A DNA stretch of 49,158 nucleotides, taken from positions 1-49,158 of the forward strand of contig WQRQ01000007.1 of assembly GCA_009786685.1 (NCBI GenBank), in the 5' to 3' direction. Under the pieces are notes generated by a model, which saw only the letters and a list, made by a program, of their open reading frames with translations, was not told the DNA's origin and did not search any database. This stretch comes from Defluviitaleaceae bacterium. Its GTDB lineage: Bacteria > Bacillota > Clostridia > Lachnospirales > WQUN01. Below are positions 1 to 49,158 of this stretch, piece after piece; within the stretch, counting starts at the first letter, position 1, and every line of letters begins with the position of its first letter. The position numbers and the translations under genes were made by a program.

Positions 1-159
1 CGCCTAACTTCATCTGACTTAGCAGAAATTGACGATTTGGCTAATCTTATGATAGCACCCGATGAAAACTTCCACGCATTATTGGGTATATGGGAAACCC
101 GCAAAAAATTCCGCATACTGAACAGCCCTTTGGTTGGAGATTGGGACAATCAGATATGA
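1..159 (+). CDS. C-terminal fragment of an unidentified protein
   Basis: An open frame enters from the left edge and ends in TGA at 157-159, giving the last 52 residues (RLTSSDLAEIDDLANLMIAP, ending in GDWDNQI). I recognise no family, and the start lies outside the window. It is followed 42 nt later by the first copy of the hairpin repeat that also follows the next two gene units, so it appears to belong to the same accessory run. It is called coding because the frame is open, the peptide composition is normal and the gene order repeats; the evidence is modest. Confidence 0.5.
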   Translation, partial: RLTSSDLAEIDDLANLMIAPDENFHALLGIWETRKKFRILNSPLVGDWDNQI

Positions 160-201
160 GTGCAAAATTTATGTGTATACAACAAATAAACAGATAACCA
201 T

Positions 202-260
202 GTGCGGATAAAATCCTCGACGTTTCGTGAGTAGCGGGATTATGAACAGCGCAGCGGGAT
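202..260 (+). repeat. Intergenic hairpin repeat, copy 1
   Basis: First of three same-orientation copies (others near 1547 and 2081). The shared core is CGTTTCGTGAKTATCGGGAT, preceded by GTRCRGTTAAAA-like sequence. The flanks ATCCT and GGGAT can pair around a loop of about 17 nt. Copies 1 and 2 also share ATTATGAACAGCGCA after the core. It lies just downstream of a stop codon, like the others. Confidence 0.7.
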
Positions 261-308
261 TTATTATTTATATTTTGTTCATGCAAAGAGGGTAGTATGA
301 AAAAAATT

Positions 309-337
309 TTGACAGCTTCACAGAGGTTAGGATAACG
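309..337 (+). promoter_or_regulatory. Possible promoter for the winged-helix-like gene
   Basis: TTGACA at 309-314 is followed after 17 nt by ATAACG at 332-337, 24 nt ahead of the ATG at 362. The -35 is perfect and the -10 is weak. Confidence 0.35.
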
Positions 338-361
338 ATAACGAAAGGTACGGTCATAATA

Positions 362-973
362 ATGGTCAAAGATATGATTAAAAACGAAGAGAAAATATCA
401 CTTTTACAATCGTATTTTTTTCGTAATGGTTTACTTCTTTGCAATAGAAATAAAGAATTGCCAGATATTGATTCCATAGGAGGAGATTTAAATAGTATCG
501 TTACCTTAATTGAGCAAGGAGACGTGTTTTATAGCAAACTTTATAAAAACAGAGTTTCTTATTTATCACGAGAGCTATATTATCAAATAAAACCATACAA
601 ACAACGTGTCCAAAATCTAACTGCAAAAAGCAAAGAAATATTCAACTTTCTTGAGGAAAATGACATAGCTAATACAAAAATCATTAAACATATTTTAATG
701 TTATCAACAAATGAATTTATGACTTGCATGGATGAATTAAACAAAGAGTTACTTGTAACTGCCATACGGCGTGACAAAACGATAAACGCGAACTGGATTT
801 CGTTTTGTTGGGGAACGTTTTTACAATGGGAGCAGTTAAAACCGTTGCCAAAAATCGACTTTGATGTTAAAAGAATAAAAACGTTATTATTATCAATCAT
901 GTCAGAGAAGCAAATCAATAATTTAATTAAAAGTATCCATGAAAGGAATGGTCTTAATAATGGCTATATTTGA
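362..973 (+). CDS. Winged-helix-like protein, resembles AlkZ-related proteins
   Basis: This 203-residue protein has an N-terminal part of unclear fold, then a basic stretch SYLSRELYYQIKPYKQRVQN near residues 65-84. The region KEIFNFLEENDIANTKIIKH and what follows (residues ~91-160) has the rhythm of a winged helix, ending in FLQWEQL. This pattern recalls the short AlkZ-related/YcaQ-like proteins of clostridia, whose larger relatives are DNA glycosylases. That is a resemblance by eye, not a proven homology. The AT-rich composition and the flanking repeats suggest recent transfer. The next gene starts inside its 3' end, so the two are probably co-translated. Confidence 0.45.
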   Translation: MVKDMIKNEEKISLLQSYFFRNGLLLCNRNKELPDIDSIGGDLNSIVTLIEQGDVFYSKLYKNRVSYLSRELYYQIKPYKQRVQNLTAKSKEIFNFLEENDIANTKIIKHILMLSTNEFMTCMDELNKELLVTAIRRDKTINANWISFCWGTFLQWEQLKPLPKIDFDVKRIKTLLLSIMSEKQINNLIKSIHERNGLNNGYI

Positions 974-1487
974 ATTAATCCCAACAAGCGTTCCTGTTGT
1001 TGCTACAATGATGGCAGAAATCATGCCGGAATGGTGGGAGTATAAATCTGCATTCAAACAATTAAGCGATATTAGCGAAGCGATTGAAAGTATTGGTTGG
1101 TATATCGGAGAAGATAAGAACCACCCGATAGGCTGGGCATTTTTTCGGGAGTATAAAAGTTATCGAACCATTGAACTTGAGTGTTGTGGCTATAATGACA
1201 ATGGTATATTCGCTTTAGAACATAAAATGAAAGAGTTATTCGATAGAGCTTGTGAATATGCTAAATCTAAGGGTTATTTAACCTTTCGCACAGTTATGGG
1301 TTCAACACAATTTTCAATACACGATAGACCTTTGGGTGATATAGGCGATGAAATTAAAAATTTGGAATCATATAAACATATTGATTATGATTGGCTGTTA
1401 AGTTATGGCTTTAGGGTAATTGGCATACAACCAAATGCTTATGAAATAAATCATCATGCTGTTATATTAGCAAAAGATTTAACATGA
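960..1487 (+). CDS. GNAT-like acetyltransferase-fold protein
   Basis: About 175 residues from ATG 960 (MAIFELIP). ATGs at 939 and 948 are also in frame, but AAAGGA at 942-947 fits 960 better. It overlaps the previous gene by 14 nt, suggesting translational coupling. The C-terminal half has a GNAT-like layout: a helix DRACEYAKSKGYLTFRTVMG, then a strand/helix ending YDWLLSYGFRVIGIQPNAYE and a final strand HHAVILAKDL. The acetyl-CoA loop (Q/RxxGxG/A) is not obvious, so activity is uncertain. Repeat copy 2 lies 60 nt downstream. Confidence 0.5.
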   Translation: MAIFELIPTSVPVVATMMAEIMPEWWEYKSAFKQLSDISEAIESIGWYIGEDKNHPIGWAFFREYKSYRTIELECCGYNDNGIFALEHKMKELFDRACEYAKSKGYLTFRTVMGSTQFSIHDRPLGDIGDEIKNLESYKHIDYDWLLSYGFRVIGIQPNAYEINHHAVILAKDLT

Positions 1488-1546
1488 TGATGCTTGAAAT
1501 TTTTTATATTGAAATAGTCGGAGAAAAATGAAAGCAAAAATTCAAA

Positions 1547-1612
1547 GTACGGTTAAATATCCCGCCGTTTCGTGATTATCGGGATTATGAACAGCGCAAT
1601 AGCAGGGTATGA
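1547..1612 (+). repeat. Intergenic hairpin repeat, copy 2
   Basis: The best-formed copy: ATCCCG (1559-1564) pairs with CGGGAT (1580-1585) around a 15-nt loop CCGTTTCGTGATTAT. It is preceded by GTACGGTTAAAT. Similarity to copy 1 continues through ATGAACAGCGCA. A further unrelated hairpin, ATGCCAC/GTGGCAT, lies at 1627-1645. Confidence 0.75.
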
Positions 1613-1681
1613 TTTTTAGGTGCGTTATGCCACAGTGGGTGGCATGAGTTTAGTAATTTATATAATGCGAGGTTGATTGGT

Positions 1682-2068
1682 ATGTGTTTCAAAGGAATTA
1701 AAATACGTTTCGATTGCAAAGACAGTGAGCAATACCGAAACATCGGTGACTTTTGGAACTACATGAGAACTGAATATCCAAATCACAGCTTAAAAGGCGT
1801 TGGTTGCAATTGGAATGATGACAGTTTTGATTATATTATTGGTGACTTTGCAACACTTGACTTTTGCATGGACAAGATAAAAAAGCGTTATCTGACTGCT
1901 GATTATTATGAAATCACTTTGCCGGATAGCGGTTGGCAAATTTATCACGGCAAGACCGAGAATCTCTCCGAATTGTATAACGAAATATACAAAAATGGGG
2001 TGCTTGATTATGAGGTAGAGGAGTTTTTCTCAAACGGAGATTGCAAAATATCCATATACAGATTATAA
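1682..2068 (+). CDS. GyrI-like small-molecule-binding domain protein
   Basis: 128 residues from ATG 1682, placed 9 nt after CGAGG; a TTG three codons upstream is a poorer choice. The order of features fits the stand-alone GyrI/SOUL-like effector-binding fold also seen in integron-associated effector-binding proteins: an N-terminal strand KGIKIRFDCKD, a middle SFDYIIGDFATLDF, then YYEITLPDSGWQIYHGKTEN, a helix LSELYNEIYKNGVLDYEVEE and a final strand CKISIYRL. Such domains bind drugs or protect targets; the ligand here is unknown. It sits alone between repeat copies 2 and 3. Confidence 0.55.
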   Translation: MCFKGIKIRFDCKDSEQYRNIGDFWNYMRTEYPNHSLKGVGCNWNDDSFDYIIGDFATLDFCMDKIKKRYLTADYYEITLPDSGWQIYHGKTENLSELYNEIYKNGVLDYEVEEFFSNGDCKISIYRL

Positions 2069-2080
2069 GCAAAACGCCGT

Positions 2081-2125
2081 GTACAGTTAAAACTCCCGCC
2101 GTTTCGTGATTATCGGGATTAGTAG
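2081..2125 (+). repeat. Intergenic hairpin repeat, copy 3
   Basis: Starts 12 nt after the GyrI-like stop: GTACAGTTAAAA, then the same core, with TCCCG pairing CGGGA. Similarity stops soon after ATCGGGATTA, close to where the reversed phosphotransferase fragment begins, so the copy may be truncated by the same junction. Confidence 0.7.
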
Positions 2126-2440
2126 TAGCGAATCAAGCAAGTATAAGAAGTCAAGGCATCGAGCCGTGCCGGAAATCTTCCCGCAATGGAAAATCTTCGC
2201 AGTCTTAACCCCCACGCATTGCTCTACAGCCCATTTTATACACTCGTAAGTCACATCGCCCTCGCGCCTGATTTTAACAAAAAACTCACCGATATCATAA
2301 ACCTCGCTATCGTAGCCCTTGGTGATTTTCTTAAAATCGGCAGCCTTAACGCCTACATTTTTTTCAATATATTCCCGCAACAAATCCAACGGGAAGTTAA
2401 ACCCCTCATGCAAATTAGAAATAAAATCCTGATTAGCCAT
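2087..2440 (-). pseudogene. Truncated aminoglycoside phosphotransferase-like (APH) gene
   Basis: From ATG 2440, behind GAAGGAG, the first ~91 residues read like the N-terminal lobe of an APH/kinase-fold enzyme: MANQDFISNLHEGFNFPLDL, then ITKGYDSEVYDIGEFFVKIR and a helix ending IFHCGKISG. After about position 2168 the frame runs into unrelated sequence and stops at 2087. The catalytic HGD and metal-binding DFG-like motifs are absent, so no active kinase is possible. The break lies ~40 nt from repeat copy 3 on the opposite strand, consistent with a recombination junction. Confidence 0.7.
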
Positions 2441-2518
2441 ATCGTCACTCCTTCGAAAACAGTATAACAACGGCACTGCAAAAAATACCAGAGTTTCCCG
2501 CGCCAAGGAGGTACATCA

Positions 2519-2986
2519 ATGAGAATAATATTAACCCCGCTGAGCGAAAACGACTTCCAAGAGCTAACCCCACTAATCACTAACGAAGAAGTCCGCAAAT
2601 ACTTAGGCGGCGTCCGCCCCGTAGAAGACACCCTTAACGGATGGCGCGATTGCATAAAAGCAGAAAACGTATACCCCTTCACGATACGTCTAAAAAACTC
2701 AAACGCCGCAGTAGGCTTGGTAATACTCGCCCCGCACCACAACCCCGAGGACATGGAGGTATCCTTCCTTCTGCTGCCAAACCAACAAGGCCAAGGCTAC
2801 GCAAAAGAAGCCGTGGAGGTACTCCACAGCTTCTGTAAGCAAGAGCTAAGGCTAACCCACGTAGTCTCGGAAACCCAAACCGCAAACACCCGCTCCCGCC
2901 GCCTCTTGGAAAAACTGGGATACAAAATAAAAACTGAAACAGAACGCTTCGGAGAAAAACAAACAATATATCACCTCGAAATTTGA
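2519..2986 (+). CDS. GNAT family N-acetyltransferase (RimJ/RimL type)
   Basis: 155 residues starting 8 nt after AAGGAGGT. The GNAT core is clear: N-terminal TPLSENDFQELTPLITNEEV, a central MEVSFLLLPNQQGQGYAKEA with the acetyl-CoA loop Q-Q-G-Q-G-Y-A (residues ~89-95), and the C-terminal TANTRSRRLLEKLGYKIKTE typical of RimJ/RimL-like enzymes. It probably transfers acetyl from acetyl-CoA to an amine on a protein or small molecule; the substrate is unknown. It is divergent from the APH fragment and followed by its own terminator. The coding strand is C/A-rich, unlike the preceding AT-rich genes, so it probably belongs to the host backbone. Confidence 0.85.
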   Translation: MRIILTPLSENDFQELTPLITNEEVRKYLGGVRPVEDTLNGWRDCIKAENVYPFTIRLKNSNAAVGLVILAPHHNPEDMEVSFLLLPNQQGQGYAKEAVEVLHSFCKQELRLTHVVSETQTANTRSRRLLEKLGYKIKTETERFGEKQTIYHLEI

Positions 2987-3023
2987 CGAAATATGTACAC
3001 AATCGAAGCGAAAAACCACAAAA

Positions 3024-3065
3024 AATAATCAGCCCTCCTCGCATAAGGTACGCTGATTATTTTTT
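3024..3065 (+). terminator. Rho-independent terminator of the GNAT gene
   Basis: AATAATCAGC (3024-3033) pairs with GCTGATTATT (3052-3061), followed by T residues. It lies 38 nt after the stop. Confidence 0.75.
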
Positions 3066-3111
3066 ACAACAAATCTAAAAGCAAGCCTGCCGCCTTTAAA
3101 GCGGAGTGCAA

Positions 3112-3139
3112 GGGGACAGTTCGCGCTGTTCCCTTTTTT
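3112..3139 (+). terminator. Second hairpin with T-tract
   Basis: GGGACAG and CTGTTCCC form a stem (one bulge) around TTCGCG, followed by TTTTTT at 3134-3139. It is probably a back-up terminator between the convergent GNAT and sensor-kinase genes. Confidence 0.55.
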
Positions 3140-3186
3140 ATTATAAGCTGATTATAAATTAATTATAACCACACAATGCCTCATCG

Positions 3187-4887
3187 TCAAGTCAAATACT
3201 TATTAAGCGTATCATAAACAACATTAAAATCCACGGGTTTGCCGATGTGGCCGTTCATGCCGGCGGCGAAGCATTGCTCTACGTCTTCGGTAAAGACGTT
3301 TGCTGTTACGGCTACTACGGGCAAGCTTTCTGTTGTGCCCAGTGCGCGTATTTGCCTTGTGGCTTCCAGGCCGTCCATTTCCGGCATTTGGATATCCATA
3401 AAAACCAGGTCGTACAAATCGGGATTTGTAGAAACCGCATCCAACGCCTCACGGCCGTTTACTGCGATATCTATTGTCAAATTTGTGTTTTCCAGTTGTG
3501 CGAGCATTATTTCGCGGTTTATTTCGATGTCATCTACCAGCAAAATCCGTTTGCCGGGGAAGCTTGGGGTTTTGTTAAAGCTTTCTAACCGCTTTAGCTT
3601 TACCGTAAAAAAGAATGTAGAGCCGTTGCCGACATTGGATTTTACGTCGATTTTGCCGTCCATCAGCTCTACCAGGCGTTTTGATATCGCCAGCCCAAGC
3701 CCCGTTCCGCCGTATTCTCTTGCGGCACTTTTGTCCGCCTGTTCAAACATTTCAAAGATACGGTCTTTTTCTTCAAAGGAAATACCGATACCCGTATCGC
3801 TAACCTCAAAGCGCAGCTCACAAATACCGTCCTTTACCTGCTCCAGCACCACAGAAAGCCTTACACTACCGCCCTCCGGCGTGTATATTATTGCATTGGA
3901 AAGCAGATTTGTGATTATCTGTGTAAGCCGCTGGTCGTCGCCCTCATACATATCCGGCATGTATTCATCTATGTTAACGGTAAAGCAATGATTTTTTTCT
4001 TCCAGCTTTAGCTTGTTTAGTGCAACGATTTTTTCCATCATTTCTCTAAGATTAAACGACGTTTTTTTAAGCTCCATGTTGTTGGCTTCTATTTTGGACA
4101 TGTCCAGCACGGAGTTAATTATGCCGAGCAAATGATGCGCCGCCTCGGATATTTTATCCAGAGAATCCTCTGTTTTATGAGGGTCTTTGGAGTTTTTTGC
4201 GATATCGGCCATGCCTATGATTGCGTTCATAGGGGTGCGCATTTCGTGGCTCATGGCGGAAAGAAACTCGCTCTTTGCACGGCTTGCAGAAATCGCTTTT
4301 TGCAAAGCCTCTTCCAGTTGCTTGCGCGTGTCACAAATCACCTCGTCTTGGTGATTTCTAAGGAAAACGCTGGCAAACATAAGCCCCGTGGACGCCATCA
4401 TCTCCATCTCGTCATCTGTAAAGGTGCGTTCCTCTTCGCAGTCGTCTACGCTAAAAAAGCCGATAAATTTTTCATCGAGAAATAACGGCAAAATTACAAT
4501 GGATTTCATTTCATAGTAGCCAAGAAACGCCGATTCGTCAGGCGGAAGGGTAGCAACAGGCGCGTTGATGTATTCCTTACGCATAAACCTTTCCAGCCAG
4601 CCATTGCGGTCGCTGTACGCACCGCTAAGCCCCAGAGGGACTTCTATACGTTTTTTCCCCAGTTCGCTTAGCCACTCGTAGCGCATTACAAAATGTAACT
4701 CACCATTAACCATCTCGTTGCGCCAAATTTGTACACGGTCTACGTTTAGGCATTCGCCTACGATTTCCATGCCCTTCATAAGAGCTTCCATGCAGTCTTT
4801 TTCGTTTGCAGTAAGCAAAACCTCGGCGGCTCGGCTTACTGTACGAAGCAACTGCTCACGGTATTTATGTATGCTGTAGTCAGACAT
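3187..4887 (-). CDS. Hybrid sensor histidine kinase, GAF-HisKA-HATPase-REC
   Basis: 566 residues with no membrane segment, so cytoplasmic. A GAF-type sensor domain (~residues 18-178) is followed by a short coiled coil, a HisKA domain with phospho-accepting His214 in SHEMRTPMN, and an HATPase with N-box Asn327/Asn331, G1 DTGIG (364-368) and G2 GGTGLGLA (393-400). A C-terminal receiver (~446-566) has acidic pair DD452-453, phospho-Asp498 in VFMDIQMPEMDG, Thr528 and Lys550. All catalytic residues are present. There is no Hpt domain and no adjacent response regulator, so the phosphorelay partner is elsewhere. Similar proteins signal to diverse outputs; the stimulus cannot be read from sequence. 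Confidence 0.92.
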   Translation of the reverse strand: MSDYSIHKYREQLLRTVSRAAEVLLTANEKDCMEALMKGMEIVGECLNVDRVQIWRNEMVNGELHFVMRYEWLSELGKKRIEVPLGLSGAYSDRNGWLERFMRKEYINAPVATLPPDESAFLGYYEMKSIVILPLFLDEKFIGFFSVDDCEEERTFTDDEMEMMASTGLMFASVFLRNHQDEVICDTRKQLEEALQKAISASRAKSEFLSAMSHEMRTPMNAIIGMADIAKNSKDPHKTEDSLDKISEAAHHLLGIINSVLDMSKIEANNMELKKTSFNLREMMEKIVALNKLKLEEKNHCFTVNIDEYMPDMYEGDDQRLTQIITNLLSNAIIYTPEGGSVRLSVVLEQVKDGICELRFEVSDTGIGISFEEKDRIFEMFEQADKSAAREYGGTGLGLAISKRLVELMDGKIDVKSNVGNGSTFFFTVKLKRLESFNKTPSFPGKRILLVDDIEINREIMLAQLENTNLTIDIAVNGREALDAVSTNPDLYDLVFMDIQMPEMDGLEATRQIRALGTTESLPVVAVTANVFTEDVEQCFAAGMNGHIGKPVDFNVVYDTLNKYLT

Positions 4888-5084
4888 TTGAGCTTGTCCC
4901 CTTTTCGCATGTGTTACGTCATATTTTATAACGGGAATCGGTTACTTGTCAACCCGTTAGTCGCACCCGCCGTGCGCGGTTATTTCGCCTTAAACGGGAA
5001 AGAGAATGTGCGCCCGCTTTTTTATCGTGCGCGTCCCTGTGGCGACTTGTCAAGGACTTTTTCATCATCTAGCCTAAAAAGGTG

Positions 5085-5123
5085 TAAAAAAGCCCGACAA
5101 AAGGGTTTATTCTCCTGTCGGGC
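5085..5123 (-). terminator. Terminator downstream of the Rpn-family pseudogene
   Basis: GCCCGACA (5092-5099) pairs with TGTCGGGC (5116-5123). On the minus strand a T-tract follows, placing it about 45 nt after the pseudogene stop. Confidence 0.8.
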
Positions 5124-5166
5124 TGGCAATACTTTGTGCGTTTACATCCAACTTGGAATGGAAACT

Positions 5167-6127
5167 CTAGTTAGGCACAAGTCCCAAAACATCATTTTCA
5201 GACATATTCATTAGTGCAGCTATCTCTGAAATAGTGCGCCCTGTGTCAATAAGTGCTTTGATGGCGGCAGATAGACGAGGCTCATATTCTCTCGTTACCT
5301 CTGCTCGACCTTCTGCTCTCGCTTCTCTCCTTGTTTCCTGTACACTATAAACTCCGGCGGCTATCAATTCACTCACGCCCCTCTCGTCAATTTTTTCTAC
5401 AAAATCTTTAATTTCGTCTTGTGGTACGTCAATACGAGTAAATAATACTGAAATAACTTTAACAAGCAATTCCTTTAAATGTCGCGGTATATTAAGACTG
5501 TCTAATTTTTCCTTTGACAGTTTACCCCATTCTTTGAAAGTTTCGGGGTCTTTCATCTTATCAACCATCATAAACAGCGAAACAATGTTGTTGAAATTTG
5601 CCAAATCCTCAAAGCTGTACTTTTTTAAGTTTATAAGTTCGTACTCAAACTTGGGAATGTATTTCTCGAAAGTATCGCTCATTTCCGTGCGGTGCAAAAA
5701 ATTCATTTCAGCAGTCCACTCGTCATCCCCATCGTAAAAAATAATCGGGATAATCGGAGGGTATTTGAAATTTTTTGTATGTGTAACGGGCGTGTTTTTG
5801 TTGACCTCTTTTTCATATGCGTCAAGTATCAATGCAATATAAAGTAACATCTTAAACGGTGCGCGGAAGTTTAGATTCATGCTCCACAATGGTGATTACA
5901 AAAAGTGGAGCATTGCCCTTTAGATTGACCCTTTTAATAGTATCTCCATCTTTTTGCTCGGATATTAAAGAAATCAATCGTTCTGTAACATCTTCAATAT
6001 CGGAGGGGGATACATCGCTAAGGATTTCAATAGGAACAAAACTTTTTAAAAATTCTGAAAAAAGCTCGTTCTCAGATAATATTGCTTTTACGCTGTTATC
6101 CTGTGCCTTATGAAGTGTTTCCGCCAA
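5167..6127 (-). pseudogene. Frameshifted Rpn-family PD-(D/E)XK nuclease/transposase-like gene
   Basis: Two overlapping frames make one protein of the Rpn/PDDEXK transposase-like family. The first (TTG 6127, GGAG upstream) begins MAETLHKAQDNSVKAILSEN and ends at VEHES. The second continues NFRAPFKMLLYIALILDAYE and runs to a C-terminal tail with the helix-turn-helix-like ISEIAALMNMSENDVLGL. Removing one A from the AAA near 5871 joins them as IVEHES-NFRAPFKMLL, the expected family sequence. It may therefore be a true inactivating frameshift or a single-base sequence error. These genes are usually multicopy and autonomous. It has a promoter and a terminator of its own. Confidence 0.8.
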
Positions 6128-6171
6128 ATCTTATCTGCTCCTGTCGCACGGGTGCGTTCCCCTATGCGTAG

Positions 6172-6200
6172 ATTATAATTGACCACACAAGGATTTTCAA
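6172..6200 (-). promoter_or_regulatory. Promoter of the Rpn-family gene
   Basis: On the minus strand TTGAAA (6195-6200) and a perfect TATAAT (6172-6177) are separated by 17 nt, 45 nt ahead of the TTG start. Confidence 0.7.
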
Positions 6201-6486
6201 TATTAGAATATATAAATTTCTCATGTGTACAAATACTTCTTCAAAAACTACCTCTTTATACGCTCCCATGGTTTTGCGGTTTTGCCAAAATTCCAAGGGG
6301 CTTTTTTGTAGTGTCAAGGGGACACTTCTCCAAACGACTTTGTAGTGTTTATGCGGGTCGGCAAGCTTTTAGCCAAAACATCTAAACCGCTACAGCTTCC
6401 GCATATCCTGCATTTATGCTATACTTCAAAGTCACAAAAATAAAACATGCCGCGCAAAGAACGCGTGCGTTGAACGGAGAAAAATT
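6201..6486. other. Intergenic region upstream of typA
   Basis: No gene is seen. A possible weak -10 for typA (TATACT, 6420-6425) lies 61 nt before the start, without a convincing -35. GGAGAAAA directly precedes the typA ATG. Confidence 0.4.
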
Positions 6487-8301
6487 ATGGCAATCAGAAA
6501 CATAGCAATAATAGCCCACGTAGACCACGGAAAAACCACCCTCGTAGACCAGCTACTATGGCAAAGCGGCGCATTTCGTGAAAACCAGCACGTAGCGGAG
6601 CGCGTAATGGACTCGGGCGACATAGAGCGCGAGCGCGGAATCACCATCCTTGCAAAAAACACATCCGTACAATACGAAGGCACAAAAATAAATATCATAG
6701 ACACCCCCGGCCACGCCGATTTTGGCGGCGAGGTGGAGCGCGTGCTTAAAATGGTAGACGGCGTAGTCCTGGTAATAGACGCCTTCGAAGGCCCAATGCC
6801 GCAGACAAAATTTGTGCTAAAAAATGCCCTCGACCTCGACCTGCCCATAGTTTGCTGCGTAAACAAAATAGACCGCCCGGAAGCCCGCCCCGACGAAGTA
6901 GTAGACGAAGTCCTGGAGCTTTTTATGGAATTAGAAGCCTCGGAATCACAACTCGATTCCCCCTTCATCTACGCCAGTGCAAAAAAAGGTTGGGCGTCGA
7001 AAGAATCCACAGACGAAGGCCTCGGCATGAAGCCCCTCTTCGAAGCCCTAATCGAGTACATCCCCGCACCAAAAGGCGACCCTTCTGCCGCCACAAAAGC
7101 CCTAATCTACAATATAGACTACAGCAGCTACTTAGGCAGAATCGGCATAGGCCGCGTAGTAAACGGCACAACAAAAGTAGGCGACACCCTAACCATAGTA
7201 AACATCCACGAGCCGGATATACAAAAATCCGTAAAAATATCCAAGCTATATGTATTCTCCGGCCTCGACCGAGAGGAAGTAACCGAGGCCAGCGTAGGCT
7301 CCATAATAGCAATCTCGGGCATCCCGGAAATTAAAATAGGCGACACCCTAACTGCCCCGGAAGACCCCACACCGCTCCCCTTCAGCAAAATCTCCGAGCC
7401 GACGCTCACCATGCATTTTATGGTAAACGACAGCCCCTTCGCAGGCAAAGAAGGCAAATATCTAACCTCGCGCCAAGTCCGCGAACGCCTGTACAAAGAA
7501 CTAAACACCGACGTATCCCTACGCGTAGAAGACACCGAAAGCACCGAGGTATTTAAAATATCGGGCAGAGGCGAGCTTCACCTTTCCATCCTGATAGAGA
7601 CAATGCGTCGTGAAGGCTACGAATTCCAAGTCTCCAAGCCCACAGTCCTGTTCAAAGAAATCGACGGCGAACGCCAAGAGCCGATGGAATCCGTAACCAT
7701 AGACGTCCCCGAAGAATTTACAGGAGTAGTAATCCAAAAGCTGGGCAGCCGCCGCGGCGAAATGCTAAACATGGCCGCCTCAAAAGGCGGCTACACGCGC
7801 CTCGATTTCTCCATCCCCGCACGCGGCCTAATCGGTTATCGCAGCGAGTTCCTCACCGACACAAAAGGCAACGGCATAATAAACACGCTCTTCGACGGCT
7901 ACGCGCCCTACAAAGGCGACATCCCCGAGCGTCCCCAAGGCTCGCTAATCTCCTTCGAAACAGGCAAGGCCGTACCCTACGGCATGTACAACGCCCAAGA
8001 ACGCGGCAGCCTCTTTGTAGTCCCCGGCACACAGGTATACACAGGCATGGTGGTAGGCAGAAACGCCCGCAGCGGCGACATGGAAGTAAACATATGTAAG
8101 CAGAAAAAACTCCTAAACGTCCGCGCAGCAGGCAAAGACGAAGCCCTACGCCTGGTCCCCGCAGAAGTCCTCTCCCTGGAACAATGCCTGGAGTTCATAA
8201 CCGAAGACGAACTGGTAGAAGTAACCCCCGAAAACCTACGTATCCGAAAAAAAATCCTCGACTCCGGTATGCGCCAACGCGCCACCAAAGCCAGGGGATA
8301 A
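6487..8301 (+). CDS. typA: Translational GTPase TypA/BipA
   Basis: 604 residues, the usual family length. GTPase motifs are intact: G1 AHVDHGKTTL near the N-terminus, the switch-I region RERGITILAKN, G3 DTPGHADFGGEVERV and G4 NKIDR. Domains II, III and V and the BipA-specific C-terminal domain follow, including GRGELHLSILIETMRREGYE and the conserved end VEVTPENLRIRKKILD. BipA binds the ribosome near the factor-binding site and helps assembly and translation at low temperature or under stress. It is single-gene and convergent with ptsI, with only one base between the stops. The coding strand is unusually rich in C and A. Confidence 0.97.
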   Translation: MAIRNIAIIAHVDHGKTTLVDQLLWQSGAFRENQHVAERVMDSGDIERERGITILAKNTSVQYEGTKINIIDTPGHADFGGEVERVLKMVDGVVLVIDAFEGPMPQTKFVLKNALDLDLPIVCCVNKIDRPEARPDEVVDEVLELFMELEASESQLDSPFIYASAKKGWASKESTDEGLGMKPLFEALIEYIPAPKGDPSAATKALIYNIDYSSYLGRIGIGRVVNGTTKVGDTLTIVNIHEPDIQKSVKISKLYVFSGLDREEVTEASVGSIIAISGIPEIKIGDTLTAPEDPTPLPFSKISEPTLTMHFMVNDSPFAGKEGKYLTSRQVRERLYKELNTDVSLRVEDTESTEVFKISGRGELHLSILIETMRREGYEFQVSKPTVLFKEIDGERQEPMESVTIDVPEEFTGVVIQKLGSRRGEMLNMAASKGGYTRLDFSIPARGLIGYRSEFLTDTKGNGIINTLFDGYAPYKGDIPERPQGSLISFETGKAVPYGMYNAQERGSLFVVPGTQVYTGMVVGRNARSGDMEVNICKQKKLLNVRAAGKDEALRLVPAEVLSLEQCLEFITEDELVEVTPENLRIRKKILDSGMRQRATKARG

Positions 8302-8302
8302 G

Positions 8303-10006
8303 TCACCTTTGCCGATTGCAGTAATTATATATATCTTCTCTGGAGGACATGTTTAATATAACATCTATTTGCTTTTCCAACTCCTGCTTAGAGAGGTTGC
8401 ATATTTCTTTTTTTGCTCGAAGTATCGACTGAGCAGACATGCTAAACTCGTCTAGCCCACACGCCAGCAAAAAGGGTATCATGTTTACATCTCCTGCGCT
8501 TTCTCCGCACATGCCTACCATTATTCCTGCTTTTTTTGCCGATTTTATCACATTGTAAATAGAGCGCATTACCGCAGGTTCATATGTGGAGTATAGATAC
8601 TGTACTTTTTCGTTGCCCCTGTCTACCGCCATCGTGTATTGGGTGAGGTCATTAGTACCTATGCTAAAAAAATCTGCTTCTTTTGCCAGTATATCCGCGA
8701 TTAGGCATGACGCGGGTGTTTCTATCATGATGCCTATCTGTATGTCTTTGTTAAATGGCTTTCCTTCTTTTTCAAGCTCCGTTTTCAACTCGAATATTAT
8801 CGCCTTTGCTTGGCGAAGCTCTGTCACGGTAGATATCATGGGTAGCATTATTTTTATGTTTCCGTATCTGCTCGCACGTAAAAGTGCCCGTAACTGTATG
8901 CTAAACATCTCTTTGTTTCCAAGGCATAGCCGTATCGCTCTGTATCCGAGGAAGGGATTTTCTTCCTTTTTCATATCAAGATACGGCACGTCTTTGTCAC
9001 CGCCTATATCCAGCGTCCTTATTATCACCGGTTTGTCGCCCATGGCTTCTGTCACTTTTTTGTAGACTTCAAATTGAGTGTCTTCGTTTGGTAGGCTGTC
9101 CCTGCCCATAAACAAAAACTCTGTCCTAAAAAGCCCGATACCATCGGCATTATTTTTTATGACCGCCTCTAAATCCTCCGTCCCGCCTATGTTTGCTGCG
9201 ATTTCTACATGTACGCCGTCGAGGGTTATACTTTGGCGGTTTTTGTATACCTCAAGCTCTTTTTTGTAGATGTCATATTCGCTTGCCAGATTTTTATATC
9301 TTGCGAGGTCTGCCTCGGTGGGGTTTATTATCACCTCGCCTGTACTGCCGTCGAGTGCTATGGTGTCGCCTGTTTGTACATTCTTTAACATGCCTTCCAT
9401 GCCAAGGACTGTAGGTAGCTCCATGGCCTTTGCCATTATTGCCATATGACCGGTTATGCCGCCAATTTCTGTTATTACGCCTTTTATTACGGTTTTGTTT
9501 ATGCGACCTGTTTCTGATGGAGTCATGTCACGTGCGATTATTATGCATTCTTGCGATATATCCTCGATACTGTGTCTTTTTTTACCTGTTAGTATCTCCA
9601 GTATGCGAGCCTTTATATCTGCCAAATCATGCGCACGCTCTCTCATATATTCATCCGGCATCGCAGAAAACATAGCTATGACTGACGTAAATGCATTCAC
9701 CACCGCCGCCTCTGCCGTCGCCATGTTATCCTTTATCTCCGCCAGCACACTGTCTTTTACATCGGGGTCGTTTGCCATTATCGCATGAGCCTCTATTATA
9801 GAAGCTTGCTCTACACCGGCATTTTTTTCTACTTGTGCGGCAAGTACAGTCGTATCCTCCACAAATTTTTTTACAGCGTTATTATACCTTTTGACCTCCT
9901 CCTCTGCCGAAAGCACAGAGCGAGCCGCAAACACGGCATCTTCTTTTTTAAGCACAAAAGCCTTAGCTATCACTATGCCATCGCACGCACCTATCCCACG
10001 ATACAT
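8303..10006 (-). CDS. ptsI: PTS Enzyme I (phosphoenolpyruvate-protein phosphotransferase), locus-specific copy
   Basis: 567 residues from ATG 10006, 10 nt after AAAGGG; a GTG three codons upstream lacks spacing. EI takes phosphate from PEP and passes it to HPr. The N-terminal HPr-binding domain is followed by the phospho-His motif GGITGHMAIMAKAMELP (His187 from this start), where typical EIs read GGxTSHxAIxAR, so the flanking residues deviate. The PEP-binding barrel has FRTEFLFM, GTNDLTQYTMAVDRGN and active-site Cys in VGMCGESAGD. The gene starts 14 nt after the regulator's stop, in one operon with it and divergent from the permease genes. It is probably a dedicated second EI rather than the housekeeping one, since it deviates at the active site and lacks the usual ptsH-ptsI pairing. 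Confidence 0.93.
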   Translation of the reverse strand: MYRGIGACDGIVIAKAFVLKKEDAVFAARSVLSAEEEVKRYNNAVKKFVEDTTVLAAQVEKNAGVEQASIIEAHAIMANDPDVKDSVLAEIKDNMATAEAAVVNAFTSVIAMFSAMPDEYMRERAHDLADIKARILEILTGKKRHSIEDISQECIIIARDMTPSETGRINKTVIKGVITEIGGITGHMAIMAKAMELPTVLGMEGMLKNVQTGDTIALDGSTGEVIINPTEADLARYKNLASEYDIYKKELEVYKNRQSITLDGVHVEIAANIGGTEDLEAVIKNNADGIGLFRTEFLFMGRDSLPNEDTQFEVYKKVTEAMGDKPVIIRTLDIGGDKDVPYLDMKKEENPFLGYRAIRLCLGNKEMFSIQLRALLRASRYGNIKIMLPMISTVTELRQAKAIIFELKTELEKEGKPFNKDIQIGIMIETPASCLIADILAKEADFFSIGTNDLTQYTMAVDRGNEKVQYLYSTYEPAVMRSIYNVIKSAKKAGIMVGMCGESAGDVNMIPFLLACGLDEFSMSAQSILRAKKEICNLSKQELEKQIDVILNMSSREDIYNYCNRQR

Positions 10007-10020
10007 AAAAAACACGCCCT

Positions 10021-11928
10021 TTACAAAAAGAATCTGAAAACATCAATCAAATCTCCGTAGCTTGTTGTTTTCATAATATTAGAAAACGCCTGACTATTGG
10101 ACACAATTTCCGTAAGAAATTTAAATATATCCTTAAAAAGTCTGCGGTCTTTTTTGTTTAGCGAAATAAGAAAAAAGATGTTTACTTTGTTATCCCCCCA
10201 AGGTATGGGGGTAGGGTTTATAGAAATTGATATATGCGAGGATAAATCCCTGTCGGTGAGGGTGTGTGCTATGGCTATATTGCCGTATGAGCTGGGGGAT
10301 ATACGCTCGTGGGCGTATATTTCTTTTTTAAAGCTGCTGTGTACGTATTTCTTTTTTATCATGTAGTTGCTCATTGTTTCTATGGCGTCCTCCGGTGTTT
10401 TAAACTCGTGACCAAAAAAGCATAAATCTTCTCGTATAAACACCTCGATTTTAGACAGAATATTGTTTTTACGTTTTAATTGTTTAAAATTTTCTATTTT
10501 GCTCATTATTGCCAGTACATCGGAGTCGTTAAAAAATGGGCTGATTACTATATTTGGCAGGCTCAAATTAGTTAGCTCATAGGTAGATACTATCAGGTCT
10601 ATACTATCTAATTCGACTTGCATTTGGTCGTAGCTTGTGTATACGTTTTGGATAAACAGACTGTCATTAAATTTTTGTGTCAGTTTTTTGTATATGTTTT
10701 TTATAAATTTATGATAGTCGGTGGCAAATATCACGCACGAGAGCTTTTCTTGGTTTACAGTTTGCTCCTCTAACATCACGCCTATATGCAGTGCGATGTA
10801 TGCTATCTCATCTTCCGAGAGGTTGTAGCCTGTCCTTTTTATTATAATGCGAGAAACATATACTGCTATCACATGTAAAAACGGGTGCTCTTTTTTTATG
10901 TTTGTAAACTGTCCATTATCCAGAGTTTTGTTTTTGTCCGCTCGTATCAGCATGTTTTTTAGGTGCATGGCAAAGCGAACCATCAGTTTTTCGCACTTTA
11001 GGTCTATGGAGTATGTTTCGTTTACGGAGTCTATGATTTCCATTACTAATTTTTTTACTTTTTTGCCCACCAGCGGCTCTATGTCCTCAAAGTCCGGCAG
11101 GGCGGATTTTTGGGCGATGGCGCGGGTAGACATTAGTATCGACGCCTCCACTATGCCTCCGGCGGTATAGCTGCCCTCGTAGTGTCTCTTTAAGCTGTAG
11201 GATATGTCTTCTACAATTTTTATCAAATCAGGGTCGGAAAACACCTCGTTGCTCTCAGAGTATGCATTGTGGCTATTGCCATGCTCCATACACACGGCAA
11301 GGTGCAACACATAGTTAAGTAGTGAGTATTCGTCTAAAAAATATTCGTATTTTACAAATACATCTATGACTATCTGCCTTATATCAATGAGGTTTACCGA
11401 CTTAAAAAACTGTTGTATGTTTATGAGCGAAAAATTGGAATGCTCCATCTCATCACGGATGAGGGACAATGCAAACTTTTGCCTATCCTTGTCGCTACCT
11501 ATTACAGATATCTTGCCATTGCGTATTTTAAAATAAAGGCCGTAGTTAGAGAGCTCTTTTTTTAGATTAGGAAGCTCGTTTTTAAATGTCGTAGGAGAGA
11601 TACAAAAATAGTCGGCTAAGTCATCCATATCCGGAGACTGGTTAAAAATTATAAGCTGCTCAAAAATATACTTTCTGCGCTCGGCATAGTTTGTTGGTAT
11701 GACAGAGGTGCTATATGCTAGGTTGAATGACGCTACCTCGTCTTCTTTAAGGTAATACCCCTTTACAGAGGAAATTATTATATTGTTTTCGCTGTTGATT
11801 TTTGCAATAAGATAGCGAACCTTGCGCGGGGTGGTGTTTAGCTTTTGCGCGAGGTCTTTGCATGTTGTCCATGTACTTGTTTCTCTTAGCTGTTTTATGA
11901 GCCCAAGGCATTTTTTATCCTCAGTCAT
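10021..11928 (-). CDS. PRD-containing transcriptional regulator (BglG/LicR/MtlR type) of the PTS operon
   Basis: 635 residues. Two N-terminal DNA-binding helix-turn-helix regions (CKDLAQKLNTTPRKVRYLIA and DDLADYFCISPTTFKNELPN) are followed by PRD1 and PRD2 (the latter in GYNLSEDEIAYIALHIGVML). Then come an EIIB-like and an EIIA(fru/mtl)-like domain. The EIIB-like part reads CVIFATDYHKF where a phospho-Cys loop would be, so that site looks lost. The EIIA part keeps a His in NIAIAH. The family activates PTS operons when its PRD and EII-like domains are suitably phosphorylated. The divergent palindrome at 11998-12043 is its most likely operator. It is co-transcribed with ptsI. Confidence 0.9.
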   Translation of the reverse strand: MTEDKKCLGLIKQLRETSTWTTCKDLAQKLNTTPRKVRYLIAKINSENNIIISSVKGYYLKEDEVASFNLAYSTSVIPTNYAERRKYIFEQLIIFNQSPDMDDLADYFCISPTTFKNELPNLKKELSNYGLYFKIRNGKISVIGSDKDRQKFALSLIRDEMEHSNFSLINIQQFFKSVNLIDIRQIVIDVFVKYEYFLDEYSLLNYVLHLAVCMEHGNSHNAYSESNEVFSDPDLIKIVEDISYSLKRHYEGSYTAGGIVEASILMSTRAIAQKSALPDFEDIEPLVGKKVKKLVMEIIDSVNETYSIDLKCEKLMVRFAMHLKNMLIRADKNKTLDNGQFTNIKKEHPFLHVIAVYVSRIIIKRTGYNLSEDEIAYIALHIGVMLEEQTVNQEKLSCVIFATDYHKFIKNIYKKLTQKFNDSLFIQNVYTSYDQMQVELDSIDLIVSTYELTNLSLPNIVISPFFNDSDVLAIMSKIENFKQLKRKNNILSKIEVFIREDLCFFGHEFKTPEDAIETMSNYMIKKKYVHSSFKKEIYAHERISPSSYGNIAIAHTLTDRDLSSHISISINPTPIPWGDNKVNIFFLISLNKKDRRLFKDIFKFLTEIVSNSQAFSNIMKTTSYGDLIDVFRFFL

Positions 11929-11997
11929 GTTATAGCCGCCTCACCTATCCTATAGGGTATAAACCTTCAACAACATTATAATGTAAAAAGACTGCAA

Positions 11998-12043
11998 AAA
12001 AATACTGTATTTTGTTATACCCGTGACAAAATACAGTATTTTT
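11998..12043. promoter_or_regulatory. 18-bp perfect palindrome in the divergent PTS promoter region
   Basis: AAAAATACTGTATTTTGT (11998-12015) and its exact complement ACAAAATACAGTATTTTT (12026-12043) flank 10 nt. Each arm also contains a nearly self-complementary AAATACTGTATTT, so two dimer sites could be present. It lies between the divergent regulator and IIA starts, the expected place for the PRD regulator's operator. It could also form an RNA hairpin. No clear -35/-10 pair is visible beside it, as expected for an activator-dependent promoter. Confidence 0.7.
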
Positions 12044-12112
12044 ATATTTTGCGATACGGTATACACTTCCCTCACAAAATTAACACAATAAAACAGGAGG
12101 GAGGTCTTGGTC

Positions 12113-12424
12113 ATGCATTCTAACTTGGAGGAAACTGTTGTAACTATGATAGCAAACGCAGGTGACAGCAGAAGTTCATCTATTGAGGCTATCGAGTATG
12201 CCAAGGGAGGGGACTTTTTAAAGGCAAGAGATAGCCTCGACCATAGCGAAGAAGCTCTGCAAAAAGCTCACAAGGCTCATACGCAGCTTTTGGCACAAGA
12301 AGCAAAAGAAGGGTTGGAGCTTTCGTTTTTGATAGTACACGCCACAAACCATGTATCAATTGCAGATGTATCTAAGCATTTTGCAACAGAGCTTGTTTTT
12401 CTCTATGAAAAAATAATGACTTAA
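12113..12424 (+). CDS. PTS lactose/cellobiose-family IIA component
   Basis: 103 residues starting 8 nt after GGAGG. The all-helical IIA(Lac/Cel) fold is evident: SSSIEAIEYAKGGDFLKARD, SEEALQKAHKAHTQLLAQEA, then the active-site helix LSFLIVHATNHVSIADVS. The phospho-accepting His is His76. The family usually reads HAQDH here, its Asp binding the metal at the trimer centre; this protein has HATNH, so both Gln and Asp are replaced. It takes phosphate from HPr and gives it to IIB. First gene of the operon, with IIB 15 nt downstream. Confidence 0.92.
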   Translation: MHSNLEETVVTMIANAGDSRSSSIEAIEYAKGGDFLKARDSLDHSEEALQKAHKAHTQLLAQEAKEGLELSFLIVHATNHVSIADVSKHFATELVFLYEKIMT

Positions 12425-12439
12425 AAGGAGGGGTAAAAA

Positions 12440-12754
12440 ATGCTAAACATAGTTTTACTGTGTCAATACGGTGCAAGTACGGGTATGCTCGTAGACAAAA
12501 TTATGGAGGCGGCAAAAGCAAAAAACATCGAGGTAATAGTAAATGCCTACCCCGTGGGGGAGGTAGCAAAGGTAATAGATGGTGCGGACATTATCCTGCT
12601 GGGCCCTCAGGTAAGGTTTAAGCTAAACTCCTTAAAAAAAGACTACGAAAGCAAAAACGTACCCATGATTACCATAGAGCCTACAGATTACGGCAGGCTA
12701 AATGGTGAAAACATCTTAAACTCAATACTTTCGCACCTAGAAGCTATTAAATGA
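12440..12754 (+). CDS. PTS lactose/cellobiose-family IIB component
   Basis: 104 residues behind AAAGGAGGGG. It has the IIB(Cel) P-loop-like active site LLCQYGASTGML with phospho-Cys8, followed by an alternating beta-alpha pattern including DIILLGPQVRFKLNSLKKDY and a final helix. It receives phosphate from IIA and passes it to the sugar during transport through IIC. Length and motif are normal for the family. It sits between IIA and IIC with short gaps, as in cellobiose/chitobiose PTS operons. Confidence 0.95.
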   Translation: MLNIVLLCQYGASTGMLVDKIMEAAKAKNIEVIVNAYPVGEVAKVIDGADIILLGPQVRFKLNSLKKDYESKNVPMITIEPTDYGRLNGENILNSILSHLEAIK

Positions 12755-12775
12755 CAGTAAAATAAAGGAGGGAAT

Positions 12776-14101
12776 ATGATGAGTTCTCAAACAGACACTA
12801 ATCAATCAAAATTTGGCGCAAAGCTGGAGGCCATGACCGAAAAGATAACGACAGGCATTATGCCTTTTGCAGAAAAGATGCAGTCGTACAGCTTTATCGG
12901 CGCACTTAGTGAGACATTTATGATTCTTATGCCAATATTTATCATAGGCTCATTTGCCGTTTTGCTTGCGTTTGTAGACATAGGGCCGTGGCAGGCGATT
13001 ATGGCAGAGGTTCCTGCCGTACGTCGTACATTCCAGTTTATGCAGTTTACTACCCTTAGTCTCATTGCGTTTTATGTACTGCTTATACTTCCTTATCGAT
13101 ACGCCTCGCGGCTTGGCATGAAAGAGGCATTAGCTGTCATGCCTATTACCGTGGCTTCTTTCCTCGCAATTACACCTACAGAGCTTTATTCTGCTATCCC
13201 CGCAGGTTGGCTCGGTCACCAAGGGCTACTTACCGCAGTCCTCATGTCCTTTTTAGTAGTACGCGTTACAAAGTTTTTCTTGGACAAAAGAATTTGTATC
13301 AGAATGCCCGCCGGTGTGCCAAAATTTGTAGAAGATGGATTTTCTGTAATGGTTCCCGGCGTTGTGCTTGTGGGTGTTTTTGCAGTCATAAACCATCTGT
13401 TTGCACAAACAGAGCTTGAAACTGCGCATAATATTATTTATAGGGCATTACAGATTCCTTTGCAGCGTGTAGGTCTTTCGTTATTTGGGCTTACTCTTAC
13501 CCAGACACTCTCTACCCTATTTATGTTTGTGGGGCTACATGCGTCTACCATCGTAGGCTTTACACACCCGATACAGCAAGCCGCAGGGCTGGAAAATCTC
13601 GAAGCATGGCAGGCAGGCTTACCCTTGCCTAACGTAGCCGCATGGGGCATTAGCGGATTTATGAGCATAGGCGCGGGCGGCAACATGCTCTCTGCTACTC
13701 TGTCTGTACTCCTCTTCTCTAGGAGCAAGAGATTTAAGTCTATAGGTAAGGTAGCTATCGTACCCGGTATATTTGGCATTGGCGAGCCCATGCTTTTTGG
13801 ACTGCCGGTAATGCTTAACCCGTTACTGTTTATCCCATTCATTTTTGTTACATTCTTTAACACTATAGTCGCGTATCTCATCATCTCTGTGGGACTCGTG
13901 GGCAGATTTACGGGAGTAATGCTACCGTGGACCACGCCGCCTATTATTAACGTGTTCCTGTCGAGTAGTACGCCTGTACGTGCTGTTATCGCACAGCTCA
14001 TTATCATCGCGATAAACCTAATGATATGGTATCCGTTTATACGCTCCGCAGACAAAGTCGCACTCAAGGAAGAAGAAGCTCTCGTAGCGGCGGGCGCGTA
14101 A
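12776..14101 (+). CDS. PTS cellobiose-type permease IIC component
   Basis: 441 residues with about ten hydrophobic segments and a short charged N-terminus. The EIIC signature GIGEPMLFGLPVMLNPLLFI (residues ~327-346) is intact, with the conserved Glu-Pro near the sugar-binding site. HASTIVGFTHP and GAGGNMLSATLSVLLFSRSK also match the lactose/cellobiose family. It forms the membrane channel that takes up a beta-linked disaccharide or aryl-beta-glucoside with phosphorylation. GGAGGGAAT precedes the start. Substrate identity cannot be read from the sequence; the downstream GH1 gene supports a beta-glucoside. Confidence 0.95.
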   Translation: MMSSQTDTNQSKFGAKLEAMTEKITTGIMPFAEKMQSYSFIGALSETFMILMPIFIIGSFAVLLAFVDIGPWQAIMAEVPAVRRTFQFMQFTTLSLIAFYVLLILPYRYASRLGMKEALAVMPITVASFLAITPTELYSAIPAGWLGHQGLLTAVLMSFLVVRVTKFFLDKRICIRMPAGVPKFVEDGFSVMVPGVVLVGVFAVINHLFAQTELETAHNIIYRALQIPLQRVGLSLFGLTLTQTLSTLFMFVGLHASTIVGFTHPIQQAAGLENLEAWQAGLPLPNVAAWGISGFMSIGAGGNMLSATLSVLLFSRSKRFKSIGKVAIVPGIFGIGEPMLFGLPVMLNPLLFIPFIFVTFFNTIVAYLIISVGLVGRFTGVMLPWTTPPIINVFLSSSTPVRAVIAQLIIIAINLMIWYPFIRSADKVALKEEEALVAAGA

Positions 14102-14122
14102 ATTGCAACACAGGAGGTAGCC

Positions 14123-15997
14123 ATGTATATCCACCCTAAATACCCCAGCTTGTTTTCTCCCTTAAAAATCAACAAGCTTGTGCTAAAAAACCGCATTTTT
14201 TACGCACCTGTAGAGGCGTACTATGACAGGGCTCTCTCCGGCTGTGCGGTGATGATGAGGGGGACGAGCGGCACGCTAAACGACCCAAAATGCAGGCTAA
14301 CTCCCGGACCATGGCTTTTTGCAGAAACAGAGCTGCCCCGCATAAAAAAAGAACTTATGATATTAAAACGTGCAGGGGCACTTACCTCATTAGAAATCTG
14401 CCACGCGGGGATGTTTGCACACATTCCCGCAGGAGATTTCGCTATCGGGCCGAGCGATACAGTCAGAGACGACGGTGTCGAAGTAAAGGGCATGGACGCA
14501 CAAATGATACAGCATGTGCTGGACAAATTTGTAGAAACAGCTGTATGTGCAAAAAAAATAGGATACGATATGATAATGTTGCATTTTGCCCATGGGTGGC
14601 TTCCTTCACAGTTTTTTTCTACGACGATAAACAAGCGCGAAGACAAATATGGCGGCAGCTACGAAAACCGTTTTAGATTTCCAAAGATGATACTGCAAGC
14701 TGTGCGTGACGCATTGGGTGCAGATTATCCCATAGACATGCGTATAAGCGCGTATGAAAACTACGACGGCGCGGCTCCACATGCAGAAATAATTAGTTTT
14801 ATCAGTGAGGTCTCAAAAAAAGGGCTTATAGATGCGGTTAATGTTTCATATGGCAGTGTTTTGTCTGAGGGCAAGTTGGAGGGTACTCCTTTTTGTCCAA
14901 ATATGTACATCGCAGACTATGCGGAAAAAATAAAAAAATCCGTGAGCATACCTGTGATAGTAGTGGGCAAAATAATGACTCCACAAGAAGCAGAAGAAGT
15001 GATTTTTAACAAAAAAGCAGACGCTGTAGTAATAGCGCGAGCAAGCATAGCAGACCCATGGTGGGCAAAAAAAGCCTTTGAGTGCCGAGCAGAAGATATC
15101 GTACCATGTATAGAGTGTGGTAAATGCTTTGACAAGAGATGTGCAGTGCAGCTACGCAACTACCTTGAGGATATGGTTCCAAACGAGCTGCAAAAAGCAC
15201 AAACGCAAAAAAAGGTAGTAGTTTGCGGCGGAGGGCCTGCCGGTATGAAAGCTGCGGTTACTGCGGCACAAAGAGGGCATGACGTTACCCTTTTTGAAAA
15301 ATCTCCCGCCTTGGGCGGACTAACAAAGGCCGCAGACCACGAGCCGCACAAAGCAGGTCTGCTTCGTTACAAAGAATATTTAATTACCCAACTCAAAAAA
15401 AGCAGCGTTAAAATTTTACTAAACACAGACGCAACACCACAAGTCGTGGCTGCTGAAAAGCCCGACCTGCTAATCCTAGCGATGGGAGCGTCACCCATAG
15501 CCCCCTGCATAAACGGGACAGAAAACGCAGTACAAATAATGGACGTATACGCCCGCACAAAGACCGTAGGAAAAAAAGTAGCTATTATCGGAGGAGGGCT
15601 TACAGGCAGTGAGCTCGCCATAGCCCTGACTATCAAAGGGCATATCGTAACAATAATAGAAAAAACAAAAGAGATAGGTGGGGAGTATGAAAAAGTAACA
15701 TATCCTGCATACACACCTTACCAAATCCTATCAAAATTGCAAAATGTAACGCTACTTCAAAATACCGACTGTCTGGAAATAAAAAAAGACGGTTTAGTGA
15801 TATCCACCCCCGATGCAGGGATAAAAGAGATAAAAGCGGACACAGTAATACTCTCCGTAGGCTTTAAAAGCAATAATGATAACCTGTATAACTACTACGG
15901 CATAACACCTCACACAACGGTAATCGGTGATTTGCGCAGGCCTGCGACGATACGAGAATGCACAGAAGAAGGATACTTTGCTTCTTCTGATATATAA
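14123..15997 (+). CDS. NADH:flavin oxidoreductase/2-enoate reductase-like enzyme, copy 1
   Basis: 624 residues with the architecture of 2-enoate and 2,4-dienoyl-CoA reductases and bile-acid BaiCD/BaiH: an FMN TIM barrel (~1-325), a 4Fe-4S segment, and FAD/NAD(P) Rossmann domains (GGGPAG at 369-374 and GGGLTG near 490). The barrel has YGGSYENRFRF. The usual catalytic HGAHGY region reads HFAHGWLP (154-161), so the proton-donor Tyr is Trp. The cluster cysteines are 329, 332, 335 and 340 (CxxCxxCx4C), tighter than the usual last gap of about 11. It probably reduces an activated C=C bond. GGAGG precedes the start; it lies 21 nt after IIC in the same operon. Confidence 0.9.
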   Translation: MYIHPKYPSLFSPLKINKLVLKNRIFYAPVEAYYDRALSGCAVMMRGTSGTLNDPKCRLTPGPWLFAETELPRIKKELMILKRAGALTSLEICHAGMFAHIPAGDFAIGPSDTVRDDGVEVKGMDAQMIQHVLDKFVETAVCAKKIGYDMIMLHFAHGWLPSQFFSTTINKREDKYGGSYENRFRFPKMILQAVRDALGADYPIDMRISAYENYDGAAPHAEIISFISEVSKKGLIDAVNVSYGSVLSEGKLEGTPFCPNMYIADYAEKIKKSVSIPVIVVGKIMTPQEAEEVIFNKKADAVVIARASIADPWWAKKAFECRAEDIVPCIECGKCFDKRCAVQLRNYLEDMVPNELQKAQTQKKVVVCGGGPAGMKAAVTAAQRGHDVTLFEKSPALGGLTKAADHEPHKAGLLRYKEYLITQLKKSSVKILLNTDATPQVVAAEKPDLLILAMGASPIAPCINGTENAVQIMDVYARTKTVGKKVAIIGGGLTGSELAIALTIKGHIVTIIEKTKEIGGEYEKVTYPAYTPYQILSKLQNVTLLQNTDCLEIKKDGLVISTPDAGIKEIKADTVILSVGFKSNNDNLYNYYGITPHTTVIGDLRRPATIRECTEEGYFASSDI

Positions 15998-16020
15998 ATT
16001 AGCAGATAGGAGTTGGTAAT

Positions 16021-16242
16021 ATGATTAGAGTTTCTTCGTCAAGGATTAAAGATATCCTTGCAGAAGCAGATGGGCTGGTACTCGGTGATGTGACATATAC
16101 CCTGCACAGCGGTCCCAAAGGAATAGCCGCTACCCTAAAAACAAATGCGGATGACAACGACGCGGCGATGGCCACACTAAAAAAATATCTCAAAGAAAAA
16201 TTTCCTGCATTAATAATATATTTTGAGCCGGAAGGAGCTTGA
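16021..16242 (+). CDS. Small uncharacterised protein of the PTS operon
   Basis: 73 residues behind ATAGGAGTT. It begins MIRVSSSRIKDILAEADGLV, continues GDVTYTLHSGPKGIAATLKT, then has an acidic loop (DDNDAA) and a helix LKKYLKEKFPALIIYFEPE. The pattern beta-alpha-beta-beta-alpha-beta suggests a small compact domain, not a membrane protein. I recognise no family. Its place between two enoate-reductase-like genes, with the next start 4 nt after its stop, makes a role in that reaction or in PTS control plausible but unproven. Confidence 0.75.
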   Translation: MIRVSSSRIKDILAEADGLVLGDVTYTLHSGPKGIAATLKTNADDNDAAMATLKKYLKEKFPALIIYFEPEGA

Positions 16243-16246
16243 TAAC

Positions 16247-16444
16247 ATGGCAAACGATTATAATAACTCAGGAGAAAAAAACTATCGGATAAGCGTAGTA
16301 ATAGTGAGCTTTTTGCTCCCCATCGTAGGTATATTTATGTGCATTAGTAACTGGAAAGAAAATTTTTACGCGGCAAAAATTTATGGGTTTTCTGCCGTGG
16401 CAGGATTTGTTATGAACTTTATTTTTGCACCGATGGTGTTTTAG
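16247..16444 (+). CDS. Small two-helix membrane protein of the PTS operon
   Basis: 65 residues from ATG 16247, 9 nt after GGAAGGAG; the frame is open further upstream but overlaps the previous gene. A short polar N-terminus is followed by a hydrophobic segment (VVIVSFLLPIVGIFMCISNW) and a second one (IYGFSAVAGFVMNFIFAPMV), forming a hairpin in the membrane. No family is recognised. It may be a small partner of the IIC permease or an unrelated membrane anchor. Confidence 0.75.
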   Translation: MANDYNNSGEKNYRISVVIVSFLLPIVGIFMCISNWKENFYAAKIYGFSAVAGFVMNFIFAPMVF

Positions 16445-16467
16445 AGCAAGCTTGAGGAGGAGATGTC

Positions 16468-16749
16468 ATGTATAAAAAAAGAGTAACGGTGATAAACAAA
16501 ACAGGTCTGCACGCTCGCCCTGCCGCCGCCTTTGTAACAGAAGCGAGCAAATTTGACAGTGATATCACCATAGAGAAATTAAGCGACACGGAAAAAAGTG
16601 ACCCTGTAAACGCAAAGGCCATTATTAAGCTGCTTTCCCTGCTAATATCCAAGGGGGACGAGATAGAAATAACAGCCACAGGCGATGACGAAAACGCAGC
16701 GGTAGACACCCTGGTAGAGCTAATAGAATCCGGCTGTAAAGAAACATAG
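16468..16749 (+). CDS. ptsH: HPr-family phosphocarrier lacking the regulatory serine
   Basis: 93 residues behind GAGGAGG. His15 in NKTGLHARPAAAFV is the PEP-dependent site and is intact. Where HPr normally has AKS(46), the HPr-kinase site, this protein reads AKA at 50-51 (VNAKAIIKLLSLLISKGDEI), after a small insertion near residues 40-46. It should still carry phosphate from EI to IIA but not be phosphorylated by HPrK or act as a CcpA co-repressor. It is inside the operon, not next to ptsI, and is probably the dedicated partner of the divergent EI. Confidence 0.93.
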   Translation: MYKKRVTVINKTGLHARPAAAFVTEASKFDSDITIEKLSDTEKSDPVNAKAIIKLLSLLISKGDEIEITATGDDENAAVDTLVELIESGCKET

Positions 16750-16761
16750 GAGGTGCAAGGC

Positions 16762-18696
16762 ATGAAGGTAAAATATCCTAAGCTTTTCAGCCCACTCAGG
16801 GTCGGCAATGTTATGCTGAAAAACAGAATTGCGTCCGCGCCCATGGGCATACCACACAAAACAGTACTCTCCGGCGTAAACTACAGCGGCATGAGCCTGC
16901 TTGATAAGTCTGCCGGGGGGGCAGGTATTATCATCGTAGGAGGCTCGTATCTCGGCGGGCTTTCCGGCGAGGATAATGCGTTTAATAAATATGCGAGGGG
17001 AACTACCCGCGAGGTACTTACTGTTATGAAGCAAAGCGGCGGTGTCGCCTGTATACAGTTTGGTTTTTTTTCGCAACGATTTGACGACGGCACATGCCTT
17101 GCGGTATCTGACGGGATAGACCCCTTTGGATTATCAGGCAAGGAAATGACAAAGGAACAGATAAAAGAACAAATCGATGTACTTTGCGATGATTGCATAA
17201 AAGCCAAAGACTTTGGGTTTGATATGATAATGCTGCACCTTGCGCACGACAGCCTGCACTCTATATTTATGTCACCCGGATGGAACAAACGCATAGATGA
17301 GTACGGCGGTTCATTAGAAAACAGAATGCGCTTGGGCAAAGAGATTATTACCCGCGTGCGCGAGGCTGTGGGGGCTGATTTCCCCGTGATGGCGCGGTTT
17401 AGCCGTCACCTTATGGTAGAGGAATCCTTTTCCGAGGATGACATGATGGCATTTATACATGAGGTTTATCCATACCTTGACATCGTTAATATTTCTGCCG
17501 GCGCAGACTGTGTAGGCGGCGTTAGCGTCGAGCAATATAGGGCAAACACCCATGTAAATCCACAGGCTCTCGACCCTAGGTTTTATAACCTGGAGTTCTG
17601 TGAGAGGGTAAAAAGGGAGCTTGGGGACAAGGTCGTAGTCGCGATAGTAGGTGCGGTGGGCGACCCCGCCATGTGCGAAAAATACTTATCAGAGGGTAGA
17701 TTTGACATGGTAATGATGGCGAGACAACTCACCGCAGACCCATACTGGCCAAAAAAAGCCCTCGAAGGACGCGACGAAGATATCGTCCCATGTATACGCT
17801 GTTCCCACTGCTACCATATCGCCACCATACACGAAAACATGCAATGCGCCGTAAACCCGCGCTTTAGGCGCGAAAACAGAGTACCACTCAGTCTTGCACC
17901 TTCCTCGGAGCCACAAAAAGTTGTAGTAATCGGCGGCGGCCCGGCAGGCATGAATGCCGCCCTCACCGCCTTTAAGCGGGGGCATAATGTCATTTTGCTG
18001 GAAAAAGAAAATGAGCCGGGCGGCCAAATGCATCACACAAAGTACGATAAGTTTAAAAACGATATCCGCATGTATCAAGATTATCTGATTGCGCAGTTGG
18101 GTAAAACCGCCGTGGATGTGCGCCTTGGTATAGACGCAAGCCACGACTATGTACGAGAGCTAAACCCCGACCATATCATCATAGCCGTAGGTGCAGATTT
18201 TACTACGCCGCCTATCAAGGGCATTGAGTTTTCAAAAGAAGCCACATCTATTTATCCAAGCATAACAGATATACGTAAAAAAACCGTGATAATAGGCGGA
18301 GGTACTATAGGCAGCGAGATAGCCTTACAGTTGGCACAAAACGGCTGTGACGTTACGCTGATAGAAAAAGGCAGTACACTGGCACAAACCGCTACATGGC
18401 TCTATAGGCATTCTTTATACGGGCATATCGAAAAATGCAAAAGCTTGCACATGCAGTTAAACTCGTCCGTAAAAGAAATCAAAGCAGACGGCGTAAGCTA
18501 TGTAGACACAAACGGCAAGGAGACCTTTGCGGAGGCGGAGCTAATCCTACATGCGACAGGCATGGCGTCTCGCAAAGAACTTGCGTTTAGCTTTTATGGC
18601 ATTACTCCAAACACATCAGTCGTTGGGGATTGCGACAAGGTAGGCAATATTAACCATGCCATAAATGATTCTTACTTTGTAGCCGCAAGCATATAA
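16762..18696 (+). CDS. NADH:flavin oxidoreductase/2-enoate reductase-like enzyme, copy 2
   Basis: 644 residues from ATG 16762, 8 nt after GGAGG. Same architecture as the first copy but clearly diverged: an FMN barrel with EYGGSLENRMRLG, 4Fe-4S cysteines 344, 347, 350 and 362 (CxxCxxCx11C, followed by AVNPRFRRE as in the family), and two Rossmann motifs (GGGPAG and IGGGTIGSE). The catalytic HGAHGY region reads HLAHDSLHS (159-167), so the usual Gly-Tyr is Asp-Ser. Two such diverged enzymes in one operon suggest two successive reductions or a heteromeric enzyme. It is followed 12 nt later by the glycosidase. Confidence 0.9.
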   Translation: MKVKYPKLFSPLRVGNVMLKNRIASAPMGIPHKTVLSGVNYSGMSLLDKSAGGAGIIIVGGSYLGGLSGEDNAFNKYARGTTREVLTVMKQSGGVACIQFGFFSQRFDDGTCLAVSDGIDPFGLSGKEMTKEQIKEQIDVLCDDCIKAKDFGFDMIMLHLAHDSLHSIFMSPGWNKRIDEYGGSLENRMRLGKEIITRVREAVGADFPVMARFSRHLMVEESFSEDDMMAFIHEVYPYLDIVNISAGADCVGGVSVEQYRANTHVNPQALDPRFYNLEFCERVKRELGDKVVVAIVGAVGDPAMCEKYLSEGRFDMVMMARQLTADPYWPKKALEGRDEDIVPCIRCSHCYHIATIHENMQCAVNPRFRRENRVPLSLAPSSEPQKVVVIGGGPAGMNAALTAFKRGHNVILLEKENEPGGQMHHTKYDKFKNDIRMYQDYLIAQLGKTAVDVRLGIDASHDYVRELNPDHIIIAVGADFTTPPIKGIEFSKEATSIYPSITDIRKKTVIIGGGTIGSEIALQLAQNGCDVTLIEKGSTLAQTATWLYRHSLYGHIEKCKSLHMQLNSSVKEIKADGVSYVDTNGKETFAEAELILHATGMASRKELAFSFYGITPNTSVVGDCDKVGNINHAINDSYFVAASI

Positions 18697-20118
<1,422 letters not shown>

Positions 20119-20124
20119 AAATAC

Positions 20125-20207
20125 TGCGGCTGAGAGGACTTGAACCTCCACATCCTTTCGGACACATGGACCTGAACCATGCGCGTCTGCCATTCCGCCA
20201 CAACCGC
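20125..20207 (-). tRNA. tRNA-Leu(CAG)
   Basis: 83 nt on the minus strand. The acceptor stem GCGGTTG/CAGCCGC with discriminator A, anticodon arm CATGG-TTCAGGT-CCATG (anticodon CAG), a long class-II variable arm (TGTCCGAAAGGATG) and the T arm GAGG-TTCAAGT-CCTC are all visible. CCA is not encoded. Confidence 0.95.
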
Positions 20208-20253
20208 ATAAAAGTAATTTTAATACCGCCACTAAAAATTGTCAAATAAAAAA

Positions 20254-20293
20254 CGAGAGCCTGCTCAAGTTTCAAGCAAGCTCTCGCTTTTTT
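20254..20293. terminator. Bidirectional terminator between the PTS operon and the DUF cluster
   Basis: CGAGAGC (20254-20260) pairs with GCTCTCG (20280-20286), with T-tracts on both strands. The complementary tails CTGCT and AAGCA extend the stem. It ends the leftward DUF1659/DUF2922-like operon and could stop read-through from the right-going operon. Confidence 0.8.
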
Positions 20294-20511
20294 TATATGA
20301 TTGTTCTGGTAGTTTCGGTTACGACTTCTGCGCCGACAAAGCTTTCCAATCTGCCTATCGTACCGTCAAATACGTCAACTGCGCGTAGCATCGACGCGGT
20401 TGCGTTTACGTTTGTCGCAGCCAAGGACGGGCGCGGGTCGTTTATGCGCACTCTATGCTGTCTGTCCAATGACGTAGCAAATGTCATTACACATGTTTCG
20501 CGGACTTCCAT
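20293..20511 (-). CDS. DUF2922-like small protein, copy 2
   Basis: 72 residues (MEVRETCVMTFATSLDRQHR then VRINDPRPSLAATNVNATAS). The pattern of two N-terminal strands, a D-P-R motif, then a helix MLRAVDVFDG and a closing strand matches DUF2922. Function is unknown in this family; members typically sit beside DUF1659 genes in Firmicutes. AGGAAGGAGGTGAGACA precedes the ATG. It is the last of four small leftward genes, 35 nt after a DUF1659-like gene, and paralogous to the gene at 20837. Confidence 0.7.
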   Translation of the reverse strand: MEVRETCVMTFATSLDRQHRVRINDPRPSLAATNVNATASMLRAVDVFDGTIGRLESFVGAEVVTETTRTII

Positions 20512-20546
20512 TGTCTCACCTCCTTCCTATTTTAGAATTTTTTTAA

Positions 20547-20720
20547 CTAAAATTCGAATGTGCGTACTTTTAGCACCTTGTACACCGGGCATTCTTGGAA
20601 GCCGTTTAGAAGCTTTGCAAGCCCTAAAAGCTGGTCGTCACTTGCCGTTATGGCAAAGTTGCTGAATGTGAATTGCCCCGGGTCGTAGCGTAGTACAAGC
20701 CGTTTTGCTCTTTCTAACAT
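20547..20720 (-). CDS. DUF1659-like small protein, copy 2
   Basis: 57 residues: MLERAKRLVLRYDPGQFTFS then NFAITASDDQLLGLAKLLNG and ending KVLKVRTFEF. The layout of two strands, the phrase ASDDQLLGLAKLLNGFQ and a final strand with hydrophobic ending is that of DUF1659, in which the middle usually reads P(x)ATDEDLYxVAxALASLQ. GGAAGGAGGTGAGATT precedes the ATG. Function unknown. Adjacent to a DUF2922-like gene as is typical. Confidence 0.65.
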   Translation of the reverse strand: MLERAKRLVLRYDPGQFTFSNFAITASDDQLLGLAKLLNGFQECPVYKVLKVRTFEF

Positions 20721-20744
20721 AATCTCACCTCCTTCCTATTAATA

Positions 20745-20835
20745 ATGGGGCTCTGCCCCAAGCCCCGCCGCTGCGCTTGGGCGAAGCCCATGCTCGCTTC
20801 CTCACTGCGTTGCGGGGGGTGCGCTTTTGCGCACT
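20745..20835. repeat. GC-rich intergenic hairpin element, copy A
   Basis: A GC-rich spacer between two of the small genes, with GGGGCTCTGCCCC, TGGGCGAAGCCCA and TGCGCTTTTGCGCA hairpins. The same plan, sharing CGCTTCCTC and the closing GGGGGGYGCGCTTTTGCGC-type hairpin, recurs at 44735-44866. Probably a dispersed non-coding repeat family. Confidence 0.6.
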
Positions 20836-20836
20836 G

Positions 20837-21061
20837 TTACACTATTACTCTGCGCTGGGTGGTTACTGTTTTCGCAGTTTTTATGGTTTTGGGTATGCCG
20901 CTGCTTGCCGACAGTACCGCGCCGTTTGCGATGATTGCTTCCATAGAAACTTGCGCATTTGCAGCGTCCTTGTCCATGCACGCACGGGGGATGCTGATAC
21001 GTAATCTGCGTCCGATGTCTGTGTTAAATATCAATACAAAACGATGAGTCGCGTTATCCAT
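20837..21061 (-). CDS. DUF2922-like small protein, copy 1
   Basis: 74 residues (MDNATHRFVLIFNTDIGRRL then RISIPRACMDKDAANAQVSM). It has the DUF2922 plan: a strand, a polar turn, a strand with RISIPRA, a helix AQVSMEAIIANGAV and a C-terminal strand ending QRRVIV. It is a diverged paralogue of the gene at 20293. AGGAAGGAGGTGAAAAA precedes the ATG. The four genes alternate DUF1659-like, DUF2922-like, DUF1659-like, DUF2922-like. Confidence 0.7.
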   Translation of the reverse strand: MDNATHRFVLIFNTDIGRRLRISIPRACMDKDAANAQVSMEAIIANGAVLSASSGIPKTIKTAKTVTTQRRVIV

Positions 21062-21096
21062 TTTTTCACCTCCTTCCTATTAATAATGTGGGGGCT

Positions 21097-21309
21097 TTAT
21101 GCCTCTACCAGTTCGTCTTGGATGGTGTAAAAACCACCTGTTGCCGGGTGTCCCGGGTCGATACGGCGGATACCGTTAATCGCTTGCCTAATCCCTTGCA
21201 GGTCTGACTGCTCCAAGTTGGGATTAATGCGGCTAAGTGTTTGCACGGTGTCCTCGGCGGCGTTGATAAATCTAAGACGCGCCATAAAAGGTCTGCTGAT
21301 AACTGCCAT
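21097..21309 (-). CDS. DUF1659-like small protein, copy 1
   Basis: 70 residues from ATG 21309, 7 nt after AAAGGAGGTG; the frame extends three codons upstream without a ribosome site. It reads MAVISRPFMARLRFINAAED then LSRINPNLEQSDLQGIRQAI, ending in a Thr/Glu-rich strand. The phrase INPNLEQSDLQGIRQAINGI matches the DUF1659 centre. First gene of the four-gene cluster. Function unknown. Confidence 0.6.
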   Translation of the reverse strand: MAVISRPFMARLRFINAAEDTVQTLSRINPNLEQSDLQGIRQAINGIRRIDPGHPATGGFYTIQDELVEA

Positions 21310-21449
21310 ACTTTTCACCTCCTTTCTTGATGTACTAAAGTGCCGACGATGTTACATGCCCTGTGCGCCGAGCAACTTTGTAAGTACATATTACACGTAA
21401 CGAAGTGACAAATGTTATGACAATGTCCGAGACTTTGTCACAAAAAATA

Positions 21450-21484
21450 CAAAAAAAACACGCACCCGTTTTCACGAGTGCGCG
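21450..21484 (-). terminator. Terminator of the chemotaxis-receptor gene
   Basis: On the minus strand GCGCACTCG pairs with CGGGTGCGT around TGAAAA, followed by TTTTTTTT. It lies about 67 nt after the receptor's stop and before the small-gene cluster. Confidence 0.8.
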
Positions 21485-21496
21485 TAATGTTAAAGT

Positions 21497-21545
21497 TTGG
21501 GTCAAGCCTTTTCAAAGGCTTGTGGGGCATTGGGACAAAGCCCCA
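21497..21545. repeat. Paired hairpins after the chemotaxis gene
   Basis: CAAGCCTTTTCAAAGGCTTG and GGGGCATTGGGACAAAGCCCC are adjacent hairpins. The second resembles the GGGGC(T)nGCCCC hairpins of copies A and B of the GC-rich element. Confidence 0.45.
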
Positions 21546-21550
21546 AGGTC

Positions 21551-23863
21551 TTAAACTTTAAAGTAAGAAACAAGCTGCTGTAGCAGTTCTGCTTGAGAGG
21601 TTAGCTCCTCCGACGCGGCTGCTGCTTCTTCTGATACTGCGGAGTTGGATTGTACCACTTGGGAGATTTGGCTTAGGCCTATGCCCACTTGGGAGATGGC
21701 TTCGGCTTGCTCTACGGAGGCGTTGGATATCGCGGTTATGATGTTTAGTACGCTGGTGGCGTTGTCTACTATTGTGTTTAGTGTTTCTGCTGTGGATTGT
21801 GCTATTTCGGAGCCGGTTTCTACCGTGGTGATGGAGTGGCCTATCAGCTCGGTTGTTTCGCTGGCGGCGGTTTGGCTGCGGGCTGCGAGAGAGCGTACTT
21901 CTTCTGCTACTACTGCAAAGCCTCGGCCGTGTTCGCCTGCGCGTGCGGCTTCTACTGCGGCGTTAAGAGCCAGTAGGTTGGTTTGGAATGCAATGTCTTG
22001 GATGGTACGTATGATTTTGGAGATGTTGTTTGAGGCGTCTTTGATTTGATTCATCGCGCTTAGGGTTTGTTGCATTGCGTCGTTACCGTCGCGGGCGTTT
22101 GATGTGGATGTTTGTGATAGGGTGTTGGCTTCGCCTGCGTTTTTGGCGTTGGCTTGTGTTTGTTGGTTGATGAGGTCTACGGAGGCGTTAAGCTCTTGGA
22201 TGGAGCTGGCCTGTGTAGACGCACCGTTTGCGAGGTCCATCGCGCTGGACGAAATTTGTTTTGCGCCTGTAAGCACTTGCTCGGAGGCAGATGTGATTTC
22301 GCCCATGGTTTTGTTTAGGGTGCGTGAGATATTGTTTAGTGAGTCTTTGATTGCTACAAAGCTGCCTACATAGTCGCGTGTGATGGAGATGGTGAGGTCA
22401 CCGTCGGCTATGCGGGTTAGGGTGTCAGCGATTTCTGCGATATAGCCGGACAGGTTGTCTATCGTGGCGTTTACGGAGTCTTTCATTTTTAGGAAGTCGC
22501 CCGGATAGCTGCCGGATACTTTGTTGGAGAAATCACCGCGGGATAGTTGTCCCATGATGGTCATAATTTCGGAAACAGGGGCGTTTACGGCTTTGGCGAT
22601 GTCGTTTAGGCCGTCCATGATTTTGCGCCATCCGCCTTCGTAGCGGGTGGAGTCTATGGAGAAGCTCATGTTACCTTTTACTGCTGCGGCGTCTATCATG
22701 GCACTTACTTCTGTGTTTACTGCGTTTAGGCTGGCCATAAACTCATCCATTGTTTGGTTGATAACGGCTTTTTTGCCCGGCAGTTGTTTTAATTTTGCGT
22801 TAAAGTCACCTTTGCTTACTTTGGTGAGTGCGTCGAGAATGCTCATTGTCTCGGAGACGTTACTTTCTGTGAAGCCGTTTAGCGCGGTCATCATGTCGTT
22901 GTAGCCGCCGCGATAGCGGTCGGTGTCTACGCGGTAGTCGGTGTCACCCTCTACCACTACGGCATTTGTGAGTCCGGAGATATCATCTACCATGCCACGC
23001 ACCACATTTATTAAGTTGTATACATACTGTGTCATTGTGCCGACTTCGTCGCGGGTAAGCTCGGATTTCATATTGATATTGAAGTTACCGTTTGCGACGT
23101 TTTCAAGGATACCGACTACCTCGCTTACCGGTTTGGAAATCAAGGAGTTTATGAGAACGGCTGCAATCAAGGCTAATACCACGCCTATGACGGCTATAAT
23201 GATAAGGGTCGTAACCGTTTGCGTCGAAAATGCTGACATGTCTTCTTGTACGGTTTCCATGACTACCCGCAAACCGCCGAGCATATCGTCGATGAGGTAT
23301 TCAATTTCTGCCATTATGTCACGGCCGTATACGATGGCGTATACTGCTATTTCGCGGTATTGTGCGATGGTGATACCGCCTGCGTTAAGGTAGTCTCTGC
23401 CTTGGCGTGCGGCGTCTACGGCAGTGGCTACGACATCGTCCAGATACAGATAGATAAGCCGCTCTATATCATCGGATTGACCAACCCTTAGTCTGCGGGT
23501 AGAATCATCCAAACTGGGGTCTTCGAGTATATTGTCTCGATATCGACCGACTATGCGCCCTACCCTTTCGGCAGAGGCAATGGCTTGTGCTTCCAGCTCT
23601 TCTATTGTACCAAGCTGCGTGGGGAACTGACCACTTTGGAGTGCGGTAACGGCTACGAGCCGTCTTATGTTCATTAATTCGCCTTCGAGGTCGAGCATTT
23701 GCTCAAACCTAAATACGGTATACTCAAGCGTATCACCGTACCTGCTGTCTACTTGCAAAACGTCGTTTGCGCCCATGAATGCAACAAGAATCAATGCGGC
23801 AATAACGACGCCAAATCCAAGGAATAGTTTGGACCTGATTTTCATGTTTCTTAAAAAACTCAT
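21551..23863 (-). CDS. Methyl-accepting chemotaxis protein with repeated linker modules
   Basis: 770 residues from ATG 23863 behind AAGGAGGG; the frame is open 22 codons upstream. Membrane segments lie near 11-31 and ~215-240, enclosing an extracytoplasmic helical domain (~32-214) like the four-helix ligand-binding class. A HAMP follows, then an extended linker in which units such as [13 protein letters not shown] and [13 protein letters not shown], and [12 protein letters not shown]-type HAMP-like units, recur. The signalling domain has the conserved tip [20 protein letters not shown]. It reports to CheA/CheW. No CheR pentapeptide is present at the C-terminus (QLVSYFKV). The ligand is unknown, and no other chemotaxis genes are in the window. 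Confidence 0.93.
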
Positions 23864-24162
23864 CAAAAAGCCCTCCTTAGGCAATGTTGGCGAGTTAACG
23901 CAAGACGTCCCCCTCAAGCATCCCGCCATTTTAAATTTTAGATAGATACGTTAATTATGACATTTTAATATAAAAAAGCAATCAATTTTTTATATTTATG
24001 CCTGCTTACCATGTACTTTTCAACATATCACATACGCACGTGCGTGCAAGAATTTTTATTTGTTGAATTATGACAAAAAAATGTGAAATTTGGATAATAA
24101 TTTATGCAAACTCACAGCTTGGCCGTGGCTTTTTATGTAAATTAAACAAAAGGCTTGGAGGT
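23864..24162. other. Intergenic region between tsaD and the chemotaxis gene
   Basis: AT-rich with no open frame of note. It contains a perfect 12-bp palindrome, ACGCACGTGCGT (24034-24045), which might be a regulator site for the receptor gene. No sigma-28-type promoter is obvious. Confidence 0.4.
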
Positions 24163-25140
24163 TTACACCATTCGCCCCGGGAATGCATTGAGGTTTAGCC
24201 CGTCATTTTTACCATTTTTTATGCTGTAGTAGCCTCGGCAGGCTATCATCGCCGCGTTGTCTGTACAGTATACGGGCTTTGGCATGTAGAGCCTTATGTT
24301 TTTTTGGTTAAAAGCGGTCTGCATGGCTTGGCGCAATGCTTTGTTGCAGGCCACTCCGCCTGCGAGGGTCATTTGGGCGAAACCTTCGTTTAGGCAGGCG
24401 GCGACTGCGCGGTCGGTGAGTACGTCCACCACAGCTTTTTGGAAGGAAGCGGCTATGTTTGGGATATCCGGGTTTTCTTCCTTTTTGATGTATTGAATAA
24501 CGGCGGTTTTCAGGCCGCTGAAGCTGAAGTCGTAATCGGGAACCTTTGCGCGTGGGAAGGTAATGGTAGGCTCAATATCGCATGATATTTTGTCGATTTG
24601 GGGGCCGCCGGGGTAGGGCAAGCCGAGTACGCGGGCGATTTTGTCGAAGGCCTCGCCTGCGGCGTCGTCGCGGGTCGCGCCTACTATGCGATAGGTTTCG
24701 TAGTCTTCGACGGCAAGTAGCGAGGTATGCCCGCCACTCACAACAAGGGATAAAAACGGCGGCTCAAGCTCCGTCTCCAAAAAATTTGCGCAAACATGCC
24801 CCTCTATGTGATGTACACCTATGAGGGGCTTTTTGTTTATGAATGCGAGACCTTTTGCGTAATTTAGGCCTACGAGCAACGCGCCCGCGAGGCCGGGTCC
24901 GTTTGCTACGGCATAGGCGTCGATATCGGCCAAGGTAACACCCGCTTCGCCGAGTGCCTCGTCCACGATGTAGCCTATGCACTCGATATGCCGTCTCGCC
25001 GCTATCTCCGGCACAACGCCGCCAAACTCCGCATGTATTTCAACCTGCGACGCGATTGTATTGGAAAGCACGTGGCGGCCGTCCTTTACCACTGCGGCGG
25101 AGGTCTCGTCACAGCTTGTTTCTATGCCTAAAATTATCAT
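24163..25140 (-). CDS. tsaD: tRNA N6-threonylcarbamoyladenosine transferase TsaD
   Basis: 325 residues, slightly short but complete. N-terminal ILGIETSCDETSAAVV, EIAARRHIE and metal-binding His111/His115 in HHIEGH are family signatures, as are VSGGHTSL and the C-terminal CTDNAAMIA with the metal Asp. It transfers threonylcarbamoyl to A37 of ANN-decoding tRNAs together with TsaB and TsaE, which are not nearby. Its start overlaps the anti-sigma gene's stop by 4 nt (ATGA), so it is translated with the stress operon, an unusual setting for an essential tRNA gene. Confidence 0.97.
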   Translation of the reverse strand: MIILGIETSCDETSAAVVKDGRHVLSNTIASQVEIHAEFGGVVPEIAARRHIECIGYIVDEALGEAGVTLADIDAYAVANGPGLAGALLVGLNYAKGLAFINKKPLIGVHHIEGHVCANFLETELEPPFLSLVVSGGHTSLLAVEDYETYRIVGATRDDAAGEAFDKIARVLGLPYPGGPQIDKISCDIEPTITFPRAKVPDYDFSFSGLKTAVIQYIKKEENPDIPNIAASFQKAVVDVLTDRAVAACLNEGFAQMTLAGGVACNKALRQAMQTAFNQKNIRLYMPKPVYCTDNAAMIACRGYYSIKNGKNDGLNLNAFPGRMV

Positions 25141-25592
25141 GTTTTGACTTTCTCCCCATTGTGAAGTACATACAGCAAAGCCCCGGTGATTGCGGTTAGA
25201 ATAAGCGCGAAAATGCCGATTTCTTCTGTGGGCAATGATGCTGCGATGGTAAAGGTTTCGATGATGGGCGTATATGCCGCGGTAAAGATTTCCGGGTTAA
25301 ACAAAAGGAAAAGCCCGATAAGCAACGCGCTTATACCCCATATTAAATGAAGCGCGGGGGTTTGCTTAGGTACGTGTTTTTTCTCCTTGGCGATGGCAGA
25401 CATTACGTTTTGCGTAAAATCCTCGGGGGCGTCGGTGAGTTGGCCTGCCAACTCGTACGAAGCATCCATGGTTGTGTAAAGCTCGCGGCAGTCTTCGCAG
25501 ATTAGCATATGCTCCACGAGTTCCTTTGCGTTTTTAGGCTCTATTGTTTTTTCGAAATATTGCATTATAAAATTTTCATATTTTTTGCACAT
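25137..25592 (-). CDS. Zinc-finger anti-sigma factor-like membrane protein
   Basis: 151 residues. The N-terminal H-x3-C-x2-C motif (His28, Cys32, Cys35 in EHMLICEDCRELY) is the zf-HC2/ZAS signature of anti-sigma factors. Two membrane segments follow: LIWGISALLIGLFLLF (~83-98) and IGIFALILTAITGALLYVL (~124-142). It probably holds the neighbouring ECF sigma factor at the membrane until a signal releases it. It lies 11 nt after the LRR gene and overlaps tsaD. Confidence 0.85.
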   Translation of the reverse strand: MCKKYENFIMQYFEKTIEPKNAKELVEHMLICEDCRELYTTMDASYELAGQLTDAPEDFTQNVMSAIAKEKKHVPKQTPALHLIWGISALLIGLFLLFNPEIFTAAYTPIIETFTIAASLPTEEIGIFALILTAITGALLYVLHNGEKVKT

Positions 25593-25603
25593 GGTTTTTA
25601 CTC

Positions 25604-26914
25604 CTATCTGCGGGTGATTTTTGCTTCATATATTATATATGGGTGTAAGCATCCGGTTAGAAGGCGAAAGCCACGCTCCAAAAACTGCTCGCTCCCGCCG
25701 ATTGCTTCGAAGGCGTCAAGCGAAAGTATTGCTTCCAGCGTAAATTCTGCTTGGGGGGCTACTTCTGTGAAGGCGAGCCATGCCCATGGGCCGTCCATCG
25801 CGCCGATTGCAAAATGTATCGTGGAATCGGAGGCGTTTCTGCCGCGGACAAAAAAGTCGTAGTCGCTTTCTTCGAAGTTTAGGAACACATCGCCCCATTG
25901 TGTAAGGGCAACATCCAGCGCGTCCCATGTATTTGTGCGTTCGCTTACAAAAATGGCGTTGCCGTAAGGCCCTTCCACGATTTCGAAGGTGGGGTCTCCC
26001 GCTTGCATAAGGAAGGGATTCCAGCCCATGTCGGGGACTTCAAAAATAACAGCCCCGTTGCCGCGCAGCCCAACTTCTTGCGCCTGTGTAAACATATCTT
26101 CGGAAAGCGCGTAAACCACCAGCCCCGGGAGCCTTGGCCTACCTTCCACAAACAAAATATGCGACAAAGGCTGCCAGTCGGTAATCGGATTGTCGCTTAA
26201 ATCCATAATCGCGGTGAGGTTTGCAAGCGGTGCGATGTCTGTTATTTGGTTGTTGGTAAGAGTTAAAACCATTAAGTTTTCCAGCTCCGCAAGTGGCGAA
26301 ATGTCTGTTATTTGATTGTCATTTGCCAAAAGTGCTGTGATGTTAGTGTTAACAAGAAGCGAAATGTCGGACACTTGGTTATCGTTGATGTTTAATACTT
26401 CCAACGCAGGAAGACTTGAAATCAGCGTTAAATCGCTTAAACCTGTGTTGTGAATGTCCAGATGAGTAAGCTCCGTAAGGGTGGTGAGCGGGGAAAAATC
26501 CTCGATTTCGTTGCAGCCAAGGTTAAGCCAAGTAAGCCCCATCCCTTCAAGGGGCGAAATATCGGTGATATTGTTATCGTCCAAATTTAACCATACCAGG
26601 TTTTCCATATCGCGCAGGGGGATAATATCCTCGTTGCCCAGTCCACGAAGGCTCAAGTCCAACCCGTCGATGTCGAGTGGGAAATATTCTCCGCCTATGG
26701 ATATATACATGGAGGTATCGGCGGGTATCTCGTCCGTTTCGTTTGCTTCGCTTGGCTCGTCCGGCTCGGGGGCTGTTTCAATTTCTTCCCATTCCGCGTA
26801 AGTTGTATCAGCAAAATCGTAGTTTTCGTCCACGCCCGATAACACCAAAAGCAAAACAATCCCCGCAGCCAATACGGCGATAAACCCTAACCCAAGCAGC
26901 TTTTGATTATCCAT
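25604..26914 (-). CDS. Membrane-anchored leucine-rich repeat protein
   Basis: 436 residues. An N-terminal signal anchor (LGLGFIAVLAAGIVLLLVLSGV) is followed by an acidic, Glu/Pro-rich linker. About seven internalin-like LRRs of ~21-22 residues follow (repeat pattern LxxLxLxxNxIxDISPL, ~residues 80-250). The C-terminal half (~270-436) looks like an all-beta, carbohydrate- or ligand-binding-type module and is unnamed. It should face the outside and may sense an external ligand. Placed between the sigma and anti-sigma genes, with a 2-nt gap from the sigma gene. Confidence 0.85.
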   Translation of the reverse strand: MDNQKLLGLGFIAVLAAGIVLLLVLSGVDENYDFADTTYAEWEEIETAPEPDEPSEANETDEIPADTSMYISIGGEYFPLDIDGLDLSLRGLGNEDIIPLRDMENLVWLNLDDNNITDISPLEGMGLTWLNLGCNEIEDFSPLTTLTELTHLDIHNTGLSDLTLISSLPALEVLNINDNQVSDISLLVNTNITALLANDNQITDISPLAELENLMVLTLTNNQITDIAPLANLTAIMDLSDNPITDWQPLSHILFVEGRPRLPGLVVYALSEDMFTQAQEVGLRGNGAVIFEVPDMGWNPFLMQAGDPTFEIVEGPYGNAIFVSERTNTWDALDVALTQWGDVFLNFEESDYDFFVRGRNASDSTIHFAIGAMDGPWAWLAFTEVAPQAEFTLEAILSLDAFEAIGGSEQFLERGFRLLTGCLHPYIIYEAKITRR

Positions 26915-26916
26915 TT

Positions 26917-27453
26917 TTATGCCTCCTCTGCCAGTAATGCTTTTAGTATTTTTCGTCCTCGAAAAATTCGGTTTTTTACTTTGGAAAGCGGTTCGTCTGT
27001 TTTTTCGGAGATTTCTTGGTAGGTTAGGTCGTCGTGGTGATATAGGATTACAGGGATTTTGTATTTTTCGGGTAGGGTGTCTACTATTTTATTTATGCGT
27101 TTTGCTTGGTCGGCACGGATTAGCTCTGTTTCGGGAGAATCTGCGTGGCTGTCGGCGCGGTACTCCGTGGCTTCTATGGATACTGTTTCGATTTTTTTTC
27201 GGCGGTGCATGTCTATTATATGGTTGCTTGTGATTCTCATTATCCATGTGCTAAATTTGTATTCTGCCGTGTATTTGTGCAGGTTTTTGTACACTTTTAT
27301 AAAGACCTCCTGCGAGATGTCGTTGGCCTCTTCGACGTCGCGGGTTTGGCGCGTGATGACGGAGTAGACCAAGTTTTTGTAACGGTTTACAAGCTCCTCA
27401 AAGCTGTCTTGATTACCGTCGAGGAATGATTTTATAAGGTCTTGGTCTGTCAC
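26917..27453 (-). CDS. ECF-type RNA polymerase sigma factor
   Basis: 178 residues. Region 2 is clear (SFEELVNRYKNLVYSVITRQ then ANDISQEVFIKVYKNLHKYT, and FSTWIMRITSNHIIDMHRRK). Region 4 near the C-terminus reads LPEKYKIPVILYHHDDLTYQ-EISEKTDEPLSKVKNRIFRG-RKIL. A SigW/SigV-like factor. It likely autoregulates the operon. It starts 4 nt downstream of the RNase Z stop; no separate promoter is apparent. Confidence 0.93.
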   Translation of the reverse strand: MTDQDLIKSFLDGNQDSFEELVNRYKNLVYSVITRQTRDVEEANDISQEVFIKVYKNLHKYTAEYKFSTWIMRITSNHIIDMHRRKKIETVSIEATEYRADSHADSPETELIRADQAKRINKIVDTLPEKYKIPVILYHHDDLTYQEISEKTDEPLSKVKNRIFRGRKILKALLAEEA

Positions 27454-27457
27454 TGTA

Positions 27458-28378
27458 TCACCCCTCGAATTTTAATGTTTTTATCATGCGGTCTTTTCCT
27501 GCTTTTGTTGCGGGGAAGATTTTTGTTGCGTTTGCGAGGTAATTGTACGGGTCGGGCAGGGAAGGGCTGTAATGCGTAAGCCAAAGCTCGCGTGCATTTG
27601 CTTTTTTTGCAAGCTCGGCTGCTTCGCGAAAAATCATGTGCTTGCGTTTTGCGGCTTTTTCTTGAAGGTCGTCCTCGCCGTACAGGCCTTCGCAGATAAA
27701 CAGGTCGGCGTTTTCCGCAAAGGCGGGCAATGCCGCCGTTGGGCGGGTATCCGTGCAAAACACGACCTTTAAACCCTTGCGCGGCGCACCCATTACCATG
27801 TCGCTTGTAAAGGTTTTATCATTATATACGATTTTTTTGTCATTTTGTTTTTGCAATTCTCCCCAGAATTTTACGGGGATTTCCAGCTCGCTTGCGCGGT
27901 GCGGGTCAAACTTGCCGCGACGCAATAAATCCACGCTGTATGCAAAGCATGGCGTGCGGTGGTTAACGGGCAGGGCTTTTAAAATCAGCATTTCGTCGGG
28001 GGAGTAGCTATGCTCGGTATTTGTTTCCCATTCCATAAATTCTATGGGAAAGGGAAGGTCGCGGGCGATTACGCACAGGCTGTTTACGACGGAAGCGAGA
28101 CCTTGCGGGCCAATGAGCGTTAGCGGCTCGGTGCGGTCGGCATTTGCCATGGTAAGCAAAAGCCCCGGCAAGCCCGAAATATGGTCGCCATGAAAATGCG
28201 TAAAGCAAATAATATCAATCTGTTTAAACCCCCAGCCCAAAAGCCGCAGGCTTACCTGCGTGCCTTCTCCGCAGTCGAATAAAATAAGGCTGCCGTTTAC
28301 GCGGCATAACATAGAGGACAAAAAACGATTTGGCAAGGGCATCATTCCGCCCGTGCCTACGAGTGCAATATCAATCAT
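27458..28378 (-). CDS. rnz: Ribonuclease Z
   Basis: 306 residues with the metallo-beta-lactamase fold. Catalytic zinc motif HFHGDH (His61, His63, Asp65, His66), N-terminal GTGGMMPLPNRFLSS, FDCGEGTQ, C-terminal FCTDTRP and LTHYSPS are RNase Z landmarks. It cuts the 3' trailer of tRNA precursors, which matters here because the only tRNA in the window lacks encoded CCA. It is 21 nt after the PIN toxin gene and 4 nt before the sigma gene. Confidence 0.95.
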   Translation of the reverse strand: MIDIALVGTGGMMPLPNRFLSSMLCRVNGSLILFDCGEGTQVSLRLLGWGFKQIDIICFTHFHGDHISGLPGLLLTMANADRTEPLTLIGPQGLASVVNSLCVIARDLPFPIEFMEWETNTEHSYSPDEMLILKALPVNHRTPCFAYSVDLLRRGKFDPHRASELEIPVKFWGELQKQNDKKIVYNDKTFTSDMVMGAPRKGLKVVFCTDTRPTAALPAFAENADLFICEGLYGEDDLQEKAAKRKHMIFREAAELAKKANARELWLTHYSPSLPDPYNYLANATKIFPATKAGKDRMIKTLKFEG

Positions 28379-28399
28379 CTTAAACTATGCTCCCTGTCC

Positions 28400-28816
28400 C
28401 TAGCGTATCCACGCAAAATTTATTTTTTCTTTGCCCTCGATAACATCAAATTCGTGGTGGTCGGATGTCAGAAGCGACCCGTTAGAGACGATAGCCTGTG
28501 CCAATGCGAAGGAATCTGCAAGTGATATTTTGTATGTTATTTTTAGCCGCCCTGCTTCTTTAAACACTTCATCGGAAAGCTCATGGAATATTTGGATGGG
28601 TAGACGCTTAACATCATTATAAAAGGTATCCGCATACATGATGCCGTAAGCGCGGAGTAAGTCATAGTAAACTTCCAGCAGGTTTACCTTGTTTATGGCA
28701 AGTGTTACTTTGCCCTCGGCGGCTTTTTCATATATTGCTTCTACCATGTCTGCGCCTTTTTCGTCTGCTAAGACGGCAAGCATAGCGCAGGCGTCCAAAA
28801 TGTATATCGATGTCAT
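28400..28816 (-). CDS. PIN-domain ribonuclease toxin (VapC-like)
   Basis: 138 residues. The acidic PIN residues are present: Asp8 (YILDACAML), Glu in NLLEVYYDLL (~residue 48), Asp in ISLADSFALA (~100) and Asp in LTSDHHEFD. It is expected to cleave RNA with Mg2+ when free of its antitoxin. The start overlaps the stop of the upstream antitoxin frame by 4 nt (ATGA), the usual VapBC arrangement. It is followed 21 nt later by RNase Z. Confidence 0.88.
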   Translation of the reverse strand: MTSIYILDACAMLAVLADEKGADMVEAIYEKAAEGKVTLAINKVNLLEVYYDLLRAYGIMYADTFYNDVKRLPIQIFHELSDEVFKEAGRLKITYKISLADSFALAQAIVSNGSLLTSDHHEFDVIEGKEKINFAWIR

Positions 28817-28983
28817 TGCTCAAGCTTCTTTTCTTCTTGTTTTCGTGCAATAAATTTATCAGAAGAAATTTTGCCGTCGGCAAACATCCCGCGCAAGGGG
28901 CAGCCTTTTTTTGTTTCGGAAATAGGAGCAAGTCGAATTTCTCTTTCTGCTTCGTGCACTTTTACTTGCATTGCTTCTACCAT
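28813..28983 (-). CDS. Antitoxin for the PIN toxin, in frame with the cotH 3' end
   Basis: 56 residues: MVEAMQVKVHEAEREIRLAP then ISETKKGCPLRGMFADGKIS, ending in a basic/acidic tail. The ATG at 28983 lies 8 nt after GGAG inside the long cotH frame. The sequence resembles the small antitoxins that precede PIN toxins in clostridia, and the ATGA overlap with the toxin supports this. There is no stop codon between cotH and this start, so it is also the C-terminal 56 residues of the cotH product as read. Confidence 0.75.
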   Translation of the reverse strand: MVEAMQVKVHEAEREIRLAPISETKKGCPLRGMFADGKISSDKFIARKQEEKKLEQ

Positions 28984-31242
28984 AAATATCACTCCATCTT
29001 GGTTAATAATCACACTGTCTAAAATATTGCCATCCTCGTCGGAAAGGAAAACGCGGCGGTTTTCGCGGATATTAAAATCCAAGCGGTAGCGGAAGATATC
29101 TTCCTGCCCGCGGCTGTCCCGTCCTGCAAAGTAGAATGTTCCGCCGGGCTCAAGGGTAATGGCCGGCACAGGGAAGCGTTGCAGATTATCAAGTCTGTTG
29201 CTTAGGAAGAAACCCTCTGTACGCAACGGCTCGTAGGAACTGTTTGTTATACCTATGCCGTTGCCTCTTTCTGTGACGGAGGCGTAGTGAATCATAAGCG
29301 GCGGAAGGTCGGGGACGGTTACGAGGGTGAGCGTTACCACGCCGTCTACCGCGTCGGCTACCGTCACCTTTGTCGTTTTGGTCGAAGCATTCACGCCGTT
29401 AATTTCCCAGTGAGAAAAGGCGGTATTTGGAGGCAAAACGGGTGTCACGGGGATGGTCAAATGCGCAAAATAACGCGAAGATGTCGCCTGTACCGAGCCG
29501 ATGATTGCCTCGCCGCCGAGTACCCGCACCTCGAACATTTCGCTGTCCTCGTCAAAGTCGAATTTTTGTGCCAGGCTTCTGTTGATAAAGATATGCCTGC
29601 GCTCGGCAAAATCCAGCGTGCGGTTGCGGTAGTTGCCTATGCTGTACCAGCCTACCCAGTGGTTGAGTAGCTCTGCTTCAATTGTGTGGTTCATCTCGTT
29701 GTGGGCTTCTTCGAATAGGTTGTCAACGATTTCGCTTACGATTTCGTAGTTTACTACGTTGGCGGCTATGTCATTCATCATCATTGTAAAAAGCTCGGCC
29801 ATGTCTTGGCGTTGCAGGATGGTGCGGATTAGCTGCCCCGCGTAGTTGTCCTGCGTTAGTACATGTTGAAAAATGGGGCGGCGATAGTTTTGCCCAAACA
29901 GCCCAAAGGTTTGGTCGAGGTCGAAGATGGCATATCTCCAGCGGCCGTCCAGCTCCGGTGCCATGCCCGGGAATGGCTCGCCCGTGTAACGCCAACGGCG
30001 CAGATTATTATGCGGCCAGTCCGCGTTAGCCACAAAAATTTGGAAGGCGTAGTACCATAGTAGATTTTCGACATCTACGATTTCGTTTAGCAGGGCAAAC
30101 TCCGCGTCGTCGGTAAGGTCGCGCCATGCAAAGTAGTTTTTGTAGGTTAGCTCTTCTTCCAGTTCTTCCGTAGTGTTTCTAAACCACCACTCGCCTCGGC
30201 TTACCACGTCGAAATCGCGGGTGGGGGTGTTGTATAATTCTTGCAGATAATGCGCGTCAAAGCGTGTTTGCAGCCACATAAAGCCATAGTAGTTTCCGTT
30301 TATGAATAACGCCGCGCCCCGCGCAGGGGTTACGTCCATAAAGCCTGCGTTGCGGGCAAGGATGGAGCCAAGCTCGTTACGCATAATGCCGTGGTTACGG
30401 TCGTTACCGCCGTTGCGAAGGATTAGTGTATTGTACGCGGTGATTGGTGTGGCAAAATCGAAGGAATCCTGTATAACATCGCCGGGGAAAAATTGGTAGT
30501 GGAATCGACCCGCGTGTGGGCTGTACTCGCGGCGGGCAATAAGCCGCAGCGACCTAACGCGCTCGGCACGCGACCACGAGCCAAAAACCCGCACTCCCGC
30601 GTCTTGCTGCAAAACGCGTTCGCCCTCGGGGGTAAAGACTTCTACGTGGACGAGGCGTTCCCAGTCGCGGCCGCGTTGATTCCAGTTTGCGGGCGTCATT
30701 GGATTAATGTGCGCGTCGGGATATTCGTCCAAAAAATCTCTGCGGACAACGCCGTTTACGAGGATTCCTTCATAGAAGCAATACAAATTATCATGGTCGG
30801 TGGAAAGCGAAAAAACCAAAACATCAAAACGGTCGTCAATCCCTGCGTTTAGAAAAAATGTGTGAGTAATCGGCTCGGTTGTTTCTTCGTCGTATACGGC
30901 AATCGCTCGTACCACTGCCACATCCGGGCGAGAGCTTAGCGTAAAATCTATCGGGTTTGCAAAAACTGCGGAATAAGTTGTCGGCAACGCACCATCTAGT
31001 GTATAATGAATCACGGCATCAGGATTATTGGTTAAAATCTGAACACTAACGCCCTGTGGGAAGAAATGCCCTTCTTCGGATAAATACACGATAAGCGGCT
31101 CGTTTTCGCGCTCTTCTGCGGCCTCGGTAACTTCGTCGTTTATTGTTTCCGGCGTAACCAGTGCTGCGGGGCTGGAATGCATAAAAACTACAGTCACGAT
31201 TAAAACCGCTACGGCTAAGATTAGAACGAGGATTCTTTTCAT
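28813..31242 (-). CDS. CotH kinase family exported protein, fused at its end to an antitoxin
   Basis: 809 residues. N-terminal signal/anchor (ILVLILAVAVLIVTVVFM), a beta domain with FPQGVSVQILTNN and HYTLDGALPT (chitobiase-C-like), then the CotH kinase domain with ILRNGGNDRN, LFINGNYYGFMWLQTRFDAH and WRYAIFDLDQTFG, in which Asp residues would bind metal. A C-terminal LTD (lamin-tail-like) domain ends at VIINQ. CotH kinases phosphorylate spore-coat or secreted proteins; in this type of cluster it is extracytoplasmic. The stop codon is missing and the frame runs into the VapB-like antitoxin. Divergent from the VTC gene. Confidence 0.88.
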   Translation of the reverse strand: MKRILVLILAVAVLIVTVVFMHSSPAALVTPETINDEVTEAAEERENEPLIVYLSEEGHFFPQGVSVQILTNNPDAVIHYTLDGALPTTYSAVFANPIDFTLSSRPDVAVVRAIAVYDEETTEPITHTFFLNAGIDDRFDVLVFSLSTDHDNLYCFYEGILVNGVVRRDFLDEYPDAHINPMTPANWNQRGRDWERLVHVEVFTPEGERVLQQDAGVRVFGSWSRAERVRSLRLIARREYSPHAGRFHYQFFPGDVIQDSFDFATPITAYNTLILRNGGNDRNHGIMRNELGSILARNAGFMDVTPARGAALFINGNYYGFMWLQTRFDAHYLQELYNTPTRDFDVVSRGEWWFRNTTEELEEELTYKNYFAWRDLTDDAEFALLNEIVDVENLLWYYAFQIFVANADWPHNNLRRWRYTGEPFPGMAPELDGRWRYAIFDLDQTFGLFGQNYRRPIFQHVLTQDNYAGQLIRTILQRQDMAELFTMMMNDIAANVVNYEIVSEIVDNLFEEAHNEMNHTIEAELLNHWVGWYSIGNYRNRTLDFAERRHIFINRSLAQKFDFDEDSEMFEVRVLGGEAIIGSVQATSSRYFAHLTIPVTPVLPPNTAFSHWEINGVNASTKTTKVTVADAVDGVVTLTLVTVPDLPPLMIHYASVTERGNGIGITNSSYEPLRTEGFFLSNRLDNLQRFPVPAITLEPGGTFYFAGRDSRGQEDIFRYRLDFNIRENRRVFLSDEDGNILDSVIINQDGVIFMVEAMQVKVHEAEREIRLAPISETKKGCPLRGMFADGKISSDKFIARKQEEKKLEQ

Positions 31243-31258
31243 AAAATAAAACCTCCTT

Positions 31259-31268
31259 TACATATGTA
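31259..31268. promoter_or_regulatory. Small palindrome in the 43-nt divergent gap
   Basis: TACATATGTA is a perfect palindrome and equals the TACA-N2-TGTA core known for BlaI/MecI-type operators. There is no room here for two divergent promoters. Confidence 0.35.
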
Positions 31269-31285
31269 GAAATGGGTGGGTACAA

Positions 31286-31978
31286 TTGCGATACAGAAAC
31301 GAAAACAAATACTTTATCGACGAATGTACGGCGGAGATATTACGCGCCCGCGCCGCAGGCATTATGAAACCCGACGAAAACGGCGGCTCGTACACCGTGC
31401 ATAATTTGTATCTCGATGACAGGTACGATAGCTGTTACTACGGAAAATACATGGGGCGGCTGGAGCGCAACAAATACCGCCTGCGGTATTACAACGGCGA
31501 CAAGTCATTTATTCGCCTTGAGAGAAAGCACAAGGAAGGCAATCTCTCTTACAAAGATACCATGACAATATCCAATGAGCAATACGAAATGATAAAGTGC
31601 GGCAATTTAGATTTTATTTTAAAGGAAGAAGCACCGCTTTGGCAAACGCTCGCGACAGTGTACAGGCTGAAGGGTTTGCGCCCTACAGCCGTATTCGCGT
31701 ATAAGCGAAGAGCATTTGTGTACGAGCCGGGAGATGTGCGGTTTACCTTCGACAGCCCACCCTTCCAAACGGGCGAAACTCTGCCCTTTCACCACGAACC
31801 ACTTAAAATGACCTACGGCAAAGCTGCTTACAGCCCAATGCTGCTGGAAGTAAAATACAGCCGCTTTTTGCCTGAAATTATAAAACGCCTGCTAAACGGC
31901 CTACCGTTGGCACGCACAGATATGTCAAAATACTGCGTTGTACGCGAAAAAGGAGTTTTACCTCATGGGGAGATTTGA
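31286..31978 (+). CDS. VTC-domain polyphosphate polymerase-like protein
   Basis: 230 residues from TTG 31286; no in-frame ATG lies upstream, and the ribosome site is weak. RNENKYFID is the N-terminal VTC signature, followed by NLYLDDRYDSCYYGKYMGRL, ERNKYRLRYY, FIRLERKHKEG and the C-terminal LLEVKYSRFLPEI. These basic and acidic residues line the tunnel where yeast Vtc4 makes polyphosphate from ATP. Family members in bacteria often pair with DUF4956 and CotH genes, as here. It overlaps the DUF4956 gene by 14 nt. Confidence 0.9.
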   Translation: MRYRNENKYFIDECTAEILRARAAGIMKPDENGGSYTVHNLYLDDRYDSCYYGKYMGRLERNKYRLRYYNGDKSFIRLERKHKEGNLSYKDTMTISNEQYEMIKCGNLDFILKEEAPLWQTLATVYRLKGLRPTAVFAYKRRAFVYEPGDVRFTFDSPPFQTGETLPFHHEPLKMTYGKAAYSPMLLEVKYSRFLPEIIKRLLNGLPLARTDMSKYCVVREKGVLPHGEI

Positions 31979-32636
31979 TTTTTTACGGGACATACTTGTA
32001 AACCCGCAGCTTGTTGTATTGGAAGAATTACGACCGGAAAATCTATTGGCGGTGCTTGGCGTCGCGGCGTTTTGTGGGTTTGTTATCTTTCTTGTCTATC
32101 GGTTTTTTAACCGAGGTGTGCTTTACAGCGAAAATTTTAACTTGCTTATTTTAATGATTACCATAGTGACAGCCTTTATTATTATCACAATCGGTACTAA
32201 CCTTGTGCTTACACTGGGCATGGTCGGCGCGCTTTCTATTGTGCGGTTTAGGGCGGCCGTTAAGGACCCGCTGGATGTTGGCTTTCTTTTTTGGGGCGTT
32301 GCGGCGGGGCTTACTGCGGGTGCGAGATTGTTTTCCGTCGCGCTCATAGGCACGGCCTTTATTGCGATTTTGTATATCGTGTTTACGATGGTAAGGTTTG
32401 ACAAACGGGCGTTTTTGCTAATCGTAAGATACGCAAACGACGCAGAAGAAGCCGTAACCGAGCAACTGAAAAAAATCCGCCATAAGCTGAAAAATAAAAC
32501 CATAGGCGCAGGCTATACCGAGCTTACAATGGAAGTTAAAGTAAAAGGCAACAACACGGATTTTATGGAGCCGCTTAAACAAACTGAGCATGTAGATAAT
32601 GTTGTGCTGGTGGAATATACGGGGGATTATGCGTAA
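31965..32636 (+). CDS. DUF4956 membrane protein
   Basis: 223 residues from ATG 31965, 8 nt after AAAAAGGAGTT, inside the end of the VTC gene. Three to four hydrophobic segments: LLAVLGVAAFCGFVIFLVYR, LNLLILMITIVTAFIIITIG and the region ending FIAILYIVF. The central ALSIVRFRAAVKDPLDVGFL is the DUF4956 hallmark. A cytoplasmic tail of ~90 residues has two ferredoxin-like strands. Presumed membrane partner of the VTC and CotH proteins. Followed by a terminator. Confidence 0.9.
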   Translation: MGRFDFLRDILVNPQLVVLEELRPENLLAVLGVAAFCGFVIFLVYRFFNRGVLYSENFNLLILMITIVTAFIIITIGTNLVLTLGMVGALSIVRFRAAVKDPLDVGFLFWGVAAGLTAGARLFSVALIGTAFIAILYIVFTMVRFDKRAFLLIVRYANDAEEAVTEQLKKIRHKLKNKTIGAGYTELTMEVKVKGNNTDFMEPLKQTEHVDNVVLVEYTGDYA

Positions 32637-32649
32637 GGTAAAACAAAAA

Positions 32650-32679
32650 CGAGAGCCGTCGATTGGCTCTCGTTTTTTT
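32650..32679 (+). terminator. Terminator between DUF4956 and the CBM lipoprotein gene
   Basis: CGAGAGCC and GGCTCTCG enclose 7 nt, followed by TTTTTT; an A-tract on the other side makes it usable in both directions for these convergent genes. Confidence 0.85.
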
Positions 32680-32693
32680 ATTTGCTTTACATA

Positions 32694-33992
32694 TTATCTC
32701 GGTGCGATGGAAAAGCTGTCTACATACCATACGTCGGGGTAGTTTACCCAGTCGTTAACGTGGAATCTGATTGCAATGGACTCGATGAGTTCGTCCCAGT
32801 AAACCAGTGTTGCCGTCATTTGATACCATGTGTCCAGCGGTACACGGCCTTGTGCCGACATTTGGAATGTGTGCGCGCCGCTGCCTGCGGTTTGGTTTAC
32901 CAAAAAGCTGGGGATTGCAAAATTGGGAGCCTTGCCGTCGCGTACGTTTCCGAAGCCGTCGGCAAGACCCGCGGTATCGTCGGAGGGTACGAATATCCAC
33001 GCGGATAATTCGTACTCGACGCCCATTTGCAGCGGGTTTGGAAATTCTATTGTTAGGTTATTGCGTTGTGCTACGTAGTAGGCGTCGGTGCGCGGGTCGC
33101 CGCCTACGCGCATTCCGCGGATTACATAGCCGTCGCCGCCGTGGTCGCCGCCTGCGGGTCTAAAGCCCCATTGCCACTGGGTGTATGGGCCTCGGTCTTC
33201 CCAAACGATACCGGCAAAATGGTGAGCCTCGGCTGCGGCTTGCTCGTCGGGGGTAAAGTTAAATACATACGGGCCTGTACTTGTTTCGATTCCTTCGCCC
33301 ATATGTGCCGCAAGGTTGTCTGCGCTGTCCAAAAATACTACAGTGATTTCGTAAAGGGTAAGTGGGTTTTGGTTGTTTGCTTGGATTCTAAACCATCCGC
33401 GGTCGCCTGCCGCTGCTACCGCGCCTGCGGTTATAATGCCTTCGATTGTGAAGCTGCCGTCGAAGTCCGCTTCTGCCGTAAAAAGCTGTGTCCATGGGCT
33501 ATCCGCGCCACCAAATACAACAGTGCCGCCTGCTTGGGCAGTGCCTCTTACCGTAAAGCGATATGCGTTGTTTGCTATATCCCAGTCGAATTCATCGGTG
33601 ACGAGGTCTACCGCGTAGTGGTTTTGGTCTCGATTTGTAAGGCGAATTGCATTGCCGCCAAGTGGGTTTTCTACAATAGTGTACGTGGGCATACCTGCGG
33701 AATGTAAAAATTGCGTCCTTTCCAAGATGGCTTCCGCGCCCCTTGTGTCAACTGCCAAGCCTTGGATATGTGTGTCCGCCGCCATCGAGTATACAAAATC
33801 TGCGGGCATTACTACCGGCTCCCATTCGTCATCGTCTTCTTCTTCCGTCGGGGCGGGGGTTTCTGCGGGTGCAGGGGTTGGTGTTGGCGCAGGGGTTTCT
33901 GCGGGTGTTGGTGTTGGCTCGGCGGCTTCGCCTCCGCAAGCTGCCAACGAAAACACCGCAAAAATGAGTGCTGCAATCCATAATTTTTTCAT
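32694..33992 (-). CDS. Secreted carbohydrate-binding lipoprotein (CBM4/9-like modules)
   Basis: 432 residues. Signal peptide with lipobox LAAC (Cys19), then a Thr/Pro/Glu-rich linker (AETPAPTPTPAPAETPAPTE) that probably spans the cell wall. Two beta-sandwich modules follow, ~residues 65-215 and 225-432; the second has FVNQTAGSGAHTFQMSAQ-type strands and a LDTWYQMTATLVYWDE strand typical of CBM4/9 family folds. No catalytic domain is present, so it binds polysaccharide or displays something at the surface. It is the fourth member of the CotH/VTC/DUF4956 group, read toward the terminator. Confidence 0.8.
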   Translation of the reverse strand: MKKLWIAALIFAVFSLAACGGEAAEPTPTPAETPAPTPTPAPAETPAPTEEEDDDEWEPVVMPADFVYSMAADTHIQGLAVDTRGAEAILERTQFLHSAGMPTYTIVENPLGGNAIRLTNRDQNHYAVDLVTDEFDWDIANNAYRFTVRGTAQAGGTVVFGGADSPWTQLFTAEADFDGSFTIEGIITAGAVAAAGDRGWFRIQANNQNPLTLYEITVVFLDSADNLAAHMGEGIETSTGPYVFNFTPDEQAAAEAHHFAGIVWEDRGPYTQWQWGFRPAGGDHGGDGYVIRGMRVGGDPRTDAYYVAQRNNLTIEFPNPLQMGVEYELSAWIFVPSDDTAGLADGFGNVRDGKAPNFAIPSFLVNQTAGSGAHTFQMSAQGRVPLDTWYQMTATLVYWDELIESIAIRFHVNDWVNYPDVWYVDSFSIAPR

Positions 33993-34039
33993 TTTGATTT
34001 CCTTTCTAAGCTTATATTTTTTTTATTATACACTAAATA

Positions 34040-34064
34040 TTGACAAATGTGCTATATTTGTCAA
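34040..34064. promoter_or_regulatory. Perfect 9-bp inverted repeat in the divergent region
   Basis: TTGACAAAT (34040-34048) and ATTTGTCAA (34056-34064) flank 7 nt. It lies between the lipoprotein gene (start 33992) and the membrane-protein gene (34080). A perfect TATAAT for the lipoprotein gene lies just beyond it on the minus strand, so the site could be an operator for either gene. Confidence 0.55.
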
Positions 34065-34079
34065 TGTGTAGAGGTGAGT

Positions 34080-34715
34080 ATGAAGAAAATAAAAAAATTT
34101 TTAGTTAATAAAAAAGACCAAGGCATAAAAATCATCGCGCCAAAGGTGGTCACGGGGCTGGCTAATATTATGCGGCTTGGGCCTCGGATGATTTTTCGCT
34201 CTACTGTGGAGCTTTTACGCGCAAATTTATTTACGCGTATTTTGTCCTGCCTTACGCTGCTTGTTGTGGATGTTTACGACCTTGTTAAAGGTCGGATTTC
34301 TCGCACGCAGTTTGTTAAAAATGTTATTTTGTCCGCGCTTTTGGTAGTGAGTGGCACTATTGGATGGTACTGGGGAAGCGCGTGGATTGTGCTGGAGATT
34401 TTTGGCGGATTTGTGGATATCGTTGGCGGGATTATAGGCGCGGGGATATTGTCGTTTCTTTCTAACTTGCTGCTGGACAAGGCCAGCGCGAAGGTAATAG
34501 AAACAGACGCACAAAAAATGTGGAAAATCCTCGACCCCTATTTAGCGGAGCTATCGGAAGAAGAACAAGAAGCAATCCGCGACGGCATAACCTGCACCTG
34601 TTTGAAAAAAATGTACGCAAGCGAGGACAGGGACGCTTACGCAGAGGAGTTAATAACCCGCCTTAAAAACGGCGAAAAAGCGGAGGGCTTGCTCCGTGCC
34701 GAGGCTCACCAATAA
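34080..34715 (+). CDS. Membrane protein with glycine-zipper segment
   Basis: 211 residues from ATG 34080 behind GAGGTGA; the frame is open 11 codons upstream. A basic N-terminus (MKKIKKFLVNKKDQGIKIIA) leads to hydrophobic segments, one ending IGWYWGSAWIVLEIFGGFVD and another IVGGIIGAGILSFLSNLLL, with small residues spaced as in glycine zippers. The C-terminal ~80 residues are soluble and helical (EEEQEAIRDGITCTCLKKMY). No family is recognised. It is 14 nt upstream of trmL and probably co-transcribed with it. Confidence 0.75.
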   Translation: MKKIKKFLVNKKDQGIKIIAPKVVTGLANIMRLGPRMIFRSTVELLRANLFTRILSCLTLLVVDVYDLVKGRISRTQFVKNVILSALLVVSGTIGWYWGSAWIVLEIFGGFVDIVGGIIGAGILSFLSNLLLDKASAKVIETDAQKMWKILDPYLAELSEEEQEAIRDGITCTCLKKMYASEDRDAYAEELITRLKNGEKAEGLLRAEAHQ

Positions 34716-34729
34716 GGGAGTTTTTATAT

Positions 34730-35188
34730 ATGAATATTGTGCTTTATCAGCCGGAAATCCCGCATAATACGGGTGCGATTGGTCGTACTTGCCTAATGAC
34801 GGGCAGTGGGCTGTATCTAATACGGCCGTATGGTTTTTTTCTGGATGAGAAGGCCTTGAAGCGGGCGGGGCTGGATTATTGGCATAAGATTAGCGTGCGT
34901 GAGTATGATGATTTTTCGGAATTTCTGGAGAAAAACCCGCAGGCTAATTTTTATTTTGTAGAAACGGACGGCGATAGGCTGTATACGGAGGTTACATACA
35001 AGCCCGATGATTTTTTGATTTTCGGGAGCGAAACGGTGGGACTGCCTGTGGAGATTTTGCAGGCTTTCTCGGAGCGGGTTGTGCGGATTCCTATGATACA
35101 AGGGGAGCGGTCGGTTAATCTTTCCGTAGCGGCGGGGATTGTGCTTTATGAGGCCTTGCGACAGACGGAATTTGTGGGTTTGTGCTAA
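34730..35188 (+). CDS. trmL: tRNA (cytidine(34)-2'-O)-methyltransferase TrmL
   Basis: 152 residues, usual for TrmL. The SPOUT fold motifs are intact: N-terminal LYQPEIPHNTGAIGRTCLMT, GLDYWHKISV, FGSETVGLPVEI and the C-terminal knot RIPMIQGERSVNLSVAAGIV-LYEALRQ. It methylates the wobble base of tRNA-Leu isoacceptors with SAM. The window also contains a tRNA-Leu(CAG), though TrmL targets are normally tRNA-Leu(CAA) and (UAA). Confidence 0.96.
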   Translation: MNIVLYQPEIPHNTGAIGRTCLMTGSGLYLIRPYGFFLDEKALKRAGLDYWHKISVREYDDFSEFLEKNPQANFYFVETDGDRLYTEVTYKPDDFLIFGSETVGLPVEILQAFSERVVRIPMIQGERSVNLSVAAGIVLYEALRQTEFVGLC

Positions 35189-35262
35189 AAGATTCATCAG
35201 AAAGGTCGAGTTCCTGTTTTTGGGATATGATATAGTGAGGCTCTAAAAGGAGCTGAGACTTA

Positions 35263-36156
35263 ATGGAAAACGCCGAGCTACGTAAGCAATTTAACGCCGC
35301 AAAGGATAGCTTTATAGAAAAAATCAAGAAAAATAAAAAATGCTTGGCAGCATATTTGTTTGGCAGCACAAGCCACGACTTGATTTTTGAATGGTCGGAT
35401 TTGCAGATTTTTTTAATCTTCGAAGATGGCTACAAGTGGACGTCGCGCAATCTTATTGAGCATGGCATTGATATTAACGTCTGTGTTTTTACAAAATCAA
35501 AATTTTTGGAATGGATAATATCGGCAGACATCGAGGATTGGAATTTCCGTGGATTATCAAAAAGCACGCCTTTGTTTGTGAAAGACCCCATTATAAAGGA
35601 AAATGTCGATGATATTTTTTACATCGGAGACAGGGACAGAGAAGCCGAGATGTTGGAGGGCTTTTCGCAGACCATATATGCTATGAATAAGGCGGAAAAA
35701 AATTTTTATGTAAAAGAAAACATGGATAATGCTATCCATTTCCTGCTAATGGCCGCCGCAGGAATAGCATGGATAGAAGTCGCAAAGCAGCGATTGTTCC
35801 CCGAGCGAGAAATTATGACACAGGCCAAAGCCTTAAACCCCGAGTTTTTTCATAAAATATATTTCCGTATGTTATATGAAGTTGTAACGGAGCAAATGAT
35901 AGACGACATTTTAAAAATAAACAAAAATTATATGAAAGAAAATACCCGGGAAGTATACAGGTCTGTGCTGGATTACTTAAAAAAGCACGGCAATCTGGAT
36001 AGGTTTACCATGCCCACCGCAAGAGGTAGTGTTGACTTAACATGGCTATACAGAATGGGTATTTTAGAAAAGGAAATAATACCGACAAGAATTGCTTCGC
36101 AAGCGGACGAATTTTTTACTTACAGATATATAGCAGGCGAAGGACGGTGCGTATAG
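35263..36156 (+). CDS. Nucleotidyltransferase-fold protein with an altered metal site
   Basis: 297 residues behind AAAAGGAGC. The NTP_transf_2 motif begins AAYLFGSTSHDLIFEWSDLQ (Gly34-Ser35; Asp46). The family needs Asp-x-Asp here; the second Asp is Gln48, so metal binding may be weakened. A long helical C-terminal half (~110-297) resembles aminoglycoside/lincosamide-type nucleotidyltransferases. Substrate unknown. It ends at 36156, sharing one base with the UvrA-like start, so the pair is tightly linked. Probably resistance-associated, by analogy only. Confidence 0.7.
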   Translation: MENAELRKQFNAAKDSFIEKIKKNKKCLAAYLFGSTSHDLIFEWSDLQIFLIFEDGYKWTSRNLIEHGIDINVCVFTKSKFLEWIISADIEDWNFRGLSKSTPLFVKDPIIKENVDDIFYIGDRDREAEMLEGFSQTIYAMNKAEKNFYVKENMDNAIHFLLMAAAGIAWIEVAKQRLFPEREIMTQAKALNPEFFHKIYFRMLYEVVTEQMIDDILKINKNYMKENTREVYRSVLDYLKKHGNLDRFTMPTARGSVDLTWLYRMGILEKEIIPTRIASQADEFFTYRYIAGEGRCV

Positions 36157-39017
36157 TGAATAATTATATCCATGTTAACGGGGCAAGGGAAAACAACCTT
36201 AAAAATATTTCGGTTAAAATACCTCGCGATACCCATACGGTTATTGTTGGTGTGAGCGGCTCAGGCAAATCGTCGCTTGCATATGACGTGATTTATGCGG
36301 CGGGGCAGAAACGGCTGTTGGACTGCCTTTCCGAGACATCAAAGCATTTTACAAGCAGGCTAAAGCAGCCGGATGTAAATTTTATTGAGGGGCTTACCCC
36401 TGTTATCAGCGTAAAGCAGTACAAGCCCCCTACAAACACAAGGTCTACCATCGGTACTTTATCCGAAATAAGCACATATACACGTTATTTATTTTCTGCT
36501 ATGGGCGATGCCCTGTGTCCATATTGCAAAAAAAGCTATCCTGTAATGACATTACAATATCTCTCCAACGAATTAACACGCCTCCCCAAGAACACCGTAA
36601 TCGAAATACAATTTCCCGTTTATAAAAACCGAATAATAAGCTATGAAGATTTTTTTGCAGGTTTTCGTAAGAAGGGATTTAAGCAAATTGTGATTGACGG
36701 AGAAAGAAAAGATTTTCGCGACTGGATACAAGCCCCTGAGTATGTAAAACCAATGTTTGTTGTCGCGGGAAAAATACAGACAAAAAACGAACTAAGCCAC
36801 AGCGATATAGGGCTACTAAAGACCGCCCTAAAAAATGGTGATGGCTTTATTAAAATCGAAATCCCGGATTTAGAAGATTGCGGATGGTTTTTCGAAAAAC
36901 ACGGTTGTAAACAACACGGCATACTAACCGCAGATATTATGCCGGAATTTTTTTCCTTCAACAGTCCCGTCAGTAGCTGTGAAGAATGCGGCGGCTCGGG
37001 GATAACAAAGCGTACAATCCCGGAAACATTCGTAAAGGATAAGCGCAAATCATTAAGACAGAAGCCCTTTTTTAACAATTTCTGGCGAGTGGATATGAAT
37101 AAACCATATGATTATTGCCTGATGTACAGCTTGGCTAAGCATTTTGGGTTTTCTTTTGACGAGCCTTTTGAAAGTCTGCCGGATTTCGCAAAGGACATTA
37201 TTTTTTACGGAACAAAGGGCGAAACATTTGTACATCAGCTTCCCGAAGACTACACAAAGGATTTGTCAAACTTTAATCGACGTAACGACATAGGCAAGGA
37301 AGTAATTTTTGAAGGCTTTGTACCAATACTGGATAAATTATATGAAGACATGAAAAACAAAGAGCTTGACTCGTGGCATGAGCAGCATTTTAATGATTTT
37401 ATGGTTGACGATGTATGCTTATCCTGTAATGGCACAAGGCTTAAACCGCAACGCCAATACATTACGATAAACGGGCTTTGCTATGATGAAATATGTAACA
37501 TGGAATTATCTGATTTGCATTCTCTGCTTTCAGGCCTTCAAATACCTTCGGATAAAACAGATGTAGTAACGCCGATTTTAAATGAAATATGCTCTAAACT
37601 GAACGCACTTACGGATATAGGACTGGGCTATCTTTCGCTTAACAGAAGGACGGATACGTTATCGGGCGGCGAGTATCAACGTGTACGCTTGGCAGGGCAA
37701 ATCGGCTCCGGCTTGACGGGGCTAACATATATTATTGATGAGCCAACCATAGGGTTGCATGGCGTTGACAATGACAGAATCATAAAATTGATTGAACGTA
37801 TCCGTTCAAAAGGCAATACGGTTATAACAATAGAGCATGATATAGACATAATAAAAAACGCCGACCATATTATTGAAATCGGCCCCGGCTCAGGTGAGCA
37901 TGGCGGGGAAGTTATTTCACAGGGTACGCTAAGCGAAATAATTAAAAATGAAAAATCAATTATCGCCCCATTTCTTTTTGAAAAAAATGAGGTTGTATCT
38001 TACGATGTTGATATCGAGCAGTACATTAGAATTATCGGAGCAAAGGCGAATAACTTAAAAAATATTGATGTAACAATTCCTCTTAACCGTTTAATTTGTT
38101 TGACGGGTATTTCGGGTTCCGGCAAAAGTTCATTGGCCATCGAAATCATTTATAAGGCTTTTTGGTCGCTGATACATGACGCAAGAATTGTCCCGGGCAA
38201 ATACAGTCGTATCGAGGGCATGGAAAAAATAAGTGATATCTATTGTATAGACCAATCAACAATAGGGTTATCAAAAACCTCCATACCGGCCACCTATATA
38301 GGCTTTTTCGATGCAATAAGAAAAATTTACGCGGAAAGCAAGGACGCAATTGAAAACGGGCTTGGCCATATTTCGCATTACTCGTTTAATTCCGCAGGCG
38401 GTTGTACTTCTTGCAAGGGGGTTGGCTTCTTGGATACTCACATACAATACTTGGGAAATCTAAATATTGTATGTCCCGTATGCGAAGGTGCGCGTTACAA
38501 GGATGAGGTTTTGGAGATAAGATATAACGGAAAAAATATAAACGAGGTATTAAATTTAACTGTAGAGGCGTCACTTTCGTTTTTTAGCGACCATCCGTAT
38601 ATATACAACAAAATTAAATGCCTCGATGAGCTTGGGTTGGCCTATATGAAATTAGGGCAGTCCATCACCACAATTTCCGGCGGCGAAGCACAGCGTTTGC
38701 GCTTGGCGAAGGAACTTAGCAAAATTCGCAGAAAAAAGAATATGCTTTATATCTTGGATGAGCCAACAACAGGGCTTCATGCAAAGGATATTCAAAGGCT
38801 GATGCTGTTTATGAAAAAAATTGTGTCAACTGAAAATACCGTGCTGCTTATCGAGCATAACCCCGATGTAATACTGGCTGCCGATTATATTATCGACATG
38901 GGGCCGGGTGCGGGAAAAAATGGCGGGACTGTTGTAGCAGAAGGTACTGTGCCGCAAATTATGGCATGTAGTGATTCTGTGACGGGAGAGTATTTGCGGC
39001 GTTATGTCGCGGAGTAA
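36156..39017 (+). CDS. UvrA-like ABC ATPase (UvrA paralogue)
   Basis: 953 residues from GTG 36156, 11 nt after AAGGA; a longer frame upstream lacks a start signal and overlaps the previous gene. Two Walker A motifs ([10 protein letters not shown] at ~31-40 and [10 protein letters not shown] near 650), two signature motifs ([24 protein letters not shown]) and two Walker B motifs ([22 protein letters not shown]) are present. So are UvrA zinc-finger cysteines ([25 protein letters not shown]). It resembles UvrA paralogues that give self-resistance to DNA-binding drugs rather than the housekeeping UvrA, because uvrB and uvrC are absent and it sits next to a nucleotidyltransferase gene. Confidence 0.92.
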
Positions 39018-39105
39018 AATTTGGGGGATAAAAAATAATTATAACCATTTTTTGCATTTAAATTTTTAGCAGATTTTGCTATTTTTGGACGGGAGGTGTG
39101 TCCAA

Positions 39106-39864
39106 ATGAAGGATAGTAATAAAGAATCATGGAATATACACGCGCAAAGGTTTTACCAAGAAGATTACCTGTCATTAGATGATGTTGATTTTGAAAGCTA
39201 TGATTATCCTACGGATAAAGACTTAAATATCATAGGTGATGTAAACGGATTGATTACCCTTGAAATAGGAGCAGGCACATGCAACTGCGGAATCGCGCTG
39301 GCAAGGAGAGGTGCTGTTGTAACTTGCTCGGACATATCCGAGGAGCAGTTAAAGATAGGAAAAAATGTTGCAAAAAAAGCAGGGGTGGAGATATCCTCCG
39401 TTTGTTCCGATATGTCTGATTTGTCGGCTTTTTCTACAAACTCGTTTGATTTGGTTGTATCAATGTCGGCGGAAATGTATGTAGAGGATTTTAATAAAAT
39501 TTGCTCCGAGGTTGGCAGGGTTATTAAGAATGGTGGAAGATTTATTTTTAGCACTACTCATCCCTTTATATCCTGTGTAGGCGCAACGGAATTGTGGCCG
39601 GATGAAAAAGCTAACCCCTCATACAGTTACAAAGGCGCGCATAAATGGAAATGGTGCGAAGATGATACATTTACCTTCACGACATATCGTAGGCAAATAA
39701 GCGATTATGTTAACGGCTTAGCAAACAATAATTTCATGTTAAAGCGGATGGAGGAGTTGTTTCCGATTACACCATTGCCCGAGGATAATGACTTTGATGA
39801 AAATGAAATAAAAGTAAGAACGAGCTATCCTTCTGTTTTGGTTGTCGAAGCTGTTAAATGCTAA
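39106..39864 (+). CDS. SAM-dependent class I methyltransferase
   Basis: 252 residues from ATG 39106, 9 nt after GGGAGGTG. Rossmann motif I is LEIGAGTCNCGIALARRGAV, motif II TCSDISEEQL, motif III SSVCSDMSDL-type, motif IV FDLVVSMSAEMYVEDF, then a typical methyltransferase_11 strand-loop. The C-terminal half has many aromatic residues (HPFISCVGATELWPDE, SYKGAHKWKWCEDD) that may bind the substrate. Target unknown. It lies 88 nt after the UvrA-like gene. Confidence 0.88.
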   Translation: MKDSNKESWNIHAQRFYQEDYLSLDDVDFESYDYPTDKDLNIIGDVNGLITLEIGAGTCNCGIALARRGAVVTCSDISEEQLKIGKNVAKKAGVEISSVCSDMSDLSAFSTNSFDLVVSMSAEMYVEDFNKICSEVGRVIKNGGRFIFSTTHPFISCVGATELWPDEKANPSYSYKGAHKWKWCEDDTFTFTTYRRQISDYVNGLANNNFMLKRMEELFPITPLPEDNDFDENEIKVRTSYPSVLVVEAVKC

Positions 39865-39876
39865 AATATATTCCTC

Positions 39877-39907
39877 TTGCAATTGACGCGATGTTATTTT
39901 GTAGAAT
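39877..39907 (+). promoter_or_regulatory. MerR-type long-spacer promoter candidate
   Basis: TTGCAA (39877-39882) and TAGAAT (39902-39907) are 19 nt apart, the spacing typical of MerR-controlled promoters. It lies 130 nt before the MerR gene. Confidence 0.35.
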
Positions 39908-39938
39908 CTTCTTGTAAAGCGAAATCAATGAAGAATGG

Positions 39939-39955
39939 TTTCGCCCGAGGCGAAA
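39939..39955 (+). other. Leader hairpin upstream of the MerR gene
   Basis: TTTCGCC and GGCGAAA form a 7-bp stem with a 3-nt loop. Larger pairing with 39970-40000 (GCGTTTTCG) is also possible. It may be a structured leader of the MerR gene; no known riboswitch is recognised. Confidence 0.4.
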
Positions 39956-40036
39956 ATCGTGAACGCTTCACCGCGTTTTCGGCGACAGGCGAGACCGATT
40001 CTGAATTATTTCGTTAAAGCTGAAGGGAGGGTTTAT

Positions 40037-40939
40037 ATGTTTACCGCGATTAACAAGGTTTCGGTGGAGACGGGTATTAGCAGCCGTACTTTGCGTTATT
40101 GGGAGGCGCAGGGGCTTTTTTGTAGCGTGAGGGATGAGCAATCCGGATGGCGTATGTATGACGAAAATACGTTGCAATGTATACGTGTGATTGATTTGCT
40201 GCGCCGTTTGGATTTATCAATTAGGGATATAAAGGAGGTTTTGGATAACAGAACGGTGGATTCTTTATGCCGTGTTTTGGGAAAACGGTTGGCGCGGCTG
40301 GAAAAAACACGTTCTGATTTGGAGACGCTAAAGATGGCGATTTCCGAAATCATTGATATTGTAAAATCTGAGCCGCCGCTTACTTTGCCTTCGTTGGAAA
40401 ACATTTTGCTTCCTGCTGCTTTGGAAAGAAAAAAACATGTAATTAACTTACAAGGAGGTTTTTCTATGGAAAACAGCAAGGACGTTCAAATTGTAAAGAT
40501 GGCACCTGCGCGTGCGGCGGCATTTTCTTGTGTGGACACGGAGCCGGAGGATAAGGCGCATTTTCCGGTGAAGGAGTGGATTGTTGCAAATGGGCTGGAA
40601 GGCACGATGAGGATGTTTGGCTTTAATATCGAGCCATACCCCTCGGAGGATAACCCTGACTATGGCTTTGGTTTTTGCGCTACCGTTCCCGATGGGGTGG
40701 ATATTTCCGCGCCTCTGTATGAAATGAAATTACCCGGCGGTTTGTATGCAGTGATTCCCGGGAATGCGTACAACGGAGACCCAAGCCATGGCTGGAAAAA
40801 AGTTCACGAGTTATGCAACGACAGCGGATGGGAATGGACATACGATAATACAAGGCAGGGATTAGAAGAACACATCGAGCGGGCAGACGGAAAAGGTGCG
40901 TTTATTATCCCGATTCTATTCCCTGTGAAAAAGAGGTAG
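40037..40939 (+). CDS. MerR-family regulator with GyrI-like effector domain
   Basis: 300 residues from ATG 40037 behind GGGAGGG. The MerR helix-turn-helix (AINKVSVETGISSRTLRYWE) and winged part are followed by a long dimer helix (LARLEKTRSDLETLKMAISE) and a C-terminal GyrI-like effector-binding domain (~150-300) with VKEWIVANGLEGTMRMFGFN and the PLYEMKLPGGLYAVI strand typical of drug-sensing regulators. It probably senses a small molecule and controls itself and neighbours. The zinc-ribbon gene starts 5 nt downstream. Confidence 0.85.
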   Translation: MFTAINKVSVETGISSRTLRYWEAQGLFCSVRDEQSGWRMYDENTLQCIRVIDLLRRLDLSIRDIKEVLDNRTVDSLCRVLGKRLARLEKTRSDLETLKMAISEIIDIVKSEPPLTLPSLENILLPAALERKKHVINLQGGFSMENSKDVQIVKMAPARAAAFSCVDTEPEDKAHFPVKEWIVANGLEGTMRMFGFNIEPYPSEDNPDYGFGFCATVPDGVDISAPLYEMKLPGGLYAVIPGNAYNGDPSHGWKKVHELCNDSGWEWTYDNTRQGLEEHIERADGKGAFIIPILFPVKKR

Positions 40940-40944
40940 AGCTA

Positions 40945-41958
40945 ATGACGTGGAAATCTTTATATGGTAAAGGGCTGAAAAATCGCCCTGCAATAAACGA
41001 AATAATTGCATTTTTGCCCGAGGATGTCGGTGCGCTGTATCAAAGATTTTCAACTCATTTGCAACGCGTATTTGGTGTGGGGTGCAAGCCGCCAACATAT
41101 ACCGAAGCTGCCGGATGGGTTTACACATTTGGTCTCTATAATATTAATTTGTTTAACCGTGTAACAATAGAAGACGACGCGTTTACGGTGCAGGGTCTTA
41201 GAGTACACGACGAAAATAGCTATGATGAAGCCGTTAAATTAGCGGCTTCATCATATGATGATTACAAAAAACGATTTGACCTTCGTGTGGCCGCTATAAA
41301 AGAAAAACAAAAGCAGCGCACCAAAATACGCCTGGAACGCGAAAAAACCGAAATGGACGCGATATTAAAAACGGCTGATAAGGAACGATTAAACAAATAT
41401 CGCTGGTCGCCAAAAATTTCGCGGCAGCTCCTTAAACGACTATATGTAAGCGACGTCAAGGGATTTAAAGATGAGGAATTGGCAAACGAGGTAGGGTTTA
41501 CGCTTTATGCCCGTTGTTTGCAGGGGCGAGAAGAAGGAAAAATTAAAGACAGCGGAAAATTAAAATGCCACAACTGCCGCGAAGTAATCCAAGCAGTAGG
41601 GAAGGGCTTGCTTCTCGAATGCGCCTGCGGATACCAATATTTATACAGGGATTATCGAAGGTCGTTTCGTACAAACAATATGCCGTTTGGTGCGGCGCAG
41701 GAGATTTTTAGCGCGTTTGTGGATAGCTGGGAGCGTGCGAAAGGATATGCGGAAAAAATGCGGCTGATTGATAATTTGATACATGAGTTTCATATTAACC
41801 TAAACAGCGGCGTTAAGGGACGTTTTGTCGGTGTCAATTTAATTGAAGGTACAAAAAAGCAAATTGCCGATTTGATTCTTGAATTGGCGTATGGGGACGT
41901 AAACAAAAAACAGGCGTTTGCCGACAATGCTAATGCGAATATGAAAACAAATACATGA
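40945..41958 (+). CDS. Uncharacterised two-part protein with zinc ribbon
   Basis: 337 residues. The N-terminal ~110 residues (WKSLYGKGLKNRPAINEIIA then PPTYTEAAGWVYTFGLYNIN) recall DUF3788-like heads by eye. A charged, coiled-coil-like stretch follows (AIKEKQKQRTKIRLEREKTE), then a zinc-ribbon-like CHNCREV...CACGYQY with four cysteines (~210-235), and an alpha-helical C-terminal part. I do not recognise the whole. It is co-transcribed with the MerR gene (start 5 nt after its stop), so its expression is probably tuned by the same effector. Confidence 0.7.
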   Translation: MTWKSLYGKGLKNRPAINEIIAFLPEDVGALYQRFSTHLQRVFGVGCKPPTYTEAAGWVYTFGLYNINLFNRVTIEDDAFTVQGLRVHDENSYDEAVKLAASSYDDYKKRFDLRVAAIKEKQKQRTKIRLEREKTEMDAILKTADKERLNKYRWSPKISRQLLKRLYVSDVKGFKDEELANEVGFTLYARCLQGREEGKIKDSGKLKCHNCREVIQAVGKGLLLECACGYQYLYRDYRRSFRTNNMPFGAAQEIFSAFVDSWERAKGYAEKMRLIDNLIHEFHINLNSGVKGRFVGVNLIEGTKKQIADLILELAYGDVNKKQAFADNANANMKTNT

Positions 41959-41985
41959 AGCCCGTATAAATTTGTGCCTCTATTG

Positions 41986-42014
41986 TTGACATGGAGGGTT
42001 TAAAATTTTATAAT
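41986..42014 (+). promoter_or_regulatory. Consensus promoter of the predicted antisense RNA
   Basis: TTGACA (41986-41991) and TATAAT (42009-42014) with a 17-nt spacer: a perfect sigma-70/SigA promoter. It faces rightward toward the convergent peptide gene, and no protein-coding gene follows it on this strand. Confidence 0.85.
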
Positions 42015-42020
42015 ATGTAT

Positions 42021-42130
42021 ATATTAAAGAAAGAAACGGCTTCCGTAGCGCACGGAGTCGGTTCGTGATTATCTATTAATTAATAGTTTCATCAGAGCCT
42101 TTCCTACTGCTAATAGGGACGGCTCTCTCT
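42021..42130 (+). ncRNA. Predicted antisense RNA to the small peptide gene
   Basis: Start expected ~7 nt after the -10. A hairpin AGAGCC (42094-42099) / GGCTCT (42121-42126), followed by CTCTTTTAT, would end it at about 42130. The ~110-nt RNA would overlap the last ~18 codons and the 3' end of the peptide mRNA on the other strand. This matches the known layout of type I antitoxins such as RatA and SR4, which overlap the toxin's 3' end. Inference from sequence only. Confidence 0.55.
42036..42067. repeat. Inverted repeat, left copy of the peptide module
   Basis: ACGGCTTCCGTAG, then 5 extra nt, then GGAGTCGGTTCGTG. The right copy is at 42260-42286 in opposite orientation; 25 of 27 aligned positions match. 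In the peptide mRNA this copy falls in the 3' end, where it also forms a short hairpin followed by a T-rich stretch (probable terminator on the minus strand). Confidence 0.8.
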
Positions 42131-42219
42131 TTTATACGCGACACTACATACTTAGCCAGTGCCGTGAAAGTTATCTTAAAGACAACCTTCGCCGCAATTT
42201 CCAAAAAAGAAATCATCAT
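42076..42219 (-). CDS. 47-residue cationic peptide, candidate type I toxin
   Basis: MMISFLEIAAKVVFKITFTA then LAKYVVSRIKER and a polar tail ending DETIN. A near-perfect GGAAGGAGGTGAAAGC lies just before the ATG. The N-terminal two thirds form an amphipathic, cationic and hydrophobic helix, as in small membrane-active toxins. No family is recognised. The minus-strand -10 candidate TATAAT (42294-42299) lies ~75 nt upstream; the -35 is unclear, possibly changed by the adjacent IS element. Predicted to be controlled by the convergent antisense RNA. Confidence 0.7.
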   Translation of the reverse strand: MMISFLEIAAKVVFKITFTALAKYVVSRIKERAVPISSRKGSDETIN

Positions 42220-42259
42220 GCTTTCACCTCCTTCCCGAAAAAAATGAAAGGTTGGAACG

Positions 42260-42286
42260 CACGAACCGACCCCCTACGAAAGCCGT
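42260..42286. repeat. Inverted repeat, right copy of the peptide module
   Basis: Its reverse complement reads ACGGCTTTCGTAG-GGGGTCGGTTCGTG, matching the left copy. On the peptide mRNA it falls in the 5' untranslated region, so the two copies could pair end-to-end. Confidence 0.8.
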
Positions 42287-42346
42287 GTGACAAATTATAT
42301 AATCACATGAAGTGACAATAGTCCAAGTGTGTGATAAAATGAACGT

Positions 42347-42667
42347 ATGGCATATGACCCGAAATTTAGAAAACAGGTGTTGAAATACATCGGCAAAGGA
42401 CACACGATACAAGAAGCACACGAGGTATTCGAGGTAGGCACAACAACAATAAAGGAGTGGAAAAAGTTAGAAAAGGAAACGGGCAAATTAGAAAAACGAC
42501 CACTAGAGAGAAAAGCACCAAAACTTTGCCCCGACCGGTTAAAAGCCTATGTTAAAGATAACCCCGACAGCTATCAAGATGAAATTGCCAAAGTATTTAA
42601 TTGCACTCAATCAGCAGTATCATACGCACTCAAACGCCTTAATTTAACACGTAAAAAAAACGGTTAG
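42347..42667 (+). CDS. IS630 transposase, N-terminal helix-turn-helix part (orfA)
   Basis: 106 residues from ATG 42347. Two helix-turn-helix units: GHTIQEAHEVFEVGTTTIKE and DEIAKVFNCTQSAVSYALKR. It ends in a run of eight A followed by CGGTTAG; the DDE part lies in the +1 frame just after, so a full transposase requires a +1 shift (or slippage on the A8 run). If slippage fails, orfA alone may act as a DNA-binding repressor. Confidence 0.85.
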   Translation: MAYDPKFRKQVLKYIGKGHTIQEAHEVFEVGTTTIKEWKKLEKETGKLEKRPLERKAPKLCPDRLKAYVKDNPDSYQDEIAKVFNCTQSAVSYALKRLNLTRKKNG

Positions 42668-42671
42668 TTAT

Positions 42672-43184
42672 GTGGAAAGAAACGAGTCTTTACGTAAAGA
42701 ATTTTGTGAAACAGTGGAAAGTTATCCACAATATAAGCTGTATTACGTTGATGAGTGCGGTTTAGATAAATATCTGCATCGTGAATATGGGTACTCACCC
42801 AAAGGCGAGCCGATTATCGGAAAGATAAGCGGACGGAAGTATAAACGGACAAATATCGTTGCGTCAAAATGTGGGGACAAGGTTATTGCACCAATGATTT
42901 ATGATGGCACAACAGACAGCAGCCTTTTTGAGTATTGGTTTGAACATTCCTTGTTAAAAGCTATTCCCAAGTATTCTGTAATAATCTTGGATAATGCCGC
43001 GTTTCATCGAAAATCAAAGCTACGATTACTGGCAGAGCAATCAGATTGTGAAGTGCTGTTTCTTCCGCCCTATTCGCCAGACCTTAACCCCATTGAAATG
43101 TTTTGGGCTTGGTTGAAACATAAAATCCGCAAAATTCTTCCCCTGCATGATTGCTTTGATTTAGCCTTGATGGACTGTTTTTAA
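42672..43184 (+). CDS. IS630 transposase, DDE catalytic part (orfB)
   Basis: 170 residues. DDE residues are present: Asp in YYVDECGLD, Asp in VIILDNAAFHRK and Glu in PDLNPIEMFWAWLKHKIR. GTG 42672 is the nominal start, but the frame stays open upstream through the A8 run, so it is probably made as an orfA-orfB fusion. The C-terminus ends normally, so the element may be active. Confidence 0.88.
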   Translation: MERNESLRKEFCETVESYPQYKLYYVDECGLDKYLHREYGYSPKGEPIIGKISGRKYKRTNIVASKCGDKVIAPMIYDGTTDSSLFEYWFEHSLLKAIPKYSVIILDNAAFHRKSKLRLLAEQSDCEVLFLPPYSPDLNPIEMFWAWLKHKIRKILPLHDCFDLALMDCF

Positions 43185-43218
43185 TTCATTCAACTATAGC
43201 ACAAATCGACGACATGGA

Positions 43219-43248
43219 AAAGGCGCGGAACATGCCGCGCCTTTGTGG
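43219..43248 (-). terminator. Terminator of glgA
   Basis: AAAGGCGCGG (43219-43228) pairs with CCGCGCCTTT (43235-43244) around a 6-nt loop; on the minus strand the descending arm ends in TTTT. It immediately follows the glgA stop. Confidence 0.8.
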
Positions 43249-43254
43249 AGTGTT

Positions 43255-44712
43255 TTATCCGTTTATGACCTTCTTATACATATTAACGTACTCGTTGGCG
43301 GCTTTTTGCCATGAGTATTCGCCGTTCATGGCGTTTTTGACCAAGGTGTCCCAGTGGGGGGAGTGATAGGTTTCGTTGGCTTGGCGGATGGCCCACATTA
43401 GGCCGCTGGCTACACAGTCTTCGAATAGAAAGCCGTTGCCTTGGCCTGTCTCCGGGTTAAAGTGGGAGACGGTGTCTGCGAGGCCGCCTGTTTTGCGTAC
43501 AAGCGGAATCGTGCCGTAGCGCATGGCAAACAGTTGCCCGAGACCGCAAGGCTCGTAAACCGACGGCATCATAAATATATCGGAGGCAGCGTAGATTTTT
43601 TGTGCGAGGTCGGCGTTAAATTTTAGGTTGGCACTTACTTTGTTGGGGTAACGCCATGCGTAGTGCTTAAACATGTTTTCGTAGCGGCTTTCGCCTGTAC
43701 CCAGGATTACAAGCTGTACATCCATGCTTAGGAGTTCGTCCATTATAATGGACAGGATGTCCAAGCCTTTTTGTTCTACGAGGCGCGTTATCATGCTGAA
43801 CATCGGCATTTTGCCTGCCGGGAGACCTAGTTCTTCTTGTAGGCGGTATTTGTTCATGCGTTTGTTTTCCGGTGAGTCGGCGTTAAAGTTTACGAAGATA
43901 CGCTTGTCGGTTTCTGGATTGTTGGTTTCTATGTCTATGCCGTTTGTTATGCCGTAGATTTGGCCTGTGGCGGCGCGTTGGCGCAAAAGACCGTCCATTC
44001 CGTAGCCGTATGAAGGGGTTTGGATTTCGTGGGCGTAGGTTTCGCTTACTGTGGTGACGGCGTCGGCGTGCATTATGCCCGCCTTCAGATAGCTGATATT
44101 GCCGTAGAACTCGAGGTCGCCGCCTGTGTAGTAGCCGTCGTTTAGCCCAACCGACCATAGGATGTCGCGCCCAAATACACCCTGATAGTGCAGGTTATGG
44201 ATGGTAAACAGGCTCTTCATATCCTTGTAATAGGTAAAGCCCTTGTAGATATCGCGCAAATACGTGGGGCCGAGGCCTGTGTGCCAATCATTAAAATGCA
44301 CAATGTCCGCCTCGAAGTTGATACGGCTTAACATCTCAATCGTGGCTTTTGTAAAGAAGGCAAACCTCTCAAAGTCGTCGCCGTAGCCATAGTAGCTGTC
44401 GCGGCCGAAATAAAAATCGTTTTCAATCAAATAAACCGAATCACCGTCGCCATGCGCGTCAATAGCATAAATGGCCGCATCCTGCGACCGCCATGACAAA
44501 TGGACGGTAAATTCGGAAATCTTTTTTGCGTCATCTAATAAATTAACGGGAATCGTATGATACTTGGGAAGCGCGACGCGCATATCTACGCCAATGTCAC
44601 GCAGTGCCTTTGGTAAAGAGCCGGCAACGTCACCAAGCCCGCCGGATTTTGAATATGGATTAACCTCGGTAGAAACAAGCAAAACCTTCAAAGACTTCTT
44701 ATCTATCGGCAT
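43255..44712 (-). CDS. glgA: Glycogen synthase GlgA
   Basis: 485 residues from ATG 44712, 10 nt after AGGAG; a GTG three codons upstream is too close to that site. GT5 family landmarks: N-terminal KSGGLGDVAGSLPKALRDIG with the ADP-glucose loop, HFNDWHTGL, TIHNLHYQGVFG, and C-terminal PSVYEPCGLGQLFAMRYGTI-PLVRKTGGLADTV. It adds glucose from ADP-glucose to glycogen. No other glg gene is in the window. It is monocistronic with a GC-rich repeat in its leader. Confidence 0.97.
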   Translation of the reverse strand: MPIDKKSLKVLLVSTEVNPYSKSGGLGDVAGSLPKALRDIGVDMRVALPKYHTIPVNLLDDAKKISEFTVHLSWRSQDAAIYAIDAHGDGDSVYLIENDFYFGRDSYYGYGDDFERFAFFTKATIEMLSRINFEADIVHFNDWHTGLGPTYLRDIYKGFTYYKDMKSLFTIHNLHYQGVFGRDILWSVGLNDGYYTGGDLEFYGNISYLKAGIMHADAVTTVSETYAHEIQTPSYGYGMDGLLRQRAATGQIYGITNGIDIETNNPETDKRIFVNFNADSPENKRMNKYRLQEELGLPAGKMPMFSMITRLVEQKGLDILSIIMDELLSMDVQLVILGTGESRYENMFKHYAWRYPNKVSANLKFNADLAQKIYAASDIFMMPSVYEPCGLGQLFAMRYGTIPLVRKTGGLADTVSHFNPETGQGNGFLFEDCVASGLMWAIRQANETYHSPHWDTLVKNAMNGEYSWQKAANEYVNMYKKVING

Positions 44713-44734
44713 TACGCTCACTCTCCTATTGAAG

Positions 44735-44866
44735 TAGGGGCGCGTCCCCTACGACCCCGCCGCCGGGTCGAGCGTACTTCGCTCGACATCGCATTACGCT
44801 TCCTCGACTGTCGCGCAAGGCGTGACATTGCTCCGGGGGGCGCGCTTTGCGCGGCTTTTGTTCAGT
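44735..44866. repeat. GC-rich intergenic hairpin element, copy B
   Basis: Contains GTAGGGGCGCGTCCCCTAC, GTCGAGCGTACTTCGCTCGAC and a closing GCGCGCTTTGCGC hairpin. Same plan as copy A (20745-20835), sharing CGCTTCCTC and the run of six G before the last hairpin. It lies in the 5' leader region of glgA. Confidence 0.6.
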
Positions 44867-44982
44867 ATGAAGATTATACCATGTGTAATGGAATTGTAAA
44901 GAAGATTATCCGCAAAATCCTCACCGGCCCAGTGTATATGCGGGTTGGAAAGCTTTTGGCCAAAAAAACAAATGAAAATAGG

Positions 44983-45010
44983 TTGACATTATTTTAGACA
45001 GATGTATAAT
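44983..45010 (+). promoter_or_regulatory. Promoter of the blaI/blaR1 operon
   Basis: TTGACA (44983-44988) and TATAAT (45005-45010), spacer 16 nt, directly upstream of the BlaI-like gene and overlapped by its presumed operator. Confidence 0.85.
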
Positions 45011-45031
45011 ACAAATATAGGCAATTGTCTA
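44994..45031. promoter_or_regulatory. Two BlaI-type operator dyads
   Basis: TTAGACAGATGTATAA (44994-45009) overlaps the -10 and follows the TAxACA-N2-TGTxTA plan. TAGGCAATTGTCTA (45018-45031) follows just after the expected start. BlaI/MecI bind such dyads as dimers and repress their own operon. Confidence 0.65.
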
Positions 45032-45056
45032 ATGTGCTTCGAAAGGGGATTTTGCT

Positions 45057-45434
45057 GTGGAAAAGATGAAAAAACTGCCGGACGCGGAGTTTGATATTAT
45101 GAACGTTGTTTGGGCAAATAAGCCGCCTGTGACGGCAAATATAATTATGCGGCAGCATGGCGATGGGGAGGGCTGGAAGGTGCAGACCGCGATTTCTCTT
45201 TTGCTGCGGCTTGTGGAGCGGGGGTTTTTGCGTACGGAGAAGAACGGCAAGGAGCGTATTTACTTCCCTGTGGTGGACAAAGAAGATTATTTGCGGTTTG
45301 AAACGGGGAATTTTTTGAAGCAGTTTCATAAAAATTCGTTTTTGAATTTGGCTACGGCTATGTATAACGATGAGGCGTTAACAGACGAGGATATCGACGG
45401 ACTGCGTAAATTGTTAAACGGACGGAGGGATTAG
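45057..45434 (+). CDS. BlaI/MecI-family transcriptional repressor
   Basis: 125 residues from GTG 45057, 8 nt after GGGG. The winged-helix head (LPDAEFDIMNVVWANKPPVT then VQTAISLLLRLVERGFLRTE) is typical, and the C-terminal dimer helix follows. The N-terminal half matches BlaI; the cleavage site for BlaR1 lies near residues ~95-105 but cannot be fixed by eye. It represses itself and blaR1 through the dyads just upstream. The next gene starts 1 nt after its stop. Confidence 0.93.
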   Translation: MEKMKKLPDAEFDIMNVVWANKPPVTANIIMRQHGDGEGWKVQTAISLLLRLVERGFLRTEKNGKERIYFPVVDKEDYLRFETGNFLKQFHKNSFLNLATAMYNDEALTDEDIDGLRKLLNGRRD

Positions 45435-45435
45435 T

Positions 45436-47268
45436 GTGCAGACATTTATTGTTACTTTGATAATTTGCTCGGTTACTATGTCGGTACTCGCGCTTTTGTA
45501 TATGGTGAGTGCGCCTTTTTTGGCGGGGAGGTATTCCGAAAAGGGGCGGTACTATGTTTGGCTGATTATTTTGCTTGGGTTGATAATCCCGTTTAGGCCG
45601 CAGTTTGTTGACGCGCCTTTTAGTGTGCCGATGGAGGTTGTTGCGCCGTTGCCTATTGTTGGGGGAAGTGGCGAAGTGGTGGGGCAGTTTGCGCCGCAGG
45701 TGTCGCAAGTGACGCAAATAACGCCCTCTGAAAATTTGGCTGCTTATGTACCGTTTAGTCTTGCTTGGGCTTGGTGGCAGGTTGCGTTTTTGGTGTGGCT
45801 GGTGGGGGTTGTTGTTTTTATTCTTGTTCATGCTGTTATGCATTATCGCTTTGCTGCGACGGTGCGGCGTTGGAGCGTGGATGTTACGGATGAGCGGGTT
45901 TTATCTTTGCTGGAGCAGGTCAAAAAGGAAATGGGAATTACGCGGTCGCTTCCTGTTTATTTGTGTGAGTTTGTGGGTAGCCCCATGATGATTGGGGTTT
46001 TTAGGCCGCGGATTCTTTTGCCTACGGTTAATATTGCGGAGGATGAGCTTGCTTTTATTCTTAAACATGAGCTTGTGCATTATCGTCGGTACGACCTTTT
46101 GTATAAATATTTGGTGTTGGCGGCCACGGCATTGCATTGGTTTAATCCCGTTGTTTATTTGATTGCAAAAGAAATAGGCGTACTCTGCGAGACATCATGC
46201 GACGCCGAGGTTTTGCAAAGCGCGGATATGGACACGAGGCGGTGTTACGGTGAGACAATAATCGGCGTGGTGCAGTATAAGTCTAAAATGAAGACGGCGT
46301 TGTCAACGCATTTTTATGGAGGTAAAAACGGTATGAATAAACGTATTTTGTCCATCATGGACACTCGAAGAAAGAAAATAGGCGCGATACTTGCTTGTGT
46401 AATTTTGGTTTCTGTGGTGGCTGTGGGCGGCCTGTTTGCGGTGCAGGCCGGTGATACGGAGCCTAGAATGCCCGACGAAGAACGCCGCCTTAGGGACATA
46501 CTTGAAATGGAAGCCGAAATAGAACAACAACTTGTGGAAGTAGACGGCGTAGCCTTCGCAGATGTAAGCCTTGCCATCCCCAACTCGCTTCGCGAAGACG
46601 CGCCTCTTCCTGCGGCGGCGGTGGTGATAATGGTAGAGCAGGATTTTTCGCTTGCGCAGGGGTATCATCTTGCTATGATTGTGGCGCGGAACGTCAGTCG
46701 TCTTGAAGTAGAACACGTAACTATAGTTGACCAGCTTATGCGTACGGTTTTTCCCGCCGAAGAAGAAAGCGAAATTGTCCGAGACGAATGGAGCGAGTGG
46801 CTCGAATGGTTTAATTCATTGCCGCCAGAATTGCAACCGTATGTTAGTCTTCGTCCGCCGCAGGAAATTCTTAATGCGCCGCGAGACAGTATCCATGCCG
46901 TCGGAGACCCCTACATCGTAAATATAGAAAACGGTCGCGTAATCAGAATGGGAGAAGGCAGCCCCGGCGAATTGAATTTGCTCGGAAATATTACGTATCA
47001 TATGGAATTTGAGCTAAATAAACGCAATACCCCGGAAAATCCCGATATCACTGTAATAATCAATGACGAGCATCAACTACAGGGAACGCTAACATCGGGT
47101 ACGCGGCGACCAACAGGCAACGGAAACCGGTACAGTGTCGAATTTGAATTTTTCGCGGAAGCTCCGATTACAAGGATTGACCTTATCGTGGATGATGTGC
47201 GCAATATACATGTGGCCGGGATGGGTATTACTATTTTCCCTGTGGAGCATTTGTCGTACTTTAGGTAA
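45436..47268 (+). CDS. BlaR1-like M56 membrane metallopeptidase with an unusual sensor tail
   Basis: 610 residues from GTG 45436 behind GGAGGG. N-terminal membrane helices (VTLIICSVTMSVLALLYMVS; AWWQVAFLVWLVGVVVFIL) flank a cytoplasmic loop, then the M56 zinc motif HELVH (His211, Glu212, His215) with a second Glu further on, and a membrane helix ILACVILVSVVAVGGLFAV near 315-335. BlaR1 normally ends in a penicillin-binding domain with S-x-x-K; this one has ~270 residues without it, including an acidic first part and a beta-rich end. It may sense something other than beta-lactams and then cleave BlaI. Confidence 0.88.
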   Translation: MQTFIVTLIICSVTMSVLALLYMVSAPFLAGRYSEKGRYYVWLIILLGLIIPFRPQFVDAPFSVPMEVVAPLPIVGGSGEVVGQFAPQVSQVTQITPSENLAAYVPFSLAWAWWQVAFLVWLVGVVVFILVHAVMHYRFAATVRRWSVDVTDERVLSLLEQVKKEMGITRSLPVYLCEFVGSPMMIGVFRPRILLPTVNIAEDELAFILKHELVHYRRYDLLYKYLVLAATALHWFNPVVYLIAKEIGVLCETSCDAEVLQSADMDTRRCYGETIIGVVQYKSKMKTALSTHFYGGKNGMNKRILSIMDTRRKKIGAILACVILVSVVAVGGLFAVQAGDTEPRMPDEERRLRDILEMEAEIEQQLVEVDGVAFADVSLAIPNSLREDAPLPAAAVVIMVEQDFSLAQGYHLAMIVARNVSRLEVEHVTIVDQLMRTVFPAEEESEIVRDEWSEWLEWFNSLPPELQPYVSLRPPQEILNAPRDSIHAVGDPYIVNIENGRVIRMGEGSPGELNLLGNITYHMEFELNKRNTPENPDITVIINDEHQLQGTLTSGTRRPTGNGNRYSVEFEFFAEAPITRIDLIVDDVRNIHVAGMGITIFPVEHLSYFR

Positions 47269-47318
47269 AAGTTGACGCGGTATATATTTGGGTATATGCT
47301 TTGCGCGAGGTGATTATT

Positions 47319-47555
47319 ATGCTTTCTACCGCAAAGCTTTTTACAAACGGCAAAAGCCAAGCCGTTCGCTTGCCCAAGGAATACCGTTTTTCCGGAAACG
47401 AAGTAGGGATAGCCCGTGTTGGTGAAATGATTGTTCTTTATCCGCAGGATAGTGCGTGGAGGATTTTTGATACAAGCGAGCCGGTTACGGATGATTTTTG
47501 TGAGGCCATCATGGAATCACGGCAAGGCGCGACGGAGCAGAAGGCTTTGCTATGA
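47319..47555 (+). CDS. vapB: VapB/AbrB-family antitoxin
   Basis: 78 residues from ATG 47319 behind GAGGTG; the frame is open 6 codons further. MLSTAKLFTNGKSQAVRLPK then EYRFSGNEVGIARVGEMIVL is a SpoVT-AbrB swapped-hairpin DNA-binding domain of the VapB/VagC type (K-S-Q-A-V-R-L-P). The C-terminal tail would bind and block VapC. The toxin gene overlaps its last 4 nt. Confidence 0.92.
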   Translation: MLSTAKLFTNGKSQAVRLPKEYRFSGNEVGIARVGEMIVLYPQDSAWRIFDTSEPVTDDFCEAIMESRQGATEQKALL

Positions 47556-47941
47556 AATATATGCTTGACACAAACACTTGTATCTTCATTATGAAAAAAA
47601 CGCAAACGGTGGTTGAGCAGTTTAGATTATTTCAAAGCAGCGGGGTTGCGATATCTTCCATTACACTTGCAGAGCTTGAGTTTGGTGTCGCCAAAAGCAA
47701 GGCCCACGAACGTAACCGAAACACTTTGCTTGCGTTTTCTACACTCGTGAGCATACTTCCGTTTGATACTGCGGCTTCGGCAGAATACGGCTACATCCGT
47801 GCCGACCTTGAAAAAATGGGGACGCCGATAGGCGTGCTGGATACGCTGATTGCCGCTCACGCAAAATCTTTGGGGCTGATGCTGGTTACAAATAATACCC
47901 GTCGCGTGGATGGGTTAATGGTGGAGGACTGGTTATTATGA
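47552..47941 (+). CDS. vapC: VapC toxin, PIN-domain endoribonuclease
   Basis: 129 residues. PIN residues: Asp6 (MLDTNTCIF), Glu41/Glu43 (LAELEFGVA), Asp97 (VLDTLIAAHA) and the TNNTRR turn. Family members cut tRNA or rRNA with Mg2+. It overlaps vapB by 4 nt (ATGA). Its last codons also contain the pyrE start, so toxin translation may be coupled to pyrE. Confidence 0.93.
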   Translation: MKYMLDTNTCIFIMKKTQTVVEQFRLFQSSGVAISSITLAELEFGVAKSKAHERNRNTLLAFSTLVSILPFDTAASAEYGYIRADLEKMGTPIGVLDTLIAAHAKSLGLMLVTNNTRRVDGLMVEDWLL

Positions 47942-48618
47942 AAATCTCAAGCTACAAAGCAAATCTGATTGAGCTAATGGCAACAAGCGGCGTTTTAATG
48001 TTTGGCGATTTTACAACAAAGAGCGGCAGGCAATCGCCGTATTTTGTTAATACGGGCAATTACAATACAGGGGCGCAGGCCGAAAAGGTGAGCGAATACT
48101 ACGCAGCTTTGATTAACGAAAAATTAATCGGTAGCTTTGATGTGCTTTTTGGGCCTGCATACAAGGGGATTCCGCTTTGTACCTTGACGGCGGCTGCGTT
48201 GTTTCGGTTGTATGGCGTTGATGTTGGCTATTGTTTCAACCGCAAAGAAGCCAAAACCCACGGCGACGGCGGAATGTTTGTAGGCTGTCGCCCAAAGGAC
48301 GGCGATAGATTTTTGATAATCGAAGATGTGATTTCTGCGGGGACATCCGTTAGAGAAGTCCATCCGCTGATAAAATCAACGGCAAATGTCAACATTACCG
48401 ACATGGTAATCTCCGTTGACCGCATGGAAAAAGGCTACAACGGCCTAACCGCCTCCCAAGAAATGAAACAGGAATTTGGAATAACCGTACACCCGATAGT
48501 CACAGTCACCGACATCATGGACTATCTCCATAATCGCAAAATCGAAGGCAAAATCTACATTGACGACAACATGCGCAAAAGAATGGAAGCCTATGTAAAG
48601 GAATACTGTACGATATGA
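47938..48618 (+). CDS. pyrE: Orotate phosphoribosyltransferase PyrE
   Basis: 226 residues. The PRPP-binding motif FLIIEDVISAGTSVREV is intact; the N-terminal SGRQSPYFVNTGNYNTG and loop PAYKGIPLCTLTA bind orotate and phosphate, and FNRKEAKTHGDGG is the flexible catalytic loop with Lys. It makes OMP from orotate and PRPP in pyrimidine synthesis. Its ATG overlaps the vapC stop by 4 nt, with GTGGAGG inside vapC as ribosome site, so it is translationally coupled to a toxin-antitoxin operon. No other pyr genes are nearby. Confidence 0.96.
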   Translation: MKISSYKANLIELMATSGVLMFGDFTTKSGRQSPYFVNTGNYNTGAQAEKVSEYYAALINEKLIGSFDVLFGPAYKGIPLCTLTAAALFRLYGVDVGYCFNRKEAKTHGDGGMFVGCRPKDGDRFLIIEDVISAGTSVREVHPLIKSTANVNITDMVISVDRMEKGYNGLTASQEMKQEFGITVHPIVTVTDIMDYLHNRKIEGKIYIDDNMRKRMEAYVKEYCTI

Positions 48619-48656
48619 AGCTATTATTTTCTTATTGCATTATCGTGCGAGCCTAA

Positions 48657-48839
48657 GGACGCGGTGGCGGTTTTGCCCTCCGTGGTGGTCGTCTATGCTT
48701 TATGTAGGTTGGCGGAGGGAATTCTTTCGGAGGATTTTCACGTACTGCCGGAGAAAGATTTCCCTCCGCTAACCGCGCATGATACCATAGTAGGCGTACG
48801 AGCCAAAAACTCCGCCAAGGCGAAACCGCTACCGCGTCC
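48657..48839. repeat. Long imperfect fold-back sequence between pyrE and the decarboxylase
   Basis: Two nested inverted repeats. The outer is GGACGCGGTGGCGGTTTTGCC (48657-48677) against GGCGAAACCGCTACCGCGTCC (48819-48839). The inner is GTTGGCGGAGGGAATTCTTTC (48708-48728) against GAAAGATTTCCCTCCGCTAAC (48753-48773), with weaker pairing between. A hairpin about 180 nt long could form in RNA or single-stranded DNA. No coding potential is convincing. Possibly a MITE or structured leader. Confidence 0.75.
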
Positions 48840-48879
48840 GCACCCCGGTAATTCCCAAAGAAGGAAGAAGGCTTACACC

Positions 48880-49158
48880 ATGCACAAAGAGATTTCGCGG
48901 TATCTGTCGCGGGATATTTACCCATTCCACATGCCGGGGCATAAACGCAACCCGGATTTTTTTCCGCCTAGTTTTTTGGCCAACGATTTGACCGAAATCC
49001 CCGGTATGGATGTGCTTTCTGCGCCCAAGGGGATTATACGGGAGTTTTTGGATAAGATTGCAAGGGGGTTTGGGGCGCGGGAGAGCTTTTTTCTTGTTAA
49101 CGGGGCTTCTGCGGGGATTGTGGCGGCTTTTTGTGCGGCGGGGGATGTTCCTGTTTTT
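48880..49158 (+). CDS. Orn/Lys/Arg decarboxylase-like protein, N-terminal part
   Basis: 93 codons run to the right edge, so the gene is incomplete. The start at 48880 follows AAGGAAGAAGG. It reads MHKEISRYLSRDIYPFHMPG then HKRN, with DLTEIPGMDVLSAPKGII and SFFLVNGASAGIVAAFC. HMPGHKRNP and the G-S/A-S-A-G loop are typical of fold-type-I PLP enzymes of the Orn/Lys/Arg decarboxylase group (SpeA/CadA-like). The PLP lysine is beyond the window, so activity and substrate cannot be judged. Confidence 0.85.
   Translation, partial: MHKEISRYLSRDIYPFHMPGHKRNPDFFPPSFLANDLTEIPGMDVLSAPKGIIREFLDKIARGFGARESFFLVNGASAGIVAAFCAAGDVPVF

Follow-up and report, generated by a model that had tools for sequence, protein, structure and literature searches.

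In a Defluviitaleaceae genome, the HPr of the only detected PTS keeps His15 and carries alanine at the Ser46 position, beside a Ser-only Crh-like protein

HPr integrates uptake (His15) and metabolic state (Ser46) in one protein, and Ser46 has a role in the contact with HPrK/CcpA. Crh of Bacillus, the gene for which follows rapZ and whiA in that genus, is an HPr homologue dedicated to a single phosphorylation site, keeping Ser46 and losing His15. Outside Bacillus, a clostridial match to Crh has been reported already (PMC3526391). The His site is kept and Ser46 replaced in laboratory ptsH1 (HPr-S46A) mutants (PMC9631020, PMC7996215). HPr-S46A is described as not phosphorylatable at site 46, and ptsH1 as lifting the repression of several genes in B. 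subtilis (PMC9631020), while the PTS activity of the mutant protein "should be unaffected" according to its authors (PMC7996215). In Parageobacillus, ptsH1 alone left repression in place and cut growth, and no ptsH1 crh1 double mutant was recovered (PMC9631020). No natural HPr with His15, without Ser46 and beside Crh appeared in the titles and abstract openings of the literature searched.

The window, a 49,158-nucleotide stretch of a Defluviitaleaceae draft genome, encodes an HPr in a 93-aa ATG frame spanning exactly 16468-16749 (+), with a purine-rich ribosome-binding site, GAGGAGGAG, 5' of the start codon. The protein belongs to the HPr phosphocarrier family, scoring 108 bits against PF00381 (cut-off 23) and 89.3 bits against TIGR01003 (cut-off 47.9). 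Its histidine is intact at residue 15 in TGLHARPA, conforming to the GxHARPA motif of the phosphorylatable His, and since His15 is present the protein is not a Crh. The kinase site reads NAKAIIKLLSL with Ala at residue 51, and the protein thus falls outside the HPrK-controlled Firmicute HPrs, which have Ser46 or Thr there. NAKAI pairs with NAKSI of solved HPr/Crh chains behind a 5-residue insert; aligned with L094 and L047, its two nearest relatives, the insert is 3 residues long, and IIKLL stands where relatives have IMLLL. An AlphaFold2 model built from eight sequences (mean pLDDT 91) has the HPr fold and places Ala51 immediately before helix 52-56, where Ser46 normally stands; its best solved structural match was T. 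tengcongensis HPr (3le1). The original prediction of an intact His15, AKA in place of AKS(46) and a small preceding insertion (3-5 residues) was thereby borne out, and the alignment with HPr proteins that it proposed as a check placed no Ser or Thr at the kinase site. An alternative alignment with serine at that site was rejected, as none of the alignments made gave one.

The window HPr therefore shares with Firmicute HPr (ptsH; T. tengcongensis 3le1, B. subtilis HPr) the fold, the His15 motif and EI and EII partner genes, but differs in having Ala for Ser46 and the preceding 5-residue insert. It has the residue change of ptsH1 with the His site kept; unlike ptsH1, the allele is natural, comes with neighbouring changes and lies beside an intact Crh-like protein. 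Like Crh it has one of the two phosphorylation sites, but in the reverse arrangement.

The genes around it make up a sugar PTS locus. Enzyme I (EI; 8303-10015, -; PF05524/PF00391/PF02896), the only one found in the genome, and a PTS-responsive regulator with HTH_11/Mga, PRD and EIIA-2 domains (10021-11928, -) run opposite to an operon-like series on the + strand; where regulator and operon diverge, a 20-bp dyad (11998-12043) is a candidate operator. The series begins with EIIA (12107-12424; PF02255), EIIB (12440-12754; PF02302) and EIIC (12776-14101) of the lactose/cellobiose type, the last being the only PF02378 match in the genome. There follow a BaiCD/enoate-reductase-like flavin oxidoreductase (14123-15997; PF00724+PF07992, under the BaiCD cut-off), a 73-aa ORF with nothing over cut-off in profile searches (16021-16242), a 65-aa ORF without a Pfam match (16247-16444), the HPr gene, a second BaiCD/enoate-reductase-like flavin oxidoreductase (16753-18696) and a GH1 6-phospho-beta-glucosidase (18709-20118; NF007154 over cut-off). 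The set of EI, EIIA, EIIB, EIIC and phospho-glucosidase is thus complete within the window. LicR-licBCAH-type beta-glucoside operons share the PRD/EIIA regulator, EIIA/B/C and the 6-phospho-beta-glucosidase, but the window operon carries its own HPr and the two BaiCD-like flavoenzymes, which might reduce the unsaturated aglycone of an imported plant glucoside. A tRNA-Leu(cag) at 20124-20208 (-) lies right after the end of the operon and is a possible insertion point.

In the genome as a whole (G000), one EI, one PF02378-type EIIC and one His-bearing HPr were found, all inside the window; the assembly is a draft (195 contigs, 93.9% complete) and may lack a second His-bearing HPr. With the only EI and the only PF02378 EIIC found located here, this is not one insulated PTS among several. 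PF00381 matched one further place, L002, where Glu occupies position 15 and the serine site reads NAKSIMG. L002, lacking His15 and keeping Ser46, is Crh-like, and describing the window HPr as the reverse of Crh proved literally true within a single genome. The contig ends beside the L002 gene; in G005 (L037) and G010 (L049), the Crh-like gene follows rapZ and whiA, and hprK precedes it by a few genes. A profile of short Ser-only HPr relatives additionally recovered a mini-HPr (G000:C13:26752-26988), slightly under the Pfam cut-off, which has no His segment and reads DAKSIMGIFSLDL at the serine site, as do all six aligned members; strong matches to this type occurred in 33/38 family genomes. 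One HPrK was present, truncated at a contig end and scoring 309.7 bits against an equivalog cut-off of 240. With His15 on an HPr without Ser46, and with the Crh-like protein and the mini-HPr bearing only the serine, the two HPr phosphorylation sites therefore sit on different proteins in this genome.

No CcpA scored over the TIGR01481 cut-off of 442 in any of the 25/25 genomes searched, at a stringency that a distant CcpA could escape. The best scores in the window's genome came from two LacI-family proteins (136 and 108 bits), the gene of one adjoining ABC sugar-transporter genes and that of the other an aminotransferase. Within the genus, full-length LacI-family matches in the CcpA-searched sample were confined to G000 and G005, the same two that carry EI, and a distant CcpA substitute is therefore possible. 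The scan of all 49 kb returned no cre site in the operon; direct cre control was rejected, the single match at 25936 being at chance level. The original prediction that this HPr escapes CcpA control accordingly found no support, with neither a CcpA over cut-off in the genome nor a cre match in the operon.

The tree of 127 His-bearing HPrs (83 columns and weak at depth; duplicate loci dropped) placed the window HPr in a clade (100/83) with L047 (G018), L094, L074 (G041) and L096, all four of which keep Ser. A separate 25-sequence clade (100/99) took in the majority of HPrs that have Lys, Arg, Asn or Gln at 46; its members likewise keep His15 and mostly lack the serine. That clade spans the family, order and class samples, and outside the family its members often share their genome with an ordinary HPr that has Ser46. 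Membership of the window HPr in this class-wide clade was rejected by the tree. With the nearest four HPrs keeping Ser and the window protein outside the Lys/Arg46 clade, its Ala is, on this tree, its own loss of Ser46, recent and independent of that clade. L047 and L074 keep Ser in family genomes that also hold a Crh-like copy, and loss of Ser46 is therefore not required beside Crh. L094 and its own EI belong to a PTS operon of the galactitol type that includes SIS-domain genes (4768-9318). L095 gives the same HPr as L047, and the sample codes assign L094 and L095 to higher-termite gut MAGs (PMC7024585), from which we infer a termite-gut origin for the window. The window EI was 46-48% identical to the EIs of G028, G037 and G025 and only 36-37% identical to those adjoining three of the HPr's nearest relatives; on these identities, EI and HPr may have different origins.

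We surveyed 38 genomes of the family and compared them with samples of the rest of the order and the rest of the class. PF00381 matched in 35/38 family genomes and EI in 11 of 38. HPrK was detected in 25/25 of those searched; the first-look search missed HPrK in the B. subtilis control, and such misses are possible elsewhere. Among retrieved sequences, 32 family genomes held a Crh-like copy and 13 a His-bearing HPr. All His-less copies kept Ser46 (32/32), whereas 10/14 His-bearing copies had lost it (Lys 7, Ala 1, Arg 1, Asn 1) and four had kept it (Fisher 2.5e-7, related genomes treated as independent). Among genomes with a His-bearing HPr, those in which no such copy has Ser/Thr46 numbered 8/13 in the family, 1/9 in the rest of the order and 2/52 in the rest of the class sample (8/13 vs 3/61 elsewhere, Fisher 1.1e-5, relatedness uncorrected). 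Seven state changes suffice by parsimony over 126 His-bearing sequences, most losses lying in one clade. L050 (G012), with a deletion beside the site, was dropped from the 10/14 count and treated as Ser-keeping in the genome tallies. PF00381 matches G033:C12:62048 and G034:C39:9730 and a 45-aa fragment (G016:C212) lie outside the counts, and the named loci, including L094 and L095, outside the family and genome tallies.

Within the set, the window HPr was the only His-bearing HPr with Ala at 46. Ala46 as a common type was rejected: a fixed-spacing HARPA...AKA DNA pattern, which covers the usual spacing and passes over longer spacing such as the window's or other inserts, matched 1/391 class genomes, with in-frame stops there. 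In 31/32 Crh-like proteins of the family, Glu or Asp takes the place of His15, a possible mimic of phospho-His. In L011 (G039; 505-1746), an HPr domain carrying His15/Lys46 forms the C-terminal part of an antiterminator that has a CAT RNA-binding domain and a pair of PRDs.

We consider it fairly probable that the window HPr is the working phosphocarrier of the genome's only detected PTS and is closed to serine phosphorylation by HPrK, with the kinase arm borne by the Ser-only proteins. The residues, the gene set, the Ser-keeping close relatives and the family-wide pattern are as observed above; from them we infer the phosphotransfer activity, the HPrK block and the physiological effect. Phosphate would pass from EI to His15 of HPr and on to EIIA/IIB/IIC of the beta-glucoside operon, while the Crh-like protein and mini-HPr would carry the serine duty as HPrK substrates. 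When rising glycolytic intermediates activate HPrK, HPr~His-P, uptake and the PRD/EIIA regulator would remain untouched, and PTS activity would be set only by PEP supply and the operon's own substrate. This suggests a PTS unhooked from the usual kinase control, with the window HPr, by analogy, as a natural ptsH1-like carrier. The proposed escape from HPrK is supported by the loss of Ser46 in a genome that encodes the kinase, and the block itself would follow from the hydroxyl missing at site 46. Insulation from catabolite repression in general was too strong a claim, as control by HPr~P through the PRD/EIIA regulator at 10021-11928 is possible.

Because no CcpA was recognised, loss of Ser46 may have had little regulatory consequence, and the alternative that deserves most weight is a neutral one, in which the serine, unused on HPr without CcpA, drifted away and no insulation was selected. 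The 25/25 genomes without a CcpA over cut-off are in keeping with it, and IIKLL for IMLLL together with the insert fits relaxed constraint on helix B. The ubiquity of HPrK in the genomes searched and the invariance of Ser46 in His-less copies argue that the kinase arm is under constraint, however, and Ser46 contributes to the stability of the fold in other HPrs, as quoted in PMC7996215. We therefore regard neutral loss as unlikely, though a serious contender.

Far less probable is that the gene is decayed or misassembled and the change an error or a first step of decay. Ser to Ala could be a single base and the genome is a draft, but the frame is full length with a ribosome-binding site and an intact His site, the insert is in frame with several neighbouring changes, and the gene lies in an intact operon on a contig whose composition fits the genome (tetranucleotide r averaging 0.84 against 16 of its other stretches). 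Those 16 stretches gave r 0.20-0.50 against 13 stretches of other genera and 0.69 against one same-genus stretch, which makes misbinning of a contig from another genus unlikely. We give very little credence to HPrK control retained through another residue, whether Ser44 in the insert or Ser57 beyond the site: Ser39, Thr41 and Ser44 lie in the insert region close to the old site, but Ala51 occupies the kinase site in every alignment and in the model, and we know of no HPrK recognition of a displaced serine.

Beyond this genome, the reading of a phosphocarrier closed to HPrK extends only tentatively to a family rule, possible but on balance doubtful, in which the two HPr sites are parcelled out. 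HPrK with the Crh-like protein and mini-HPr would form a free-standing serine switch, mostly without a PTS or a recognised CcpA, and PTS cassettes would be gained occasionally, their HPrs kinase-blind with Ala, Arg, Asn or Lys at 46. The presence of an HPr gene alone is poor ground for inferring HPrK/CcpA control. In a natural genome where the two HPr sites are on separate proteins, the value of the His15/Ser46 coupling becomes testable, and the question arises of what HPrK and Crh do where CcpA is unrecognised.

Follow-up and report, generated by a model that had tools for sequence, protein, structure and literature searches.

A VapBC-like toxin-antitoxin (TA) module is, judged from gene order in relatives, a gain of the lineage analysed here, placed between cotH and rnz, and its antitoxin now shares one reading frame with cotH (throughout, the window is the whole 49,158-nt stretch of DNA that we analysed). 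Homology on either side of the joint indicates that the resulting fusion is an almost complete CotH followed by an antitoxin shortened at its front. We regard the locus as a real but one-off gene-insertion accident; it varies what TA modules are known to do and is no new system. Our working explanation, taken as a whole and given a probability of about 0.6, runs from the gain of the module through the loss of the cotH stop and of the antitoxin front to an internal translation start, neutralisation of the toxin and expression driven by cotH. The features on which this reading draws are collected in Table 1.

Table 1. Features of the cotH-TA-rnz region, in window coordinates.
Feature	Position	Strand	Basis or remark
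rnz (ribonuclease Z-like), 3' neighbour	27458..28378	-	overlaps cotH end directly in G023 and G025
21-nt spacer with AGGGAG before rnz	28379..28399	-	resembles last bases of G023 cotH
PIN-domain toxin, VapC-like, 138 aa	28400..28816	-	Pfam PIN, E 8e-13; conserved acidic residues intact
ATGA overlap, antitoxin stop / PIN start	28813..28816	-	sequence
Antitoxin lacking its N-terminal front; 56 aa counted from ATG 28983	28813..28983	-	HMM match and alignment A1; in frame with cotH
Junction, ~7 codons (NQDGVIF)	28984..29004	-	no stop codon; may stem from the CotH end, a module leader or the antitoxin
GGAG, Shine-Dalgarno-like	28992..28995	-	8-nt spacer to ATG 28983
cotH proper	29005..31242	-	Pfam; C-termini of orthologues, which match up to about residue 746

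Gene order between cotH and rnz

What had been predicted was a TA module inserted at the end of cotH, and the relatives G023 and G025, which belong to the window's genus, bear this out by keeping the empty site, with cotH overlapping rnz. In G023, which is the MAG Defluviitaleaceae bacterium Nt197P1bin3 and the nearest relative that has this cotH, a cotH with 74% identity to the window CotH ends at 748 aa with an 8-nt overlap with the rnz start and no TA genes. G025, from the same genus, possesses a shorter cotH that overlaps rnz as in G023, again with no TA module. Across the 30 rnz loci that were read in the family, cotH stood in front of rnz in only 3 (window, G023 and G025), and TA genes lay between the two in the window only. 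Given the empty cotH-rnz site in both G023 and G025, parsimony points to the gain of ~600 bp with the TA pair in the window lineage, and because the spacer ahead of rnz resembles the end of the G023 cotH, the right-hand edge of the insertion would lie just behind the PIN stop. Base composition changes across the same boundaries, the TA insert having a GC content of 41-43% and a GC3 of 32-47%, whereas cotH and rnz have 50-51% and 56-59%, respectively. The locus represents a recent TA insertion that was caught while the empty site is still present in a close relative. The sample code Nt197 belongs to the humus-feeding termite Neocapritermes taracua (PMC7024585), and, judging from its relative G023, the uncultured window bacterium probably came from a termite gut too.

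Evaluating the CotH part itself revealed an N-terminal hydrophobic, signal- or anchor-like segment, a chitobiase-C-like/Fn3-associated domain, a kinase-like domain and a weak lamin-tail-like C-terminal domain, with residues 217-520 matching the Pfam CotH family (PF08757) at E 1.4e-20 and 74.5 bits versus a gathering cut-off of 23.8. The gene is like others of the CotH kinase family in this domain and in its CYTH/VTC-like and conserved membrane-protein neighbours (window, G023 and partly G022), but differs from them in carrying an extra C-terminal tail of ~60 residues that derives from the antitoxin. A long tail as a common trait of CotH relatives was considered and rejected, as all long orthologues end within a few residues of the homology end. 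Relatives having a long CotH tail and no toxin gene, which had been named beforehand as speaking against an insertion, did not emerge when cotH genes were compared, and indeed no relative has the tail. Two genes that we named by eye, one CYTH/VTC-like and one for a membrane protein, lie upstream at 31286-32636 (+) and run divergently from cotH. G023 retains the pair, and in G022 the VTC-like gene likewise adjoins cotH, such that this CotH neighbourhood is conserved.

At the other end of the insert, the PIN gene is, as its alignment reads, intact and full length with its conserved acidic residues: all 31 full-length family rows carry the same D8, E48, D101 and D119, and the order of antitoxin followed by PIN is also found in relatives. 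The predicted overlap of the antitoxin and PIN genes by ATGA was seen as well. A small antitoxin directly before a PIN toxin, a 4-nt ATGA overlap and four conserved acidic residues are what the module has in common with VapBC-type (PIN) type II TA systems, whereas its antitoxin departs from them in having no above-cut-off match in Pfam or NCBIfam, in lacking the N-terminal segment and in being in frame with an upstream gene. It is improbable that the module is simply decaying, with its antitoxin made only as a CotH fusion or not at all, its PIN gene silent or weak and the fusion a functionless accident, because no conserved acidic residue is missing from the full-length PIN frame, the antitoxin C-terminus is conserved and there would be selection against an active toxin that has no antitoxin. 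What speaks for decay are the broken PIN genes of related copies in G008 and G020, along with the lost antitoxin N-terminus and a promoter of its own that is not apparent.

The junction and the shared frame

A single frame, 28813-31242 (-), runs open over 809 aa without an internal stop, first through CotH and then through the VapB-like antitoxin, in agreement with the original prediction that the cotH frame meets no stop before the antitoxin ATG at 28983. The GGAG ahead of this ATG, and the position of the ATG in the cotH frame, were found as described, and a second in-frame ATG follows at 28971. As GGAG-type motifs occur at 2 of the 16 in-frame ATGs of the ORF, finding GGAG close to one of them is mildly informative. 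Protein comparison revealed that CotH homology stops near residue 746 and that antitoxin homology starts near residues 751-757 in one frame, with DNA homology to the nearest antitoxin starting at 28967. Both remaining frames contain several stops each at the junction, and with these closed, a shared open frame would be a roughly 1-in-3 event after loss of the cotH stop. That the CotH end meets the antitoxin start in one frame is, on these protein matches, far from chance.

A sequencing or assembly error at the junction, masking an indel or a stop, is very improbable, as homology on both sides reaches the junction in the same frame such that an indel is not needed, and as an error would not bring back the missing antitoxin N-terminus, for which no frame has space. 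Against this, one has to set that the source is a draft metagenome-type assembly of 195 contigs representing one genome, that a single substitution would be enough to mask a stop, and that a search for a second assembly of the species found none. A scan of genome contigs returned the G023 locus as its sole result, no match to the exact junction was found in viral contigs, and a search of the literature on CotH-antitoxin fusions found no relevant report.

The antitoxin front and the age of its loss

The window antitoxin matched its family profile at E 2.0e-21 over positions 16-74 of 74, and across searches this match began at position 14-19. In alignment A1, 18 relatives besides the window copy start ~22 residues ahead of a KVKVRE-like motif and possess a common front, M-x(9)-LPExL. 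This segment is absent from the window antitoxin, which lacks the first 15-18 residues and has a conserved C-terminal part, and the codons at the expected antitoxin front are still recognisable CotH (FLSDEDGNILDSVII). A full-length antitoxin hidden in another frame was rejected, with no LPExL-like segment elsewhere and no room. The original prediction had implied a whole antitoxin gene that kept the start and ribosome site it came with, a view that does not hold given the absence of residues common to the aligned relatives. With the front missing, ATG 28983 would be an interior or new start and its GGAG would not be the family's own, unless the short form predates the insertion.

The search for the family covered 392 genomes of the order and gave 60 matches in 28 of them, mostly from the window's own family, and the window copy was the sole match within a long coding frame. 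We also rejected the idea that antitoxins of the A1 family are often fused to upstream genes, as the frames around the other matches are 32-134 aa long, save for one of 216 aa (G022:C125), which looks merely like an open stretch before a normal antitoxin whose N-terminus differs. Neither Pfam nor NCBIfam recognised an N-terminal DNA-binding domain of the VapB/MazE type in the window antitoxin, and across the family there was one weak MazE match (E 0.036). Searches by sequence found no solved relative of either the antitoxin or the toxin, and PADLOC returned no match.

A different history, in which the module arrived with an antitoxin that was already short and had its own GGAG and ATG, and in which the cotH stop alone was lost (e.g., when one base of codon 748, CAA, changed), is rather unlikely, though it carries some weight. 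A stand-alone short antitoxin (MMGKVKVREENK...) was found in G023 (L083; G023:C127 ~11048-11241, L083 1249-1442); its ATG is preceded by GGGAG and an intact PIN gene follows, and short forms thus exist outside any fusion. The window GGAG with its 8-nt spacer is moreover a good ribosome site, codon 748 is where the G022 CotH ends, and a clade shared by the window PIN and L083 was not rejected by an AU test (p 0.168). However, the antitoxins closest to the window copy, L018 and L064, are long forms (with GMFADGKISS in common), and the PIN tree places the window with G020:C39 (L064; long antitoxin) at a support of 86/87 and not with L083. Because the window PIN groups with this long-antitoxin module, the shortening looks recent, and we favor a module that lost its antitoxin front at the cotH junction; on this tree, the shortening was probably independent as well as recent. 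By eye, a TATAAT-like box lies upstream of L083.

Another arrangement was seen in G022:C125 (L082 1077-1727), where the same antitoxin C-terminal motif comes after a different N-terminus (MQAYEGYVEGGQFYPTG...) and before a family PIN toxin, a possible exchange of the antitoxin N-terminus. We infer from this that the C-terminal part of the antitoxin seems to be a stable unit to which the N-terminus is exchangeable. In L018/L062 (G008:C131) and L064 (G020:C39), the antitoxin is kept and the PIN genes are broken or truncated; as L018 and L064 are near relatives in decay, the window copy may be heading for loss as well.

Expression of the module and comparison with known systems

In our preferred explanation, the cotH stop and the first 15-18 antitoxin codons would have been lost at the junction, either in the course of the insertion or afterwards, through a small deletion or a stop mutation, and with its own stop gone the cotH frame now ends at the antitoxin stop. 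The cotH, antitoxin, PIN and rnz genes are on the same strand with short spacers, no promoter-like match was found on the minus strand from the cotH start to the PIN end, and the four genes probably make up one transcript. On this transcript, ribosomes would start at ATG 28983, or possibly at 28971, within the cotH frame and produce a short cytoplasmic antitoxin with the family-conserved C-terminal part, ATGA coupling would allow the PIN toxin to be translated, and the short antitoxin is predicted to neutralise that toxin. In VapB/MazE-type antitoxins, the DNA-binding and dimer parts are usually N-terminal. As the lost front is the usual place for DNA binding, autoregulation is probably gone and expression would follow that of cotH.

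Readthrough by CotH ribosomes would add the antitoxin-derived tail to CotH as a by-product that is probably exported and presumably plays no role in neutralisation. If the CotH N-terminus acts as a signal or anchor, the readthrough product would be exported, which would put its tail out of reach of the toxin. It is hardly credible that the readthrough product is itself put to use, with the antitoxin tail of CotH coupling the toxin to what becomes of an exported protein; were it true, toxin bound before export, or competing translation starts, would let toxin release sense CotH synthesis or secretion.

Parts of this arrangement coincide with known systems. In E. coli, yafNO is inserted behind dinB and is under the dinB promoter (PMC7167474), such that there, as is presumed for the window, a TA pair directly behind a host gene is transcribed with that gene; the E. 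coli genes are separate, whereas in the window the host frame continues through the antitoxin. Similarly, the PaaA2 antitoxin is without a DNA-binding motif and its control has been taken over by its surroundings (PMC8630535). The paaR2-paaA2-parE2 system, from a cryptic prophage of E. coli O157, resembles the window module in having an antitoxin without a detectable DNA-binding motif and in control by its surroundings, but differs in its toxin family, its separate regulator gene and the lack of an exported-protein fusion. The window locus would provide a concrete route by which an antitoxin sheds its N-terminal segment together with its own control, joins a host operon and yields a chimeric exported protein, as well as a natural case for whether a C-terminal antitoxin fragment of 52-56 residues suffices to restrain a PIN toxin.

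The window's own genome holds a second, full-length TA module of the family (L003; G000:C102 8812-9446), which immediately follows a gene that looks GrpB-like by eye, and one genome carries several tandem copies of the TA module on two short contigs (L057 and L044; G037:C92 and G037:C56).
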